Both the position numbers and the translations under genes were made by a program. Below are positions 1 to 64,000 of a stretch of 64,000 bases of DNA, piece after piece. The DNA comes from [Eubacterium] siraeum (GTDB lineage Bacteria; Bacillota; Clostridia; Oscillospirales; Ruminococcaceae). The stretch is taken from NCBI GenBank assembly GCA_025150425.1, contig CP102281.1, forward strand, positions 1,798,001 through 1,862,000, written 5' to 3'. The notes under the pieces are model-generated. The model saw only the letters and a program-made list of their open reading frames with translations. It did not search any database and was not told the DNA's origin. Positions within the stretch are counted from its first letter, which is position 1. Each line of letters opens with the position of its first letter.

Positions 1-575
1 AAGTAGTTTACAAATGCGTTGAGCGCAACAGTAAGCGCAAAGAATACTCTCCTCTTATTTACTACGGTTTCTTCAAGGGCTATAAGCATAAGAGGGAATA
101 CGACCATAGCCTCGTGGAAATGGTTGAAGAACACATTGTACATCGAGAAGCCGGAGAATGCGTACAGCAGTCCGCCGATAAGCGCCGACTGCGGCTTTCT
201 TACAAATCTTCTGATATATGCGAAAGCAAACAGCGAACAGCACGATATTTTAAGCACCAGCAATGGTGCCATAAGATATTTTGCAAACTCCGCCGGGAAC
301 GGCATACTCAGCCAGAAGAACGGGCTTCCGAGCGTATAGAACGAATATGAACCGATGAAGTTTGCACCGAGATCCGTCTGCCAGCTCCACATAAAGCTGC
401 CGTTTTTAATTGCCTGATTGCAAAGTGTATAAAAAGGTATCTGCTGAGCGTTGTAATCGCCGTAATAGATGAAATATCCGCCGTCTATGAGAACAAACGG
501 CAAAAAGAGTATAGCACCCATTATCATTGCCATAAAGAACGCTTTTCGGTAGTATAGCTTTTCAGATTTGTACAT
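1..575 (-). CDS. YfhO family polytopic membrane protein (N-terminal part, runs off window)
   Basis: About 191 codons of the N-terminus are visible, starting at an ATG preceded by GGAAGG. A first membrane segment (around residues 13-30) is followed by a short extracytoplasmic stretch containing GDYNAQQIPFY and then further hydrophobic helices. Family members are large multi-spanning proteins related to GT-C-fold glycosyltransferases and linked to decoration of envelope polymers in Bacillus/Listeria. That role is family knowledge and is not shown here. The gene lies 38 bp after the methyltransferase-like gene in the same direction, so it may be the last gene of the argS operon. The C-terminus is cut by the window edge. 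Confidence 0.75.
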   Translation of the reverse strand, partial: MYKSEKLYYRKAFFMAMIMGAILFLPFVLIDGGYFIYYGDYNAQQIPFYTLCNQAIKNGSFMWSWQTDLGANFIGSYSFYTLGSPFFWLSMPFPAEFAKYLMAPLLVLKISCCSLFAFAYIRRFVRKPQSALIGGLLYAFSGFSMYNVFFNHFHEAMVVFPLMLIALEETVVNKRRVFFALTVALNAFVNY

Positions 576-613
576 TCCGTGTTTCCTTCCGTGATGAAGA
601 ATATATCGGCTGT

Positions 614-1858
614 TTAATACAGCACAGCGCCGTATTTTTCAGCCATAGCCTCCAGCTTTTCAGGCTCTATAAGTGATTTTCTGTCTATTATCGCTCTGCC
701 CTGATACAGCATAAGCGCCATCTTGAGCGAAATCTCGTCATCCGATAAAAACGCTACAGGCAGTGTAGCCATGTGCATATTTCTGCCGAAGTCGATAGCG
801 TCATCCGGAGAGTTTATGCTTACTGTAAGGACATCATAGCTTTCGCCGCACATCTGCGCAATGTCGTCCTCCATATAAGGACCGCATTCAACCGCAGGCG
901 AGAACTCCGTTGTTTCGGGGTCTAAGAAGAACATCTGGTTTTCGGTCGCCAGTGCGAGAGAGGTATCCTGCTTTTCAACCGGATTTATCTCGGATGCATC
1001 AAGAGATGCAAACATTTCACGCAGTGCGGCGATATGCTCTTTTCCCGTACCGCAGCAACCGCCTGCAATCTCAGCGCCGCTCAGAACCGACTTCTTTACG
1101 GCGAATGCGAATTCTTCGGGCGATATGCTCTGCCTTTCGCCGTCCTGTTCATATACGGCGCTCGGCTTTACTATAAGAGGAATTTTCGCATACGGAGCAA
1201 TCTCGGAAATAATATCGGGGCAAAGATCTGCCGAGGTACAGTTAAGACCGAATGCCGATATACCCATAGCCTGCAATACAAGCAAGGTGCACAGCACATT
1301 TGTGCCTATTGCGGTTTCTCCGTCCTCGTCAACTTTCATTGTTGCTATTATCGGCTTGTTTTCCTTCTTGCAGGCAAGCACGGCGGCTCTCATATTCCAC
1401 AGTGCAGGCACTGTTTCAATTACAAACATATCGCAGTAGGGCGACAAAGCCTTTACCTGCTGTCTGTAGACCGACATTATCTCGGTAAACGTGTAGTCGC
1501 CGTAAGGCTCTATGTAAAGTCCCGTTGACGACAGACAGCCTGCAATGAGCGCCTTTTCGTGAAAGCTGTCATAGGTTATCTTTGCGGCGGCGGCATTAAG
1601 CTGTTCTGTTTTGTCCTCGACACCGTATGCCTTCAGATTCTCACAGTTTGCACCGTGTGTTGCGGTGTAGAGTATCTGCGAGCCTGCGTCAAGAAAGCCC
1701 TGCTGAAGCTCAATCAGAGCCTCAGGGTTGGCACAGACAAACTGAGCCGTTGAAACGGTATGGTCGTAGCCGTATTTTTCGAGTCCTGTGCCGGTACCGC
1801 CGTCAAGCAGTATCGGCAATCGTATAGGTATATCCTGACTGACGGGATTGCTGTCCAT
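614..1858 (-). CDS. Homocysteine S-methyltransferase-like protein
   Basis: The protein has 414 residues. An N-terminal TIM-barrel of about 290 residues carries the homocysteine-binding signature DGGTGTGLEKYG near the start. The three expected zinc-ligand cysteines are present: one in GLNCT and the adjacent pair in GGCCGT. Family members transfer a methyl group to homocysteine to make methionine (MmuM, or the N-terminal module of MetH). The roughly 115 residues after the barrel match nothing I recognise and are too short for a cobalamin module. The methyl donor therefore cannot be named. The start has AAAGGA nine bases upstream. It follows argS by 18 bp and is probably co-transcribed. Confidence 0.8.
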   Translation of the reverse strand: MDSNPVSQDIPIRLPILLDGGTGTGLEKYGYDHTVSTAQFVCANPEALIELQQGFLDAGSQILYTATHGANCENLKAYGVEDKTEQLNAAAAKITYDSFHEKALIAGCLSSTGLYIEPYGDYTFTEIMSVYRQQVKALSPYCDMFVIETVPALWNMRAAVLACKKENKPIIATMKVDEDGETAIGTNVLCTLLVLQAMGISAFGLNCTSADLCPDIISEIAPYAKIPLIVKPSAVYEQDGERQSISPEEFAFAVKKSVLSGAEIAGGCCGTGKEHIAALREMFASLDASEINPVEKQDTSLALATENQMFFLDPETTEFSPAVECGPYMEDDIAQMCGESYDVLTVSINSPDDAIDFGRNMHMATLPVAFLSDDEISLKMALMLYQGRAIIDRKSLIEPEKLEAMAEKYGAVLY

Positions 1859-1876
1859 ATTGATTCCTTTCTGAAG

Positions 1877-3631
1877 TTACATTTTTTCGGGTGCATCGAC
1901 CTTAAGCAGATCGAGCAGATTCTTGAATACTGTCTTTGTGGCAACGCAAAGAGAAAGTCTTGACTGAAGGATATTCTCCTCCTCGCCCTTTATCTTGCAG
2001 TTGTCGTAGAACTTGTGGAAAAGCTGTGCGAGATCGCACAGATACTTTGTTATCTTTGAGGGATTATAATCCTTTGCCGCTTCGTTTATGCAGTTCGGCA
2101 GAGCCGCAATATGACGTATAAGCGCAAGCTCTGCGGGATGATTGAAGTTAAGCTCCGATACGGGAATGTTGCTGTAACCTGTGCCTTCTTCTTCCATACG
2201 ACGCAGAATGCTGCATATTCTTGCGTGAGCGTACTGAACGTAGAACACGGGGTTGTTTGAGCTTTCCTCAATGGCAAGCTCAAGGTCAAATTCAAGGTGA
2301 GTGTTGGGATCTCTTAAATTGAAGAAGAATCTTGCCGCATCTATCGGTACTTCGTCAAGAAGTGTCGAAAGCGTTATAGCCTTGCCTGAACGCTTTGACA
2401 GCTTTACCGTTTCACCGTTTCTGACCAACATTACCATCTGCATTATAACGATATCAAGCTTGCTTGCGTCAACGCCGAGCGCTGTCAGGGCGGCTTTCAT
2501 TCTTGCGATGTATCCGTGGTGGTCCGCACCGAGAATGTCTATCGCCTTGTCAAAGCCTCTTGTAACAAGCTTGTTATAGTGATATGCAATATCGGGTACA
2601 AAGTAGGTAGGGATACCGTTTGCACGGACAAGAACTCTGTCCTGATCGTCACCGAAATCGGACGCCTTGAACCAGATTGCACCGTCCTTTTCGTATGTCT
2701 GACCCTTATCTGTCAGCATATCAACAATCTGCTTTACCGCACCGCTCTTGTGAAGCGAGCTTTCTCTGAACCAAGTATCGTATACGATACGGTATTTCGC
2801 AAGATCCTTCTCAAGTCCGTCTATGTTGAGCGGCAGAGCGTATTCTACCAGTGCGGACTTACGGCTTTCCTCATCTGCGTTTACAAACTTGTCGCCGTTT
2901 ATCTTATAGAAATTATATGCGTGTTCGATTATGTCAACACCCTTGTAAACGTCCTCGGGCATAGGGAAGTTTTCTTCATCTTCAAATATCTTGCGGCATA
3001 CGTCATCATCGCCGTATGATGCGATGACATCGGACTTGTTGCCGTCCGCTATCTGCATATATCTTATGGACAGCGATTTGCCGAACTTTTCTATCTGGTT
3101 TCCTGCATCGTTTACATAGAATTCACGCTCTACCTCATAGCCTGCAAACTGAAGTACGGAAGATAAGCTGTCGCCGAGTGCGCCGCCTCTTGCGTTACCG
3201 ATGTGCATAGGGCCTGTGGGGTTTGCCGATACGAATTCAACAAGCACTCTCTTGCCCTTGCCAAGCTCGGTCTTACCGTAGTCGCTGCCGCTTGAAATAA
3301 CCTCGCCGACAGTTTCGTTGAACCATAAAGGGCTTATAAAGAAATTCAGAAAGCCGGGTCCTGCGACCTCAATCTTTTCGAATACTGTGCCGTCAAGCAC
3401 TGCGGCATCGGCTATCATCTGACCTATTGCTCTCGGATTGTTTCTGAGAGCCTTTGCGCTTGCCATTGCGGCATTGCAGGAGAAATCTCCGTGTGATACG
3501 TCTGCAGGACGCTCAACATTGAAAGCCGGCAGGGGTACTGCCTCTATCTTGCCCTCGGCAACAAGTCTGCCCAGTGCGTTCATTATCGTTTCCTTTACCT
3601 GCTGTTTAGCAAGCTCTATCATATTGTTCAT
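1877..3631 (-). CDS. argS: Arginyl-tRNA synthetase
   Basis: This class I synthetase (584 residues) charges tRNA-Arg in the cytoplasm. An N-terminal additional domain characteristic of ArgRS (about residues 1-110) precedes the nucleotide-binding fold. The HIGH motif reads HIGN (in NPTGPMHIGNARGG) and the KMSKS counterpart reads KLSKRSG. The C-terminal DALR anticodon-binding domain closes the protein with PVFYVQYAHARICSILRRM and the following helices. Its ATG overlaps the stop of the DUF1934 gene by one base (TGATG), which indicates translational coupling. The ywiB-argS order is also found in Bacillus. Full length, no defects seen. Confidence 0.97.
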   Translation of the reverse strand: MNNMIELAKQQVKETIMNALGRLVAEGKIEAVPLPAFNVERPADVSHGDFSCNAAMASAKALRNNPRAIGQMIADAAVLDGTVFEKIEVAGPGFLNFFISPLWFNETVGEVISSGSDYGKTELGKGKRVLVEFVSANPTGPMHIGNARGGALGDSLSSVLQFAGYEVEREFYVNDAGNQIEKFGKSLSIRYMQIADGNKSDVIASYGDDDVCRKIFEDEENFPMPEDVYKGVDIIEHAYNFYKINGDKFVNADEESRKSALVEYALPLNIDGLEKDLAKYRIVYDTWFRESSLHKSGAVKQIVDMLTDKGQTYEKDGAIWFKASDFGDDQDRVLVRANGIPTYFVPDIAYHYNKLVTRGFDKAIDILGADHHGYIARMKAALTALGVDASKLDIVIMQMVMLVRNGETVKLSKRSGKAITLSTLLDEVPIDAARFFFNLRDPNTHLEFDLELAIEESSNNPVFYVQYAHARICSILRRMEEEGTGYSNIPVSELNFNHPAELALIRHIAALPNCINEAAKDYNPSKITKYLCDLAQLFHKFYDNCKIKGEEENILQSRLSLCVATKTVFKNLLDLLKVDAPEKM

Positions 3632-4053
3632 CAGTTACACTCCTTGACATTTATAAACATTTCATTTTCCGACATATAGCTTGAATTGATGTCGAGCGTA
3701 TATTTAAGATATATTTCTCCGCCCGTTTCTGCAAGCTCGTTTCTTATTTCATCAGTGCATACGCCTATCATAAAGTCGCCGAACTCCGTGCCGTAATGGC
3801 AGTGGTGCTTCTTTCCTTTTTCTATGAACAAAGAGCTAATGGCTTTGCCGCTCCTTGTCATAGTCACCATTTCATCGGTCACCTCAAGCGTCACTGAGCT
3901 TCCGGCAAAACCGGTAGCCTCGCTTTCATCGTAATACAGACGGAAGCCGTTCTCGGTGCTTTCCATAGCGCCGAATGTAAACAACTCGGTGGAATCCTTA
4001 TCCTGATCTACCGTCTGCGTACTTTTTATCGTAATACATACGTTCTTTTTCAT
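3631..4053 (-). CDS. DUF1934 (YwiB-like) beta-barrel protein
   Basis: A 140-residue cytoplasmic protein with no signal peptide or membrane segment, made mostly of short alternating strands (VCITIKSTQTV, SSVTLEVTDEMVTMTRSG, KKHHCHYGTEFGDFMIGV). This is the pattern of the calycin-like DUF1934 family. In Bacillus subtilis its relative ywiB also lies directly upstream of argS, which supports the assignment. The family has no established biochemical function. The stop codon overlaps the argS start, and the gene begins 27 bp after the ligase-like gene. Confidence 0.75.
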   Translation of the reverse strand: MKKNVCITIKSTQTVDQDKDSTELFTFGAMESTENGFRLYYDESEATGFAGSSVTLEVTDEMVTMTRSGKAISSLFIEKGKKHHCHYGTEFGDFMIGVCTDEIRNELAETGGEIYLKYTLDINSSYMSENEMFINVKECN

Positions 4054-4080
4054 TTATTATCCGTTGTTCCTTTCAAAGCC

Positions 4081-5145
4081 TCAATCGAGGTCAACTACAG
4101 CGCCGATGAGCATTCTCAGCATTTCCTCGTAGCTGTATGTGCTTTCTGTCACAAGCCTTGTGAATATACTCTGCCTGTCAAGCCCGGGTATTCCTCTTAC
4201 ACGTCTTACATAGACCTCTCCGTCATTGTCAAGCACCATATCGACTCTTGCAAAGCACTTGCAGGAAAGTGCATCGTATGCGGCTCTTGCTGTCTGCTTT
4301 ATCTTGTTCTGAGTAAGGCCGTCCAGCTTTGCAGGCACTTTAAGCTCCGACGTAGACGCTATATATTCGGACAGCTTATCAATGCTGTCGTCTGTTCTTA
4401 CAAGCTCGCCTATCGCTACCCGCTCATCGTGATGCTTTGCGCCGAGTACGGCACAGGTAAGCTCTCTGCCTTTAACGGCACTCTCGGCTATGATATAAGG
4501 GTGGTGCGAAAAGCTCGCCTTTATCGCTTCTTCAAGCTCCTTTTCGTTTTCTGCTCTGCAGGCGCCGACCGATGTTGAACAGCTTGTCGGTGCGGTGTAT
4601 ATCGGGAAGCTCAGCTTGCCGGTTATCTTTTTTATCGCCGCCGTCATATCGTTCATCTCACTGCGATGCAAGGTTACGTTCTCAATAACCTTTATGTTGC
4701 TGTCGGACAGCACAAGATCCATTATGCGTCTGTCATTGCACAGTGCCGCCGCCGCAAAATCGTTGCCGATGACAGGAAGGCCTGCCAGCTTGCACAAGCC
4801 CTGTACCCTGCCGTCCTCGCCGTATTTTCCGTGAAGCACGGGGAACACGGCATCTATACGGTGAATTGTGCTTTCGCCGTCGGAAATTATCTTTATAACG
4901 CCCTTGTTCGTCATATCGGGGCTTATCACGCATGAACAGCAGTCGCTGTCCTGCTCCCAGCTGCCGTCTTTTATATTCTCATAGCTACCGGGATAAAAAA
5001 GCCATCTTCCTGCTCTTGTGATGCCTATTGCAAGCGGCTCAATCTCCTTGGGTAAGGAACTGAGAACGCTGTATGCGGTATGCAGTGAAGCGGCATGGTC
5101 AGCGGACGCACCGCCGAACAGCACGGCTATTCTTTTCTTTGCCAT
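4081..5145 (-). CDS. D-alanine-D-alanine ligase-like protein, probably catalytically degenerate
   Basis: The 354-residue protein has the length and order of Ddl: N-terminal AVLFGGASADHAAS, then HGKYGEDGRVQG, the ATP-grasp core with TSVGACRA and ESAVKGRELTCAVLG, and FARVDMVLD. Several catalytic positions differ from active Ddl enzymes. The D-Ala-binding Glu of GG.SAE is Asp. The ATP-binding Lys of the VKPS strand is missing (IYTAPTS). The EAKY lysine is replaced, and the metal-binding E.N of LEANTSPG reads RRVRGIPG. The start is the ATG preceded by GAGGAAG rather than an in-frame ATG 18 codons upstream. The gene may encode a pseudoenzyme or an enzyme with a changed substrate. Confidence 0.75.
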   Translation of the reverse strand: MAKKRIAVLFGGASADHAASLHTAYSVLSSLPKEIEPLAIGITRAGRWLFYPGSYENIKDGSWEQDSDCCSCVISPDMTNKGVIKIISDGESTIHRIDAVFPVLHGKYGEDGRVQGLCKLAGLPVIGNDFAAAALCNDRRIMDLVLSDSNIKVIENVTLHRSEMNDMTAAIKKITGKLSFPIYTAPTSCSTSVGACRAENEKELEEAIKASFSHHPYIIAESAVKGRELTCAVLGAKHHDERVAIGELVRTDDSIDKLSEYIASTSELKVPAKLDGLTQNKIKQTARAAYDALSCKCFARVDMVLDNDGEVYVRRVRGIPGLDRQSIFTRLVTESTYSYEEMLRMLIGAVVDLD

Positions 5146-5189
5146 AGCTCTTCCTCTTCTTTCGTTCTTTATATGCAATAATACAACTA

Positions 5190-5218
5190 AGTATATCACA
5201 TTCTGCTTTCAAGTTCAA
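5190..5218 (-). promoter_or_regulatory. Sigma-A-type promoter for the ddl-like/ywiB/argS operon
   Basis: On the minus strand a TTGAAC -35 box and a TATACT -10 box are separated by exactly 17 bases. The -10 lies about 45 bases upstream of the chosen ligase-like start. Confidence 0.6.
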
Positions 5219-5290
5219 GTATTAACGCGTAAATTATAAATAGTATTGACCTCCGTGGAAGAAAAAAAGTAAAATTTTCGGATAAAAATA

Positions 5291-5319
5291 TTGACCGTGT
5301 TCCGCAGATATGGTAATAT
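5291..5319 (+). promoter_or_regulatory. Sigma-A-type promoter for the CNNM-araD operon
   Basis: TTGACC and TAATAT are separated by 17 bases and lie about 80 bases upstream of the CNNM-domain gene. Together with the preceding entry this forms a divergent promoter region. Confidence 0.6.
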
Positions 5320-5397
5320 TAATGTGCATATATTTTTTAGCAGGCTGCAGAAGAAACTGTAGCGCCTATATCAAAAAGAAGAGGTATATTTTAACGT

Positions 5398-6675
5398 ATG
5401 GAAATACAATTACTCGTAATAATCATAATAATGATCGCCTGTTCGGCGTTCTTTTCCGCCAGCGAAACGGCACTTACCGGCGCTAACCGCATAAGGCTCA
5501 AAAGCATGGCTGAAAACGGCTCTAAGGGCGCTAAAATGGCGCTTAAACTGCTTGACAGATACGATAAGGTTATCACAACAATACTTATCGGAAACAACAT
5601 AGTAAACATAACCGCATCTTCGCTTGGTACTATACTCGCAACCGCCGTGGTGGGTGCTGACAATGCGGCACTCGTATCGACAGTGGTACTGACACTTGTG
5701 ATACTCACATTCGGTGAGGTAATGCCGAAAAGCCTTGCGAAAGACCACTCGGAAGGGCTGACGGTCGCAACGAGCGGAATAATCACATTCCTTACATTCA
5801 TATTCACTCCCCTGTCAGCTTTATTTATACTGCTTAAAAAGCTCGCAAACAAGCTGTTCGGCAACAAGAAGGAGGTTACCGTAACAGAACAGGAGCTTAT
5901 GGCTATAATAGACGAAATCGAGGATGAGGGCGTACTTGAAGAACAGGAGCGTGACCTTGTGAAGTCTGCTCTTGAATTTGACGAAACGGTAGTTGACGAG
6001 ATAATCACTCACCGTGTAGATGTCATTGCGGTCGATGTAAACGAAGATATTGAAACAGTAAAGGAAACCTTCATCAACGAGGAATATTCAAGACTTCCCA
6101 TTTACGAAGGCTCTATAGACCACATTATCGGCTTTGTGAGCCAGAAGGACTTTTTCAAGAAATATCTTACTAAAAAAGATGACGAAACGTTCTTACTGCG
6201 TGATATAATGCAGGAGATTCACTATGTTCCTCATCTGATGAAGATAAGCGATATAATGAAGCAGATGCAGAAGGACAAGGTACATATGGCTGTCGTACTC
6301 GACCAGTACGGCGGAACGCTCGGTATAGTTACTCTTGAAGACATACTCGAACAGCTTGTCGGTGAAATATGGGACGAGAACGATGAGATAATCGCCCCTG
6401 TCACATTCGTATCGGAAAACGAGTTCAACGTCAACGGCGATGTATCGCTGACTGCTTTCAAGCGTTACTGGCATAACCGCACGGGAGACAGTCCGAAAAT
6501 AGACGGCAACGCAAAGACCGTCGGCGGCTGGGTGCTTGAGCTTTTCGGTAAGATCCCTGAAACAAACGAAAGCGTTACAACAGACGATTTCAGAATAACG
6601 GTTCTTAAAGTCAGCGAAAGAAGAATAGTAAAGGTACGCCTTACCGTAATTCCCAAATCCGAAAATAAGGAATAA
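5398..6675 (+). CDS. CNNM/CBS-domain transporter (HlyC/CorC family)
   Basis: A 425-residue integral membrane protein. An N-terminal CNNM (DUF21) domain with about four hydrophobic helices spans residues 1-190 and contains the family signature FFSASETALTGANRIRLKSM and GNNIVNI. It is followed by a cytosolic CBS pair (about 205-330; the first repeat includes YSRLPIYEGSIDHIIGFV and the second HMAVVLDQYGGTLGIVTLED) and a C-terminal CorC_HlyC domain with GGWVLELFGKIPE. Relatives act in Mg2+/Co2+ efflux or homeostasis. The hemolysin name is historical. It is the first gene of a plus-strand run to 9720. Confidence 0.9.
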   Translation: MEIQLLVIIIIMIACSAFFSASETALTGANRIRLKSMAENGSKGAKMALKLLDRYDKVITTILIGNNIVNITASSLGTILATAVVGADNAALVSTVVLTLVILTFGEVMPKSLAKDHSEGLTVATSGIITFLTFIFTPLSALFILLKKLANKLFGNKKEVTVTEQELMAIIDEIEDEGVLEEQERDLVKSALEFDETVVDEIITHRVDVIAVDVNEDIETVKETFINEEYSRLPIYEGSIDHIIGFVSQKDFFKKYLTKKDDETFLLRDIMQEIHYVPHLMKISDIMKQMQKDKVHMAVVLDQYGGTLGIVTLEDILEQLVGEIWDENDEIIAPVTFVSENEFNVNGDVSLTAFKRYWHNRTGDSPKIDGNAKTVGGWVLELFGKIPETNESVTTDDFRITVLKVSERRIVKVRLTVIPKSENKE

Positions 6676-6676
6676 T

Positions 6677-7345
6677 ATGCGTGTACTGTTTATAGTCTGC
6701 GCCGTACTGGGTACGGTCGGGATATGCGGACTTCTTGTAATGCTTCTGTTCTTCAGGCTGAAAATAAACCTCGGCTTCAGACTGCCGAAGGGCAGAACTA
6801 TACCGATCGAGCAGTTTATTCCTCAGGGGATATACGGATATGCGGTATTTACCGCTGTATTCGGATATTTCGGGCTGATGCTGCTGCAGCTTTCACTGCC
6901 GTGGTACTTCATAGTTCCCGCCGATATTGCTATGGGTTTTATTGTGAACTTTATCGGTATGCACTTTCTTTCTCCTGCCGTGAAAAGTTTTGTGAACGGC
7001 AAAGCGCCGAAACCCGACGATCTTACGGGATACGAGGCTGTCGCACTTGAAAATATAGCAGGGAGCGGCTACGGGAAGGTTCGGGTGAAATATAACGGGC
7101 TGAATTACCGTTTTGACGCAATATCCGTATATCACACGGATATTGAATCGGGCGAAAAGGTCGATATAGTTACAGGCGAGGACGAATTGCTCTTTATCCA
7201 GAAAAAAGATGAGATATACAAAGTTCTTGACGAAGAAAAAACGCCTGTAACAAAAGCAGAAACCGACATTACACCCGAGCCGAAAAGGAAAAACGACAGC
7301 TTTGTTGGCTCGGAAGAAATCAATAATAACCGAAAGGAAGAATAA
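6677..7345 (+). CDS. NfeD-like membrane protein
   Basis: 222 residues. Three to four hydrophobic segments fill residues 1-105. A small soluble domain (about 120-185) follows with the repeating pattern GYEAVALENIAGSGYGKVRVKYNG and GEKVDIVTGEDELLFIQ, which resembles the OB-fold C-terminal domain of NfeD/YuaF proteins. Those proteins pair with membrane microdomain (flotillin/stomatin) proteins, but no such partner is in the window. The tail from about 190 is charged and probably disordered. The start follows the CNNM stop by one base with AAGGA upstream. Confidence 0.55.
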   Translation: MRVLFIVCAVLGTVGICGLLVMLLFFRLKINLGFRLPKGRTIPIEQFIPQGIYGYAVFTAVFGYFGLMLLQLSLPWYFIVPADIAMGFIVNFIGMHFLSPAVKSFVNGKAPKPDDLTGYEAVALENIAGSGYGKVRVKYNGLNYRFDAISVYHTDIESGEKVDIVTGEDELLFIQKKDEIYKVLDEEKTPVTKAETDITPEPKRKNDSFVGSEEINNNRKEE

Positions 7346-7348
7346 AAC

Positions 7349-7867
7349 TTGTTCTCAAAGGAGATAACAACTACTGCGGAGGACTACCGCACATTAGTAA
7401 AATTCACCGAATACTCGCTCAAAAAGTCGAATAACATTCTGTTTATCACTATGGCGGTACTTGCGGTGGCATCGCTCGTTATCGGGCTTGCGGGAATAAT
7501 TCCGCTGTATATTTCGGCGGCTGTATGCCTTCTTTGCGTTGCGGTGATCCTTGCCGATGTTCTTATCATTTCAAAGAAAGCAAAGGACGGCATAAAGTAC
7601 GGCAAGGTGGTGCTTAACGCAAAGCGTACCTTCAGCTATGATGCGGCATCGGTAAGGGTGTTCGGCGGAAGGACAGCTACCGATATAAACGCACAGTGGG
7701 ATACGATTTTCAAGATATACGAGATCGAAAAGTGCTTTATAATCTATTTCAGATATAACCTTGCGTTCTGCCTGCCGAAAAATCAGCTTACACCGCAGGA
7801 AACGCTGGATGTAAGAAACTATTTTATAAAGAAAATGGACGGAAGATTCGTCAAAAAATGCCAATAA
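7349..7867 (+). CDS. YcxB-like membrane protein
   Basis: 172 residues from a TTG start with AGGAAG nine bases upstream. Two adjacent transmembrane helices (about residues 30-75) are followed by a soluble domain ending in a pattern typical of YcxB-like proteins: [22 protein letters not shown] then [15 protein letters not shown]. The family function is unknown. It follows the NfeD-like gene by three bases and ends just before araD, so it belongs to the same operon. Confidence 0.55.
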
Positions 7868-7884
7868 AACAGGAGGACGGTATT

Positions 7885-8580
7885 ATGTTGAAGAAGCTCA
7901 AGAAGCAGGTGCTTGAAGCAAATCTCCTGCTTCCGAAATACAACCTTGTAACATTCACATGGGGCAACGTATCGGGGATAGACCGTGAAAGAGGACTTGT
8001 CGTAATAAAGCCATCCGGCGTTGAATATGACGGTATGACGGTAGACGATCTTGTTGTAGTAACTCTTGACGGCGAGCAGGTCGAGGGCGATTTAAGACCG
8101 TCAAGCGACACGCCGACACATCTTGAACTGTACAAGGCATTTCCTAACATCGGCGGTATAGTTCATACGCATTCTCAGTGGAGTACGACCTTTGCGCAGA
8201 GCGGACTTGATATTCCTGCGCTCGGTACAACGCACGGCGACTATTTCTACGGCGCTATACCCTGCACCGACAAGATGACGCCCGAAGCTATCGGCGGCGA
8301 ATACGAAAAGGAAACAGGCACGATAATCATTGATACGTTCAAAAAGCGTAACATCGATCCCGATTCCGTACCTGCAGTAAACGTACACTCTCACGGACCT
8401 TTTGCCTGGGGCAAGGACGCAATCGACGCTGTACACAATGCGGTCGTGCTTGAAAATGTCGCAAAGATGGCTATGTTCAACCTTCTGCTTGACAGGAATA
8501 TTGAGCCTATGCAGCAGGAGCTTCTTGATAAGCACTATCTGAGAAAGCACGGCGCTAACGCATATTACGGACAAAAATAA
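7885..8580 (+). CDS. araD: L-ribulose-5-phosphate 4-epimerase (class II aldolase fold)
   Basis: 231 residues. It interconverts L-ribulose 5-phosphate and D-xylulose 5-phosphate in L-arabinose use. Signatures include LTWGNVS-type [23 protein letters not shown], the zinc-binding HTH in [18 protein letters not shown], and HSHGPFAWG, closing with [15 protein letters not shown] as in enteric AraD. An in-frame ATG nine codons upstream exists. The chosen start has a perfect AGGAGG eight bases before it. No araA or araB is in the window, so its sugar pathway is not complete here. Confidence 0.93.
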
Positions 8581-8598
8581 CAGCTTCGGGGGAATAAT

Positions 8599-9720
8599 AT
8601 GAATATTTACTGCCTATCGGAAGGCGAGCTTTATAATATCGAAAACGGCAAGGAACACCTCGTTCACTGTGAGCGTGTGGAGAGCTACCGTGACGCAGTG
8701 CGTAAGATGAAGGCTCGTGATGAATGGAAAACCACAGGTAAAGGTGCAAAGTTCATGGGCGTTGAGCAGAAGGAATACGGCGAGCATGAAGCCTTCGATA
8801 TGCTCAGGGGCATCGGTTCGTGCGGCGACAGGCTGATATACACGACTTTTGCGGATAATGTCGGCGGTATGTACTTCAAGGACAGCGAGGGAGAAAACTA
8901 TATTTTTGCAAACCGTGAAGAAATAATCAGCGATATTGACTGCTATGACGGGAAGTGCGTAGTCAGTGCAGGAAACGGGTATTACGAAAATCACATTGCC
9001 CTTGTCGATACGAAAAACGGCAGCTTTGAACAGCTCACAGAAGGGTTTACCAGCGAAACGCACCCGTTTATTTCACGCAGGAACAGCGATATAATCTACT
9101 ATACTGCTATGGGCTTTGCGACAAACGGCGGAGGAGAGATTGCGGAAAAAAGCCCGTGTACTATATGTCTTTTCGATACACGGAGCGGAACAATAGACGA
9201 ATTTATCGCAGAGGAAGGATTCGACTGCATAAAACCGCAGGACGATGCCGACGGAAACATATACTACATACGCAGAAAATACGTTCCGACAAAGCAGAAA
9301 AGCAATCTCGCAATGGATATACTGATGTTCCCTGTCAGGATAATCAAAGCTATCGGCGGATTTTTAAGCGTGTTTTCAATGGCGTTCGGCGGAGAACCTT
9401 TGCGTACCGGCGGTAAAAATCCAGCAAAGAGCAAAACCGCAAACGAGCGTGAAGCCTTCATCGAGGGAAATCTGATAAAAGCCGAAAAACAGCTGAACGA
9501 TAACGCAGACGACGGTATAATCCCATCGGACTGGGAGCTTGTAAAGCGTGATAAAAACGGTAACATAACCGTTTTAAAAAAGCGGATAATGGATTACAGG
9601 CTGCTTTCAGACGGAGATATTCTCTATTCAAACGGAAGCCGCATAGGAATGCTGTCGGGTGATAAGAACACCGTTGTGTGCAAAATAAAATACGCTAATT
9701 CGATAACCGTAACCGAATAA
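8599..9720 (+). CDS. Uncharacterised protein with propeller-like repeats
   Basis: 373 residues that I do not recognise as a named family. Short blade-like repeats (GDRLIYTTFADNVGGMYF, SDIIYYTAMGF, GNIYYIRRKYV, GDILYSNGSRIGML) suggest a TolB-like beta-propeller. A hydrophobic stretch near residues 236-260 (LAMDILMFPVRIIKAIGG onward) could be an amphipathic or membrane-associated loop. No signal peptide is seen. It begins 18 bases after araD with GGGGG upstream and closes the operon; a hairpin follows eleven bases after its stop. Confidence 0.5.
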   Translation: MNIYCLSEGELYNIENGKEHLVHCERVESYRDAVRKMKARDEWKTTGKGAKFMGVEQKEYGEHEAFDMLRGIGSCGDRLIYTTFADNVGGMYFKDSEGENYIFANREEIISDIDCYDGKCVVSAGNGYYENHIALVDTKNGSFEQLTEGFTSETHPFISRRNSDIIYYTAMGFATNGGGEIAEKSPCTICLFDTRSGTIDEFIAEEGFDCIKPQDDADGNIYYIRRKYVPTKQKSNLAMDILMFPVRIIKAIGGFLSVFSMAFGGEPLRTGGKNPAKSKTANEREAFIEGNLIKAEKQLNDNADDGIIPSDWELVKRDKNGNITVLKKRIMDYRLLSDGDILYSNGSRIGMLSGDKNTVVCKIKYANSITVTE

Positions 9721-9730
9721 GGCACAAAAA

Positions 9731-9754
9731 GCCGCCGTGCAGATAGCACGGCGG
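9731..9754 (+). terminator. Hairpin at the end of the CNNM-araD operon, first of two copies
   Basis: GCCGCCGTGC and GCACGGCGG form a 9-bp stem around AGATA, just after the stop of the last gene. No U-run follows. The same hairpin recurs once at 10070-10093 with one base changed. Confidence 0.5.
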
Positions 9755-9756
9755 GT

Positions 9757-10066
9757 CAGTCTGTCGAAAAACCTATATTTTTTTGAAAAAGGGGTCGCAG
9801 GGGCGAAGCCCCCGTACAGGTCGTCAGCCATTTGTGTCACTGCGTCGTGCAGTGACTTTTTACGGCTGACTGCAAGCGTCCTTGCTTGGACTGGGCGGTA
9901 GCCCCAGTAATATAGCCCCTTCCCACGGGGAAGGGGTTTGGGGTTTCGGCAAGGATGCCGAGATAGAACGCCCGAAGGCTTTGCAGGACGCAAAGCCCAC
10001 AAAGCGTTCTTATAGGGATAGAGAATTTGCTCCATTTTTATAAAAATGGACTTTTTCTACAAGCTG
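9757..10066. mobile_element. MITE-like non-coding repeat element, about 310 bp
   Basis: The ends CAGTCTGTCGAAAAA and TTTTTCTACAAGCTG are inverted repeats of each other at 12 of 15 positions. The interior is structured, with GGGGCGAAGCCCC, a GTCACTGC/GCAGTGAC pair and CCCCTTCCCACGGGGAAGGGG, and has no credible gene. A long minus-strand frame through it has no ribosome binding site and reads through the hairpins, so it is a repeat translation. The element sits between the two copies of the GCCGCC hairpin, as if it had inserted into or duplicated a terminator. Confidence 0.5.
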
Positions 10067-10069
10067 AAA

Positions 10070-10093
10070 GCCGCCATGCAGATAGCACGGCGG
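10070..10093 (-). terminator. Hairpin after the HPr-like gene, second copy
   Basis: Near-identical to the hairpin at 9731-9754 and placed 24 bases after the stop of the HPr-like gene on the minus strand. On that strand it is followed by a short T-rich stretch, so it may serve as that gene's terminator. Confidence 0.45.
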
Positions 10094-10116
10094 CTCTCGT
10101 TATTAAGCATCACAGA

Positions 10117-10347
10117 TTACTTAACGATATACTTGTCAAGTTCAGCCATAAGCTCATCGCAATCATCGCTGTGAACACGAAGCTCGAGGGGCTTTGAAAG
10201 ATCCAGGCTGAAGATACCCATTATTGACTTTGCGTCAATTGCATATCTGCCGCTTACGATGTCAACTTCGTAGTTGCACTTTGTAACTGTTGTTACGAAA
10301 TTCTTAACGTCTTCAATAGTATTGATTCTGATATTAGCTGTTTTCAT
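10117..10347 (-). CDS. HPr-like protein lacking the phosphorylatable histidine
   Basis: 76 residues, the size of HPr. The regulatory region DAKSIMGIFSLDLSKP matches the HPr segment around Ser46 (KSIMGVMSL), with Ser41 in its place. The active-site loop that should read GIHARPA is instead NTIEDVKNF, so the His15 phosphorylated by enzyme I is absent. This is the situation of Bacillus Crh, which acts as a CcpA corepressor but not in sugar transport. A regulatory rather than PTS role is inferred. The gene stands alone. Confidence 0.75.
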   Translation of the reverse strand: MKTANIRINTIEDVKNFVTTVTKCNYEVDIVSGRYAIDAKSIMGIFSLDLSKPLELRVHSDDCDELMAELDKYIVK

Positions 10348-10647
10348 ACAAAAAACCTACCTTTCATATTTCAGGTCAAATTTCGGCTCCTGACCGATTG
10401 ATTTCATTTTACCAAAATGTACGGCGGTTGTCAATTGCTTTTAACTGAATTTACTTAATTTTTTCAATCGGAGATAACCGTTAGCCTGATTTCCCGTTTC
10501 CGCCTTATCACTGTAAGTGCTTATCGCTCCTTACAGCTATATAATAACACATTTCACGATACGGTCAAGAGTATTATTGTCAAAAAATCGCCACAGCTTG
10601 CAAATTTCGTAATAATAAAGTATAATTAGGCTGTCGGGAGTTTAGTT
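10348..10647. other. Intergenic region between divergent HPr-like gene and mtaB
   Basis: Holds the leader of the HPr-like gene (AGGTAGG is its ribosome binding site) and the mtaB promoter. A short inverted repeat lies in the middle (CACTGTAAGTGCTTATCG and flanks). I see no RNA gene or riboswitch here. Confidence 0.4.
10598..10626 (+). promoter_or_regulatory. Promoter of mtaB
   Basis: TTGCAA and a perfect TATAAT are separated by 17 bases, about 22 bases upstream of the mtaB start region. Confidence 0.7.
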
Positions 10648-11982
10648 TTGGTGAAACTCACCACAATTTATTATGGAAGTGATATTATCAGATATACCGT
10701 ACAGACCTTCGGGTGCAAGGTCAACCAATATGAAAGCGCTTCGGTAGCAAAGGCTATGGACGAACACGGATACGAGAAAACAGACGATATTTTCACGGCG
10801 GATATTGTTATAATAAACAGCTGTTCGGTGACGGAAAACAGCGACAAAAAAGCGAAACAGCTTATAAACAGGATAAAAAGCAGCGACCCTATGAAGATAG
10901 TCGTGCTTACGGGCTGTTTTCCTCAGGCTTTTCCCGAAACAGCTTCAAAGCTGTCAGCCGATATAGTAACGGGTACAGAGCATAAAGACAGCATTGCGGA
11001 TATGATAGACGTTTTTACCGGCAACAAGGTAAAGCAGGTTGCCATACCGCCAAGACCCGTTAAAAAGCAATATGAAAAGCAGAAAAACGCCGATATGGGC
11101 AAGACGAGAGCGTTTATAAAGATTGAGGACGGCTGTGACAGATTCTGCAGTTACTGCATAATACCTACCGCCAGAGGCTCTGTAAGGTCACGTTCCTTGC
11201 AGGATATAACCGAGGAAGTAAGGTTTCAGGTATCGTGCGGTCATAAGGAGATGGTGCTTGTCGGCATCAACCTTTCCTGCTACGGTCAGGAAATCGGGCT
11301 GAGGCTTGCGGACGCAATAGAGGCGGTATGCTCTGTGGATGGTGTGGAGCGTGTACGTTTGTCATCGCTTGAGCCGGAGCTGCTGACAGATGAGGATATA
11401 GCAAGAATGGCGGCGCAGAAAAAGCTCTGTCCGCATTTTCACCTGTCGCTCCAGTCCGGAAGCAGTGCTACATTGAAGCGTATGAACAGGCATTATACGC
11501 CCGATGAATACTATGATATAGTCCTGAGGCTGCGAAAAGCGTTTCCGGATTGTGCGATAACCACCGATATTATGGTAGGGTTTGCAGGGGAAACCGACGA
11601 AGAATTCAAAGAATCCTGCGAATTTGCCCAAAAAGTCGGTTTTGCGGCAATGCACGTTTTTACCTACTCGATCAGAGAGGGTACAGCGGCGGCAAGACGC
11701 ACAGACCACATTGCACATGATATTGCCGTAAAGAGATACCACGCTATGAGCAGCCTTGCAAAAAAGCTGAAAGAGGAATATTTCCGCTCGTGCGTGGGAA
11801 AGACGGAAAAGGTGCTTATTCAGCGCAGGGAAAGCGAAGAATATGCAAACGGCCTTACCCCGCAGTACGTTCCCGTGCGCATATACGGCAGTGACGCAAA
11901 CAGGCAGGATATAATTACTGTACAAATTACAGGAGCATCGGGCAGTGATTTTTGTGTCGGAGAAGAAATAAAATGCTTGTAA
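10648..11982 (+). CDS. mtaB: tRNA t6A37 methylthiotransferase MtaB
   Basis: A radical SAM enzyme of about 444 residues that converts N6-threonylcarbamoyladenosine at position 37 of tRNA to its 2-methylthio form. The N-terminal UPF0004 domain carries three iron-sulfur cysteines (TFGCKVNQYE, INSCSVT, LTGCFPQ). The radical SAM domain carries CDRFCSYC, followed by PTARGSVRSR. A C-terminal TRAM-like domain follows. GCKVNQYE at the N-terminus is diagnostic for MtaB over MiaB. The start is TTG, or the GTG one codon later, with GGAG upstream. Confidence 0.93.
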   Translation: MVKLTTIYYGSDIIRYTVQTFGCKVNQYESASVAKAMDEHGYEKTDDIFTADIVIINSCSVTENSDKKAKQLINRIKSSDPMKIVVLTGCFPQAFPETASKLSADIVTGTEHKDSIADMIDVFTGNKVKQVAIPPRPVKKQYEKQKNADMGKTRAFIKIEDGCDRFCSYCIIPTARGSVRSRSLQDITEEVRFQVSCGHKEMVLVGINLSCYGQEIGLRLADAIEAVCSVDGVERVRLSSLEPELLTDEDIARMAAQKKLCPHFHLSLQSGSSATLKRMNRHYTPDEYYDIVLRLRKAFPDCAITTDIMVGFAGETDEEFKESCEFAQKVGFAAMHVFTYSIREGTAAARRTDHIAHDIAVKRYHAMSSLAKKLKEEYFRSCVGKTEKVLIQRRESEEYANGLTPQYVPVRIYGSDANRQDIITVQITGASGSDFCVGEEIKCL

Positions 11983-12005
11983 TCGGGCAGATATTGTAGT
12001 ATAAT
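11977..12005 (+). promoter_or_regulatory. Promoter of purL
   Basis: TTGTAA overlaps the end of mtaB and is followed 17 bases later by a perfect TATAAT. The leader to the purL ATG is about 75 bases and does not show a purine riboswitch fold. Confidence 0.7.
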
Positions 12006-12085
12006 TAAAAGGTATTGATAGTTTTGTGCCTTTACACGCTTGCAAAAGCCTGTGGCACTATCACAAAAAACGACGGAGGAAGTTT

Positions 12086-15000
12086 ATGTCAGTTTATCGC
12101 ATTTATGTGGAAAAGAAACCGCAGTTTGCCGTTGAGGGAAAAGCTGTTCTCTCAGACCTTAAAACCGCACTTCAGATTAAAGGTATCAAGGATGTGCGTA
12201 TCGTAAACCGTTACGATGCAGAGGGTATCACAAAGGAGAATTTTGAAAAAGCTACTCCCACCGTATTCTCAGAACCGCCTGTTGACGATGTTTATTATTC
12301 ACTGTCTGAGATTGAGGCTGATGAAAAGATGTTCGCAACCGAGTTTTTACCCGGTCAGTTCGATCAGAGAGCAGACTCAGCCGCTCAGTGTATACAGATG
12401 CTGTGTCAGGGCGAACGTCCCACAGTTAAATACGCAAAGCTGTATATCCTTAAGGGCGATATTTCAGATGAGGATTTTACTAAGATAAAGCACTATCTCA
12501 TAAATGCCGTAGAAGCAAGAGAATGCGGCTTTGAGCAGTATGAAACGCTTGATGTAAAGTATGATATCCCGAAGGATGTAGCTGTGCTTGACGGATTTAT
12601 CGGTCTTTCCGAAGACGAGCTTGCTCAGTTTATCAAGAAGTACGCACTTGCTATGGACCTTGGCGATATAAAGTTCTGTCAGGAATATTTCAAGAAGGAG
12701 CAGAGAGATCCTACCCTTACCGAAATCAGAATGATAGATACATACTGGTCGGATCACTGCCGTCACACAACATTCGGAACAATAATCGACAATGCGAAGA
12801 TTGACGCTCCCTACATTGCCGAAACTTATAAAGAATACAAGCTCGACAAGGAGGAGCTTGGCAGAAGCGCAAAGCCTGTCTGCCTTATGGATATTGCGAC
12901 CGCCGCAGTAAGAAAGCTGAAAAAAGACGGTCTTCTCCCCGACCTTGACGAGAGTGAAGAAATAAATGCCTGCTCCGTAAAAATAACCGTTGACGTTGAC
13001 GGCAAGGACGAGCAGTGGCTTCTTATGTTCAAGAACGAAACACATAACCACCCCACCGAGATCGAACCTTTCGGTGGTGCGGCAACCTGCCTCGGCGGTG
13101 CTATAAGAGATCCGCTTTCGGGTCGTTCTTACGTTTATCAGGCTATGCGTGTAACGGGTGCTTCGGATCCCCTGCTCCCTGTTGACAAGACGATCCCCGG
13201 CAAGCTCCCTCCGAGAAAGATAACAACAACAGCCGCACAGGGCTATTCGTCATACGGTAACCAGATTGGTCTTGCAACAGGTCACGTTGCTGAAATCTAC
13301 GACCCCGGATATATGGCTAAGCGTATGGAGATAGGTGCTGTAATAGGTGCCGCTCCTGCTGAGAACGTTGTCCGTGAACGTCCCGTCCCCGGTGACATAA
13401 TCATCCTGCTCGGCGGCAGAACAGGCCGTGACGGTTGCGGCGGCGCTACAGGCTCATCAAAGTCGCACAGCGTTGAATCGCTCGAAACCTGCGGTGCTGA
13501 GGTTCAGAAGGGTAACGCTCCCGAAGAAAGAAAGCTCCAGAGATTATTCCGCGACAAGAACGCAACAAAGCTGATAAAGCGTTGCAACGACTTTGGTGCA
13601 GGCGGTGTTTCCGTAGCTATAGGCGAGCTTGCTGACGGTCTTGAAATCGACCTCAACGCAGTTCCCAAGAAGTACGACGGTCTTGACGGAACAGAGCTTG
13701 CCATCTCTGAGTCGCAGGAAAGAATGGCGGTTGTAGTTGACAAGAACGATGTTGACAAGTTCATCGCTCTTGCAGGCAAGGAAAACCTTGAGGCTACTCC
13801 CGTTGCGGTAGTTACCGAAAACCCCAGACTCAAGATGAACTGGAACGGCAAGACTATCTGCGACATTTCAAGAGAATTCCTGAATTCAAACGGTGCGGAA
13901 AAGCACACGGATATATATGTTCCCGCTCCCACGGTAAGCTATTCTACAGGCAGACACAACACTAAGGAAGAATGGGAAAAGCTCGTTACCGACCTTAACG
14001 TATGCTCACAGAAGGGTCTTGTACAGCGCTTTGACTCAACGATCGGTGCAGGCACTGTGCTTATGCCTTATTCGGGCAAGACACAGCAGACACCCGTACA
14101 GGCTATGGCGGCAAAGCTCCCCGTACTTTCGGGCAACACAAAGACAGCTTCCATAATGGCATGGGGCTTCGATCCTTTCGTAAGCCGTCAGTCACCCTAT
14201 CACGCAGCCGCTCTTGCAGTAGTCGAGAGTATGGCAAAGGTAGTTGCCGCAGGCGGTAAGAGCGAAAAGTGCTGGCTCACATTCCAGGAATATTTTGAAC
14301 GTACACAGGGCGATCCTGAGCGTTGGGGCAAGCCTTTTGCCGCACTTCTCGGTGCATATAAGGCTCAGATTGCACTCTCAAGCGGCGCTATAGGCGGCAA
14401 GGACTCAATGTCGGGTACATTTGAGCATATAGATGTTCCGCCCACGCTCGTTTCTTTCGCAGTTTCAACCGCAAAGTCAGACAAGATAATTTCCGCTGAA
14501 TTCAAGCTTCCCTGCAGTGATATTTACTACATTGCACCTGCATACGATGAAAACGGTATGCCTGACTTTGACAGCGTCAAGAAGGTATTTGCTACAGTAG
14601 AAAAGGCAATTGCCGACGGCACTGCCCTGTCAGTATGGACTTTGGCTCACGGCGGTATTGCAGAAGGTATCTTCAAGATGTCGCTCGGTAACAGAATCGG
14701 TGCAAAGCTTAAAGCTATGGACGATGAAAAGCTGTTCGGTCTGCACTACGGTGCATTCATCATCGAGGCTAAGGGCGCAATAGAGGGCGCAGAGCTTATC
14801 GGTGAAACAGTGAGCGACTACACGATTACGGCAGGCGATGTCAAGCTCAACATTGCAGATCTTGAAAAGAAATATGACGCTGTTCTTGAGCCTATCTTCA
14901 AGAATTCGCTCCCCGAAATGCCGAGGCCCGTATCGGTTGCTTACGACAAGGGCTGTGATCTTCTCACAAACAAGGCTCCCGGCACTATCGCAAAGCCTAA

Positions 15001-15793
15001 GGTACTTATCCCCGTATTCCCCGGTACTAACTGCGAATACGATATGGCTGCCGCATTCAACAGATACGGCGGTGAAGCTGAAATATTCGTTATCAGAAAC
15101 CTTTCTGCAAAGAATATGGAAGACAGCGTAAACGAATTTGCAAAGAGAATCGAGGACAGCCAGATGATAGCTGTTCCCGGCGGTTTCTCAGGCGGTGACG
15201 AACCCGAAGGCTCAGCTAAGTTCATCAACGCATTCTTCCGCAATCCTAAGATCAAGGATGCCGTAGAGAATATGCTCTATGCCCGTGACGGTCTTATGAT
15301 TGGTATATGCAACGGCTTCCAGGCTCTTATCAAGCTCGGTCTTGTGCCTTTCGGCAAGATAGTTCCTCTGTCAAGCGAAAGCCCCACGCTTACATATAAC
15401 ACCATAGGCAGACACCAGTCACAGCTTGCTCTTACTAAGATTTGCACCAACAAGTCACCGTGGCTTATGCACTGCAAGGTGGGCGAGGTTTACAACATAC
15501 CGATTTCGCACGGTGAAGGACGTTTTGTAGCAAGCGACGAGGTTATCGCAAAGCTCATCGAAAACGGTCAGATTGCTACTCAGTATGTTGACCTTAACGG
15601 CGAGCCTACAATGGATCTTGCATACAATCCCAACAGCTCGATGTGTGCTATCGAGGGTATCATTTCTCCCGATGGCCGTGTACTCGGTAAGATGGGTCAT
15701 ACAGAGCGTATAAGCTCAGATACCTGCGTTAATGTCGACGGCAACAAGGAACAGCTTCTGTTCAAGGGTGGCGTTGACTACTTCAGAATTTAA
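12086..15793 (+). CDS. purL: Phosphoribosylformylglycinamidine synthase, single-chain
   Basis: 1235 residues. It makes FGAM from FGAR, ATP and glutamine in purine synthesis. It is the long fused form, unlike the PurL-PurQ-PurS complex of Bacillus. Order: PurS-like N-terminus, synthase core with DHCRHTTF and FKNETHNHPTEIEPFGGA, a second AIRS-like half with GGKDSMSG, then a C-terminal glutaminase with the nucleophile in GICNGFQAL and the His/Glu of SHGEGRF. The start is the ATG after CGGAGGA. An upstream in-frame ATG 20 codons earlier lacks a binding site. It stands alone between its promoter and a terminator. Confidence 0.97.
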   Translation: MSVYRIYVEKKPQFAVEGKAVLSDLKTALQIKGIKDVRIVNRYDAEGITKENFEKATPTVFSEPPVDDVYYSLSEIEADEKMFATEFLPGQFDQRADSAAQCIQMLCQGERPTVKYAKLYILKGDISDEDFTKIKHYLINAVEARECGFEQYETLDVKYDIPKDVAVLDGFIGLSEDELAQFIKKYALAMDLGDIKFCQEYFKKEQRDPTLTEIRMIDTYWSDHCRHTTFGTIIDNAKIDAPYIAETYKEYKLDKEELGRSAKPVCLMDIATAAVRKLKKDGLLPDLDESEEINACSVKITVDVDGKDEQWLLMFKNETHNHPTEIEPFGGAATCLGGAIRDPLSGRSYVYQAMRVTGASDPLLPVDKTIPGKLPPRKITTTAAQGYSSYGNQIGLATGHVAEIYDPGYMAKRMEIGAVIGAAPAENVVRERPVPGDIIILLGGRTGRDGCGGATGSSKSHSVESLETCGAEVQKGNAPEERKLQRLFRDKNATKLIKRCNDFGAGGVSVAIGELADGLEIDLNAVPKKYDGLDGTELAISESQERMAVVVDKNDVDKFIALAGKENLEATPVAVVTENPRLKMNWNGKTICDISREFLNSNGAEKHTDIYVPAPTVSYSTGRHNTKEEWEKLVTDLNVCSQKGLVQRFDSTIGAGTVLMPYSGKTQQTPVQAMAAKLPVLSGNTKTASIMAWGFDPFVSRQSPYHAAALAVVESMAKVVAAGGKSEKCWLTFQEYFERTQGDPERWGKPFAALLGAYKAQIALSSGAIGGKDSMSGTFEHIDVPPTLVSFAVSTAKSDKIISAEFKLPCSDIYYIAPAYDENGMPDFDSVKKVFATVEKAIADGTALSVWTLAHGGIAEGIFKMSLGNRIGAKLKAMDDEKLFGLHYGAFIIEAKGAIEGAELIGETVSDYTITAGDVKLNIADLEKKYDAVLEPIFKNSLPEMPRPVSVAYDKGCDLLTNKAPGTIAKPKVLIPVFPGTNCEYDMAAAFNRYGGEAEIFVIRNLSAKNMEDSVNEFAKRIEDSQMIAVPGGFSGGDEPEGSAKFINAFFRNPKIKDAVENMLYARDGLMIGICNGFQALIKLGLVPFGKIVPLSSESPTLTYNTIGRHQSQLALTKICTNKSPWLMHCKVGEVYNIPISHGEGRFVASDEVIAKLIENGQIATQYVDLNGEPTMDLAYNPNSSMCAIEGIISPDGRVLGKMGHTERISSDTCVNVDGNKEQLLFKGGVDYFRI

Positions 15794-15816
15794 CATTAAA
15801 ACCGCATAAAATCTGT

Positions 15817-15852
15817 CCTGCAACGTATTTAGAACGTTGCAGGGCATTTTTG
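15817..15852 (+). terminator. Rho-independent terminator of purL
   Basis: CCTGCAACGT and ACGTTGCAGG form a perfect 10-bp stem with a seven-base loop, followed by GCATTTTTG. Confidence 0.85.
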
Positions 15853-15864
15853 TGTGCAATCAAA

Positions 15865-15985
15865 ACCACGCGTTGAACGCGTGGTATGCACTTGCCCTTC
15901 AAGGGCATAATACCGACTTGTGCCTGAAGGCACACTGAAAAGTCTGGCAACCGCATCTCATTTACAGCAGCCACTCAAGTGGCTG
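15865..15985. repeat. Cluster of four hairpins at one end of the IS200-type element
   Basis: Stems at 15865-15885, 15894-15906, 15920-15933 and 15968-15985 are perfect and all centre on TTCAA/TGAA-like tips: GTTGAAC, CTTCAAG, CCTGAAGG, ACTCAAGT. The hairpin at the far end of the element (16548-16566) has the same CTTCAAG tip. One subterminal hairpin per end is usual for the family. Confidence 0.6.
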
Positions 15986-15996
15986 TTTCTTTTTGC

Positions 15997-16461
15997 TTAC
16001 TGGTTCTTGCTACCCGTAAACGGGTCAATATACTCTTTCAGTGTTATTTGATCGTTTGCTATATCTTCTGTAAGTTGGTTTCTTATGTATTCTTCTATTG
16101 CCTTTTTGTTCTTTCCTACTGTATCTACGTAATATCCTCTGCACCAGAAATGCCGATTCCCATACTTGTATTTCAAATTTGCATGCCTATCAAATATCAT
16201 CAATGAGCTCTTTCCTTTTAGATACCCCATAAACTGCGCTACACTTATGTTCGGTGGTATTTCCACCAACATATGTATGTGATCCGGGCATGCTTCTGCT
16301 TCGATTATATTCACTTTTTTCTGTTCACATAATGTTCGCAGTATTTTCCCTATATCTGCTTTCAACTGCCCGTACACTACCTGCCTTCGGTATTTCGGTG
16401 CGAATACTATGTGATACTTGCAATTCCACTTCGAATGTGATAAACTATGATTGTCATTCAT
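15997..16461 (-). CDS. tnpA: IS200-like single-strand transposase TnpA
   Basis: 154 residues, the full family length. The HUH pair appears in ACPDHIHMLVEIPP, and the catalytic tyrosine lies in the C-terminal helix GKNKKAIEEYIRNQ. The N-terminus KWNCKYHIVFAPKYRRQVVYG is characteristic of Y1 transposases. The frame is intact, so the copy may be active. Its ribosome binding site is AGGAGG ahead of CTGTCAAATG. Confidence 0.93.
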   Translation of the reverse strand: MNDNHSLSHSKWNCKYHIVFAPKYRRQVVYGQLKADIGKILRTLCEQKKVNIIEAEACPDHIHMLVEIPPNISVAQFMGYLKGKSSLMIFDRHANLKYKYGNRHFWCRGYYVDTVGKNKKAIEEYIRNQLTEDIANDQITLKEYIDPFTGSKNQ

Positions 16462-16585
16462 TTGACAGTCCTCCTTTTGATATTCATGTGGTTGCCAAAC
16501 CCACTTCTATTATATCATAGGAGGGCTTTTTACTAAAGTCTTTTATTCCACCGCTTCAAGCGGTGGTTTATTTTTGCTAAAGCTA

Positions 16586-16617
16586 CAAAAATACAGAGCA
16601 GACTTTCGTCTGCTCTG
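16586..16617 (-). terminator. Terminator of the surface-protein gene
   Basis: Minus-strand CAGAGCAGAC-GAAA-GTCTGCTCTG forms a perfect 10-bp stem with a tetraloop and is followed by TATTTTTG. It lies 12 bases after the stop codon. Confidence 0.85.
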
Positions 16618-16629
16618 CGATGTTTTTAC

Positions 16630-19600
16630 TTACTTATTCTTTCTTTTTCTTGCCTTATACGTTACAGGAACTGCTCCGCCGGCAACAGCCGCTACCGCAA
16701 TCCAGGCGGCAAGTGACGATGCACCTGTTTCGGGGTTTCTCTTTCCGAATTCTTCGGGAGCTTTTTCAAACGCACAAGCTATGCACTCATAATGGCCTAT
16801 GCCCGGCTCTGTGGCGGTAGGTTCTTTATCTACCACCCACTTGAACTCGTGGTCGTCAGCATCGATTATATTGCCATTGTCATCAACGTGCCAGTGCTTC
16901 TTCTCATCGTGTTTCCATTCCTTCTTACCGCTGAGCTTAGGAAGTGCTTTCTCCTCCTTTATGCCGCAAACGTTGCAGGCTCTGTACTCTTTACCCTCAG
17001 ATGTGATTGTCGGCTCAACGAGAGTTTTCCACTCGGACCAGTCATGTCCCTTCGGAGAAATTTCCTTTATATCTTTTCTTTCATCGCAATTTCTGCAATG
17101 TACAGAATCCTCACCTTGCTCAGTGCATGACGGTGCAATATCAACAGTACGGGAATCCTCCCATTCGTGCGCCGGCTCTATAATTTCGGTCTGTTCGAAA
17201 CCGCAATGGATACAAGCGTGTTTCTTAACGCCGTTTTCAGTACAGGTTGAAGGCGTTACTATCTCCCATTCGCCGTAGGTGTGATCTGTAACGGGGATAA
17301 CCGTTGAATCCTTTGTTGCGTCACAGCGTGAGCAATGGATTGATTTAGAGCCTTCGGTCGTGCAGGTAGGTTCCTTATCTATTGTGTAATCCTCTTCCCA
17401 CTCGTGAGCGTCCGGGTCTATATCGGTATCTTCATATTCAGTGTATCCGCAGATCTCACATTTTCTTGTTTTCTGACCGCCTGCAACACAGGTAGAGTCT
17501 TTTGATACTGTCCACTCGCCGAATGAATGTCCTGTCGGTTCGATCTCGGTTACATCCTTTATCGCATCACATCTTGAGCAATGAATCGACTTTGAACCCG
17601 GCTGTGTGCAAGTAGGCTTTACATCTATTGTAAAATCATCTTCCCAGTCATGTCCCAGGGGTTCAATCTCTGTTACATCCTTTGTCGCATCACATCTTGA
17701 GCAGTGAATAGACTTTGAACCCGGCTTTGTACAAGTGGGCTTTACATCTATTGTGTATTCGGCATTCCAATCGTGTCCGAGAGGTGCTGTGTCACGTTCT
17801 TCTTCTGCCTTGCAGACGGAGCAGATATGCTTCTCCTTACCGCCTTCTTCGCAATTTGCCGATTTGCTTTCTTTCCACTCGCCGAATGTGTGACCGTTTG
17901 GAGCGCCGCTTTCAAATACAAGCGTTGTGTCATTTGTGTGTGCTCCGCATTCGCACGAATAGAAATACTTGGCAGGATTTACGCAATCTGCAGGAACTGC
18001 AAGCGTATTCTCATTTACGGTCTTTATATCAAATATATGATTTACTTTATTGATTTTTATCTGACAGTTCTTACAAAGATTATAGTGTCCGGTAAGATCG
18101 GAATAATACAGTTTACCGTCACTCTCGTGTTCAACCTTATAAGTCAGCGTGAAACGTGCCAGAGCCTTATCCTGAGTGCCTGCAGACGCATCCGCATAAG
18201 CGGTTCTGTCTGTTATAACGATGAAATCTTCGGTATAAGTTCCTGCGGCTAAATTGCTGTCGGGCTTAACTGTGAATGTTGCCGTTGCGCCCTTTGCAAG
18301 CTTTGAAGAGCCGTCATCGGCTGTACCCCATTCATTGCCGGCAGTGTATGATACTGTGAACGAAGAAGTATCAGTTATGGCACCGCTCGCTTTATTAAGG
18401 TCGGATTCCTTTACTACTCTGTACTTTGCTATAGAACCGCCCTCTGTGACTTTCACCTTGAGCGATACTGTCTTTGTCGGGTTGCCGTTATCAAAATCTG
18501 TACCGATGTCGACAGTTGACACAGGATTGTTTTCGCTGTCTGTTACAGATATTTCAACATCTTTAAGACTTGCGTCTGCAGTCACGATAAGGTTGCGGTC
18601 AACCGAAAGTGCTATGAACTCACCTGTCGTGCTGTCAAACGTGTACATATCGTCAGGTACCGCATTACCGTCAATATCTGTTACCGTAACGCCTGAGAAA
18701 CGGTATTCATCGGGATCGTTCAGAGCAAAAACAAGCCTTGAAGAAACTCCTCTCATAGCAAAGACATTTCCGTCCGTTACGGTTGTTTCATTCGTATTAT
18801 TCGCCTTTATGCAATAGGGCATTACATTTGTGCGTGGCTCGCTGTCATCTATTATTTCGCCGTCACCGCTGCGGACAATATTAAGTCTGTTTGATTCCGA
18901 TACTATTGTGTTGGCATCGGCAATATTGATTAAAGTATTTCCGTCCGACAGCTTTATTTTATAGCCGGTTTCCGCAATGCACTTACCGCCTGCATAATCC
19001 AGCGTATATCCGGTACCGTAAGCAGGTGTGAACCTGCGGATAATGCCGCCGTTCGTCTTTGTTATCTGTGCCGCACTGTCGGCTTTTGTGATACTGCCGT
19101 TTGTGAGTATCGTACCGTTGTCAACAGATAGAGTACCTGCTACGGAAATATCGCCGTAGGTTTTAAAAACAGTGCCGTCAGCTACCTTCGCCGTTCCGTG
19201 ACCGATTATATCGAGCTTTGCATTTTCGTAACCGTTCACAGACAGGAGCTTAAAATCGCCCGAAGTATCGCCTGTATCGGAATCATCGAGCTTATTGACA
19301 TTGAGAGTACCGTTTACGGCGTATATTCCGCTTACCGATGTTCCGTCACTTCCCGGCTTGCCTTTATAATTATCCTGCTGTTCAGACGGTACATTGGTAT
19401 TTGTACCGGGGTTTCCGCCTCTGCCGGCTGTAACGTTAAGTCTGCCGCCATTAAGATACACCTTTGTATTATCGGTTATAGCCGCACCGCCGTTACCGCC
19501 GTCGCCGCCAACACCATAGACACCGGTGGCAGTATAAAAGCCGCCTCTACCGCCATCGCCGCCGTCGCCACCGATTATTGTTATTGTACCGCCCGCAACG

Positions 19601-20145
19601 GTAAGCGAAGCGACATCTACTGCAACAAGTCCGTTTTCACCGGATTCTCCCGGTGTGGTACTTTCAAAACTTTCTGTTTGACCATTTTTGCCATCATCGC
19701 CGTACGCTCCGATAAAGCCAATAACACCGCTTGCGTTTTCACTCTCACTATAAAAAGTTATTGTTGCATCTGTGCCGGCAATGCCGTTCACTACACTTAC
19801 CTCTGCATTGTTCTTGAGTATGACATTTACATTTCCTTTAATTTCTACAGGATTATATACATTTTTATTGTTGTCATAATCATAGGTTGTTGTGATGATA
19901 TTAACGATACCGTCAGCCACATACCACGTTTCTTTACCGGCAATGCCCCATGCGGTATCGGATGAAGCTATCTTTGTATAATCAGTTACCGTTCCGCTTA
20001 TAACCGTACCGTCTGCAGACAGTCCGTAATAACTCACCGCTTCATCGGCAATTGCGTTTATCGCCGTAAAGGACAGCGATCCGACTGCAAGCACGGCAGA
20101 TGTTGCTATGCCGGCTATGATTCTGGTTGAAAATTTTCTTTTCAT
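16630..20145 (-). CDS. Large cell-wall-anchored surface protein with Cys-pair repeats
   Basis: 1171 residues, exported and probably covalently anchored. A signal peptide spans residues 1-33. A region rich in Ser/Thr and short beta strands follows (pectate-lyase-like parallel beta pattern, not certain), with a glycine-rich block at about 190-250 (GGDGGDGGRGG). From about 688 to 1115 there are eight or nine modules of roughly 41 residues with the pattern GHDW-x-CT-x-GS-x-IHCSRCD, each with a CxxC-type pair. The sorting signal NPETG at 1137-1141 is followed by a hydrophobic helix and a KARKRKNK tail. Function is unknown; adhesion is a guess. Confidence 0.8.
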   Translation of the reverse strand: MKRKFSTRIIAGIATSAVLAVGSLSFTAINAIADEAVSYYGLSADGTVISGTVTDYTKIASSDTAWGIAGKETWYVADGIVNIITTTYDYDNNKNVYNPVEIKGNVNVILKNNAEVSVVNGIAGTDATITFYSESENASGVIGFIGAYGDDGKNGQTESFESTTPGESGENGLVAVDVASLTVAGGTITIIGGDGGDGGRGGFYTATGVYGVGGDGGNGGAAITDNTKVYLNGGRLNVTAGRGGNPGTNTNVPSEQQDNYKGKPGSDGTSVSGIYAVNGTLNVNKLDDSDTGDTSGDFKLLSVNGYENAKLDIIGHGTAKVADGTVFKTYGDISVAGTLSVDNGTILTNGSITKADSAAQITKTNGGIIRRFTPAYGTGYTLDYAGGKCIAETGYKIKLSDGNTLINIADANTIVSESNRLNIVRSGDGEIIDDSEPRTNVMPYCIKANNTNETTVTDGNVFAMRGVSSRLVFALNDPDEYRFSGVTVTDIDGNAVPDDMYTFDSTTGEFIALSVDRNLIVTADASLKDVEISVTDSENNPVSTVDIGTDFDNGNPTKTVSLKVKVTEGGSIAKYRVVKESDLNKASGAITDTSSFTVSYTAGNEWGTADDGSSKLAKGATATFTVKPDSNLAAGTYTEDFIVITDRTAYADASAGTQDKALARFTLTYKVEHESDGKLYYSDLTGHYNLCKNCQIKINKVNHIFDIKTVNENTLAVPADCVNPAKYFYSCECGAHTNDTTLVFESGAPNGHTFGEWKESKSANCEEGGKEKHICSVCKAEEERDTAPLGHDWNAEYTIDVKPTCTKPGSKSIHCSRCDATKDVTEIEPLGHDWEDDFTIDVKPTCTQPGSKSIHCSRCDAIKDVTEIEPTGHSFGEWTVSKDSTCVAGGQKTRKCEICGYTEYEDTDIDPDAHEWEEDYTIDKEPTCTTEGSKSIHCSRCDATKDSTVIPVTDHTYGEWEIVTPSTCTENGVKKHACIHCGFEQTEIIEPAHEWEDSRTVDIAPSCTEQGEDSVHCRNCDERKDIKEISPKGHDWSEWKTLVEPTITSEGKEYRACNVCGIKEEKALPKLSGKKEWKHDEKKHWHVDDNGNIIDADDHEFKWVVDKEPTATEPGIGHYECIACAFEKAPEEFGKRNPETGASSLAAWIAVAAVAGGAVPVTYKARKRKNK
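17538..17780 (-). repeat. Near-identical 123-bp tandem repeats inside the surface-protein gene
   Basis: Two successive copies share almost all bases over about 90 positions (both contain CATCACATCTTGAGCA and CTTTACATCTATTGT) with a 123-bp period, which equals one 41-residue module. More diverged copies continue on both sides. This suggests recent expansion and possible length variation between strains. Confidence 0.7.
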
Positions 20146-20170
20146 TCGTCTCTCCTAATCTGAAAATTTC

Positions 20171-20232
20171 AAGTAATGATATACATTACTTATCTATCAT
20201 ACAATTGTAACATTCCATAAAGAGAATTTCAA
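20171..20232 (-). promoter_or_regulatory. Promoter and palindrome upstream of the surface-protein gene
   Basis: Minus-strand TTGAAA (20227-20232) and TACAAT (20204-20209) are 17 bases apart. Downstream of the -10, at 20171-20191, lies a perfect 8-bp inverted repeat AAGTAATG-ATATA-CATTACTT. It could be an operator or an RNA hairpin in the leader. Confidence 0.55.
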
Positions 20233-20306
20233 CAAATATGGCACGAATGGTCAAAAAATGGCGGCGAATGGTATAATTACCTTCGCCGCCTGACTATAAA
20301 GAATGA

Positions 20307-20843
20307 TTACTTATCAAAACCGAGCAATTTCTTCGTTCCTGCTTTTTCAAGCGCAACTGTCAGAAGCACACCTGCTATAAGCCCTACAGCGCCCTGTATT
20401 GCGTTTCCGAAAATGCCTGCCGCCGCTGTTGCCACATTACCGTAAAGTATAATAGCATAAACGAAGTAGCCTGCCACCATAATTATTTCTGCCACAGTGC
20501 CGCCGATTACCTTGCCGACAAGCGACTTGAAATAAGAGCCGTTCATAAAGCACTTTGCAATGTAGAATGCCGCTACTGCCATAAGTGCCTTGATTATCAG
20601 CGTTGCAGGCGCATAATAAGCATAACCTGTAAGCAGATCAGCCATCGCAGAGCCTATGCCTGCCGCCGCAACTCCCCACGGCGAGCCGATAAGCCATACC
20701 GATGTAAGCACCATTACATCACCGAGATTTACATAGCCCTTTGTAAGCGGCATAGGTATCTGTACTACCATTGTCGCAACACAGGTAAGTGCGGCAAACA
20801 CAGCCGCCGTAACCATTAATGTGAGATTTTTTGTCTTTACCAT
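20307..20843 (-). CDS. ECF transporter S component, substrate unknown
   Basis: 178 residues with about five to six hydrophobic helices. The motifs GYVNLGDVMVL near residue 35 and GIGSAMADLLTGYAYYAPATLIIKALMA are typical of small-molecule-binding S components of energy-coupling factor transporters (vitamins and precursors). The shared EcfA/EcfT module is not in the window. No riboswitch is visible upstream, so the ligand cannot be inferred. It lies 30 bp after the FlhB-like gene and is probably co-transcribed. Confidence 0.8.
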   Translation of the reverse strand: MVKTKNLTLMVTAAVFAALTCVATMVVQIPMPLTKGYVNLGDVMVLTSVWLIGSPWGVAAAGIGSAMADLLTGYAYYAPATLIIKALMAVAAFYIAKCFMNGSYFKSLVGKVIGGTVAEIIMVAGYFVYAIILYGNVATAAAGIFGNAIQGAVGLIAGVLLTVALEKAGTKKLLGFDK

Positions 20844-20873
20844 TTCTTTTATCTTCTTTCTTTTGTATTTGGC

Positions 20874-21158
20874 TTATTTGCCTTTTTTCATATCATTGGC
20901 GGAGTAAACGACCTCCGCATAGATAGCCGCAATAATTCTGTACAGCTCGACCGGTATCGTTTCACCGCTGTTGAGCATTACAAGAAGCGCCGCCGTGCTG
21001 TCGTCACGGTAAACGGGAACGCCGTTCTCGTCTGCGATATTTATAATCTTCTTCGCAAGCTCGCCAAGGCCGGACGCTACCACGACCGGAGCATAGTTAA
21101 GGTCGGGATTGTACTTAAGCGCCGCCGCAGCCTGCTTTCCTAAATTACGCTTGGACAT
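20874..21158 (-). CDS. FlhB C-terminal-domain-like protein (YlqH/FlhX type)
   Basis: 94 residues, equivalent to only the cytosolic C-terminal domain of FlhB, the flagellar export switch. KYNPDLNYAPVVVASGLGELAKKIINIADENGVPVYRDD matches that domain, but the N-terminal membrane part and the NPTH self-cleavage motif are absent. The ATG with AGGAGG upstream starts inside the previous gene (14-base overlap). In Bacillus, the similar ylqG-ylqH pair shows the same order. The role is unclear; partial substitution for FlhB has been proposed for such proteins. Confidence 0.8.
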   Translation of the reverse strand: MSKRNLGKQAAAALKYNPDLNYAPVVVASGLGELAKKIINIADENGVPVYRDDSTAALLVMLNSGETIPVELYRIIAAIYAEVVYSANDMKKGK

Positions 21159-23010
21159 TAAGACCCTTCCTCCTGTCAATTATTTTCGGGAAAACCTCTG
21201 TCAGCACATGAGGCTTTCTCAGCACCGCAGTTTCAAATTTTGCGGGCTTATAGCCGATATTCCTTATTATAAGGTCAATCTTATCGCTAAGCTTTTTTAT
21301 CTTGAAGCCGAACTTTTCGGGATAAAGAAGCGACAGATTGATGTTTTCGCCCAGTGCGTACATATCGACCTCAAAACGTCCTATAGATTCAACGTCAAAT
21401 GTCAGGAACAAGTGATAATTCTTCTGTCCGACAGGCGTGTTGTTAGGGTTGTTCTCGTCATTATCGACCCACAGCTCGCCGAATGCCTTTGTATCCTCAA
21501 TCTGCAACGGCAGGATATAGTGTGCAAGAGGCGTGAATACACCCGGTGCATTGAGAAGGCTCTGCAGAAGATTTGACGCATTGAAATCGTCCAGCGACTG
21601 AATAGCCTCGTGATTTATATTCTTACCGATAAAATCGGTCAGCTTATCAAGAGTAGACGGTGCGGAAGGGATATTGCTCGAAGGCGGCAGTTCCTTACGC
21701 TGTGCCATCTCATTTACTATATTGGTGAAAAACTCAAAAAGCGTGTCACGCTGAGGTATATCCGGCATTTCACGGAGAATCTCGTTGAGATAATCGACAA
21801 GTGCCGCCATATCCTTGATACCCTGAAAATCACGATGTACCGCAGGAATAATCTGTCGGCTGTCAGTGCCTGTCAGCATTGCCATTATTATATTCTTAAG
21901 TGTCTGCAATCCGGATTGTTTTCCTTCGTCAAACGGCGATGTCAGAAACTCCAGTTTATCCCTGGACAAATCCAGCTCCGCAAGATAGCTTTCATCGGAT
22001 AAATGTGACTTAATGAACAAAGACAGAGATAATTTTTCAGCTTTATTGTCAAAAATGCTTAAATAGTCTTGATTTTCGGACTGATTTAGTGTATTATTAT
22101 AACTATCAGGAATATCCGACATCTCGCTGAGCTGTTTTTTGCTGAAAATCTTTTTAAGAAGATTTCCAAATGCAACAGACAGCTCCCTACGCATATCATC
22201 CGACGGAATATATGCAAGGAGATTTGCAAAGCTCTCCTTGAGCATACCGTTGTTGGTGTTGTAGCGTGAAAGATTATGTATTATGAGCGGAATGAACGTC
22301 TGTGTTCTTTCATCGTTCAGAAGACTTGCGGAAACGTCCTTCAGCAGTGCGAGCGTTTCACTCTTGAGCGGCTCGAACATATCAGCCGCACTACTGCTCT
22401 TCCATTGTGAAGACAAATCGGAGAGTTTACGGGAGAGCGACTCGTTCGGTGAAAAATATTCGGACAGGAATTTGAGATTTGCACCGAGTGCATTAAGTAT
22501 CTCCTGCTTGTTTGACGAATAGTTGAGTGCTTTCAGTAGCTGACCGATACTTTCTTTTATATCGGGGCTTGTGGTGGTCTTCAGGATACCGTGGAGCAGC
22601 TTGTAAAACTCATCACCGCTGAACATCGTGTTCTGCTTTTCCTGGTTCTGAATCTCACGGACCAGCTTTTCGGGAGCAAGATAAAAGCTCTTGATAAGTT
22701 CATCCATATCGTCGTAAAGCTCTGTGTAACCGTTGATCATCGTCTGCTCGAGCAGATCTGAGCTTAACAGGTTCTTGAGCGTTTCGACCGCCATAGTGGG
22801 ATCTTTTATCTGAACAGTAAGCGGAGCGAGATTCTTTCTGCCCATCATCATAGCGGCGGCGGAATCGTTATCCTGCGCCGTAGATGCTTTGATAGGCTGA
22901 GCAAGCTCGACCATATCAAACGGTTCTATATTACCGTCATACTGCCGGTTAGTGAACGAATAGCTCTTACTGTTGGAAACAGGAGCCGTAATCTGTGGAA
23001 TGTTGGGCAT
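21145..23010 (-). CDS. FliK/YlqG-like large helical protein
   Basis: 621 residues, mostly predicted helices and rich in Leu, Ser, Asn and Lys. The last 130 residues contain a beta-rich section (NYHLFLTFDVESIGRFEVDMYALGENINLSLLY) that resembles the FliK hook-length control C-terminal domain. No signal peptide or membrane helix is seen. It overlaps the FlhB-like gene, mirroring the ylqG-ylqH pair, and lies divergently next to a chemotaxis operon. Its N-terminal 450 residues match nothing I can name. Confidence 0.6.
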   Translation of the reverse strand: MPNIPQITAPVSNSKSYSFTNRQYDGNIEPFDMVELAQPIKASTAQDNDSAAAMMMGRKNLAPLTVQIKDPTMAVETLKNLLSSDLLEQTMINGYTELYDDMDELIKSFYLAPEKLVREIQNQEKQNTMFSGDEFYKLLHGILKTTTSPDIKESIGQLLKALNYSSNKQEILNALGANLKFLSEYFSPNESLSRKLSDLSSQWKSSSAADMFEPLKSETLALLKDVSASLLNDERTQTFIPLIIHNLSRYNTNNGMLKESFANLLAYIPSDDMRRELSVAFGNLLKKIFSKKQLSEMSDIPDSYNNTLNQSENQDYLSIFDNKAEKLSLSLFIKSHLSDESYLAELDLSRDKLEFLTSPFDEGKQSGLQTLKNIIMAMLTGTDSRQIIPAVHRDFQGIKDMAALVDYLNEILREMPDIPQRDTLFEFFTNIVNEMAQRKELPPSSNIPSAPSTLDKLTDFIGKNINHEAIQSLDDFNASNLLQSLLNAPGVFTPLAHYILPLQIEDTKAFGELWVDNDENNPNNTPVGQKNYHLFLTFDVESIGRFEVDMYALGENINLSLLYPEKFGFKIKKLSDKIDLIIRNIGYKPAKFETAVLRKPHVLTEVFPKIIDRRKGLNVQA

Positions 23011-23066
23011 ATATATTTCCTTTCAGATGCACATTTTAAAGCCGTGCATCGCATTGCTTGACTTTA

Positions 23067-23095
23067 AGTTTAGCACATTTCAAGGGATTTATCAA
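23067..23095 (-). promoter_or_regulatory. Promoter of the FliK-like/FlhB-like/ECF operon
   Basis: Minus-strand TTGATA and TAAACT are separated by 17 bases, about 57 bases upstream of the FliK-like start. Confidence 0.5.
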
Positions 23096-23147
23096 TATCA
23101 ATCTTACGATTGCAAAATAAAAAAATCAGGGAAAGGCGGTTTTGTAT

Positions 23148-25265
23148 ATGGCAAAGGTTGAACCCGGCATGGAATCCATGCTCGAAATGTACATATTTGA
23201 AACCAATACGTTGCTTGAACAGCTCGATGAAATTCTTCTCAGAACAGAGGATGCAAATGTATTCTCGCAGGAAGATATCAACGAGATATTCAGAATAATG
23301 CACACAATCAAAGGCTCGTCTGCGATGATGGGATTTGAAAATCTCCAGCATCTTGCGCACAAGGGCGAAGATATGTTCTTTGTAATAAGGGAGAAGCCCG
23401 AAATTGCGAAGGACGCACATTTTGTATATGAACTTATATTTGAGGTTTCCGATCTATACAAGGCTGAAATCGAGTATATACAGAATTCGGGGGATGACGA
23501 CTATACGCCTACCGACTTCTCGGAAACGTTCAAAAAGCTCGAAGACGCAACGGAAAGATTAAAAGCAATGGAAAGCGGTGCCGCTCCTGCTGAAAGCGCT
23601 CCTGCGGCAAAGCAGGAAGCATCTGCCGCTCCTGCAGGAAGCAACGTTGAGGGAAGCATGACCGTCCGTGTATTCTTTGAGGACGGCTGTAAGATGGAGA
23701 ACCTCCGTGCTTTCCTTCTGCTGACAAAGATAAAGGATGTTGCCGAAGTTATCAGCTGTACTCCTCCCGATGTTGAATCCAATGCGGATACGGCAAAGGA
23801 TATTGTCGAGAACGGTTTCCTTGTGACCTTCAAGGGCTTTGACGGAGATAATGATACGGTAATTAAAGCTATAGAAGGTGCAGTCAACGTTGAGTCTTAC
23901 GAAATAATAGACACACCGTCTGCGGCACCTGCCGAAGAAAAGCCTGCTCCCGCACCGGTTAAAGAGGCTGCCCCCGTTGCCGCCCCTGCAAAGACGGAGG
24001 AAAAGCCGCAGGCTCAGCCTGCTCCTGCAAAGCCTGCCGCAAAGAGTGCGGTCACAAAGGCTCAGGAGGACATTAAAAAGGCTAACGGCGGTCAGAAGCA
24101 GAGCCTTATCAGCGTAAATTTGTCAAAGCTTGACACACTGCACGATATTGTCGGTGAAATCATAACGACCGAGTCAATGGTAATAGCAAACCCGGATCTT
24201 GAGGGTCTTGAGCTTGAGAGCTTCTCAAAGGCGGCAAGACAACTCAGAAAGCTGACAGACGAGCTTCAGGATACTGTAATGTCTATCAGAATGGTACCCC
24301 TTGCAGGTGTATTTCAGAAAATGGGCAGAATTGTCCGTGATATGAAGATAAAGCTGAACAAGGAAGCAGAGCTTGTTCTTGAAGGTGAAACGACCGAGGT
24401 TGACAAGAGCATAGTAGATAACCTGAACGATCCTCTTATGCACCTTGTAAGAAACTGTATGGATCACGGCATAGAGGACGATATAAATGTCCGCATTGCC
24501 GAGGGTAAGCCCGAAAAGGGTACTGTAAAGCTGTCTGCAAAGCACTCGGCAGGTGAAGTTATCATCACCGTTTCAGATGACGGTGCAGGCATCAACTGCG
24601 AAAAGGTTCTTGAAAAGGCAAAGGAAAACGGACTTCTTACAAAGCCCGAAAGCGAATATACAACGAAGGAAATCCAGAACATGATTCTCCTGCCCGGCTT
24701 CTCGACCAATGATACGGTTACGGAATACAGCGGCAGAGGCGTAGGTATGGACGTTGTACGCAGTAATATCGAACAGTGCGGTGGTACACTTACCGTTGAA
24801 AGCGAAGAGGGCAAGGGTTCAAGCTTTATAATCAGAATACCGCTCACACTTGCGATAGTTGAGGGTATGAAGCTGAAAGTCGGCTCTACTATCTTTACAG
24901 TGCCGATCTCATCTATCAAGGAAAGCCTTATGGTTGCAAACAACCAGTTGCTCAACGATACAAAGCAGGGCGAAATGATAATGATAAGAGGCGTGTGCTA
25001 TCCTATCCTCCGTCTGCACGAAAAGTTCAATATGCCGACCGAGGTCACAAAGCTTGAGGACGGTATCCTGCTTCTTGTCGATGTCGGCGGAAAGAATGTC
25101 TGCCTGTTTGCAGATAAGCTGATAGGCGAACAGCCCGTGGTTGTAAAACCGTTCCCGAAATACCTCAGCCAGTACAATATCAAGGCGGAGGGTCTGTCGG
25201 GCTGTACCGTAATGGGCGACGGCACTATTTCGCTCATAATAGATGTAAATAATCTTATCGGCTAA
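23148..25265 (+). CDS. cheA: Chemotaxis histidine kinase CheA
   Basis: 705 residues. Domain order: Hpt (1-120) with the phosphorylated His52 in MHTIKGSSAMMG; P2-like response-regulator-binding domain (about 165-255); an Ala/Pro-rich linker (about 255-310); dimerisation helices starting at SVNLSKLDTLHDIVGEI; HATPase with LVRNCMDHGIE, SDDGAGI and the lid GFSTNDTVTEYSGRGVGMDVV; and a C-terminal CheW-like domain with IPLTLAIVEGM. It autophosphorylates under receptor control and passes phosphate to CheY and CheB. It is first in a cheA-W-R-B run. No receptor or cheY is nearby. The ATG has AAAGGCGG upstream. Confidence 0.97.
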   Translation: MAKVEPGMESMLEMYIFETNTLLEQLDEILLRTEDANVFSQEDINEIFRIMHTIKGSSAMMGFENLQHLAHKGEDMFFVIREKPEIAKDAHFVYELIFEVSDLYKAEIEYIQNSGDDDYTPTDFSETFKKLEDATERLKAMESGAAPAESAPAAKQEASAAPAGSNVEGSMTVRVFFEDGCKMENLRAFLLLTKIKDVAEVISCTPPDVESNADTAKDIVENGFLVTFKGFDGDNDTVIKAIEGAVNVESYEIIDTPSAAPAEEKPAPAPVKEAAPVAAPAKTEEKPQAQPAPAKPAAKSAVTKAQEDIKKANGGQKQSLISVNLSKLDTLHDIVGEIITTESMVIANPDLEGLELESFSKAARQLRKLTDELQDTVMSIRMVPLAGVFQKMGRIVRDMKIKLNKEAELVLEGETTEVDKSIVDNLNDPLMHLVRNCMDHGIEDDINVRIAEGKPEKGTVKLSAKHSAGEVIITVSDDGAGINCEKVLEKAKENGLLTKPESEYTTKEIQNMILLPGFSTNDTVTEYSGRGVGMDVVRSNIEQCGGTLTVESEEGKGSSFIIRIPLTLAIVEGMKLKVGSTIFTVPISSIKESLMVANNQLLNDTKQGEMIMIRGVCYPILRLHEKFNMPTEVTKLEDGILLLVDVGGKNVCLFADKLIGEQPVVVKPFPKYLSQYNIKAEGLSGCTVMGDGTISLIIDVNNLIG

Positions 25266-25283
25266 GGAAACGGAGGCTTTACT

Positions 25284-25811
25284 TTGTCAGAGAATTATAA
25301 TGATAAATTACAGGAACTTCTGAATACTCAGAAAGCTATGGAGGACGCAAAGAAAGATCCTCAGAATACAGAAATAACTAAGGTACTGACCTTCTATATC
25401 GGCGAGCAGGTATACGGCATTGAAATACCCGATGTCATCGAAATCATAGAAGTACCGCCCATAACCGCCGTACCCGGTGTACCGTCTTATATCAAGGGCA
25501 TAATCAATGTCCGCAGTAAGATTGTTCCTGTTGTGAACATAAGAAGCAGATTCGGCAAGGAAGAGATTCCTTTCAACGACCGCACCTGCATAATCATCGT
25601 TTCGACAGGTGATGTATCGGTCGGACTTATCGTTGACAGCGTTGCGGACGTTATCCCCGTAACCGAACAGCATATATCAAAGACACCGGAGCTTACCGGT
25701 GTAAACTCGAATAAATTCATCAAGTCCATTCTTGAAATGAACGATGGAATAAAACTCGTCCTTGACGTTTCAAAACTGATAGACGAACACGCAAGCGAAG
25801 AAATGAAGTAA
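25284..25811 (+). CDS. cheW: Chemotaxis coupling protein CheW
   Basis: 175 residues from a TTG start with CGGAGG upstream. One CheW domain starts at LTFYIGEQVYGIEIPDVIEIIEVPPITAVPGVP and includes the signature GIINVRSKIVPVVNIRSRFG. It links CheA to receptors. The N-terminal 30 residues are charged and helical, a small extension relative to the minimal domain. It lies 18 bp after cheA and 15 bp before cheR. Confidence 0.96.
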   Translation: MSENYNDKLQELLNTQKAMEDAKKDPQNTEITKVLTFYIGEQVYGIEIPDVIEIIEVPPITAVPGVPSYIKGIINVRSKIVPVVNIRSRFGKEEIPFNDRTCIIIVSTGDVSVGLIVDSVADVIPVTEQHISKTPELTGVNSNKFIKSILEMNDGIKLVLDVSKLIDEHASEEMK

Positions 25812-25826
25812 GGCAGGTGAGCCGTA

Positions 25827-26648
25827 ATGCTTAAAATAACAGATAATGAATTCAACCGTCTGGTATCATTCATGAGAGAGCGCTACGGCATAAACCTTTC
25901 TCACAAACGCACGCTTATCGAGGGCAGACTCGGTAATATGCTCTTTGAGCGAGGATTCAAAAACTATGACGAGTATCTTGACTGCTGTATGAATGACAGA
26001 AGCGGTAAAGAGCTTGACGGTCTGCTTATAAAGCTGACCACAAATCATACTTATTTTATGCGTGAACCGGAGCATTTTACTTACCTTACAAGCACCGTTC
26101 TTCCGTTTATAAAGCAGACCAACGCAAGAAGCAAAACAATGCGTATATGGAGCGCAGGCTGTTCAAGCGGAGAAGAAGCGTACACTACGGCTATGCACAT
26201 AAGCGAATTTCTGGGCAGTGAAAAATCTTCGTGGGATACAAGGATACTCGCTACCGATATTTCGCTGAAAACGCTTGCAGGCGCTCAGAACGGCGTATAT
26301 CTGGAAAGCGGACTTACGGATCTGCCACCCGGCTGGCTTGAGAAGTATTTTGACAGGATAGACAGCGAAAAATGTAAGGTAAAGCCGGCGCTTCGCAACG
26401 AAGTGATTTTCCGCACGTTCAATCTGATGGAGCCGATACCCTTTAAAAAAGCTCCGTTTGATCTGATTTTCTGCCGTAACGTAATGATTTATTTTGAAAT
26501 GGAAACGAAACTGGCTTTAGTAAAGCGGTTTTACGATGTGTTAAGACCGGGCGGATACCTGTTCATCGGTCACGCAGAAAGTATTCCGAGAGATTCAACC
26601 GATTATGAATATATTAAACCTGCTATTTACCGCAGACCGCTTAAATAA
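25827..26648 (+). CDS. cheR: Chemotaxis protein methyltransferase CheR
   Basis: 273 residues. An N-terminal helical CheR_N domain (about 1-65) precedes the SAM-dependent methyltransferase domain, with RIWSAGCSSGEEAYTTAM as the SAM-binding motif, ILATDIS, and IFCRNVMIYFE, all hallmark CheR segments. It methylates receptor glutamates. The ATG follows AGGCAGGTGAG. Confidence 0.96.
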   Translation: MLKITDNEFNRLVSFMRERYGINLSHKRTLIEGRLGNMLFERGFKNYDEYLDCCMNDRSGKELDGLLIKLTTNHTYFMREPEHFTYLTSTVLPFIKQTNARSKTMRIWSAGCSSGEEAYTTAMHISEFLGSEKSSWDTRILATDISLKTLAGAQNGVYLESGLTDLPPGWLEKYFDRIDSEKCKVKPALRNEVIFRTFNLMEPIPFKKAPFDLIFCRNVMIYFEMETKLALVKRFYDVLRPGGYLFIGHAESIPRDSTDYEYIKPAIYRRPLK

Positions 26649-26696
26649 CGGCTTTGCACAATATGACGGCATAATGCCGCAGACGGAGGTGAGGTT

Positions 26697-27776
26697 TTGC
26701 CTCTACGCATACTTATAACAGGAACCAGTGCAGCTGTAAGTCAGGTCACAAAAACAATCATCGACCGCAGTCTGCATAACTGTAAATCTGAAATAGTTGA
26801 CTATAAACAGCTTTCTCTTTCTGCCGAAAAAGCAGACTATGATTTTGCCGTTATAAACGATCTGATGGCGGATGTATATTATCGTCTGCCGTCGGCACTG
26901 AACGATGTTCCGTCGGTGCTCATAACCAATAATGACAGAATACTGACCGACCCGAAGCGATTCGGGCTTTTTGGTGCAATCAAAAACACAAGCGGCGGTG
27001 CGGCGGGTCTTGTTGCTTTTGAAAAAGAGCTGATAGCTATCATCAATAACGGCACTCATAATACGCTCGAGCGTAAATCTGCCGATAAACCGCACTTTGA
27101 TAAAATCATGCAGTCGCCGGACGGCAGCGATCCTGCTGTTCTTTTCAAAAAAACGACAGCGCCGCAGAAAAACAAGCGGAGCGATATAATCAGACCTTAC
27201 AGTAACAGCGGTAAGATTGAAATGATAGCGATAGGCGCAAGCACGGGCGGCACAGACGCCATAATAGAAGTTGTGCAGGATCTTCCTGCGGATACTCCGC
27301 CTATCGTAATAGTACAGCATATGCCTGTCGGATTCACGAAAATGTACGCCGACCGCCTTGACCGCATATGCAAGATGAACGCTAAAGAAGCTGAAAACGG
27401 CGACAGGCTGCAACAGGGTCTTATAATACTCGGACACGGATCGGAACAGCTTGAGGTACACAGGGACTCAGGTGGGTTATATGTTACCTCAAAGCCCGGT
27501 GAAAAGGTTTCGGGACACTGCCCTTCTGTTGATGTTTTGTTCAGTTCTGTAGCAAAGGTTACAGGAAAAGGAACTATAGGTATAATTCTCACAGGCATGG
27601 GACGTGACGGTGCTTCAGGTCTTGCCGAAATGAGAAAATCCGGCGCATATACGATAGGTCAGGACAAAGATTCCTGCGTTGTATATGGTATGCCGTGTGT
27701 TGCTTTTGAAGAAGGCGCAGTCATAAAACAGGCTCCGCTTTCTGATATAAAGAATATTATAATAGGAATGTTATAA
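26697..27776 (+). CDS. cheB: CheB methylesterase with a degenerate receiver domain
   Basis: 359 residues from TTG with GGAGGTGAGG upstream. The C-terminal esterase/deamidase domain has the full catalytic triad: Ser182 in GASTGG, His208 in QHMP and Asp304 in GMGRDGA. The N-terminal receiver (1-120) is unusual: the paired acidic residues that start receivers (VDDS) are replaced by ILITGTSAAV. A candidate phosphoacceptor Asp in VINDLMAD remains, but the expected lysine region (FGLFGAIKNTSGG) differs. Regulation by CheA phosphorylation may therefore be weak or absent. Confidence 0.92.
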   Translation: MPLRILITGTSAAVSQVTKTIIDRSLHNCKSEIVDYKQLSLSAEKADYDFAVINDLMADVYYRLPSALNDVPSVLITNNDRILTDPKRFGLFGAIKNTSGGAAGLVAFEKELIAIINNGTHNTLERKSADKPHFDKIMQSPDGSDPAVLFKKTTAPQKNKRSDIIRPYSNSGKIEMIAIGASTGGTDAIIEVVQDLPADTPPIVIVQHMPVGFTKMYADRLDRICKMNAKEAENGDRLQQGLIILGHGSEQLEVHRDSGGLYVTSKPGEKVSGHCPSVDVLFSSVAKVTGKGTIGIILTGMGRDGASGLAEMRKSGAYTIGQDKDSCVVYGMPCVAFEEGAVIKQAPLSDIKNIIIGML

Positions 27777-27805
27777 TGGCAAATTACCGGGAAAGAGGAG
27801 AAAAA

Positions 27806-30109
27806 ATGTCAACAGCAAAGAAAACCCTTTCTGTCATTACAGCCGTAGCAATTTTTGCAATTGCGGCTTTGATGACGATGTGTGTTACTCAGGTCGCATC
27901 AGCGGCAGAGATGAACGGTAACACAGCAACAGAGCTTGTAAGCTTCATCGGCACAGGCTGGAACTTAGGAAATTCTCTTGACGCAATAGGAGGCGGAAAC
28001 AGCCTTTCCAGCGAAACGTCATGGGGAAATCCGAAAACAACAAAGGCGATGATAGATGCCGTAAAAGCACAAGGCTTCAACACAGTAAGAGTACCTGTAT
28101 CGTGGGGCAACCACACGACCGGCGACAACTTCACTATCGACTCTAAGTGGCTTGCAAGAGTAAAAGAAGTTGTAGACTACTGCATTGATAACGATATGTA
28201 CGTTATCCTGAACATTCACCACGACACATCCACACAGTACTACTACCCTTCATCTACATATAAAACGCAGTCGATGAAATTCGTAAAATCAATATGGACG
28301 CAGGTAGCAAAGTATTTCAAGGACTACGACCAGCATCTTGTATTTGAAACGCTCAACGAGCCAAGACTTGTCGGCACAGGCGATGAGTGGTGGTTTCCTG
28401 TAAATAATCCCAACAGTGCAGTTCGTGATTCGATCAGTGTAATAAACACACTCAATCAGACAGCGGTTGATGCTATCCGTGCGGCAGGCGGCAAAAATAC
28501 CGACAGATGTATAATGGTTCCCGGATACGGTGCATCCATAGACGGCTGTACAACACCAACTTTCAAATTACCGGATGATTCTACGCCCAATCGTCTTATC
28601 GTATCGGTACACGCATATACACCTTATAATTTTGCTCTTAACGCAAACGGCACAGCTGAATTTACGAATGATCTGAAAAATGAAGTGGATTATCTGTACA
28701 GCACAATAAAATCGCATTTCATTGATGAAGGTATCCCTGCAATAATCGGTGAAACCAGTGCCTCCAACAAAAACAATGCAGCTGAACGTGTAAAGTGGGC
28801 ACAGTATTATATGGGCAAATCCGCCGAATACGGCGTGCCTTGTATGCTGTGGGATAACAATGCGTTCAATGGCAGTGACAGAGGCGAATGCCACGGTCAC
28901 CTCAACCGTTCAACGCTCGGCTGGTATGATAAGGCTTTTGTTGATGCTGTAATCAAGTACGGCAAGAAGGAACAGATACCCGAAAAGCTGACTCCTCCCG
29001 CAAGTGTTACCAATTGCACAGCAAGGCATACAACCACCACGGAAATTTTCATCAATTGGGATAAAGTTGAAGATGCCGACGGATATATTACCGAACAGTA
29101 CAAAGGCGGTAAGTGGGTACAGATAAATGACAGTGAATATCCTGCGGTCGATTTATACAATCTGAAACCGGATACGGTTTACACTTTAAGGATAAGGGCG
29201 TATAAAACCCAAAAGGGAATCTATGCCTACAGCGATTATGTACGCTTTGCGGCAAGGACTTCCAAGCTGGTCGTTAAAAATGTTACTAACTTCAAGGTAA
29301 AATCAGCTACAACAAATTCAGTTACGTTACAGTGGGATAAATGTGAAGGTGAAGTCGGTTACTTCGTTGAACGATACAAGAACGGATCGTGGTGCAATAT
29401 AGCAGAGCTTCCTGTTGACACAACAAGCTATACTGAGAAAGGCCTTATAAACGGAACGACCTACTCATTCAGAATCAGGGCGTACCGATACGGTGACACA
29501 GTGTTGACCGGATTATATTCGAATGTTGCGGGTACCACCACACTTGCAAATGTTACGGGCTTTGCAAAGCAATCCTCTACAGATTCAAGCATTACTGTAA
29601 AATGGAACAGGAATTCATGCGCTACAGGATATGTGCTTGAACAGTACACAGGCGGAAAGTGGGTACAGCTTACAAAAACAGCGTCAAACACCAATACTTC
29701 GTACACTGCGAAGAACCTGAAAGCAAGCACAACTTACACATTCCGCATCAAAACGTACAAGACGGTAAACGGTAAAACCACCGAAACCGCTTATATAAGA
29801 CTTGCTGCGAGAACATCCGCACCGAGCGTTACGAATGTAACAGGCTTTACAAAGGAATCTGTTACCCAAACGACCGCTACTTTGAAGTGGAACAAAAACA
29901 CAACCGCTACAGGCTACATTGTCGAACAGTACAAGGGCGGCAAGTGGACTCAGATAGCAAAGACAACGAGCAACAGTACACTTACCTGCACTGCAAAAGG
30001 ACTTAAGGCGAACACTACTTATACGTTCAGAATCAGAGCATATAAGACCTCCGGCAGTTCAACTAAGTACAGCAACTATGTAAGAGCGGCGGTAACTACC
30101 GCTAAGTAA
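27806..30109 (+). CDS. Secreted GH5 endoglucanase with four fibronectin III modules
   Basis: 767 residues. A signal peptide (1-34, ends VASAAEM) is followed by a GH5 catalytic domain (about 40-385) with the GTGWNLGNSLD opening typical of cluster GH5_4, the acid/base Glu185 in FETLNEPR and the nucleophile Glu316 in IIGETSAS. Four fibronectin III modules of about 90 residues follow, each with GY..EQY or ER.K.G-W and TTYTFRI patterns. No dockerin, carbohydrate-binding module or sorting signal is seen, so it is probably released. It hydrolyses beta-1,4-glucans such as cellulose or xyloglucan; the exact substrate is open. The ATG has AGAGGAG upstream; 29 bp after cheB. Confidence 0.93.
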   Translation: MSTAKKTLSVITAVAIFAIAALMTMCVTQVASAAEMNGNTATELVSFIGTGWNLGNSLDAIGGGNSLSSETSWGNPKTTKAMIDAVKAQGFNTVRVPVSWGNHTTGDNFTIDSKWLARVKEVVDYCIDNDMYVILNIHHDTSTQYYYPSSTYKTQSMKFVKSIWTQVAKYFKDYDQHLVFETLNEPRLVGTGDEWWFPVNNPNSAVRDSISVINTLNQTAVDAIRAAGGKNTDRCIMVPGYGASIDGCTTPTFKLPDDSTPNRLIVSVHAYTPYNFALNANGTAEFTNDLKNEVDYLYSTIKSHFIDEGIPAIIGETSASNKNNAAERVKWAQYYMGKSAEYGVPCMLWDNNAFNGSDRGECHGHLNRSTLGWYDKAFVDAVIKYGKKEQIPEKLTPPASVTNCTARHTTTTEIFINWDKVEDADGYITEQYKGGKWVQINDSEYPAVDLYNLKPDTVYTLRIRAYKTQKGIYAYSDYVRFAARTSKLVVKNVTNFKVKSATTNSVTLQWDKCEGEVGYFVERYKNGSWCNIAELPVDTTSYTEKGLINGTTYSFRIRAYRYGDTVLTGLYSNVAGTTTLANVTGFAKQSSTDSSITVKWNRNSCATGYVLEQYTGGKWVQLTKTASNTNTSYTAKNLKASTTYTFRIKTYKTVNGKTTETAYIRLAARTSAPSVTNVTGFTKESVTQTTATLKWNKNTTATGYIVEQYKGGKWTQIAKTTSNSTLTCTAKGLKANTTYTFRIRAYKTSGSSTKYSNYVRAAVTTAK

Positions 30110-30115
30110 AACGTA

Positions 30116-30145
30116 TCCCCCGATTTTCAAAGTCGGGGGATTTGT
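30116..30145 (+). terminator. Terminator of the cellulase gene
   Basis: TCCCCCGA and TCGGGGGA form an 8-bp stem, followed by TTTGTAT, just after the stop codon. Confidence 0.75.
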
Positions 30146-30149
30146 ATAT

Positions 30150-30199
30150 CCGAAAATAAGAATGACCTCTGCTTTTGCAAAGGTCATTCTTATTTTCGG
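30150..30199. terminator. 19-bp perfect hairpin between convergent genes
   Basis: The arms at 30150-30168 and 30181-30199 are perfect complements (each contains AATAAGAATGACCT or its complement) around a 12-base loop. T-rich and A-rich arm ends would let it work in both directions. The last three codons of the glycosyltransferase gene lie inside the right arm. Confidence 0.7.
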
Positions 30200-31029
30200 A
30201 GCAGTTTTTTATAGATAAATCCGGTCACAAAGCCGGGTACGATAAACAGAATTATCTGACTTGCACAAGGAATAAGGAAATCCATAAAACCTGAGAAACC
30301 CATCTTCCTTATCTTTTTTCTGACCGCAATAAAGCTCTTTGTGTTACGCCAGTTGCGTCTGCGGTTCAGATTTCCGGCCGTTACCCTGTAGCGTACAAGC
30401 ACTTCGGGAATGTTTGCAGCTATCGCACCGCCAATCAGCATACGCACCATAAAGTCATAATCTTCACAGCGTTCAAGCTCCTCGCAGTATCCGCCGATCG
30501 ACTGTGCAAGCGATTTTTTATATACAAGCGTCTGGTTATTGAACGGCGCTCTGCGTTTTGCAAATTTTCTTATCGCTTCATTTTCTGTCGGCGGTCTTCT
30601 GACAGCAATATCATTACCTGTATCGCTGTCGAATTCCTGAATATAACTGCCGAGTATTGACACCTCAGGGTGTTGTGCAAGATATATCATCTGCTTCTCC
30701 GCCCTGTTTTCAAGGCATATATCATCGGAATCCATCTTCATTATATATTCATTCTTACAAATAGCAAGTCCTGTGTTAGCACATTTTGCAGTGCCGCCGT
30801 GACTTTCAAGGCGGTGTATCTTCATCTTACCGCCGAACTTTTCGCTGTATTGCTCAAGCACTACGTCAAGCTGTTCATTCAGCTCGCCGTCGCATACAAC
30901 AACTATCTCATCCGCAGGATAAGTCTGTATATACAGGCTTTCAAGGCTCTGAGCGAAAAACTCGGGATTTTCTCCGCTGTATACTGACATAAGGACGCTG
31001 TACGGCTGTAATTCTGTTCTATTTTCCAT
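30190..31029 (-). CDS. Family 2 glycosyltransferase
   Basis: 279 residues. The GT-A domain begins YSVLMSVYSGENPEFFAQSLESLYIQTYPADEIVVVCDG, and the metal-binding DXD equivalent is MKMDSDD. RCEDYDFMVRML matches the acceptor-side ED motif. A hydrophobic segment near the C-terminus (about 255-275) may tether it to the membrane. It transfers an activated sugar, probably to a cell-surface glycan. Donor and acceptor are unknown. The ATG has GGAGG eight bases upstream. It stands alone. Confidence 0.88.
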   Translation of the reverse strand: MENRTELQPYSVLMSVYSGENPEFFAQSLESLYIQTYPADEIVVVCDGELNEQLDVVLEQYSEKFGGKMKIHRLESHGGTAKCANTGLAICKNEYIMKMDSDDICLENRAEKQMIYLAQHPEVSILGSYIQEFDSDTGNDIAVRRPPTENEAIRKFAKRRAPFNNQTLVYKKSLAQSIGGYCEELERCEDYDFMVRMLIGGAIAANIPEVLVRYRVTAGNLNRRRNWRNTKSFIAVRKKIRKMGFSGFMDFLIPCASQIILFIVPGFVTGFIYKKLLRK

Positions 31030-31068
31030 ACAAATTTGCCTCCTTTGTCTTTGTAATCGCTTACATTG

Positions 31069-31097
31069 ATTTTATCATACCTATAATAAAAAGTCAA
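31069..31097 (-). promoter_or_regulatory. Promoter of the glycosyltransferase gene
   Basis: Minus-strand TTGACT and TAAAAT are 17 bases apart, about 40 bases upstream of the start. Confidence 0.6.
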
Positions 31098-31143
31098 TCA
31101 ATACCCGCAATTTTTATTGTTTTTTCTCTTTGCTGTCATATTA

Positions 31144-32766
31144 TCAGTCGAAATAGAGCGCATTACGATAGTCAATTTGTCCTGTAAATGCGTCATAAAT
31201 TATATTTTCGCAGTTTTTTGTACTGATAAAATACTCCGTAACGTATGCAACGGGAATGAATCTGCCGTCGGATATAAGCTGTTTTTCCGCCTGTCTGCAC
31301 AGCTCATATTCCTCCTTCTCATCTTTCGCCTGCGATGCTTTTTCGAGCAGTTTCGAATAATCGCTGTTCATAGCACTGTATTTGTTCACGTTATCCGTAA
31401 AGCTGTTAAGATACGCCTCAGGACAATTATAACTGCCGTTAAGACGTGTCAGTGCAAGCGTATAATCGCCGTTTTTCAGCTTCTCGTCATATTCGCTTTC
31501 GCTGATATACGAGATACTGCAATACATTCCGAGCTTTGCCTGCCACTGCTGTAAAATGCCCTTTACCGATTCGCCTATTTCTTCGTCACGGTTTTCTACA
31601 GCGATTATATTGACGCTGTACAAATCCGCCTTGTCAATACCGGCACACGCACTCTGGTATGCCGTATATGCCTTTATCTCATCGGGCTTTACCACTGCCT
31701 TGCCGCCCACAACATCACGATAGCTTCCGAGCGAATTTTTTACAGACGGAGGTACCGCTCCATCAGCAACGGTATATCCGAAAGGCATTTCAAGCTCTGC
31801 GGTATCGGTCGCATACAGTAAGGCGTAGCGGAGCTTGTCGCTCCTGAATATCGAATTTGATGTGTTCATTGTAATGCCGTAAACAGCGGTCGAGAATTCG
31901 TCATAGATATAATTTTTGTCAAGATAGCTCTTTGCCTTACTGCCTGAAAGAACGATGCTCTGCGATGTTCCGTCGGTGAAATCAGTAATATGATTATCTT
32001 CAATGAAGAAGTTAAGTCCGAGCGGAGTTACCTCGTCATGCTCATTATACTTGTCGCTGTAACGAAGAACGAGGTTATTGTTATTGTTGCTCCAAGCGTC
32101 ATAATTCCACGTCTTAACATAAAACGGACCGTTTGACGCAGTTCGCTCTGCGTCAAGACCGTATTTGCCCTGTGCCTTGATGAAGTATTCCTCGTTGCAC
32201 GGCATAGCCGCCGGCATAGCAAGAAGCATCGCAAATGACGGCTCGGTATATTGCAGTTCTATTGTAAGCGAATAATCCCCCTGCGCCGTAACTCCGAGCT
32301 GTGACAGGTCGGTGATTTCTCCGCTGTTTATCTTATCGGAATTTTTTATGCAGAAATATTCCGATGCCTTCGGCGCTCTGGTTTCCGGCAGGAATAATCT
32401 TCTGAAGCCGAAAACAAAATCGGCGGCCGTTACCTTCTTGCTGTAGCCGTTTACATCTGTCCAGTATCTGTCCTGCTTCAGTTTGAAGTTATATGTAAGC
32501 CCGTCATCCGAAACGGTATAGCTTTCAGCCATTGCTTTTTCCGCATTGCCGTCCGCTCCGATTCTGAACAAGCCCTCGAACACCGAGCCGATTATAAGAT
32601 ATGATTCCCTGTCCGAAGCGTATTGAGGGTCAAGGCTTCCGGGGTTTGACGATATATCATAACCGAACACATATCCCTTGCCGTCATCCTCTTTACACGA
32701 GGTGAAAAAAGCACAGCATAAGCACAGCAAAAACGCAGAAATGCGAATTGTCGTTCTTTTCTTCAT
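31144..32766 (-). CDS. Peptide/nickel-type ABC transporter substrate-binding lipoprotein
   Basis: About 540 residues. The lipoprotein signal peptide ends with FFTSC, so Cys24 would be the acylated residue. The mature protein fits SBP_bac_5 (OppA/DppA) folds: NPGSLDPQYASDRESYLIIGSVFEGLF is the family opening and AADFVFGFRRLF the second signature. It captures oligopeptides at the outer face of the membrane. No permease or ATPase gene is adjacent, so it must use a transporter encoded elsewhere. The start is ATG (overlapping the nrdG stop) or the GTG one codon before it. Confidence 0.85.
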   Translation of the reverse strand: MKKRTTIRISAFLLCLCCAFFTSCKEDDGKGYVFGYDISSNPGSLDPQYASDRESYLIIGSVFEGLFRIGADGNAEKAMAESYTVSDDGLTYNFKLKQDRYWTDVNGYSKKVTAADFVFGFRRLFLPETRAPKASEYFCIKNSDKINSGEITDLSQLGVTAQGDYSLTIELQYTEPSFAMLLAMPAAMPCNEEYFIKAQGKYGLDAERTASNGPFYVKTWNYDAWSNNNNNLVLRYSDKYNEHDEVTPLGLNFFIEDNHITDFTDGTSQSIVLSGSKAKSYLDKNYIYDEFSTAVYGITMNTSNSIFRSDKLRYALLYATDTAELEMPFGYTVADGAVPPSVKNSLGSYRDVVGGKAVVKPDEIKAYTAYQSACAGIDKADLYSVNIIAVENRDEEIGESVKGILQQWQAKLGMYCSISYISESEYDEKLKNGDYTLALTRLNGSYNCPEAYLNSFTDNVNKYSAMNSDYSKLLEKASQAKDEKEEYELCRQAEKQLISDGRFIPVAYVTEYFISTKNCENIIYDAFTGQIDYRNALYFD

Positions 32767-33272
32767 CACAACTCCTTAATTACAACATTACCCGTTTCCA
32801 GTGATTTCTTGCAATCAATTATCCTCTGATTGCGGCTTCCTTTGAAATGAAGTTCAAGGCTTCTCTGGGCAAGTATAAATTTTCCGTCGACCAGTATATC
32901 AACAACCGACAGCAGATTTTTAACATCTTCGTCCGTCTTTGATTTTTCAATAAGCTGTTCAAAAGTAAAACCGGTATATGCCATTATATCAAGCTTTGTG
33001 TTCTCCTTTATCCTCTTTGCAAGGTCATATAACGGTGCAGGCTGGCAGAACGGCTCTCCGCCCGAAAAAGTAACGCCCTTCAGCAGAGGATTTTCCGCAA
33101 TGTGATTATATATCTTGTCGGTATCCGCAAGCCTGCCGCCGCTGAAATCGTGCGTTTCGGGATTGTGACAGCCCTCACAGTGATGCGGACAGCCCTGTGT
33201 AAATATTGTATATCTTATTCCCGGTCCGTCTACAATAGACTCGCTGACCGTACCTGCTATTCTTATAAGCAT
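32766..33272 (-). CDS. nrdG: Anaerobic ribonucleotide reductase activating protein
   Basis: 168 residues. A radical SAM activase with the CxxxCxxC cluster motif in TQGCPHHCEGCHNPETHDF and the glycine-rich GVTFSGGEPF. NrdG introduces the glycyl radical into the class III reductase NrdD. The usual partner nrdD is not adjacent; instead the peptide-binding lipoprotein gene overlaps its stop. PGIRYTIFTQGC fits NrdG better than pyruvate-formate-lyase activase. Confidence 0.9.
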   Translation of the reverse strand: MLIRIAGTVSESIVDGPGIRYTIFTQGCPHHCEGCHNPETHDFSGGRLADTDKIYNHIAENPLLKGVTFSGGEPFCQPAPLYDLAKRIKENTKLDIMAYTGFTFEQLIEKSKTDEDVKNLLSVVDILVDGKFILAQRSLELHFKGSRNQRIIDCKKSLETGNVVIKEL

Positions 33273-33424
33273 TGTATCACGTTCCTTTTTAAGTTATCCT
33301 ATTTATTATAGCCTTATTCGGATAAAAAAGCAATAGATTGAAAGCGTTTCCCTGTTTTTTCAGATAAAAATAAAGTGAGCAAATACAAAATTGCCCACTT
33401 TTATTTCAATATTTCAGATATTGA

Positions 33425-33652
33425 TTACGCAACTTTTGAATAGTCGATAACAGAAATATCCTGTAAAAGACTTTTTGCCGCTTCTACAAGTTTTTCGAGC
33501 TGTTCGGCAACTTCATCTGTGTAAAATATCTCTCCGCATTGTTCACATTCCTCGCAAGGTACATTTTTAATTATTATTACCGAATTACTGTAATTGACAA
33601 CATGAGTTGTAAAGCTGTTTTTTATCATTTTGCACTTGCATAACTTACACAT
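33425..33652 (-). CDS. YgiT-type zinc finger protein
   Basis: 75 residues with two CxxC pairs (CKLC and, after 30 residues, CEECEQCGEIFY) that would bind one zinc ion. The region EIFYTDEVAEQLEKLVEAAK is typical of the YgiT/MqsA N-terminal antitoxin domain. It lacks the C-terminal helix-turn-helix of MqsA. Such proteins are normally preceded by a small DUF4258-type toxin gene; none is seen here, and the preceding gene is the Fur-family regulator 12 bp away. Confidence 0.75.
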   Translation of the reverse strand: MCKLCKCKMIKNSFTTHVVNYSNSVIIIKNVPCEECEQCGEIFYTDEVAEQLEKLVEAAKSLLQDISVIDYSKVA

Positions 33653-33664
33653 AATATAAGACTT

Positions 33665-34063
33665 TCACGCCGATTCGCCTTTACCCAGCTTCTCTCTGCA
33701 CTCACTGCATATACCCTTTATGCTTATCTCGTACTCGGTAACATCAAAGTCATACTTTGTGCGTATCTTATCGTTAAGACACATCATTTCACCAAGCTCC
33801 ACATCAAAGACCTTTTCACAGCAGCTGCATATCATATGAAAATGCGGATCTGTCCTGCCGTCAAAACGTACGCTTCCGTAAGAACTGCATATTTTCTTCA
33901 GTATGCCGTGTTCCGCAAGCTGATTGAGATTACGGTAAACTGTACCGAGGCTTATTTTAGGATAACTGCGTCTGGCTATATCGTAGACCTGCTCGGCGGT
34001 AGGGTGGACAGGATTTGAAACAACGATATTCATTATGCAATTTCTCTGTTGAGAATAATTCAT
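33665..34063 (-). CDS. Fur-family metalloregulator, PerR-like
   Basis: 132 residues. A winged-helix DNA-binding domain (about 1-75, LGTVYRNLNQLAEHGILKKI) precedes the dimerisation domain with the regulatory metal motif DPHFHMICSCCEKVFDVE and a second Cys pair CSEC. HFHMIC resembles PerR (peroxide sensing) more than Fur. The metal and signal remain unproven. It sits between a radical SAM gene and a zinc-finger gene in one operon, spaced by 12 bp on each side. Confidence 0.82.
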   Translation of the reverse strand: MNYSQQRNCIMNIVVSNPVHPTAEQVYDIARRSYPKISLGTVYRNLNQLAEHGILKKICSSYGSVRFDGRTDPHFHMICSCCEKVFDVELGEMMCLNDKIRTKYDFDVTEYEISIKGICSECREKLGKGESA

Positions 34064-34075
34064 ACTGCCCTCCTG

Positions 34076-34693
34076 TCAGGTATAACTCTCGTTATCCGTG
34101 ACCCAATGACGAACTCTCAGAGGAATACCAAGCCCCTCTGCAAGCTCCTTGCACTGCTCAATCTGCTCAGGCTTTATTATATCAACCACGGTAAACATAA
34201 CCTCAGGCACGATAGTTTTTACCGTTGCGGCAAAATTAAGCATAGAATTGAATGACGGAAGCCCGAACTTAGGACGTGAGACCTCAAGATAGCTCTCAGG
34301 ATCGGGAGCGTTAAGGCTTATGGAAATACAATCTATTATATATCTCATCTTGTATGAATCAAATGCAGGGTTGATAAAATCAACAAGTCCGTTTGTGTTG
34401 ATACGAATCTTCATATCGGTAGTCTGCTTTACATACTTTGCAACCTCAAGCAGAACATCGGCACGCTCCATAGGCTCGCCGTAACCGCAGAAAACAAGCT
34501 CGTGAAGTCCTGTCTTATCAAAATCGTCAAAAGCCTTGATAATTTCTTCATAGCTCGGCTCATGCTCAAGCCACAGGCTGTCATTATCCGCAACGCTGTC
34601 GCCGTTCTTTCTTATGCAGAAAATGCACGAACACGGACATCTGTTTGTTATATTAGCATAAAGCTTACCTTCAAACTCATAGAATATCGTCAT
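34076..34693 (-). CDS. TatD-associated-type radical SAM protein
   Basis: 205 residues. The cluster-binding motif is NRCPCSCIFC (CxxxCxxC spacing), followed by ELVFCGYGEPMERADVLLEV and RINTNGL. The short length and NITNRCPCSCIFCIRKNG fit the radical SAM subfamily often found beside TatD nucleases. No tatD is adjacent here. The reaction is unknown. The start is ATG with GGAGGTG upstream; first gene of the radical SAM-PerR-YgiT operon. Confidence 0.75.
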   Translation of the reverse strand: MTIFYEFEGKLYANITNRCPCSCIFCIRKNGDSVADNDSLWLEHEPSYEEIIKAFDDFDKTGLHELVFCGYGEPMERADVLLEVAKYVKQTTDMKIRINTNGLVDFINPAFDSYKMRYIIDCISISLNAPDPESYLEVSRPKFGLPSFNSMLNFAATVKTIVPEVMFTVVDIIKPEQIEQCKELAEGLGIPLRVRHWVTDNESYT

Positions 34694-34733
34694 ATTACAC
34701 CTCCGTGGATAAACTGATAATCTTTCTCACATT

Positions 34734-34762
34734 AGTATAACATAACGCTGAAAATTAGTCAA
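34734..34762 (-). promoter_or_regulatory. Promoter of the radical SAM-PerR-YgiT operon
   Basis: Minus-strand TTGACT and TATACT are separated by 17 bases, about 40 bases upstream of the start. I do not see a clear PerR box. Confidence 0.65.
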
Positions 34763-34810
34763 TAGCTAAATCGGCATTTTAATGCGAAAAATCGCCACCC
34801 GCAAAAAAAA

Positions 34811-36412
34811 TTATATCCTGTCATATATTTCATTTGCTTTTAAAGAAGTAAATGACAAAGGGAAGTATACACCTGAAGTCCGGCTCTCCTTCATTGTTAT
34901 CAATACACGGTTACAGCAGTTGTAATAAGCACTGTCGCTATCTTTCAGACGCTCTACATAAGGAGCGGCTCCTTCCGACAGCATAGCAAGGCTTCCTGTA
35001 TCTGTTTCAGCAATTTCACCGCTGAGATAGCTTTCGACATTGTACTGAGCTATTCTTGCGTCAGGGTCGCAAAAACACAGCGCACTGAACATTACGGTAA
35101 AGGATATGAAAAGCGTTGCCACTGTTTTCATACCGGGGAATATCTCGTGCAATATCAGCACAAGGAAAACTATGCCGAGAAGTATCATAAACCACGATGT
35201 ATAGAATCTAAGCCCGGTAAGCCCATATTCACCGATATACATTATCATCTTTGACATTGCACTGCAGATAAGCAGTATAGTGATCAGGCTGAAAACCGCC
35301 GAATATATTCTTACAGCAACGGGCTTTCTGCCGTTTTCGTTTCTCTTTGCAAGAACACCCGCAAGAAATATCACCATAAGGTCAAGCACTGCCACTCCGC
35401 ACAGCTCGAAAAAGCCTTGTCTTGCATATCCGCTGTAGCTGTAGCCGTCGGGAAGGACTCCGCCGAATGCACTCAGATAATACGGCAGCTGGCAGGCGAA
35501 GAACAGAAGATAGATAAGTATAAGCGGTGTCAGCGCAGAACATATTGCGACAGCAGGCACCTTTGCCGCTCTCCCTGTATCGCCTGTCATTTTACGCTTT
35601 CTGCCTTTAGCACCGCTCATTGCTCCGAACAGCAGGAACGACAGCGGTATGCTTACCGCAAGAATTATTACGTTGCTGAAAAAGTTGTCGAAAAATCCGC
35701 CGGTTATACCTGATAACAATCTTCCGAAATTATCATCGGCGCTCGAAAGTGCCGTACACGCTATAATCACGGCAGGAATCGAGCAAATCACTCCGAGCAG
35801 AATATATAACGCTGTTTTGCTTTTTTCTCCTTTTTCCTTATTTGCAAAAGGAACAGCCACACACTTTGGTGCGACGGAAAAGTTTGCAAACGGCAATGCG
35901 AATACAGCCTCGCATATTTCCCTTAAGAATCCGTCTGAAAACAGCGGTTTTGATGTTATAAAGCTGTAAGCAAAGTAACAGAGCAGTATTGCGGCATATA
36001 CCCACGACAAAAATCGTACAAGCCCTGTCGATGAAAACACAGGAACAGCACAGAACAGTATCACACAGCCGAAAATCGCCCATTGTGAAGCGGTCGGCTT
36101 TTTGCCGATATATATCACTGCCATAACCGCAAGGGTCGCCACTATAACGTGATACCAGCCCGACGCTATAACCTCTGCAAACGGGAATATTTCTCCCTCG
36201 GTAAAGAACAGCTTCAGTGTTATAAAGCCGATTATAACGGTCATCACAGCGAATATGAAGTCACGGATGCCGTATACTTTCTTCGCTTCGGGCGGACCTT
36301 GCAGCTGCCTTTGAGACTGTACAAACTGCCCGTCTGCTCTGCCGTATACATTCACCGGCGGAACGTTACCGCACTGGTCAGGGTTTTCCGCATAATTATA
36401 GTATTCATTCAT
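34811..36412 (-). CDS. DUF4173/DUF4153-type membrane protein
   Basis: About 533 residues. A short soluble N-terminus (first 45 residues) precedes about twelve hydrophobic helices. ALPFANFSVAP, the ADDNFGRLL loop and the later TGLRFYTSWFMILLG helix are features of the DUF4173 family, of unknown function. A soluble extracytoplasmic tail of roughly 90 residues ends the protein. The chosen ATG (MNEYYNY) overlaps the stop of the XRE gene by eight bases; a longer frame exists but would run through that gene. Confidence 0.7.
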   Translation of the reverse strand: MNEYYNYAENPDQCGNVPPVNVYGRADGQFVQSQRQLQGPPEAKKVYGIRDFIFAVMTVIIGFITLKLFFTEGEIFPFAEVIASGWYHVIVATLAVMAVIYIGKKPTASQWAIFGCVILFCAVPVFSSTGLVRFLSWVYAAILLCYFAYSFITSKPLFSDGFLREICEAVFALPFANFSVAPKCVAVPFANKEKGEKSKTALYILLGVICSIPAVIIACTALSSADDNFGRLLSGITGGFFDNFFSNVIILAVSIPLSFLLFGAMSGAKGRKRKMTGDTGRAAKVPAVAICSALTPLILIYLLFFACQLPYYLSAFGGVLPDGYSYSGYARQGFFELCGVAVLDLMVIFLAGVLAKRNENGRKPVAVRIYSAVFSLITILLICSAMSKMIMYIGEYGLTGLRFYTSWFMILLGIVFLVLILHEIFPGMKTVATLFISFTVMFSALCFCDPDARIAQYNVESYLSGEIAETDTGSLAMLSEGAAPYVERLKDSDSAYYNCCNRVLITMKESRTSGVYFPLSFTSLKANEIYDRI

Positions 36413-36623
36413 CTTTTCCACCGCCTTTATAGTACAGAATATCTCCGGGCTGACACTGCAGCACCTCGCATATCTTTTCAAGCGTTGAAAATCTTATTGC
36501 CTTTGCCTTGCCCGTTTTCAGCACCGACAGATTCGCAGGTGTTATGCCTATTGCGGCGGCAAGCTCGTTGGATGAGATTTTCCGCTTTGCCATCATTACA
36601 TCAAGATTTATTTCAATTGCCAT
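36405..36623 (-). CDS. XRE-family regulator, YozG-like
   Basis: 72 residues, essentially one helix-turn-helix domain: ISSNELAAAIGITPANLSVLKTGKAKAIRFSTLEKICEVLQCQPGDIL. This small Cro/CI type is commonly paired with a DUF2975 membrane protein, as seen here 17 bp upstream and as in the Bacillus yoaS-yozG pair. It probably regulates its own operon. A palindrome between the promoter boxes upstream is a candidate operator. Confidence 0.85.
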   Translation of the reverse strand: MAIEINLDVMMAKRKISSNELAAAIGITPANLSVLKTGKAKAIRFSTLEKICEVLQCQPGDILYYKGGGKDE

Positions 36624-36639
36624 ATCAGTACCTCACAGC

Positions 36640-37092
36640 TCATATAGTAAAGTCGTTCTCTTCCTTTAATATGATTGCCTGTTCAAAGACGTTCTTTATA
36701 ACACGCAATATCAGTCCGAAAAATGCCGCCGCTATAACCACAAGCCACGCAAACGGTCTTATAAAGCTGAAATAGATAAAGATAACGCTTACAGCAAAAC
36801 AGCAATACGATATAAGCCGTAATATTTTCACGTTGGCGGGTATGAACACCTTGTCGTGCCTGATATTTGACAGCAGACGGTCAAGCGCCGTAACTAGCAC
36901 AAGTGCTACCGCCGCCGCAAGATAAAGAGTGATTATCATAGGCATATACACCGACCTTCCTGTCAGTGCGATGATACCGTTATCATAGACACGGACAATT
37001 AAAGGTGCAAATATACAGCATACGATTATAAGCACGAATACCGCCTTTACAAGTATTGAGGTTGTCATTACAGAATAATTTTGTTTTTTCAT
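36640..37092 (-). CDS. DUF2975 membrane protein
   Basis: 150 residues with four predicted helices (about 12-32, 50-70, 95-112 and 118-138). This is the layout of DUF2975 proteins, whose function is unknown and which are usually encoded next to a YozG-type regulator. First gene of the DUF2975-XRE-DUF4173 operon. The start is ATG with AAAGGGCGG upstream. Confidence 0.75.
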   Translation of the reverse strand: MKKQNYSVMTTSILVKAVFVLIIVCCIFAPLIVRVYDNGIIALTGRSVYMPMIITLYLAAAVALVLVTALDRLLSNIRHDKVFIPANVKILRLISYCCFAVSVIFIYFSFIRPFAWLVVIAAAFFGLILRVIKNVFEQAIILKEENDFTI

Positions 37093-37136
37093 AATACCGC
37101 CCTTTCCTGACGCATTTATCGTTTTTTGTTATCTGT

Positions 37137-37165
37137 ATTTTATCACACGGATTTCCGTTTGTCAA
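37137..37165 (-). promoter_or_regulatory. Promoter with internal palindrome for the DUF2975-XRE operon
   Basis: Minus-strand TTGACA and TAAAAT are 17 bases apart. Inside the spacer, at 37147-37158, lies the perfect inverted repeat ACGGA-TT-TCCGT. This position is ideal for a repressor, plausibly the XRE protein of this operon. Confidence 0.65.
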
Positions 37166-37203
37166 TAGATTTTTATCGTTTTTCGATAATTTTTTATTGT
37201 GAA

Positions 37204-37232
37204 ATAAAAAGAGCAGGTGGATTTACCTGCCC
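37204..37232 (-). terminator. Terminator of the LytTR/GHKL kinase operon
   Basis: Minus-strand GGGCAGGT and ACCTGCTC pair (one wobble) and are followed by TTTTTATTT. It lies 14 bases after the stop of the last kinase gene. Confidence 0.75.
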
Positions 37233-37245
37233 TTTTTGCTGTCAA

Positions 37246-38589
37246 TTATATCTTTTCCTCGCTGTACGCTTTTTTACCGAGTATAAGTGTACAGGTATAC
37301 TCTCCGTTCTTTTCCGACTTCTCAAACCTTCCCGAATAGATCTGCGCTATATCACCGAGTATCTGCTGTCCGTAGCCGTGAAGCGAGGAATCGTCCTCTC
37401 TTGAAATCTCAACACCAGATACATAATTCCTGACGGTTATATACACGCTTACCGAATCGCTCACCGCATCGACATTGATGATTTTCTTGTCGCTGTCTTT
37501 TTCCGTGAAGCCACGCTCCGCTCGGATAGCGTTGTCGATCATATTTGCAAACGCACTGCAAAGATGATGCTGTGTTATTCCTGCGGAATCGGGAATGTCT
37601 ATCTTTGTTACAAGCCGTATGCCGTACTTTTCAGCCTCTTTGTTCTTCTCGGATATTACCGCATTTACTACCGGTATTGAGCAATACTGATATTCCTGCG
37701 TATTTCTCACAGTATTTTCAAGCTCGCCTATCAGCTCCTCCACTTGCTCTATATATCTGCTGTGCACCATACTTTTTATGCTCGCAAGCTGATTATTTAT
37801 ATCGTGACGTATCTTCGCCACCTCATAACGCTTTTCCTCTATCTGCTTAAAGTGCTGTTCTTCAAGCTGACGGGCATATTTCAGCGAGTTTACCTCAAGC
37901 TCAAGTGCGTTCTTCTTTTCAATATCCGAAATAAAGAACATATATATAAGGTCGGCAATCGCAAAAATCACAAGACCTATTGTTGTGACAAGCAATATAT
38001 CGACTTTAAGTATATTCATATACACCTGCGAAAAGCTTGATACGATTGCTGTGATAACAAGCACCTGCGCTACAGGAAAAGCTATAAGGCTCATACGGAG
38101 CTTTGATTGTTTCTTTCCAGCTATCTTGTTCCATACAGCAGCAAGCAGGTATTTAAGCGGTAACGAAAGCGTCGTAAAAAGCACGGAGCCAACTACTCTT
38201 TCGCTTGTATATACATCTGTAGTAATACCGTTATTTGTAATAAAAATCCCGAAAAAGCTCAGGAATATTATAAATTCCAGCAGCATATTGATAACCATAT
38301 CAAAGCCGTTGAAAATAATCGCTTTAACTATACCGCTTTTTGACATCAGCCACATCATGACTATCTGCAGTGCAAGCAGGACAAATGTCTTTGCAGGGAT
38401 ATATAAGCCGAAAAATATCTGTGGAACGAGATGAGCGAAGGAAAGCCCTGTAAAAGCAATATAATATACTTTCTGCGACACTTTCAGTTCAAAGCATCGT
38501 GAAAACGCCCATGCGGTAAAAATCATCTGCGGTACCGAAGAAAAAAGATACAGCCACGCATATACATTATCAATATTAACAATTTTCAT
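37246..38589 (-). CDS. GHKL sensor histidine kinase (AgrC/VirS type), copy 1
   Basis: 447 residues. Six or seven membrane helices (about 1-210) form the sensor. A short coiled region LEVNSLKYARQLEEQHFKQIEEKRYEVAK leads into the H-box KIRHDINNQL, then the HATPase with NMIDNAIRAE and HGYGQQILGDI. The C-terminal half is almost identical, also in DNA, to the two paralogues upstream, while the membrane half differs strongly. It is last in the operon, after the regulator and the other two kinases. It presumably phosphorylates the LytTR regulator in response to its own signal. Confidence 0.9.
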   Translation of the reverse strand: MKIVNIDNVYAWLYLFSSVPQMIFTAWAFSRCFELKVSQKVYYIAFTGLSFAHLVPQIFFGLYIPAKTFVLLALQIVMMWLMSKSGIVKAIIFNGFDMVINMLLEFIIFLSFFGIFITNNGITTDVYTSERVVGSVLFTTLSLPLKYLLAAVWNKIAGKKQSKLRMSLIAFPVAQVLVITAIVSSFSQVYMNILKVDILLVTTIGLVIFAIADLIYMFFISDIEKKNALELEVNSLKYARQLEEQHFKQIEEKRYEVAKIRHDINNQLASIKSMVHSRYIEQVEELIGELENTVRNTQEYQYCSIPVVNAVISEKNKEAEKYGIRLVTKIDIPDSAGITQHHLCSAFANMIDNAIRAERGFTEKDSDKKIINVDAVSDSVSVYITVRNYVSGVEISREDDSSLHGYGQQILGDIAQIYSGRFEKSEKNGEYTCTLILGKKAYSEEKI

Positions 38590-38606
38590 ATTACTTTTTG
38601 CAACCT

Positions 38607-39962
38607 TTATATTTTTTCTGTCTGACGTTCCTTCATCTGCATAACGAGCGTACAGGTATATTCGCCGTTCTTTTCCGTTGCATCAAACGTACCCGAATAT
38701 ATTTCGGCAATATCGCCCAGTATTTTTTGTCCGTAGCCGTGAAGCGAGGAATCGTCCTCTCTTGAAATCTCAACACCCGATACATAATTCCTGACGGTTA
38801 TATACACGCTTACCGAATCGCTCACCGCATCGACATTGATGATTTTCCTGTCGCTGTCTTTTTCCGTGAAGCCACGCTCCGCACGGATAGCGTTGTCAAT
38901 CATATTTGCAAACGCACTGCAAAGATGATGCTGTGTTATTTCGCAGGAATCTGGAATATCTATCTTTGTTACAAGCCGTATGCCGTACTTTTCAGCCTCT
39001 TTGTTCTTCTCGGATATCACCACATTTACTACCGGTATCGAGCAATAACGGTATTCCTGCGTCCTGCTCACAGTATTTTCAAGCTCGCCTATCAGTTCCT
39101 CCGCCTGTTCTATATGTCTGCTATGCACCATACTTTTTATGCTTGCAAGCTGATTGTTTATATCGTGACGTATCTTCGCCACCTCATAACGCTTTTCCTC
39201 TATCTGCTTAAAGTGCTGTTCTTCAAGCTGACGGGCATATTTCAGCGAGTTTACCTCACGCTCAAGCACAGCCTTTTTCTCAATATCGGATATAAAATAC
39301 ATATAGACAATATCCGCAACGATAAACGTTATGAACGAAACCGTCAGAATAACATTGGACTTTTGCGCCGCTCCCTGATAATTACCGTGCGTCTGATTGA
39401 GATGATCGGCTACAACTCCTATTATCGCAAGCATCTCGGCAAACGGAAAAAGTATAAGGCTCAGATTTAGCTTTGAGGTTATTCTTTTATTTACTATCCT
39501 GTTCCAAAGCAATGCATAAAGATATTTGAAAGGAATACAGATAACCGCAAATACAATCGCACTTACCATTCTGCTGAACGTGTAAAATTCGCTGACATCA
39601 TAAAAATCATTCATTCCGAGCAAGTTCAACAAGCCCAGCAGCAAAAGCTCAAGTCCTACGTTTATCAGCATATCGAAGCAACAGAAAATGAACGATTTGA
39701 CAAAATTCGACTCCGACAACAGCTTGAGTACAAGAAACACAACGAAAAACAATACTATTGACTTTATAGGTGCGTAAAAATTGAAAAATACAGACGGCAC
39801 CAGTATCACCGCAGTAGCCATAATCATTATCGCCATATAAACAGGCTTCGTCGCCTTGACCTTAAAACACAGCGAATATGACCACCCTGTAATAATCCCG
39901 TGCGTGAAATAAGCAATCAGCGTACCCCACGCAAAAATATTTTCCGTATTTATCAAATCCAT
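38607..39962 (-). CDS. GHKL sensor histidine kinase (AgrC/VirS type), copy 2
   Basis: 451 residues with the same layout as copy 1. The transmitter (from LEREVNSLKYARQLEEQ onward) is nearly identical to copy 1, including IKSMVHSRHIEQAEELIGELENTVSRTQEY. The membrane sensor half is distinct and more similar to copy 3 (both share INDFQD/MNDFYDV near the fourth helix and SKLNLSLILFP). All catalytic boxes are intact. It begins 17 bp before copy 1 and starts 30 bp after copy 3. Confidence 0.9.
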   Translation of the reverse strand: MDLINTENIFAWGTLIAYFTHGIITGWSYSLCFKVKATKPVYMAIMIMATAVILVPSVFFNFYAPIKSIVLFFVVFLVLKLLSESNFVKSFIFCCFDMLINVGLELLLLGLLNLLGMNDFYDVSEFYTFSRMVSAIVFAVICIPFKYLYALLWNRIVNKRITSKLNLSLILFPFAEMLAIIGVVADHLNQTHGNYQGAAQKSNVILTVSFITFIVADIVYMYFISDIEKKAVLEREVNSLKYARQLEEQHFKQIEEKRYEVAKIRHDINNQLASIKSMVHSRHIEQAEELIGELENTVSRTQEYRYCSIPVVNVVISEKNKEAEKYGIRLVTKIDIPDSCEITQHHLCSAFANMIDNAIRAERGFTEKDSDRKIINVDAVSDSVSVYITVRNYVSGVEISREDDSSLHGYGQKILGDIAEIYSGTFDATEKNGEYTCTLVMQMKERQTEKI

Positions 39963-39992
39963 TTTTATCCCCCAAAAAGCTCTTACGGATAA

Positions 39993-41354
39993 TCAGGCAA
40001 AATCCTCTGTCTGACGTTCCTTCATCTGCATAACAAGCGTACAGGTATATTCGCCGTTCTTTTCCGACTTTTCAAACCTTCCCGAATAAATCTGCGCTAT
40101 ATCACCGAGTATCTGCTGTCCGTAGCCGTGAAGCGAGGAATCGTCCTCTCTTGAAATCTCAACACCCGATACATAATTTCTGACGGTTATATACACGCTT
40201 ACCGAATCGCTCACCGCATCGACATTGATGATTTTCTTGTCGCTGTCTTTTTCCGTGAAGCCACGCTCCGCACGGATAGCGTTGTCGATCATATTTGCAA
40301 ACGCACTGCAAAGATGATTCTGAGAAATATTTCTTGTATCGTAAAGATCAATTTTCGTTTCGAGCCTTATACCGTACTTTTGCGCTTCACAGGCTTTTTC
40401 TTCAAGCACGGCATTTACCACCGGTATAGAGCATAGCTGTGCTTCTTTTGTTCTTGCAACGCTTGTTTCAAGTGTGCCCAGCATTTCGTCCGCCTGCTCT
40501 ATATGTCCGTCCCTCATCATACTTCTTATCGCAATAAGCTGATTGTTTATATCGTGACGTATCTTCGCCACCTCGTAACGCTTTTCTTCTATCTGCTTAA
40601 AGTGCTGTTCTTCAAGCTGACGGGCATATTTCAGCGAGCTTACCTCACGTTCAAGCGCTGCCTTTTTCTCAAGATCTGCCATAAAATAAAGATACACTAT
40701 ATCTGCGACAAGAAACGTAAGGAACGAAATCGTCAGCACCAGTGTCGAATTTGCCTGAACCATAGGGTGCTGCTTTGCATCGGCATTGCCTGCGTGATCG
40801 GCGACCATACCGACCATTGCAAAGGTCTGTGCCGCAGGAAATAATATCAGACTTAAATTGAGCCTTGAGGACGTACTTTTATTTACTATACTGTTCCACA
40901 GCAGTGCTATGAGATATTTGAACGGTATACAAATCACTGTAAACATAAGCGACGATATCATACGGTTGAATGTATAGACATCGTTTACATCCTGAAAATC
41001 GTTGATACCGATTAATGTAACCGTCATCATCAGCAGCATTTCAAGCGTAATATTTACAAGCATATCAAGGCAGAGAAAGATAAACGGCTTAACAAAATCG
41101 GATTCAGACGACAGCTTGAACACAACAAACACAAGAATAAACAAAATCGCCGCCTTTATCGGAAAATAAATCTGAAAAAAGGTCGGCGGTACGATTGCAA
41201 TGCAGGAAACAAGGATAATCAATGCCGTAAACAAAACCTTAGAAATCCTGATTTTGAAGCACTGCGAAAATGTCCATCCCGTAATAATGACCTGCGATAT
41301 TGAAGATACAAGTATCACCCATGCATATATATTGTCAACATTGATTATTTTCAT
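39993..41354 (-). CDS. GHKL sensor histidine kinase (AgrC/VirS type), copy 3
   Basis: 453 residues. It is the first kinase after the response regulator (16 bp gap). Catalytic boxes are intact (KIRHDINNQLIAIRSMMRDG, NMIDNAIRAE, HGYGQQILGDI). The segment between the H-box and the N-box (VARTKEAQLCSIPVVNAVLEEKACEAQ) differs from copies 1 and 2. The following 100 residues are again nearly identical, a mosaic that suggests gene conversion. Copy 3 may be the ancestral member. Confidence 0.9.
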   Translation of the reverse strand: MKIINVDNIYAWVILVSSISQVIITGWTFSQCFKIRISKVLFTALIILVSCIAIVPPTFFQIYFPIKAAILFILVFVVFKLSSESDFVKPFIFLCLDMLVNITLEMLLMMTVTLIGINDFQDVNDVYTFNRMISSLMFTVICIPFKYLIALLWNSIVNKSTSSRLNLSLILFPAAQTFAMVGMVADHAGNADAKQHPMVQANSTLVLTISFLTFLVADIVYLYFMADLEKKAALEREVSSLKYARQLEEQHFKQIEEKRYEVAKIRHDINNQLIAIRSMMRDGHIEQADEMLGTLETSVARTKEAQLCSIPVVNAVLEEKACEAQKYGIRLETKIDLYDTRNISQNHLCSAFANMIDNAIRAERGFTEKDSDKKIINVDAVSDSVSVYITVRNYVSGVEISREDDSSLHGYGQQILGDIAQIYSGRFEKSEKNGEYTCTLVMQMKERQTEDFA

Positions 41355-41370
41355 GTTTTTCCCGTCCGTT

Positions 41371-42075
41371 TTATTTCTGAAGATGGTTTCTGTATGCTTC
41401 TATGAATTCGGTCTTTTTGGAGCGTGACACGGAAATGTCCGGCTTTCCTTCTATAAGAATATAATCGCCCGTGAAGCCTTTGATTTTATTGAGATTAACA
41501 AAATAGCTCTTGTGACATCTGACAAAAAATGACGGAAGCTGCTCGATAAGGTCATCCAGCTTTCCCTGTGTCGTATACTCTTTTGTGCGGGTAATGTAAT
41601 TGAGATTGTGACCGGCAGATTCAATGTACAAAATATCATCCGCTTTCAATGTCACATATTCATACTTGCCGGTTCTGACGGTTACTTCCGCTTTTTTGTT
41701 TCTTATAAGCATCTCTGCTTTAGCAAAGACCCTGAGCATAGTTTCCCTGTCGATAGGCTTTTTCAGAAACCCTGCAACATTCTCTTTTTGCATAAAAATA
41801 TCTTCTATGTATTTTTCGGTATAAGCGGTAACTATCACTATCTGGGTATAACCTGATTTCTTCGTGATACAATCCAGATAATCAAGTCCGTTGCCCTCAC
41901 TGCCGAACTCTATATCAAGCATAACAATATCAGCGACATCATCAGAGCCGATGTATTCATTCGGATACTGCATAAAAGTGAAATCATTTTCACAAAATAC
42001 ATCTTTGAAATTATCTTTGAAACTGTTCAGGTATTCTTCGTTATCATCTATATAGCAAATTCTCATATTATACAC
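41371..42075 (-). CDS. LytTR-family response regulator (AgrA/VirR type)
   Basis: 234 residues. The receiver domain (1-120) has the acidic pair in RICYIDDNEEYL, the phosphoacceptor in IVMLDIEFGSEGNGLDYL, and the conserved lysine in GFLKKPID. The LytTR DNA-binding domain (about 135-234) includes ILYIESAGHNLNYITRTKEYTTQGKL and FVRCHKSYFVNLNKI. First gene of an operon with three sensor kinases. No agrB or agrD gene or peptide precursor is seen nearby. The ATG has GAGGTG upstream. Confidence 0.93.
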   Translation of the reverse strand: MYNMRICYIDDNEEYLNSFKDNFKDVFCENDFTFMQYPNEYIGSDDVADIVMLDIEFGSEGNGLDYLDCITKKSGYTQIVIVTAYTEKYIEDIFMQKENVAGFLKKPIDRETMLRVFAKAEMLIRNKKAEVTVRTGKYEYVTLKADDILYIESAGHNLNYITRTKEYTTQGKLDDLIEQLPSFFVRCHKSYFVNLNKIKGFTGDYILIEGKPDISVSRSKKTEFIEAYRNHLQK

Positions 42076-42085
42076 CTCATTTTGT

Positions 42086-42114
42086 ATTATATCATTTTAA
42101 TCTGTATGATGCAA
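42086..42114 (-). promoter_or_regulatory. Promoter of the LytTR/GHKL operon
   Basis: Minus-strand TTGCAT and a perfect TATAAT are separated by 17 bases. The -10 is only 11 bases from the start codon, so the leader is very short. Confidence 0.65.
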
Positions 42115-42407
42115 GTAAAAAAATGTTAATATCTCACCAAATAGCTACATTCAAAAAGTAAAAATCGAAAGATAGGTGAATAGTAAGTGCCTTACCGCTA
42201 TAATATGATTAAGTCAGCTTAAACTAACACTATTCGGAAAATAAAATAAAAATCTGTTGCTGTATTCATATATGTTTCCATATCAAAATAGCCCTATGTA
42301 TATTTATTGCATATTTTGAGAATATTATCAGACGGTTGTATCAAATATACTTGTATGTATACCGGTCGTTATGTTGAATGATAATTATATGCGTTGGAGT
42401 ATGGCGA

Positions 42408-42438
42408 ATAAAAAACAAGCCGTATTTCTACGACTTGT
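42408..42438 (-). terminator. Terminator of the first AraC-type gene
   Basis: Minus-strand ACAAGTCGTA-GAAA-TACGGCTTGT has a 10-bp stem with one wobble and a GAAA loop, followed by TTTTTTA. It is 80 bases after the stop codon. Confidence 0.75.
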
Positions 42439-42517
42439 AAAATCTACGCAGTCAGAAAGATAAGGCGATGGCACTGAGGCTGAATCGTTAAAATGAAAAT
42501 CAGAGCGTACCTGATTT

Positions 42518-43423
42518 TTACTCTGCACTGCGGCCATGATTTCTGTAATATATCGGTGTAACGCCGTACAGCTTTTTGAATCTGCGGCAGAAATAGCCGA
42601 TGTTCTCAAATCCTGTTTCATGCGCTATGGTGCAAACGCTGTTTTCGGTATCAACAAGGAGCTTTGATGCACATTTCAGTCTGTATTCTACAACGTAATT
42701 TATCGGCGATGTATGCAGGTATGTCCTGAAAATATTGAGAACACTGCTTTTGCTTATAAGAACCGTTCGGGCAATATCGTCCAGTGTTATCTGACCGCTG
42801 TAATTATCGTGAATATACTGCATCATTATCTGAAGCTTAGCCTGCGTCTGTGCGGAATGCACGGACATAGAACCGCAATCTGTTATCAGTATGCTTTCAT
42901 ATAAAAGACGCCATAGTTTCAGCAGCAGCTCTGCTGTTTTCATTTCAGACGCTGTGCCCGAACCCTGCACGGCAAATACCGACCTCATTGTTTCTATAAT
43001 GCTGCGGTGCGCTGTTTCTTCGGCGGAAAAAATCACACATTCAGTAGTTGATTCGATTATCGGTCTGATGTATCTGCTGTATATCAGACTGCCCTGCGGC
43101 GCAAGCAGAACAGGTGAAAAAACAATGTTAGGAATGATGGCGCTGTCCGTGGCTTCAAACCTGTGTATCACCTGAGAGTTTATAAAGATTCCATCGCCGG
43201 AGCTGAGAACATACCTGTTTCCGCCCACCAGAAAATCAGCCATGCCCTGCTGTACATAAACAAATTCGACCTCCGGGTGCCAGTGCCAGTCGATACAGTG
43301 AAAGTCGAAATCCCAGATGTCCTCATAATAGTAGCAGAAGGGATATTCTTCGCTGCCGTGACTTGCAGTTTCGCGTAAGGTTTCATCCGTTATTATCCTG
43401 TCCTTTTTGATTTCATCACTCAT
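42518..43423 (-). CDS. AraC-family transcriptional regulator with cupin sensor
   Basis: 301 residues. The N-terminal cupin (about 30-130) has the metal/sugar-pocket-like HWHPEVEFVYVQQGMADFLVGG. Two C-terminal helix-turn-helix motifs (about 200-295) read ITLDDIARTVLISKSSVLNIFRTYLHTSPINYVVEYR and ENSVCTIAHETGFENIGYFCRRFKKLYGVTPIYYR. It is divergent from the MFS transporter gene and probably controls it in response to a sugar. Confidence 0.9.
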   Translation of the reverse strand: MSDEIKKDRIITDETLRETASHGSEEYPFCYYYEDIWDFDFHCIDWHWHPEVEFVYVQQGMADFLVGGNRYVLSSGDGIFINSQVIHRFEATDSAIIPNIVFSPVLLAPQGSLIYSRYIRPIIESTTECVIFSAEETAHRSIIETMRSVFAVQGSGTASEMKTAELLLKLWRLLYESILITDCGSMSVHSAQTQAKLQIMMQYIHDNYSGQITLDDIARTVLISKSSVLNIFRTYLHTSPINYVVEYRLKCASKLLVDTENSVCTIAHETGFENIGYFCRRFKKLYGVTPIYYRNHGRSAE

Positions 43424-43472
43424 ATTCTCACCTGATTTACGATATTGTGTAATAAAAATGTGATTTTGTGCA

Positions 43473-43501
43473 TTGAAATGTTATGATGTTTGCTATATAA
43501 T
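43473..43501 (+). promoter_or_regulatory. Promoter of the MFS transporter gene
   Basis: TTGAAA and a perfect TATAAT are separated by 17 bases, 33 bases upstream of the start. Confidence 0.7.
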
Positions 43502-43534
43502 CTGATTATATCAATCGTCAAGGAGTTTGTCAAT

Positions 43535-44719
43535 ATGGCTGTGAATTACAGAAAAACACTTATATCCTGCTATCTTGGATTCATCACGCAGGCAATAGCG
43601 GCTAATTTCGCTCCGCTTCTATTTCTCACATTTCACAACGGCTATGGTATCCCGCTTGGGCAAATCGCCCTTATCTCGTCGGTATTTTTTGTTACTCAGC
43701 TTATCATAGATGTGCTGTGCGCACGTTTCGCCGACAAAATCGGCTATCGGAAATGCGTTATCGGTTCGCAGGCTTTTTCGGCACTGGGACTTATCGGACT
43801 TGCCTTTTTGCCTGAACTGCTTCCAGACCCGTTCACAGGAATAATCGTAAGCACAATCATATATGCAATGGGAAGCGGTCTTACCGAGGTGCTTGTAAGT
43901 CCGATAGTTGAAGCCTGCCCGTTTGAGCATAAAGAAGCCGCAATGAGTCTGCTGCATTCATTCTACTGCTGGGGTTCGGTCGGAGTCATACTCATTTCAA
44001 CACTGTTTTTTACTGTTTTCGGCATAGAAAACTGGAAGTGGCTCTCTTGTATCTGGGCGATAATTCCACTTGTGAACATATACAATTTTTCAGTATGTCC
44101 CATTGAACATCCTGTCGAGGACGGCAAAGGTATGCGTATCCGTGACCTGCTCAGAGTCCCGCTGTTCTGGCTTGCAATACTGCTTATGGTATGTGCGGGA
44201 GCCTCGGAGCTTTCAATGGCGCAGTGGGCGTCGGCATTTGCAGAATCCGCTCTCGGACTGACCAAATCAGTCGGAGATATAGCAGGACCGTGTATGTTTG
44301 CGGTGACAATGGGCATAAGCCGTACGCTCTACGGGAAGTACGGCGAAAAGCTCGATCTTATGAAATTTATGATAGGCTCGGCAATGCTGTGTCTGATCTG
44401 TTATATCACCGCCTCCCTGTCGGGAATACCTGTAATCGGTCTTCTCGGCTGCATAATGTGCGGATTCTCGGTAGGTATCATGTGGCCCGGATCTATCAGC
44501 ATCTGCTCAGGCAAAATATCCACCGGCGGTACTGCAATGTTTGCACTTCTCGCTATGGCAGGCGACCTCGGCGGAGCACTCGGTCCTGCTATTGTAGGAA
44601 ATATCACCCAGAATGCAGGTAATGATATGCAGAAAGGTATGCTTTCAGGCTGTGCGTTTCCCTTGATCCTTATGGTATCGCTCCTGCTGCTGAACAGAGC
44701 AGGACGTAAAAATAACTGA
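43535..44719 (+). CDS. MFS permease, probably sugar-type
   Basis: 394 residues with about twelve membrane helices. The loop DVLCARFADKIGYRKCVIGSQ between helices 2 and 3 is the major facilitator motif A. GSGLTEVLVSPIVEACP and the absence of a large central loop fit FHS/FucP-like or other sugar permeases. The substrate is not identifiable. The ATG follows AAGGAG; a frame beginning 15 codons earlier at TTG overlaps the promoter and is rejected. It is divergent from the AraC-type gene. Confidence 0.85.
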   Translation: MAVNYRKTLISCYLGFITQAIAANFAPLLFLTFHNGYGIPLGQIALISSVFFVTQLIIDVLCARFADKIGYRKCVIGSQAFSALGLIGLAFLPELLPDPFTGIIVSTIIYAMGSGLTEVLVSPIVEACPFEHKEAAMSLLHSFYCWGSVGVILISTLFFTVFGIENWKWLSCIWAIIPLVNIYNFSVCPIEHPVEDGKGMRIRDLLRVPLFWLAILLMVCAGASELSMAQWASAFAESALGLTKSVGDIAGPCMFAVTMGISRTLYGKYGEKLDLMKFMIGSAMLCLICYITASLSGIPVIGLLGCIMCGFSVGIMWPGSISICSGKISTGGTAMFALLAMAGDLGGALGPAIVGNITQNAGNDMQKGMLSGCAFPLILMVSLLLLNRAGRKNN

Positions 44720-44753
44720 TCGTATCCGGCAGGTTTATGCAAAGCTACAACAG

Positions 44754-44797
44754 AAAAAAAGGCACCATGTATTAAAACGTGATGCCTTTTTGTTTTT
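44754..44797. terminator. Bidirectional terminator after the MFS gene
   Basis: GGCACCATG and CGTGATGCC pair with mismatch/wobble positions, flanked by an A-run on the left and TTTTTGTTTTT on the right. It serves the MFS gene and perhaps the convergent AraC-type gene. Confidence 0.7.
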
Positions 44798-44827
44798 CAT
44801 ACGATGCCGGCTGTCAATTTACGGATT

Positions 44828-45652
44828 TCATAGAGCCTGTTCTGCATTTCTGAACTGCGACGGGGTAATACTTTCGAACCTTTTAAAAATCTTGCAAAAA
44901 TAACTGCTGTCACAGAAGCCTGTTTCTTCAGCTATCTGCTCGACAGTTTTCCGTGTTTCCGCCAGAAGCATTTTGGCTGCTTGTATCTTACGCTTTGTGA
45001 TGTATTCCATCGGTCGACAGTTCAGGGTCTGTCTGAATAATCTGCACAGATGCTGCGAAGAAACGCCTGCTGCTTTACTTATGGATTCAAGACCTGGCTG
45101 TTTCATATAATTCTCGTCAATATAAGCGATTGCCTTCGTTACCGCAGGGGCGATTTGTACACTGCCTTTTCCTTTCGCCGCAAGACGGCTCAATTCAATA
45201 AAAAAGCTGTACAGATAGCCCGACGCTCTGAAATTTCCGTCAACCTTGTCAGACAGGAGTGCTTCGTGCATACATCTGAAACAGCGGTCAAGATATGTAA
45301 TTTCTTCCTTTGGAAGAGGGAAGATTTTCGGCTTGTCGAAGCCGAGTGCTTTAAGCATATCAGTGCAGGATTTTCCTGACGGTTTTATCCAATGCGTATC
45401 CCAGGATTCGTCCGTTGAATAATACTCATGCGGACAGCCGGCAGGAATAAAGAATGCGGTGTACGGATTTATTATATGTTTCTCTCCGTTCATTATAAGT
45501 ACGCCGCTGCCTTTTGTACAATAAAGAGCCTTGGCATAATTGTCACCATTGCCGCAGATTACATGATACTGCCATTCGTTCAACCCTACGCTCACCAAAA
45601 AGACAGGAAGACTGCCTTCTTTACTGATTATCGGATAATCGTAGAATTTCAA
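44828..45652 (-). CDS. AraC-family transcriptional regulator (glycosidase-linked)
   Basis: About 274 residues. The N-terminal arm-type sensor has NPYTAFFIPAGCPHEYYSTDESWDTHWIKPSG, a pattern of sugar-responsive AraC proteins. The C-terminus has two helix-turn-helix motifs, ISKAAGVSSQHLCRLFRQTLNCRPMEYITKRKI and KTVEQIAEETGFCDSSYFCKIFKRFESITPSQFRN. The TTG start is chosen because it follows GGCGGTGA at seven bases. An upstream in-frame ATG lies inside the -10 region. It is divergent from the GH2 gene and likely its activator. Confidence 0.9.
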   Translation of the reverse strand: MKFYDYPIISKEGSLPVFLVSVGLNEWQYHVICGNGDNYAKALYCTKGSGVLIMNGEKHIINPYTAFFIPAGCPHEYYSTDESWDTHWIKPSGKSCTDMLKALGFDKPKIFPLPKEEITYLDRCFRCMHEALLSDKVDGNFRASGYLYSFFIELSRLAAKGKGSVQIAPAVTKAIAYIDENYMKQPGLESISKAAGVSSQHLCRLFRQTLNCRPMEYITKRKIQAAKMLLAETRKTVEQIAEETGFCDSSYFCKIFKRFESITPSQFRNAEQAL

Positions 45653-45690
45653 AATTAATTCACCGCCTGTGCTAAAATCGTTATATCTTA

Positions 45691-45732
45691 ATAATATCAT
45701 TCATTGACTTGTTTGTCAATAAGCGTTATAAT
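45691..45732. promoter_or_regulatory. Overlapping divergent promoters with shared palindrome
   Basis: Plus-strand TTGACT (45704-45709) and TATAAT (45727-45732), and minus-strand TTGACA (45714-45719) and TATTAT (45691-45696), each have 17-base spacers. The two -35 boxes form the arms of the perfect palindrome ATTGAC-TTGTTT-GTCAAT at 45703-45720. Polymerase can occupy only one promoter at a time. Confidence 0.75.
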
Positions 45733-45759
45733 CTGTTAAAATACGAAGGGGTGATTTTT

Positions 45760-47811
45760 TTGAGAACAGTTAGGGAACTAAACGATTTCTGGAGATTCAC
45801 AAAGCTTCCGACAGGAATGAATATATCGAAAGATTATGCTATCTCTCCCGAATATGAAGATGCGTCATGGCAGCCTGTTGTACTGCCGCATACATATAAT
45901 TCCGAAGACAGCACAGGCAGAATGACAGCTGCAGACGGTGGGGACTACTACCGTGGAACTGTATGCTACCGCAGAAGCCTTGCGCTGAGTTTTGAAGAAT
46001 GCAGCGGAAAAGAACTCTATCTGGAATTTGAAGGTGCAAATACTGTTGCGGAAGTCTATATCAACGGCAGGTTTGCAGGAGAGCACAGCGGAGGGTATTC
46101 AGCATTCAGATTTGATATTACGGACTATATATACCCGGACAAAGACAATCTGATAGCTGTTATCGTATCGAATGCTCCCACCGATTATATTGCACCGATA
46201 ACCGACAATGGCGATTTCACAAAAATGGGCGGCTTGTACAGGGGTGTAAAGCTTATTGCAGTCGAGCCTGTTCATATTGCTCTGAACGACAGCGGCTCCT
46301 GCGGAGTATATATAACCCCACGCAATATTTCTAAAACATCTGCGGATATAGGCATACTTGTCAAGCTGGATAAAGCCGAAACCGCAGAGGCTAAGGCTGT
46401 GATATTTAAACCGCAGGGAAAGCCTGTAACGGAATTTTTCGGCAGAGCGGACAAAGACAGGATAACGCTTTCGGGAAAAATCAACCGCCCAAAACTCTGG
46501 GACGGAGTAAACTCTCCCGCTCTTTATCGTGCGGAGATAACCTTATTCTGCAACGGGAAACCCGTCGATAGCATTGAACAGGAATTCGGAATACGCTCGT
46601 ACCGCATAGATGCCGATAACGGCTTTTTCCTCAACGGCAAGCCATATCCGCTCCATGGGGTGAACTACCACCAGGACAGTTACGAATCCGGCTGGGCAAT
46701 GACTGACGCTCAGCGTGAGCGGGATTATCATATCATTCGTGACATGGGCTGTACCGCTGTAAGAATGGCTCACTACCAGCATTGTGACCACGAATATTCA
46801 TTATGCGACAGGCTGGGTCTGTGCGTATGGACGGAGATAGGCATAATCAATAAAATGTCTGCCGATGAAAGCGATGCTCATGTCCTTTCAGACGGCTTTG
46901 GAGATAACGCAAAACAGCAGCTTCGTGAGCTTATCAGGCAGAATTACAATCACCCGTCAGTTATTGTCTGGGGATTGTCCAACGAACTTCACCAGATGAC
47001 CGATGAAATATTCGGGCTTTACAGCGAGCTTTATGAAATTGCTTGCAAAGAGGATGATACAAGGCTGAAAACCTTTGCAGACAATCAGTTTTACGGCAGA
47101 TTTCTGGAGCTTCCTGCCGATGTGGTCGGGTATAACCGTTATTTTGGCTGGTATAAGGATGCCGGCAGTGCGGAGAATTTCGGCGAATGGCTAGACCTAT
47201 ACCATAACGAAAAGGAAAAGCGCCCTGTCTGCCTTTCCGAATACGGCGGCGGTGGGGCAATTTCGCAGCACAAGGACAATGTGAATTGGGAAAGCGATAT
47301 AGACCCTGTCGGAGTACGGCATTATGAGAACTATCAGTCGCAGCTGCACGAGATATTGTGGAAACAATTCTCGGTCAGAAAGTACCTGTGGGCTGAATTT
47401 ATATGGTGTATGTTCGATTTTGCGTCCTACGGGCGAACAGAGGGAGATACAAAGTCGCTCAACGACAAGGGACTTTGCACAAGGGAGCGTATTCCAAAGG
47501 ACGTATATTTCTTTTACAGGTCCGTATGGAGCAGCGAAAAAACCGTTTATATAACTGAACGCAGGCATGAATTCAGGGCTTGTGATGTGCCTTTTGTAAA
47601 GGTATATTCAAATGCGGACGCAGTGGAGCTTTGTATAAATGATGTTTCGTACGGCAGAATATCCCGGTGCGAACTTTCCGATAACGAGAACACTGTTTTC
47701 GTGTGGAAAAATATAAAGATAAAACCCGGCACGAAAAACAAGATATGTGCTAAAGCATATTTCAGCGACGGAACATCAAGAACCGACTATGCATTCTGGA
47801 CAGGTAAATAA
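45760..47811 (+). CDS. Glycoside hydrolase family 2 enzyme (beta-galactosidase/glucuronidase-like)
   Basis: 683 residues from TTG with AGGGGTGA upstream. GH2 layout: sugar-binding jelly roll (about 1-175; LNDFWRFTKLP, VVLPHTYN, YRRSL), immunoglobulin-like domain (about 180-275), then the TIM barrel with HGVNYHQDS and RMAHYQHCDHEYSLCDRLGLCVW. The acid/base is Glu409 in WGLSNE and the nucleophile is Glu494 in LSEYGGGG. No signal peptide is seen, so it acts on imported oligosaccharides. The specificity (galactoside, glucuronide or mannoside) cannot be read safely. Confidence 0.92.
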   Translation: MRTVRELNDFWRFTKLPTGMNISKDYAISPEYEDASWQPVVLPHTYNSEDSTGRMTAADGGDYYRGTVCYRRSLALSFEECSGKELYLEFEGANTVAEVYINGRFAGEHSGGYSAFRFDITDYIYPDKDNLIAVIVSNAPTDYIAPITDNGDFTKMGGLYRGVKLIAVEPVHIALNDSGSCGVYITPRNISKTSADIGILVKLDKAETAEAKAVIFKPQGKPVTEFFGRADKDRITLSGKINRPKLWDGVNSPALYRAEITLFCNGKPVDSIEQEFGIRSYRIDADNGFFLNGKPYPLHGVNYHQDSYESGWAMTDAQRERDYHIIRDMGCTAVRMAHYQHCDHEYSLCDRLGLCVWTEIGIINKMSADESDAHVLSDGFGDNAKQQLRELIRQNYNHPSVIVWGLSNELHQMTDEIFGLYSELYEIACKEDDTRLKTFADNQFYGRFLELPADVVGYNRYFGWYKDAGSAENFGEWLDLYHNEKEKRPVCLSEYGGGGAISQHKDNVNWESDIDPVGVRHYENYQSQLHEILWKQFSVRKYLWAEFIWCMFDFASYGRTEGDTKSLNDKGLCTRERIPKDVYFFYRSVWSSEKTVYITERRHEFRACDVPFVKVYSNADAVELCINDVSYGRISRCELSDNENTVFVWKNIKIKPGTKNKICAKAYFSDGTSRTDYAFWTGK

Positions 47812-47852
47812 ACGTGTCTGTATGTTTTTATTCATCATAATAGAGGTCGATT

Positions 47853-48686
47853 ATGAACGTTGTTATTCTGATGCTCGCTGTGACAGCCTGCTATACAATA
47901 TGCTCGCTGAATGATAAATACGCCGCTGCCAAAGCCAACTTCTCCGGCGATGAATTTACATTCCTGATGTGCTCGTCGATGTCGGTTTTCCTTGCTTTAA
48001 GTCTGCCGTTTCAGAATTTAAGTTTCAGCTTGACTTGGCAATCATTTTTAGCGGTATTACTGGTTGCAATGTGCAAAATGCTTGAATTCCAGATGAGCGC
48101 ACGGGTGCTGAAACAGCTTTCTGCTTTTGAGCTGAAAGCGTGGCTCGGGATAACCCTGTTTGCGTCTTATTTCACTGATATTCTTTTCGGGTCTGAACTC
48201 AGTGTTTTCAAACTGATTTGTATATTTGCAACAGCTGCAGGCCTTGTATTTATTGCAAGGTCATCCAAAGGCGGCGTAAACTATAAACAGATAATTCTGC
48301 CATTGGTGCTGTATCTTGTTTCAAAATATGGGTATGGGCTTATTATAAGGAGTTTTTCTCCGTATGCTTCATCAACAATGCAGCTTCTTCCGGCTATGGT
48401 GATAATTTCGCTGATAATGCTGCCGAGAGTTCATATCAGGGAGCTTATTAAGAATAATCGAAGCGGCGTTGTTAAGGTAGTGCTTGCCAGAATTCCCAAT
48501 ACGCTCGGAATGCTGCTTGAAAATGCGGTTATATCTATAAGCCTTGCAAATTACTCATTCATTCAGCCGATGATTCTTGTAACGCTTTTCGTGATAGGTC
48601 TGATCCGCAGAGAAAAGCGTTCACGGCTCAATTTAATCGGAAGTATTATCTGCATCGTGGGTATAGTGGCTTTTCAGTTGGCGTAA
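47853..48686 (+). CDS. EamA/DMT-type permease
   Basis: 277 residues with about ten helices arranged as two similar halves, as in drug/metabolite transporters. AAGLVFIARSSKGG ends the first half and LIGSIICIVGIVAFQLA ends the second, a usual DMT finish. The substrate is unknown. It follows the glycosidase by 41 bp on the same strand and may export or import a related compound. Confidence 0.7.
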   Translation: MNVVILMLAVTACYTICSLNDKYAAAKANFSGDEFTFLMCSSMSVFLALSLPFQNLSFSLTWQSFLAVLLVAMCKMLEFQMSARVLKQLSAFELKAWLGITLFASYFTDILFGSELSVFKLICIFATAAGLVFIARSSKGGVNYKQIILPLVLYLVSKYGYGLIIRSFSPYASSTMQLLPAMVIISLIMLPRVHIRELIKNNRSGVVKVVLARIPNTLGMLLENAVISISLANYSFIQPMILVTLFVIGLIRREKRSRLNLIGSIICIVGIVAFQLA

Positions 48687-49168
48687 ATCTTAAACATTCT
48701 GCATCAAACTTACTTCTGAAAAGCTTTGATACTTATCACCCCAACTTTATATATTGTTAGTGGCTAAATTTCACAGTTCTGAACCACAGATTGAATTTTA
48801 ATATATGCAGATGTTGCTGTAATGGGTTAAAAGTAGATTTTTATGGAGGCGGCACTAAGGTTAGAACAGTAAAATAACAGAGCCGCAGGACTGCTCAAAT
48901 TTTAATGAGCAAGCCTTGCGGCTTATTGCTAATTTTATGAATAATTAAAAAGTGCACACCCCCTTGCCGAAAATGCACACACTTACGACCTTTCGTTAAA
49001 TAGTATAAAGGTAAAAAATAGAAAGGGCTCCGCTGTGACCGTTTTTCAGTCGCCGCAGAGCCTTCTTTCGTTAAATTGTGTTGGAAAAGCCCATTATATA
49101 AGGGATTTCGCAAAAAGAAAAAGGACACCAATCAAGATACGCATTGTATCAAAATTGGTGTCCTGTTA
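48687..49168. other. Non-coding region before the tRNA-Pro 3' half
   Basis: No gene. It contains three hairpins: a 16-bp broken stem at about 48884-48926 (GCCGCAGG...CCTTGCGGC, likely the permease terminator), a second at about 49024-49067 (GGGCTC...GAGCCT), and the tRNA terminator at 49114-49163. Confidence 0.4.
49114..49163 (-). terminator. Terminator of the split tRNA-Pro gene
   Basis: Minus-strand GGACACCAAT and ATTGGTGTCC form a 10-bp stem that continues in an inner GATAC/GTATC pair, followed by TTTTTCTTTTT. It begins six bases after the CCA end. Confidence 0.8.
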
Positions 49169-49213
49169 TGGTCGAGGTGACAGGACTCGAACCTGCGGCA
49201 TCCTGCTCCCAAA
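49169..49213 (-). pseudogene. 3' half of tRNA-Pro(TGG), split by the integrative element
   Basis: Reading the minus strand, the sequence runs from the anticodon loop TTTGGGA through the stem half GCAGG, variable loop, T arm GCAGG-TTCGAGT-CCTGT and acceptor CACCTCG to ACCA. It has no matching 5' half beside it. The perfect partner (acceptor CGAGGTG, anticodon stem CCTGC) lies at 63491-63528. The block TGCTCCCAAA at 49204-49213 is the presumed crossover core. Confidence 0.85.
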
Positions 49214-49656
49214 CGGACCTATGAAGGCAATTTCCGCTAAAAATAGCTTTTTCCGCCCCTTTCTGCTCGTAAAACCGCACTCTTCGGCGCTCTTATCTCC
49301 ACTGTTTCCGAGTGCTCCGAAACGGTAGGTGGTCTGTTATGTGGTCAACAGGGATTTCTGCAGAATAATACACACTACACGCCTTTCGTTATCACTCGAG
49401 AGGCGATTGCTTTTTATACGGTTATTATAACTCTGAATAACCCCTGATTCAAGTCAAAATTTGCACCGCAGTAGACAAAGAAAAAGAGGATTACGAAAAT
49501 GCTCGGAGAAAATAGAAAACCTGCAACAATAAGTTGAGAAATGATGATATCGCAGTATTTTTATGCCGAAAACAGTTGCTATTTGGCGTGAAGTATGGTA
49601 TAATAACTAAAAGTGATAAAATGCACTGGCTATAACTAATTATGAGGTGTAATACA
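49214..49656. other. Left arm of the integrative element
   Basis: Non-coding. Contains two GTGGTC hexamers 12 bp apart and, near the right side, the promoter of the XRE gene. I see no gene; short frames lack binding sites. Confidence 0.4.
49576..49604 (+). promoter_or_regulatory. Promoter of the restriction block
   Basis: TTGCTA and a perfect TATAAT are separated by 17 bases, 52 bases upstream of the XRE gene start. The spacer begins TTTGGCGTG. Confidence 0.65.
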
Positions 49657-49866
49657 ATGGCCGCAAGCTATAAAAAATTGTTCAAGCTTCTGATCGACCG
49701 TGATATGAAAAAGAAAGAGCTCGCCAAAAAAGCCGATATCAGCATCGCCACCATTACAAAAATGGGCAAAGACGGCGCTGTCGTCTCCAGCGACGTCCTC
49801 GTAAAGATCTGTACCGCGCTTGAGTGTACTATGGACGATATAGTTGAGATAGTAAATGAAAAGTGA
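49657..49866 (+). CDS. XRE-family regulator of the restriction block
   Basis: 69 residues, one helix-turn-helix domain (MKKKELAKKADISIATITKMGKDGAVVSSDVLVKICTALECTMDDI). The start is the ATG after GAGGTG at eight bases; five upstream codons in frame are rejected. It overlaps or abuts the Mrr gene and leads the whole block, a position typical of controller proteins of restriction systems, which delay endonuclease synthesis after entry. That role is inferred from position. Confidence 0.85.
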   Translation: MAASYKKLFKLLIDRDMKKKELAKKADISIATITKMGKDGAVVSSDVLVKICTALECTMDDIVEIVNEK

Positions 49867-49879
49867 TAGGAGTTTGAAT

Positions 49880-50734
49880 GTGAAAAATAATATTGTTATA
49901 CCGACCTACGCTCAGTTGATTGAAAATACTTTTATTGCATTGAAGGAACTCGGGGGATCCGGAAAGAATACAGAAATCAACGATAAGGTCGCACAGTTAA
50001 TGAATCTTCCAGATGACGTTTTGGATGTTCCGCATCTTAACAGCAGTAGTATGTCCGAAGTGAATTATAGGTGTGCGTGGGCAAGAACACTTTTGAAGAA
50101 TCATGGTGCGATAGAAAACAGTGCAAGAAGTGTTTGGGCTATTACTGCTGCTTTTGCATCCGTGGAAACTATCGATGGAGACTACATAGAGAAGAATTGC
50201 AAAAAGCCGTCTCAAACTAAAAATGCGCCTGCAGAGGTGCAAATGGAAAACGCAGGTGTAGAGATTCCTGAAGAAGTAAGATCTTGGAGAAGCAAACTGC
50301 AAGATGTAATTCAAAATATGGATCCGTATGGATTTGAACGATTGACTCAAAGGTTACTTCGCGAATGTGGGTTTACACAGGTTGAAGTTACGAAAAAGTC
50401 GGGCGACGGCGGAATTGACGGTACCGGCAAATTGAAAATCAATGGTATTTTCAGCTTTAATATAGCTTTTCAATGCAAGCGTTATCACGGAGTGGTCGGT
50501 GCCGGTGATATACGAGATTTTCGTGGATCACTAACTACCAATATTGAAAAAGGCGTATTTATATCGACAGGATCTTTTTCTAAAGCAGCTATAGAGGAAG
50601 CTGCAGCTCCCGGAAAGCAACAAATCGATTTGATTGATGGCGAAGAATTCATCACTAAACTTGCCGAATTCGGTATCGGAGTTCATGAGATTAAAGACTA
50701 CGAAATTGATGAAGATTATTTCGCAAAAATCTGA
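49880..50734 (+). CDS. Mrr-type restriction endonuclease
   Basis: About 284 residues. The N-terminal Mrr_N winged domain (1-95) begins TYAQLIENTFIALKELGG. The C-terminal PD-(D/E)XK domain has MDPYGFERLTQRLLRECGFTQVEV, GDGGIDG and the core FQCKRY, followed by RDFRGSL and GVFISTGSFSKAA. Mrr enzymes usually cut methylated DNA, which would be odd beside three methyltransferases unless their pattern is spared. The GTG start has AGGAG at seven bases. An ATG eight codons earlier overlaps the XRE stop. Confidence 0.88.
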   Translation: MKNNIVIPTYAQLIENTFIALKELGGSGKNTEINDKVAQLMNLPDDVLDVPHLNSSSMSEVNYRCAWARTLLKNHGAIENSARSVWAITAAFASVETIDGDYIEKNCKKPSQTKNAPAEVQMENAGVEIPEEVRSWRSKLQDVIQNMDPYGFERLTQRLLRECGFTQVEVTKKSGDGGIDGTGKLKINGIFSFNIAFQCKRYHGVVGAGDIRDFRGSLTTNIEKGVFISTGSFSKAAIEEAAAPGKQQIDLIDGEEFITKLAEFGIGVHEIKDYEIDEDYFAKI

Positions 50735-50799
50735 GGTTTTCTCTGGACTTTTTGAAACGGTTGGATATAATTGTGGTTGCAAAAAAGGAGTAGCACATC

Positions 50800-52227
50800 A
50801 TGGATAATCATACCCCCGAACAGCGGCGCAAAAACATGAAGGCTGTGAAGAATAAGGATTCCGAAATAGAACGGTTGCTTCGCAAAGAATTATGGTCTCG
50901 CGGATTGCGCTATAGGAAAAATTACAAGAAAATCATAGGCAAACCCGATATCGTGTTTGTAGGTAAAAAAGTCGCAGTTTTCTGCGACAGCGAATTCTGG
51001 CACGGTTATGATTGGGAAAACAAAAAGAACGAAATTCAATCTCGTCGAGAATTTTGGATACCTAAGATCGAACGCAATATGCAAAGAGATATCGAAGTGA
51101 CTCAAACACTTGAAAATGAAGGCTGGACGGTGTTGCGATTCTGGGGGAATGATATCAAAAAGAAAACTAAAGAATGTGCTGATATAATCGAAAGGGCGGT
51201 AACAGCTAAAATGAAAGTATTCAGATCGATCGACCTGTTTGCGGGTATTGGTGGAATTCGTTTAGGATTCGAAAGAGCTTTTAAAAATCAGATAGAAACA
51301 GTATTTGTCAGCGAATGGGATGAATATGCTCAAAAGACATACAGAGCAAACTTTGAAGATGATTTTGAAATAGCCGGCGATATAACGAAGATAGATGAAA
51401 GCGATGTTCCCGAATTTGATATATGCTTAGCAGGATTTCCATGTCAGGCATTCAGCTTGGCGGGAAAAAGACAAGGCTTTGACGACAATTATAAAGGTTT
51501 ATGTAGAGGAACTCTATTCTTGGATGTGGCAAGAATTTGTGAACATCATCATCCGAGTGTAATATTCTGCGAGAATGTAAAAGGACTTGTGATCCATGAC
51601 AGAGGAAGAACTCTGCAAATCATCAAAAAAACTTTCACCGACCTCGGATATACGGTGTTTACGAATAATGATACAACACTTAACAGTAAAAATTTTGGTG
51701 TGCCTCAAAACAGAGAAAGAATCTATATTGTGGCATTTAGAAATGATATTGCACCTGAAAAATTCGAGTTCCCCCAAGGAAACGATGATACCAAAAGAAT
51801 TAAAGATATTATTGAAGAAAATCCTGTTCCCGCAAAATATTACCTCAGCGATGTATACTTGGAGACGCTTCGCCGACATAAAGCCAGACATGAATCCAAA
51901 GGGAACGGCTTCGGATATGAAGTAAGAGGGATGGAAGATATCGCAGGTGCTATTGTGTGCGGAGGAATGGGCAGAGAAAGAAATCTGATAGTCGATAACC
52001 GCCAAACAAATTTAACTCCTACTACCCACATCAAGGGTGAAGTAAACAGAGAAGGTATACGCAAAATGACTCCTCGTGAATGGGCAAGATTGCAAGGCTT
52101 CCCCGACACCTTCAAGCTTCCGCTTGCCGATGTACACCTGTATAAACAATTCGGTAACAGTGTTACCGTTAATGTAATAGAAGCGATTGCCGAGAAAATC
52201 AAGGAGGTGCTTGATAATGCCGATTAA
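50800..52227 (+). CDS. Vsr-like endonuclease fused to a C5-cytosine methyltransferase
   Basis: 475 residues. Residues 1-135 match very-short-patch repair endonucleases: RRKNMKAVKNKDSEIERLLRKELW, GKPDIVF with Asp50, FCDSEFWHGYDW and EGWTVLRFWGND. The usual zinc cysteines of Vsr are missing. Residues 138-475 form a full C5-methyltransferase: motif I FAGIGGIRLGFE, motif IV GFPCQAF with catalytic Cys215, ENV, motif VIII QNRERIY and motif X KQFGNSVTVN. Vsr corrects T:G mismatches from deaminated 5-methylcytosine, so fusion couples mutagenic methylation with repair. An internal ATG at codon 138 has only a weak binding site. ATG with AAGGAG upstream. Confidence 0.88.
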   Translation: MDNHTPEQRRKNMKAVKNKDSEIERLLRKELWSRGLRYRKNYKKIIGKPDIVFVGKKVAVFCDSEFWHGYDWENKKNEIQSRREFWIPKIERNMQRDIEVTQTLENEGWTVLRFWGNDIKKKTKECADIIERAVTAKMKVFRSIDLFAGIGGIRLGFERAFKNQIETVFVSEWDEYAQKTYRANFEDDFEIAGDITKIDESDVPEFDICLAGFPCQAFSLAGKRQGFDDNYKGLCRGTLFLDVARICEHHHPSVIFCENVKGLVIHDRGRTLQIIKKTFTDLGYTVFTNNDTTLNSKNFGVPQNRERIYIVAFRNDIAPEKFEFPQGNDDTKRIKDIIEENPVPAKYYLSDVYLETLRRHKARHESKGNGFGYEVRGMEDIAGAIVCGGMGRERNLIVDNRQTNLTPTTHIKGEVNREGIRKMTPREWARLQGFPDTFKLPLADVHLYKQFGNSVTVNVIEAIAEKIKEVLDNAD

Positions 52228-53362
52228 CGGATTAAAGCTTAATAAAGGCGAATGGGCGGAATTTTATGTTATGTTGAAGCTTCTCGGGGAAGGCAAGTTA
52301 TATACCGCCGATAAGCTTCTCCAAAAGAACTATCAAAGTTATTTGGATGTTTTGAAAGTCATTCGCCAGGAGTTTGATACTCAAGTTTTAGAATATGTTA
52401 TTGACAATAAAAGTAATACGGTAAATATAATACCTCAAGACACAAATACGGTTTTGGCGTCCGTTCCGATTTCTGAGTTTTCCGTAAATGCACAAAATTT
52501 GTTTGAAGGCATACGAAATCTTAAAGGCAGTTCTGTTCTTGCACCAGATTCGGTATGCAATTTTGCAAAGATAATCTATGTAGAAAAGCCGAAAGCTCCT
52601 GCCGTAAAAGCTTTGAAGAAGCAATTCGGAGGTAAAAACGATATCTTTGTTGAAGTCCGTGACGGTCAGACGTCAATTGTATCTGTAATGGGATTCTCCA
52701 TAAAATCCAAGTTCGGTCAAAATCCGACTCTGTTCAATGCGGGATCATCATCACAATTTTTATATAAGCTTTCCGATTGCAACGATGATCAAATGAGTCG
52801 TTTTAATTCAATTTCCGAAAACGGCGGTCGTGGCTGGGCAAAATGCAAAGAGTTTCTTTCGGAAAACAACATATCACTTGAATATTGCAAAGCACAAAAT
52901 CCTATTTATCAAGATAATCTGTTCCTTGTGCGTGAATCAATGGATAAAATCATTGCGTGGTGCTTCAAGGATAGGCTCATTGATGCCGAAGGTAATTTTG
53001 AAGTTAAAGAAACAGTAGAAAGAATGGCTTTGTCCAATCCGTTGAATGTCGGGAACCCCGATGTCTACTATGAAAAAGCCATGAAGGATTTCCTTATTGC
53101 AGGTTTCACCGGCATGACTGCCGGGAAGAAGTGGGACGGAAAAGAACAGGTTAACGGCGGTTACATAGTCGTTCTGGATGACGGTGATGTATTATGCTAT
53201 CATTCAAATGATCGTGAAGCTTTTCGTGATTATCTGTATCGAAACACATATTTTGAATATGTCAGTGCCGATAAATATGTTTGGAGCAGAATTATCAAAA
53301 TTGACGGTGAATACTATTTGCCGTTGAACGCTTCTGTCAGATTCAGGACTCGTACACGTTGA
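52217..53362 (+). CDS. HpaII-type restriction endonuclease
   Basis: About 381 residues. LKLNKGEWAEFYVMLKLLGEGKLYTADKLL at the N-terminus is the signature of the RE_HpaII family, whose founding member cuts CCGG. EVRDGQTSIVSVMGFSIKSKFG in the middle is the likely catalytic D...SxK-like core. The start is ATG with AAGGAGG upstream and overlaps the Vsr-methyltransferase stop by 11 bases. Tight coupling suggests that gene, or the methyltransferase that follows by one base, is the protecting partner. Target CCGG is inferred from the family only. Confidence 0.8.
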   Translation: MPINGLKLNKGEWAEFYVMLKLLGEGKLYTADKLLQKNYQSYLDVLKVIRQEFDTQVLEYVIDNKSNTVNIIPQDTNTVLASVPISEFSVNAQNLFEGIRNLKGSSVLAPDSVCNFAKIIYVEKPKAPAVKALKKQFGGKNDIFVEVRDGQTSIVSVMGFSIKSKFGQNPTLFNAGSSSQFLYKLSDCNDDQMSRFNSISENGGRGWAKCKEFLSENNISLEYCKAQNPIYQDNLFLVRESMDKIIAWCFKDRLIDAEGNFEVKETVERMALSNPLNVGNPDVYYEKAMKDFLIAGFTGMTAGKKWDGKEQVNGGYIVVLDDGDVLCYHSNDREAFRDYLYRNTYFEYVSADKYVWSRIIKIDGEYYLPLNASVRFRTRTR

Positions 53363-53363
53363 A

Positions 53364-54314
53364 ATGACTATAGGTAGTTTATTCGCCGGCATCGGCGGAA
53401 TCGATCTCGGCTTTGAACAAGCAGGCTTCAGAGCAATATGGGCAAATGATATCAATAAAAATGCTTGTAAAACATATCGGTACAATTTCCCGAATGTTAA
53501 TCTTTACGAGTGTGACATAAGATCTCTTGATCCGAGTATCCTTCAACCTGTTGATGTTCTTACGGCAGGCTTCCCCTGTCAGCCGTTTTCAGTTTGCGGA
53601 CAAAAGAAAGGTTTTGCAGACGAAAGAGGAAATCTGTTTTTTGAAATAATGCGGTTTGCAGATGTACTGCAACCTCCGATAATTTTTTTCGAAAATGTTG
53701 CAAATCTAACCGAGCACGATAACGGTCGGACATTCAATGTGATTCATAATGAATTGGTTTCTCGTGATTATGCAATAAGATATTTGATCGCCGACGCTTG
53801 CGATTACGGTATTCCACAGCATCGCACAAGGACATATATCGTCGCATTCAAATCGCAAAAAGCCTGCGACAGTTTCAGATTTCCCGAAAAGTGTGAATTA
53901 CAAAAACACTTATTTGATGTAATTGATAAAACTGTCAAAGGCAAAGACCGTTATTATGTTTCCGAAGGTTCTTATGAGCACAATCGTCTTTCGGCTGCTA
54001 TTACGGATGATAAACAAATATATCGTTTTTCGGACTACGGAATTCAAGCAAGCAAAGACGGAATTTCGTTTACGCTAAAAGCCAATATGGGGACTTGGAA
54101 AAATCGTGTGCCGTACATAAAAGACAATTTCGGTATACGTAAAATAACCCCCTATGAATGTCTTGCATTGCAAAGGTTTCCTAATAGCTTCAAATTTCCC
54201 GATATACCTATCGCAAGTGCGTACAAACAGTGCGGAAATTCGGTATGCGTGCCGTTGATACAGCAAATTGCAAAAAATATTTTTAAGTTGTTAGATGCAC
54301 AACTCTTTGGCTAA
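53364..54314 (+). CDS. C5-cytosine methyltransferase, second copy
   Basis: 316 residues, compact. Motif I SLFAGIGGIDLGFEQAGF, motif IV GFPCQPFSVCGQKKGF with catalytic Cys72, ENV as FFENVANL, motif VIII QHRTRTY and motif X KQCGNSVCVP are all present. The target recognition region (about 190-260) is short. The start follows the HpaII-type stop by one base, so it is translationally coupled and may be the true partner of that endonuclease. Confidence 0.92.
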   Translation: MTIGSLFAGIGGIDLGFEQAGFRAIWANDINKNACKTYRYNFPNVNLYECDIRSLDPSILQPVDVLTAGFPCQPFSVCGQKKGFADERGNLFFEIMRFADVLQPPIIFFENVANLTEHDNGRTFNVIHNELVSRDYAIRYLIADACDYGIPQHRTRTYIVAFKSQKACDSFRFPEKCELQKHLFDVIDKTVKGKDRYYVSEGSYEHNRLSAAITDDKQIYRFSDYGIQASKDGISFTLKANMGTWKNRVPYIKDNFGIRKITPYECLALQRFPNSFKFPDIPIASAYKQCGNSVCVPLIQQIAKNIFKLLDAQLFG

Positions 54315-54341
54315 CGACAACTTACCGGAAAGGGGCAGAAT

Positions 54342-55391
54342 ATGCCTGTTCAAACAATTGATTTATTTTGTGGCGTCGGAGGACTGACCCGCGGACTGCT
54401 TGATGCAGGATTAAATGTCGTTGCAGGATTTGATATTGATCCAACATGCCAATTTACCTATGAATTTAACAATCACGTTGATTACCATCTCCGTAATATT
54501 CGTGAAGTTATGGGTGAAGAACTCAACGAAATATATGATGAAAATGTAACTAAAATACTAGTCGGATGTGCGCCATGCCAGCCTTTTTCTCAAATGAGAT
54601 TTAAATATGGTGGCGCAAATCAAAATGACGAAAAATATGATCTTCTATTGGAATTCGGACGATTGATAGAAGAAATACACCCTACGGTTATTTCTATGGA
54701 AAACGTCCCTCAAATTCGTGAAACGGCAGTTTTTAATAGATTCCTTGAGGTTCTTAATAGAATCGGATACCATATTGATTCTAAAGTTATCTTTTGCCCG
54801 GATTACGGAATACCGCAAACGAGACGAAGGTTTGTACTTGTCGGATCGCTTTTAGGCGATATTCATATTATTCCGCCAACGCATAACAGTTTGAATATAC
54901 ATGTAAGAGATTTTATTGATGATTTGCCTGCACTTGCAGCCGGGCAAGTGGATGAAGCTGATCCATTGCATCGGAGTGCCTCGTTAACAGAAATAAACTT
55001 ACGCAGAATTCGTGCTTCCGTTCCGGGAGGGACTTGGAAAGATTGGCCTGAAGAATTAAGATGCAAATGTCATAAAAAAGAATCGGGACAGACATACGGC
55101 TCTGTTTACGGAAGAATGACTTGGGAACAAATCGGGCCGACAATAACAACCCAATTTTACAGCTACGGCACTGGTCGGTACGGCCATCCCGAACAAGATA
55201 GGGCACTATCTTTAAGAGAAGGAGCACTATTACAAACATTTCCGCGCAATTATAATTTCATTGATCCTAACAGACCTTTTGTCTTCAGAGATGTGGCAAG
55301 ACATATCGGTAACGCAGTTCCAGTTAGACTTGGAGAAGTAATTGGTTTATCAATAAGAGCTCATTTAATAAACAATGGTGTGGAGGTTTAA
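54342..55391 (+). CDS. C5-cytosine methyltransferase, third copy
   Basis: 349 residues. Motif I DLFCGVGGLTRGLLDAGL, motif IV GCAPCQPFSQM with catalytic Cys79, ENV as SMENVPQI, motif VIII QTRRRFV and motif X RHIGNAVPVRLGE. It is clearly a different subfamily from the other two. The target region (about 190-275) contains CKCHKKESGQTYGSVYGRM. ATG follows GGAAAGGGGC. It is followed directly by the GHKL-TIR gene, whose start lies one base after this stop, making them a likely functional pair. Confidence 0.92.
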   Translation: MPVQTIDLFCGVGGLTRGLLDAGLNVVAGFDIDPTCQFTYEFNNHVDYHLRNIREVMGEELNEIYDENVTKILVGCAPCQPFSQMRFKYGGANQNDEKYDLLLEFGRLIEEIHPTVISMENVPQIRETAVFNRFLEVLNRIGYHIDSKVIFCPDYGIPQTRRRFVLVGSLLGDIHIIPPTHNSLNIHVRDFIDDLPALAAGQVDEADPLHRSASLTEINLRRIRASVPGGTWKDWPEELRCKCHKKESGQTYGSVYGRMTWEQIGPTITTQFYSYGTGRYGHPEQDRALSLREGALLQTFPRNYNFIDPNRPFVFRDVARHIGNAVPVRLGEVIGLSIRAHLINNGVEV

Positions 55392-55392
55392 A

Positions 55393-57282
55393 ATGGAAAG
55401 AGAATTTAAATTAAAAGTTAGTCCGAGAATGCTTGAACTGCTGAGTAAAGATTTATATACAAATATGTATTTCGTGCTTGCCGAATTGATAGCAAATGCA
55501 TATGACGCTGAAGCTGAAAATGTTTATATCTTTATTGATGAACAAGAAATTCGTGTAGAAGATGATGGAAATGGTATGGATCCTGATAGCTTGGATCAAA
55601 AATATCTTCTCGTTGGAGGAGAATCAAGAGATTCAAAAGAAAATTCAAGTACAAAGACTAAAAAAAGATTAAAAATGGGCAGAAAAGGTGTTGGGAAATT
55701 AGCTGCTCTTTCAATCTCAAACGGATTTAAGCTGGTTACAGTATGTGATTCTGCAGCAACAGGATTGTTTATTCCAAATAGAATTGAACGCGATGATGAG
55801 ATACTTAAAATTTTGGATTCAAGCGAGTATTCTTTGAAAAAGATATCAACTCATGGAACCGCTGTAATTATGGAAAACCCTAAGATTTCCATTCCGAAAC
55901 TTCATGAAACGATATTGCGAAACCTCGCAAAAATATTTCCTAATGACATAGCTGATTTTAAAATTCATGTTATTTTCAAAGGCATTGAAAAAGAACTTGT
56001 GCCAGATGAAAATGATGTTATTAAAAGATTGGCATCATTTATTTCAATAGGTCAAGAGAAAAAAGAATTAGAAGCATCCCTGCCTACGGATCAAAAAAAT
56101 TTGCAAAAAGCTTCCGTTGAAACAATTTCAGAAACTATATCGATGCTTAATACAAAAGGTGTATCAGAAAATGTTACAGTATCCATATATGGTTGGATTG
56201 GTACATATCCAACCACGCGTGGAATGAAAAAGGAAATCAATGAGTTTTCTGATAACTATCTTGCTATTTTTGCTCACAATAAAATGGGGCTAAGAAATGT
56301 TCTTCCTATAGTAGGGAAAAATCGTGTTTATGAAAGCTATATTGTAGGGAACTTATACATAGATGCGTTTGAAGAACCAGATTTTCCAGACATGGCAGGA
56401 ACAAACAGACAGGGATATAATGAAAGTGACCCCAGATGGGAGTGCGCTTTAAAGTATATTCGTGAGCTTGTCGACAAAGCGGTTAAATTGCATGAAACTT
56501 TTGCCGTGGCAGAAAGAGCAACAAAAGAATCAGAAAAAGAAAGAAAAAAAGAGGAGGAGGAAAGATCGCTTCGTGAGAAACTTCAAACTACTACCAAAAC
56601 TATCACAGATAATATTACTGCACGAATTTCGGCAACCCCATCAAAGGAATGCATTGAAAAAGTAGTCACTGATGAAATTGAAGCGATGAAACCCCTTCTC
56701 GGCTTTAAATCTTCTGTTGATGCAAATAAGAAAAAAATAATGATTAGCCAAACATTAAAAGACAAAAAAGTCTCTGATACGATTTATAATATGCTTTTAT
56801 TTAATGGTGTCCCTAAAGAAGATATTATTTATTCCAATGGTTCAGATCCTGAAACTAACCTTCCAGAAAAAGATATATATGGATATTTACAGAAGTTTTT
56901 TATAAACAGTGCTTCTACGGAAATGATATATGTTTTGTTCGTGACAAGTAAAAATGTTCTAAATGTCGATCCAGAGCATCCTTCTGCAGCTTGGGGTGAA
57001 TTAATGGAAATCGGAGCCGCTTGGGTAACCAAAAAAGACCATTGGATATTTAATATTAATGATTTTAAGCCGGAACAACCTTTGAATATAGAAAACAAAT
57101 GGGTGGCAGTATATACAAAAGATGATGATGATGGACAGGTCATTCTGTCGTTGACGGAAGCAATGGTTAATAGTTTTTGCATAAAAATCATAAGTACCTG
57201 TCAGGCATGCGGATATGCAGCAAAATCTTTTGAAAGTAACAAAGAGCATCTTGTGAAAAACTATGTTACTATATACAACTAA
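55393..57282 (+). CDS. GHKL-type ATPase with C-terminal TIR-like domain
   Basis: 629 residues. The N-terminal GHKL ATPase (about 1-200, Hsp90/MutL/MORC type) has the N-box AELIANAYDAEA, DDGNGMD at 57-63 and GRKGVGKLA from 96. A second sandwich-like domain follows to about 370, then a charged coiled coil (about 375-405). From about 446 the sequence looks like TIR: IMISQTLKDKKVSDTIYNML, EDIIYSNG, EMIYVLFVTSKNVL and SAAWGELMEIGAAW, where Glu539 fits the catalytic glutamate of E-x-GAAW TIR enzymes. ATP-driven sensing linked to NAD+ cleavage is inferred. AT-rich, unlike the integrases. ATG with GGAGG at seven bases. Confidence 0.75.
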   Translation: MEREFKLKVSPRMLELLSKDLYTNMYFVLAELIANAYDAEAENVYIFIDEQEIRVEDDGNGMDPDSLDQKYLLVGGESRDSKENSSTKTKKRLKMGRKGVGKLAALSISNGFKLVTVCDSAATGLFIPNRIERDDEILKILDSSEYSLKKISTHGTAVIMENPKISIPKLHETILRNLAKIFPNDIADFKIHVIFKGIEKELVPDENDVIKRLASFISIGQEKKELEASLPTDQKNLQKASVETISETISMLNTKGVSENVTVSIYGWIGTYPTTRGMKKEINEFSDNYLAIFAHNKMGLRNVLPIVGKNRVYESYIVGNLYIDAFEEPDFPDMAGTNRQGYNESDPRWECALKYIRELVDKAVKLHETFAVAERATKESEKERKKEEEERSLREKLQTTTKTITDNITARISATPSKECIEKVVTDEIEAMKPLLGFKSSVDANKKKIMISQTLKDKKVSDTIYNMLLFNGVPKEDIIYSNGSDPETNLPEKDIYGYLQKFFINSASTEMIYVLFVTSKNVLNVDPEHPSAAWGELMEIGAAWVTKKDHWIFNINDFKPEQPLNIENKWVAVYTKDDDDGQVILSLTEAMVNSFCIKIISTCQACGYAAKSFESNKEHLVKNYVTIYN

Positions 57283-57488
57283 CTAATGTTGTACTCACCT
57301 ATTACATTGATAGGCGCAATTTTAATACCTGTGGAAGTGTACACTTGGTTGCAAAACTGATCTGAAGGTATAAAATGCGAAGTTGATATAAAAGCGGCAA
57401 GATCATACGGTGTTCTATCTTCTATAGCTGAATTGATTTGGTAATATTTTATAGTCGATTTTTGCCTTAAAACAATAATATTTATCAT
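57279..57488 (-). CDS. Small protein of unknown function, convergent with the GHKL-TIR gene
   Basis: 69 residues that I do not recognise, with mixed polar and hydrophobic composition and no signal peptide or membrane helix. The call rests on a very good GGAGG seven bases before the ATG and on a 32-bp palindrome 24 bases further upstream. It overlaps the last four bases of the GHKL-TIR gene. Its place next to a potentially toxic gene fits an antitoxin, inhibitor or regulator, but this is only position-based. Confidence 0.55.
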   Translation of the reverse strand: MINIIVLRQKSTIKYYQINSAIEDRTPYDLAAFISTSHFIPSDQFCNQVYTSTGIKIAPINVIGEYNIS

Positions 57489-57511
57489 AATATACCTCCA
57501 ATAAATTCTAC

Positions 57512-57543
57512 ATATATAGTATTTACGAATAATTACTATATAT
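57512..57543. promoter_or_regulatory. Palindromic operator-like site upstream of the small gene
   Basis: ATATATAGTA and TACTATATAT are perfect 10-base inverted repeats around a 12-base spacer (TTTACGAATAAT). It lies between the small minus-strand gene and the DUF6809 gene and could control either. Confidence 0.55.
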
Positions 57544-57688
57544 TAGACATTTTAAATAATCATAAAAAGAAGTTATGGTTAAAGATGCTTCATTATTCAT
57601 TTTTGTAATATTTTGATAACTATTAAATTTCTCTGGACTTTCTCTGTCTTCTGTGGTATATGTTTGTGCTACGAAAGGAGCATGGCAT

Positions 57689-57964
57689 ATGACAACACTT
57701 GAAGATTTATATTACGGCAACATCGTTCCGCACGAGCACAGTTTTAAGTGCGGGAGTGCTTACAGCGAAGTGTTGAGCTATGTTATTCGGCATCAGGACA
57801 GCTTGATACCGACGCTCACGGTTCAGCAGAAAGAAATCTTTGAAAAGCTCAAAGACTGCGAGGCGGAACTGCACGGTATGAATGAGCGCGAAGCGTTTAT
57901 CAGCGGCTTTAAGCTCGCGGCGAGAATCATGATCGAAGTGTTGTACGAGCCGTCAGAGGATTGA
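57689..57964 (+). CDS. DUF6809-type small protein
   Basis: 91 residues. MTTLEDLYYGNIVPHEHSF and the C-terminal pattern EREAFISGFKLAARIMIEVL are those of a small family common on clostridial integrative elements. Function is unknown. The ATG has AAAGGAG at ten bases; twelve upstream codons in frame are rejected. It is separated from the excisionase-like gene by a 352-base leader region. Confidence 0.7.
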   Translation: MTTLEDLYYGNIVPHEHSFKCGSAYSEVLSYVIRHQDSLIPTLTVQQKEIFEKLKDCEAELHGMNEREAFISGFKLAARIMIEVLYEPSED

Positions 57965-58102
57965 ATTTGCAGAAACAAGGCCGAGCCGATTTCGCGGTTT
58001 GGCCTTGCGATTTTCAGTTCGACACAGCACGGTTAAAATCTGCACCGCAGAAAACAGTATTCCCGCAAAAGCGCCGGAATATACACTGTTGGCGCAAAAA
58101 AC

Positions 58103-58131
58103 TTGACAGAATTTCCCCGGTATGTTATACT
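58103..58131 (+). promoter_or_regulatory. Strong promoter of the xis-rep-int module
   Basis: Perfect TTGACA and TATACT separated by 17 bases, with a leader of about 180 bases to the excisionase-like start. Confidence 0.8.
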
Positions 58132-58185
58132 GCAAGTAAAGAAAGCAACCGACAATTGAATACACATATTTCTGTTTTGAGTTTC

Positions 58186-58246
58186 AGACTCGCACTTACA
58201 TAATCACCGATGCAGATCAGCATCGGGATTGAGTGCGGGTCTTTTT
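58186..58246 (+). terminator. Leader terminator/attenuator before the xis-like gene
   Basis: AGACTCGCACT pairs with AGTGCGGGTCT around an inner stem CCGATGC/GCATCGG, and TTTTT follows. The outer 5' arm lies within the last codons of the short leader frame, so translation of the leader could control the fold. Attenuation is inferred. Confidence 0.6.
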
Positions 58247-58316
58247 GTTTTGCAAAACAGCAGTCCTCTACATAACACGGCGAAAAACCGTGTGAATTTA
58301 ACAGGAGGAAAAACCA

Positions 58317-58526
58317 ATGAAAGAATCTGTTTACACCGCTTATGAGGATCTGCCGTTGTTTCTTAATGCCGAAACGGTAGCCAAGCTCCTCGGCATCTCC
58401 ATCTCAAGCAGCTACGAGCTGATGCACGAGAAAGGGTTTCCGTCGTTGCGTATCGGCTCACGGCTCATCGTACCGAAAGAAAAATTCCGCGCATGGGTCG
58501 AAGAAAAGACGGGAGGTAGCATTTGA
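58317..58526 (+). CDS. xis: Excisionase-like helix-turn-helix protein
   Basis: 69 residues. Winged-helix of the MerR/excisionase type: FLNAETVAKLLGISISSSYELMHEKGFPSLRIGSRLIVPKEKFRAWVEEK. Such proteins direct integrase toward excision and are typical partners of Tn916-type integrases. AGGAGG precedes the ATG. Its stop overlaps the TTG start of the next gene. Confidence 0.85.
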   Translation: MKESVYTAYEDLPLFLNAETVAKLLGISISSSYELMHEKGFPSLRIGSRLIVPKEKFRAWVEEKTGGSI

Positions 58527-58963
58527 AATTCACCCGATATCCAAAGCGTGATACGATCCGAGATTATTTTCCTCTGCCGAATGAACTTTTCAGCTTGGGA
58601 CTGAGCAGCGGTGAGATTGCTGTCTATGCGTATCTGCTCCGATGTGAAAATCGAAAAACATTTCAGTGCCATCCAAGCTACAAAACGATTGGGAAAGCTA
58701 TCGGCATGAGCAAAAACACCGTCAAGAAATATGTAGACAGCCTGATTGAAAAGCAGTTGATTACTGCCGAGCCGACTTCCGTCATCACCCAAAAAGGAGA
58801 AAAGCGCAACGGAAATTTGCGCTATACAATCCGCCCGATTGCGGAAGCATTAGAGCAGTATTACGAGCAACAGCTGATACGGCTGCACGAAGAAAATCGG
58901 CGTCAGGCAGCCTTGGAAAAGCTCTCTGAATTTAACCGCAAACACAAACAATCGGCGGTTTAA
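58523..58963 (+). CDS. Winged-helix replication-initiator-like protein
   Basis: 146 residues from a TTG that overlaps the previous stop. FPLPNELFSLGLSSGEIAVYAYLLRCENRKTFQCHPSYKTIGKAIGMSKNTVKKYVDSLIEKQLI is the RepA/DnaD-like winged helix seen in element-encoded replication or transcription factors. The C-terminal 45 residues form a basic helix. It could initiate element replication or act as a regulator. Direct repeats 140 bases downstream would suit either. Confidence 0.7.
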   Translation: MKFTRYPKRDTIRDYFPLPNELFSLGLSSGEIAVYAYLLRCENRKTFQCHPSYKTIGKAIGMSKNTVKKYVDSLIEKQLITAEPTSVITQKGEKRNGNLRYTIRPIAEALEQYYEQQLIRLHEENRRQAALEKLSEFNRKHKQSAV

Positions 58964-59002
58964 CGGCAGTTTTACGGCTCGTCCGAAAATAAGCAGGAGA
59001 AA

Positions 59003-59147
59003 GCGAGGGGTTGCCTTGCTTTCCCCTCGCAGGACACAGCGGACGGCAACGCCGACCGCATAAGGGTTTGTACGGCTTTTGCAATCCGGTTACGAAACCG
59101 CAATTTAGGGGTTGCTCGAATTTTAACCTCGCTGATTTAGGGGTTGC
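59003..59147. repeat. Hairpin and two direct repeats upstream of the first integrase gene
   Basis: GCGAGGGG and CCCCTCGC (59003-59010 and 59023-59030) form an 8-bp hairpin. ATTTAGGGGTTGC occurs at 59103-59115 and again at 59135-59147, each followed by GAATTTTA. These may be binding sites for the initiator-like or integrase proteins. Confidence 0.5.
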
Positions 59148-59223
59148 GAATTTTACCGCAAATTTAGCTGGATATTCCGCCATGCATGTGGTATTGTGTT
59201 GTACTGCGAAAGGAAGTGATACT

Positions 59224-60399
59224 ATGGCAAAACGAAGACCGTCGGGAGACGGTATGGTGCGCAAGCGCGAAGACGGAAGATGGGAAGGCCGCATCGTTGT
59301 CGGTCACAAAAAGAACGGCGATCCGATTCACCGCTATGTGCTTGCCCGAACACAAAAGGAGTTAATCGTAAAGCTCCACGACTGCATCGAGATGTACCGC
59401 GACGCCGACCTCACCGAGGATTCGAATATGATGCTCGGCGAGTGGCTTGACCGATGGATCAATGAATATATGATCTTCACAATTCGCGAGAGCACGCTGG
59501 ATTCTTACAAAGCGATGATTAAAAATCAAATCAAACCGTATCTCGGCGACAGACCTTTGTCGGCGCTGACCACGCAGGAACTTCAAAAATTCTATAACAC
59601 CGTCAAAAAGAAAGGTCGTGTGAAAGCAGACAAGCTGCACGGTACAGAGCTTGCCGACAGTATGGTGCGCGGTATTCATATGATGTTGCACGAAGCACTC
59701 GATATGGCGGTGCGCCTACGGCTGATTGTTAAAAATCCAACGGTCGGCACAACGATTCCCAAAAACAATTATCCGCCGAAGCAGATACTCAATGACGAAC
59801 AGCTTGAGCGATTCATGCAGCGCATCCGACAGGATGAACGGTGGTACGATTTCTTCTACACCGAGCTGACCACAGGACTGCGGCGGGGTGAAATCTGCGG
59901 ACTGAAGTGGGAGGACTTCGATGCGGAAAACGGAAAGCTGAAAGTGAGGCGCTCGGTTGCTAAAAGGAAAGGCGGCGGATTGAATATCGGCGAAACCAAA
60001 ACCGAGACGGGAACGCGCACGATTGTCCTGCCGCCGAGCACTGCGGAACTTCTGCGGAAGCGAAAAGAAACGGCAGTCAGCGAATGGATATTCCCGAATA
60101 TCTATGAGCCCGAAAAACCGATGCACCCCGACTATGCTTACCACCGATTAAAAACACTGTTAAAACAGGCGGAGCTTCCGCTGATTCGGTTCCACGATCT
60201 GCGCCACACCTTCGCCACTCACGCGCTGGCGGGCGGCGTGGATGCGAAAACCCTGTCGGGAATCCTCGGGCATACCAACGCCAGCTTTACGCTGGACACC
60301 TACACCCATGTGACCACCGATATGCAGAGAAACGCTTCCGCTATCGTGGGGAGCTTTATGGATGAGATTATGCTTGAAGGAGATGATACCAATCGCTAA
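59224..60399 (+). CDS. int: Tyrosine integrase, first of two
   Basis: 391 residues. N-terminal arm-binding three-stranded sheet (MAKRRPSGDG...GRWEGRIVVGHKKNGDPI), core-binding SAM-like domain (about 70-165, DRWINEYMIFTIRESTLDSYKAMI), and catalytic domain with Arg in TTGLRRGEICGLKW, FHDLRHTFATHAL, LGHTNASFTL and the nucleophile Tyr in DTYTH. The R-K-H-R-H-Y set is complete. Tn916/phage type. The ATG follows AAAGGAAG; a longer frame without a binding site is rejected. Its end overlaps the second integrase. Confidence 0.95.
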   Translation: MAKRRPSGDGMVRKREDGRWEGRIVVGHKKNGDPIHRYVLARTQKELIVKLHDCIEMYRDADLTEDSNMMLGEWLDRWINEYMIFTIRESTLDSYKAMIKNQIKPYLGDRPLSALTTQELQKFYNTVKKKGRVKADKLHGTELADSMVRGIHMMLHEALDMAVRLRLIVKNPTVGTTIPKNNYPPKQILNDEQLERFMQRIRQDERWYDFFYTELTTGLRRGEICGLKWEDFDAENGKLKVRRSVAKRKGGGLNIGETKTETGTRTIVLPPSTAELLRKRKETAVSEWIFPNIYEPEKPMHPDYAYHRLKTLLKQAELPLIRFHDLRHTFATHALAGGVDAKTLSGILGHTNASFTLDTYTHVTTDMQRNASAIVGSFMDEIMLEGDDTNR

Positions 60400-61813
60400 A
60401 AAAAGAAAAAATGGTGAGGGCACATTACGCCTGCGTAAAGACGGTCGGTGGGAAGGAAGAATTGTTGTCGGGTACAATGAGAAAAGCCTGCCTATTACAA
60501 AATGCGTAACCGCCAAGACAAAAACAGAATGTTCCACTAAGCTCGAAGCGCTGAAAGAACAGTACGGACGCTCTTCCGATAAAATTAAACCGGATATGCC
60601 GTTCGGGGATTGGATCGACTTCTGGTATCAGACCTACTGCCGACACACACTCCGTATTACCACAAGAACCGACTATGAAAACCGCATTTACAATCATATC
60701 ATTCCCGAAATCGGAAAAATTCCGCTGAACAGGATGTCACAGTCGGATTTACAGCAATTCTACGCAAAGGAAAAGACAGACGGAAGAAAACTGCACGCAA
60801 AAACCTACGGAAAGGGACTTTCGGACAGAACGATAAGGGGGATACATGCCAACTGCCGAACAGCTTTACAGCGGGCGGTACAGGACGGTTTGATACGAAC
60901 AAATCCCGCTGTCTGCTGTAAACTGCCGCCGAAAAAAGCGCGGGAGATGCAGGTGCTGACGCAAAATGAGATTCTGCGGTTTCTGCATCAGGCAAAGGAA
61001 GAAGGATATTATGAACTTTTTCTGCTGGAGCTCGGCACGGGAATGCGGCGCGGTGAAATATTGGCGCTCAAATGGAGCGACCTCAACTTCGCAACAGGAG
61101 AGCTTCGCATTGAACGGCAGGTATATATCATCAAGGCAGAGGTGATTATATCGGCGCCGAAAACAAAAGCCTCGATACGCACCGTTATTCTGCCACCGTC
61201 ACTCTTGAAAACCCTTGTGGCGTATAAGGAAACGGTGGATTCGGAATGGATGTTTCCGTCACCGACAGATAACGGCAGACCGAGAAATCCGTCATCGGTT
61301 AGGAAACGGTTACAACTGATCTTGGAACGGGCGGGCTGTAAAAAGGTGCGCTTTCACGATCTGCGTCACACCTTTGCTACCATGGCACTGGAAAACGGAA
61401 TGGACATCAAAACGCTGTCCGCCATGATAGGCCATGTCAGCGCGGAAACCACGCTCAATATTTATAGCCATATCACCGATACTATGCAAAGGCAGGCGGC
61501 GGTGCATATCGACCGCAAAATCGGCGGCACAGACGCCCGTATGCCGACAGAAAAGCGGGAGGAAAGGAAAGATACCTCCCCGATCGAATTCACGCCGTAC
61601 AAGCCCAAAATACGAAAGCCCGGGACGGGTTGTGTCACCATGATTAACGGCCACCTCTACGAGGGACGGTACACACCAACCAATGCCTACGGCAAGCGGG
61701 AAAGCCACAATATCTACGCGAAAACGCGCGAGGAATGCGAAGATAAGCTCGCGGAAATGATTGTGCAGGTCAAGGCGCAAATCAAGGCGGAAAAAGAGAA
61801 AATGACAGGGTGA
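60383..61813 (+). CDS. int: Tyrosine integrase, second of two, with extra C-terminal domain
   Basis: 476 residues and related to the first integrase but clearly diverged. Catalytic set: GTGMRRGEILALKW, FHDLRHTFATMAL, IGHVSAETTL and the nucleophile in NIYSH. After the catalytic domain it has about 75 extra residues. There, NGHLYEGRYTPTN and YAKTREECEDKLAEM repeat the pattern of its own N-terminal arm-binding domain (GRWEGRIVVG, TAKTKTECSTKLEAL). The start overlaps the first gene by 17 bases; an ATG seven codons earlier is an alternative. Confidence 0.93.
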   Translation: MIPIAKKRKNGEGTLRLRKDGRWEGRIVVGYNEKSLPITKCVTAKTKTECSTKLEALKEQYGRSSDKIKPDMPFGDWIDFWYQTYCRHTLRITTRTDYENRIYNHIIPEIGKIPLNRMSQSDLQQFYAKEKTDGRKLHAKTYGKGLSDRTIRGIHANCRTALQRAVQDGLIRTNPAVCCKLPPKKAREMQVLTQNEILRFLHQAKEEGYYELFLLELGTGMRRGEILALKWSDLNFATGELRIERQVYIIKAEVIISAPKTKASIRTVILPPSLLKTLVAYKETVDSEWMFPSPTDNGRPRNPSSVRKRLQLILERAGCKKVRFHDLRHTFATMALENGMDIKTLSAMIGHVSAETTLNIYSHITDTMQRQAAVHIDRKIGGTDARMPTEKREERKDTSPIEFTPYKPKIRKPGTGCVTMINGHLYEGRYTPTNAYGKRESHNIYAKTREECEDKLAEMIVQVKAQIKAEKEKMTG

Positions 61814-61867
61814 CCGAAAAAGTCACCCTGTCAAAATTTGAGGTGCTGTAGACAAAGAATACAGTCG

Positions 61868-62521
61868 CTAATTAAAATATTGATTATAAATTTGATTGAC
61901 AGCTTCAACATAAACAATAAATGACGGATGATCTTTCTCTAACGGATGAGATAAATATAGATTTTTAAGATAAATATATCGCTCTCTTACATCAAGCCAT
62001 AAATCATTGATTTTGATTTGTTTTACCTTTTGCGCTATGTTGTGAGAGCTTGGAACCTCATTCCAAACATACTGGTCATTACCGTATTCCCAGACATTTT
62101 TATTATGAATCAACCTGCACAGTGTTCCATCAGAATTTTTGGCGACAATTGCAACATCAAAACTAAATTCAACTGCAGGTTCATCTTTGAAATGTAACAG
62201 AGCTGTCAAGCATGAAGTTGAATCTTGTGATTCGGAAAAGCAAGTCAATCCTTCAGCTTTATCAAGCAAAATACGAACGGTATTTTTTAAATGACGCAGA
62301 TCATTCCAATATTCGTCCGGAGCTTTAATTATTTCAAGGTTGTAGTCAAGGTCAAACGGTCCATTGCCGTTTCGTGTAACCATATTTCTTGCTCCACTGC
62401 CAACAAGAGTAAATTGGGCGTTAATGCATTTTTCCTTAAGTAAGGCACATGTCTTTTTTAAGACATGTGAACAGTCAGAGCGATACCTTTTGCATTCTGA
62501 CTCATTGACAATTCTGTACAT
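61868..62521 (-). CDS. Nucleotidyltransferase-fold protein
   Basis: 217 residues. GSGAR at 41-45, Asp57 and Asp59 in FDLDYNL, and Asp122 in VEFSFDVAIV form the G-S...D-x-D...D catalytic set of the nucleotidyltransferase (pol beta) superfamily. The C-terminal helices (HNIAQKVKQIKINDLWLDVRERYIYLK) may form a substrate-binding cap. The product (nucleotide second messenger, antibiotic or tRNA modification) is unknown. It lies alone between integrases and the element's tRNA-Pro, on the opposite strand, the usual place for cargo. ATG with AAGGAG upstream. Confidence 0.7.
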   Translation of the reverse strand: MYRIVNESECKRYRSDCSHVLKKTCALLKEKCINAQFTLVGSGARNMVTRNGNGPFDLDYNLEIIKAPDEYWNDLRHLKNTVRILLDKAEGLTCFSESQDSTSCLTALLHFKDEPAVEFSFDVAIVAKNSDGTLCRLIHNKNVWEYGNDQYVWNEVPSSHNIAQKVKQIKINDLWLDVRERYIYLKNLYLSHPLEKDHPSFIVYVEAVNQIYNQYFN

Positions 62522-62620
62522 TTTATATTTCTCCTTTTCGCCCATGCCACCCATTCAACACTTTAGTGATAAATCATTAAATTATATCAGAAAATTTTTA
62601 TTTGTCAATACTCATTCTGA

Positions 62621-62660
62621 AAAAATAAGCGATTGCAGTAAAAAATACTGAAATCGCTTA
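62621..62660 (-). terminator. Terminator of the element-borne tRNA-Pro
   Basis: Minus-strand TAAGCGATTTCAGTA and TACTGCAATCGCTTA pair with one mismatch around a T-rich loop, then ATTTTTTC follows. Confidence 0.75.
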
Positions 62661-62665
62661 AAAAT

Positions 62666-62741
62666 TGGTCGGAGTGGCGAGGCTCAAACTCGCGGCCTCC
62701 GCATCCCAAATGCGGCGCGCTATCAACTGCGCTACACCCCG
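62666..62741 (-). tRNA. tRNA-Pro(TGG), complete, carried by the element
   Basis: 76 bases with encoded CCA. Acceptor CGGGGTG/CACTCCG (one G-T), D arm GCGC-AGTTGATA-GCGC, anticodon stem CCGCA/TGCGG around TTTGGGA with anticodon TGG, and T arm GCGAG-TTTGAGC-CTCGC. It differs from the split host copy across its whole length, so it came with the element. It would restore decoding of CCA/CCN proline codons. A weak TTGACC/TTAATA promoter overlaps the GTGGTC hexamers upstream. Confidence 0.92.
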
Positions 62742-63121
62742 ATAGTTATTAAATTGTGGTCGTGTAAGTGGTCAAATCTGTGGTCAGACACGGTTTTGAC
62801 CGCTGTTTTTTGTTTTCCAAACTGCCCGAAATCCGCACGGTTGAAGGGCTTTCTGCAATTTTCGCTTTCGTGCGGTGCGAAGACCGCCTATGCTCCCAAA
62901 TGCGGCGCGCTATCAACTGCGCTACACCCCGATAGTTATTAAATTGTGGTCGTGTAAGTGGTCAAATCTGTGGTCAAACACAGTTTTGACTGCCTTTTTT
63001 CATTTTCCGAACCGCCCGAAATCTGCACGTTTAAAGGGTTTTCGGCGGTTGGCACCGATAAACGTCAGAAATGCCGTCTATGCTCCCAAAGCAGGCGCGC
63101 TACCACCTGCGCTACACCTCG
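62742..63121. repeat. Two 190-bp tandem units ending in tRNA-Pro 5' halves
   Basis: Units 62742-62931 and 62932-63121 have identical length. Both start ATAGTTATTAAATT, carry three GTGGTC hexamers 12 bp apart (first hexamers at 62756 and 62946) and end with TGCTCCCAAA plus a tRNA-Pro 5' half. The first half (62891-62931) matches the element-borne tRNA; the second (63081-63121) matches the split host tRNA. They look like successive right-end attachment scars. Confidence 0.75.
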
Positions 63122-63528
63122 ATATTTTTATATCAACATTTTTTCTTATATCTCTGTTTTCTTCCCTGCTTTGTCCGCCCTCTTGCGGTTCCCGTAATCT
63201 CTTCGGCTCAATAGTGAGCCTCGACATTCCGACCACTGCGCCTAAAATCGTTCGCTTTTTCTGCCACCGGCAGCGCTCACGTTTTTTGCCCAAAGCAGGC
63301 GCGCTACCACCTGCGCTACACCTCGATATTTTTATATCAACTTTTTTCTTATATCTCTGTTTTCTTCCCTGCTTTGTCCGCCCTCTTGCGGTTCCCGTAA
63401 TCTCTTCGGCTCAATAATGAGCCTCGACATTCCGACCGCTGCGCCTAAAAACGCTCGCTTTTTCTGCCACCGGCAGCGCTCACGTTTTTTGCCCAAAGCA
63501 GGCGCGCTACCACCTGCGCTACACCTCG
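63122..63528. repeat. Two near-identical 204/203-bp tandem units ending in host-type tRNA-Pro 5' halves
   Basis: Units 63122-63325 and 63326-63528 differ at only a few positions and each ends in GCCCAAAGCAGGCGCGCTAC and the rest of a host-type 5' half. They carry no GTGGTC hexamers, unlike the neighbouring 190-bp units. The bodies are otherwise non-coding. Confidence 0.75.
63491..63528 (-). pseudogene. 5' half of the split tRNA-Pro(TGG), next to its promoter
   Basis: Minus strand: acceptor CGAGGTG, D arm GCGC-AGGTGGTA-GCGC, anticodon stem CCTGC and TTTGGGC. Acceptor and anticodon stem are perfectly complementary to the 3' half at 49169-49213. It is the copy adjoining the native promoter, so it marks the original chromosomal side. 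Two further copies lie at 63081-63121 and 63288-63325. Confidence 0.85.
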
Positions 63529-63558
63529 ATACTGCTATTATCTGAATACAGCTTAAAT

Positions 63559-63587
63559 ATTATAGCATAATAAATCCCTCTTGTCAA
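63559..63587 (-). promoter_or_regulatory. Promoter of the split tRNA-Pro gene
   Basis: Minus-strand consensus TTGACA and TATAAT with a 17-base spacer, 30 bases upstream of the last 5' half. It now transcribes the array of half-tRNAs toward the intact element-borne tRNA-Pro. Confidence 0.85.
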
Positions 63588-63731
63588 CTGCTTTCAATTT
63601 TGATTTTGATTTATGATTGTTGGTTTTAATAATGCGTTACAAAAAGCAAAGTTTTCCACTTAATAGGACGGATAGGATTTGTTAACAACAGAATTATAAT
63701 GCGTAATCCCACCTCGCCCACCAAATCCCCA

Positions 63732-63767
63732 AAAGAAAAACCCCCTCAATCGCAGTGACAGAGAGGA
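63732..63767 (-). terminator. Terminator after tRNA-Gln
   Basis: Minus-strand CCTCTC and GAGGGG pair (one wobble) and TTTTTC follows, nine bases after the CCA end of tRNA-Gln. Confidence 0.5.
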
Positions 63768-63775
63768 TTTACACA

Positions 63776-63850
63776 TGGCTGGGATAGCGGGATTTGAACC
63801 CACGAGTGACGGAGTCAAAGTCCGTTGCCTTACCGCTTGGCTATATCCCA
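63776..63850 (-). tRNA. tRNA-Gln(TTG)
   Basis: 75 bases with encoded CCA. Acceptor TGGGATA/TATCCCA, anticodon stem ACGGA/TCCGT around CTTTGAC with anticodon TTG, and T arm GTGGG-TTCAAAT-CCCGC. All stems are sound. Confidence 0.92.
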
Positions 63851-63911
63851 GTATAAACGAATGCCGCCGGCACTATAAGCCAGCGCAGGCGGCATTCGTT
63901 CTTAATAAATA

Positions 63912-63989
63912 TGGGGTGGGAGATGGGACTCGAACCCACGATCTTCGGGACCACAATCCGACGCGTTAACCAGCTACGCTACACCCACC
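63912..63989 (-). tRNA. tRNA-His(GTG)
   Basis: Encoded CCA and the extra G at position -1 opposite C73, typical of tRNA-His. Anticodon GTG sits in TTGTGGT. Two stem positions look non-canonical (a T-T in the acceptor stem and an A-C at the base of the anticodon loop), but the overall fold and identity are clear. Confidence 0.85.
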
Positions 63990-64000
63990 ATAAATGGCAC

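Follow-up and report, generated by a model that had tools for sequence, protein, structure and literature searches.

We analysed a 64,000-nucleotide stretch of the [Eubacterium] siraeum genome (hereafter the window), in which a C5-cytosine methyltransferase gene (M) is followed by a gene encoding a GHKL-S5-TIR protein (GHKL-TIR). The two genes and their surroundings contain the following features.

49856-54314, + strand: Mrr-type gene, HpaII-type restriction gene and second C5-methyltransferase, directly upstream of the pair
50800-52227, + strand: Vsr mismatch endonuclease and C5-methyltransferase fused in a single frame (Vsr 1-117, methylase 141-468; Pfam)
54342..55391, + strand: M, 349 aa, proposed guard (DNA_methylase match)
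55382..55386, + strand: GGAGG within the end of M, plausible ribosome-binding site for the GHKL-TIR gene (sequence reading)
55393..57282, + strand: GHKL-TIR, 629 aa, proposed sensor plus effector (profiles, model)
55465..55848, + strand: GHKL ATPase domain, residues 25-152 (Pfam HATPase_c_3)
55960..56427, + strand: S5/transducer-like domain, residues ~190-345, with conserved DMAxTNRQG
56431..56634, + strand: long helix, residues 347-414, connecting ATPase to TIR (model)
56728..57207, + strand: TIR domain, residues ~446-605
57007..57009, + strand: Glu539, predicted catalytic glutamate, aligned with SpbK E192 (alignment, invariance)
59011-60399 and 60362-61813, + strand: two overlapping tyrosine integrase frames, just downstream of the pair
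62666-63988: tRNA-Pro, -Gln and -His, downstream of the integrases

The M stop codon (TAA, 55389-55391) and the GHKL-TIR start codon (ATG, 55393-55395) are separated by one base, as the original prediction had stated, and re-reading of the sequence returned the coordinates, frame and motifs that it gave for 55393..57282. Six bases lie between the GGAGG and this ATG. An alternative in-frame ATG is present at 55375; we favoured the start at 55393 because most homologues among the matches listed are 620-635 aa long. The integrase pair downstream of GHKL-TIR suggests a mobile island. A 228-aa protein encoded at 61868-62554 on the minus strand carries GSGARNM..FDLDYN and looks nucleotidyltransferase-like by eye; its Pfam scan, run from residue 2 onward, gave nothing above the cut-off.

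In the N-terminal half, Pfam HATPase_c_3 matched residues 25-152 (3.8e-19), bearing out the GHKL motifs predicted there: the N-box (E31..N35..D38), DDGNGM (57-62) and GRKGVGK (96-102). Conservation was scored in 112 full-length homologues drawn from the best 120 of 1233, all of which keep E31, N35, D38, D57, D58, G59, G61, M62, G96, R97, K98, G99, G101 and K102.

For the C-terminal half, no Pfam TIR family reached the protein at E<=1. The PADLOC spbK model matched residues 441-599 (1.1e-15) and the PDB SpbK chain was retrieved at 3.2e-5 with the single sequence and 1.2e-9 with a profile, in agreement with the TIR domain that had been proposed from about residue 446. Ser452, Asp457, Ser519, Trp534, Glu539, Gly541 and Trp544 are present in 112/112 of the full-length homologues, and the match is therefore not one of chance; in a wider set of 72 rows (71 loci and the window), Glu539 is found in all 71 rows with a letter there. 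Because the fold search with the whole-protein model returned the ATPase half only, the TIR segment was modelled alone (pTM 0.80). The modelled segment adopts the flavodoxin-like fold of TIR NADases, as anticipated, whereas the pocket expected around Glu539 was modelled only at low confidence (mean pLDDT of the ten-residue block, 56; residues 529-546 below 50 in the full-length model). By alignment with SpbK E192 (chain offset of 24 deduced from the N-E-x-G-x-x-W pattern; SpbK residue identities from the available excerpt of PMC12847820) and by its invariance, Glu539 is, as first proposed, the probable catalytic glutamate; it lies on helix alpha-C, local model confidence there being low. SpbK is described in the same excerpt as a Bacillus subtilis TIR NADase that is activated by the phage portal protein YonE, requires TIR clustering for activity and yields ADPR and N1-cADPR (PMC12847820). 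GHKL-TIR shares with SpbK the TIR fold, the glutamate and the filament-interface Gly and Trp, but its sensor half is different, and the excerpt describes a phage portal trigger and no methyltransferase partner for SpbK. GHKL-TIR would be expected to hydrolyse NAD+.

The original prediction knew of no named system with this layout, but the layout is that of paraMORC4, reported by Iyer, Abhiman and Aravind in 2008 as GHKL-S5 with a C-terminal TIR in restriction-modification neighbourhoods (PMC2292703, in the portion available). All three domains are present in the window protein in this order. That portion proposes a nuclease or binding-site role for the paraMORC4 TIR and gives its motif as Hx[ST]xD, where the window protein has Q453-T-L-K-D457. 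This motif in the first TIR loop occurs in 0/112 close homologues and 10/72 wider rows, and because it fails in the window we do not claim strict paraMORC4 membership. A single M subfamily, its sharing with BbrUII-type enzymes and a DISARM link do not figure in that portion of the 2008 account.

To follow the pairing with M, we surveyed 79 distinct GHKL-TIR loci, the highest-ranking among at least 562 relatives from a scan of named genomes, so that distant forms are under-represented; 77 are bacterial and 2 archaeal, and they fall under 19 phylum names, with 5 loci having none assigned. Genes (M, GHKL-TIR, Vsr, one L019 gene and the DISARM genes) were labelled with profiles made for this survey out of sequences from the window, L019 and homologues, membership of the M subfamily being set at >390 bits on its own profile; in L065 and L072, where the ORF call split GHKL-TIR into two frames, the larger piece was taken. 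M lies within 200 bp of GHKL-TIR in 54/79 loci, at 201-1000 bp in 6/79 and farther away in 11/79 (10 of these 11 being DISARM operons), and was not seen in 8/79. The coupling to a C5-methyltransferase that had been predicted is hence supported. In 44 loci M lies no more than 200 bp upstream in the same orientation, with spacings of -44 to 85 bases as counted from the first possible start, and in 10/71 loci it is on the opposite strand. Extra C5-methyltransferases precede the pair in other relatives too, L009, L011 and L014 among them. When the genomes of the eight M-less loci were searched, an M relative was found for L013, L016 (43% identical), L032 and L077. L049 yielded a 149-aa piece and L080 no more than a distant methyltransferase; L043 and L085 gave no match. 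At L013 the adjacent M is split over three frames, and the genome has a second, intact M that shares 52% identity with that of the window; this is telling, as expected if loss of M is not tolerated, although it is a single case in which an assembly error is possible. L015:3990-9631 encodes, in order, a 719-aa GHKL protein, M, an 88-aa M-like piece and GHKL-TIR; the C-terminus of the 719-aa protein is TIR-like by eye and was not matched by PADLOC spbK.

M itself matched DNA_methylase (1.4e-56), DrmMII (4.6e-89) and MTase_II (1.3e-81). It is 49-51% identical to the M proteins of L088, L093 and L019, with 49% for that of L088, a member of the BbrUII/HgiDII restriction-enzyme model NF050001, target-recognition region (TRD) included. 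Such identities place M in one subfamily with the M proteins of BbrUII/HgiDII-type systems, as judged from NF050001 member loci, and of GHKL-TIR DISARM operons. Within the M family the ratio of TRD to core identity was 1.04 (2628 TIR-TIR pairs) and 1.06 (365 TIR-nuclease pairs), compared with 0.45 for controls, namely 32 pairs of other C5-methyltransferases encoded in these loci, at core identities of 0.40-0.60; it was 0.40 over all 171 control pairs and 0.77 over 1482 family-control pairs. The TRD is as conserved as the catalytic core, which argues for one recognition sequence. According to the available part of PMC5867850, GTCGAC is the site of M.HgiDII and the Haloferax homologue HVO_C0040 is apparently inactive. 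We infer that GTCGAC is most likely the target of the window M.

The pair is most closely related to the BbrUII/HgiDII type II systems and the GHKL-TIR form of DISARM, neither of which the original prediction named. Eight NF050001 members lay above the cut-off (L088, L121, L123-L127 and L138). Each has a D...(E/D)xK-type pattern in its C-terminal region, versus 0/72 GHKL-TIR rows. Subfamily M is near five of them (within 160 bp in L088, L124, L126 and L138; 474 bp away in L121), and the short loci L123, L125 and L127 showed none. On two archaeal plasmids, M overlaps an ATP-binding protein scoring 793.8 and 800.8 bits with NF050001. BbrUII/HgiDII systems thus resemble the window pair in the GHKL-S5 N-terminus and the nearby same-subfamily M, TRD included, but have a C-terminal PD-(D/E)xK nuclease where the window protein has a TIR. 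GHKL-TIR itself was rejected as an NF050001 member, with 200.7 bits over the N-terminal part only (residues 5-418) against a full-length cut-off of 550. In the window's phylum, 379/398 genomes matched NF050001 at E<=0.001, mostly weakly through other GHKL proteins, with one above the cut-off; 3/398 genomes matched at 1e-40 in the phylum of L019 (its own included), and 16/395 in that of L021 (its own included), five of them with matches above the cut-off.

In the tree of GHKL parts, 73 TIR rows fell on one side of a starred branch (support 100). On a tree of 85 M proteins, from which rows <300 aa (L045, L055) were left out, the TIR label has to change 8 times, starred branches forcing at least 5 of these; for nuclease partners the count is 5, with at least 4 forced, and for RX4H partners it is 2. 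Because the partner labels need repeated changes on the M tree, M and its restriction-type partners appear to have been re-paired more than once, a reading based on quick trees with some long branches, which were flagged. GHKL proteins with a C-terminal HEPN (PF09509) occur beside a more distant M (321-355 bits) in L133, L134 and L136; the paraMORC-HEPN(Ymh) fusions described in restriction loci in 2013 (PMC3710099, available part) are alike in joining GHKL to another C-terminal effector beside M, and differ from the window pair in the HEPN domain and the more distant M.

DISARM provides the other connection. Both drmA and drmB are present in 14/79 GHKL-TIR loci; with labelled genes alone counted, drmMI precedes GHKL-TIR in 13 of the 14 and drmA comes next after it in 11, with unlabelled genes intervening in some (e.g., L033 and L055). 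The C5-methyltransferase that these operons encode belongs to the same M subfamily. At L019, PADLOC scored M best with MTase_II (289.6 bits), then DrmMII (269.4), the helicase best with the model named DrmA (1724.6), then DrmD (1530.4), and the 1448-aa gene best as a type IIG enzyme (2072), then DrmMI (1975); a Vsr is also there, and DrmA, DrmB and DrmC come after GHKL-TIR. The window differs, as none of drmA, drmB, drmC and drmD was matched in it, and the pair was for lack of drmA and drmB not classed as DISARM. A Microvirga plasmid carries subfamily M ahead of Vsr and a gene annotated drmD, and the plasmid search gave no GHKL-TIR match on it. In at least this one case M and drmD thus occur together with no GHKL-TIR seen, and a DISARM-type operon can evidently do without this gene.

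GHKL ATPases such as MutL, Hsp90 and MORC dimerise on ATP. From the domains, the conserved ATPase and TIR residues, the very frequent pairing with one M subfamily, the occurrence of that subfamily with nuclease-type partners as well and the conserved target-recognition region, all read from sequence and its comparison, we propose that the pair probably acts as a restriction-modification-like defence in which unmethylated DNA triggers the GHKL part, the TIRs cleave NAD+ and the cell stops. M would methylate a short sequence, most likely GTCGAC, so that host DNA counts as self and is protected. The GHKL-S5 part, kin of MORC ATPases and of the BbrUII/HgiDII enzymes, would survey DNA, and ATP-driven dimerisation or clamping on unmethylated targets in incoming DNA would gather the C-terminal TIRs, whose clustering would lead to NAD+ cleavage and halt the infected cell. 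ATP dimerisation and TIR clustering are taken from known families, and their coupling to unmethylated DNA is proposed here. DNA-state sensing with an abortive effector had already been suggested, an idea that these comparisons support, while its trigger and outcome, like the NADase activity and the exact site, are put forward here as predictions.

Alternatively, what fires a TIR NADase could be a protein of the phage or a structure in the DNA, such as ends or replication forks, with M as a separate or accessory protection. We consider this unlikely. In its favour, DNA binding by some MORC proteins is not sequence-specific, the M subfamily also occurs beside other partners, GHKL-TIR resides at 14/79 loci in DISARM, whose DrmAB already senses unmethylated DNA with no set sequence, and SpbK is switched on by YonE. 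Speaking against it, M remains near GHKL-TIR even if inverted, and the same subfamily accompanies members of a curated restriction-enzyme family. A TIR that serves as a scaffold, or that produces cyclic ADPR as a signal to another effector, instead of depleting NAD+, is improbable. Some TIRs do act in signalling, and SpbK yields N1-cADPR besides ADPR; a mere scaffold role is argued against by the invariance of the catalytic Glu (112/112; 71/71).

Two further readings appear very improbable. In the first, the protein is an ordinary restriction enzyme whose TIR-like domain serves as a nuclease or binds nucleic acid; this follows the 2008 suggestion and the nuclease that relatives carry at the same position, but the fold and residues fit NADase TIRs and the nuclease pattern separates the two groups (8/8 versus 0/72). 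A MutL-like repair role with the neighbouring Vsr draws on the resemblance of GHKL-S5 to MutL, the Vsr labelled in 25/79 loci and the Vsr fusion upstream in the window; however, Vsr was not labelled in 54/79 loci, MutL repair has no role for a TIR, and the neighbours are defence genes.

Methylation-gated NAD+ cleavage by the pair, if true, would constitute a restriction-modification system that stalls or kills the cell by NAD+ loss rather than DNA cutting, with a missing methyl as trigger. Two large branches of bacterial immunity would thereby be connected, and a family that was described in 2008 with no function assigned would become directly testable in E. coli. The GHKL-TIR gene within DISARM operons would gain a suggested role, and the partners would offer a natural effector-exchange series for how GHKL ATPases read DNA, a question common to eukaryotic MORC. 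More tentatively, and at somewhat less than an even chance, one conserved cytosine mark (probably GTCGAC) may be the shared self-signal for GHKL sensors with PD-(D/E)xK nuclease, TIR NADase or HEPN-type RNase effectors, the TIR version also being an abortive backup in DISARM. Restriction-modification and NAD-depleting abortive infection would then be two outputs of one recognition module. The domain architecture (2008), GHKL-HEPN fusions (2013), TIR NADases, DISARM and BbrUII/HgiDII were each already known separately. Among the open-licence PubMed Central papers listed, none was seen to join GHKL-TIR, the shared M, BbrUII/HgiDII and DISARM in this way; one paper holds both DISARM and GHKL, its accessible text concerning an unrelated kinase, and the available parts of PMC4618763, PMC4537262, PMC7720504, PMC13373217, PMC7824862 and PMC8011034 do not mention the pair. 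The accessible part of PMC12137116 describes a GHKL-nuclease Shedu protein.

Within the window's genus 4/71 genomes matched the GHKL-TIR protein at E<=0.001, the only full-length match being the window's own, and the plasmid search with this protein hit 1/72,556 records. Among viral contigs (best 80 of 94 relatives), L141 gave the sole near-full-length match (residues 3-620, 1e-149), the second best being 2e-34; on this 62-kb contig classed as viral, GHKL-TIR and M lie at L141:3983-7496, with M 574 bp downstream. Other partners were seen beside subfamily M. L129:958-2607 and L130:967-2655 encode GHKL with a C-terminal RX4H next to it (520 and 502 bits); by eye these are possibly HEPN proteins and a further effector type, and their C-terminus had no Pfam match (the L129 scan running from residue 2 onward). 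On the plasmids at L230:2149-5035 and L235:2162-5068, subfamily M comes after a DUF262 gene and a MAE_28990-family HEPN-like nuclease.
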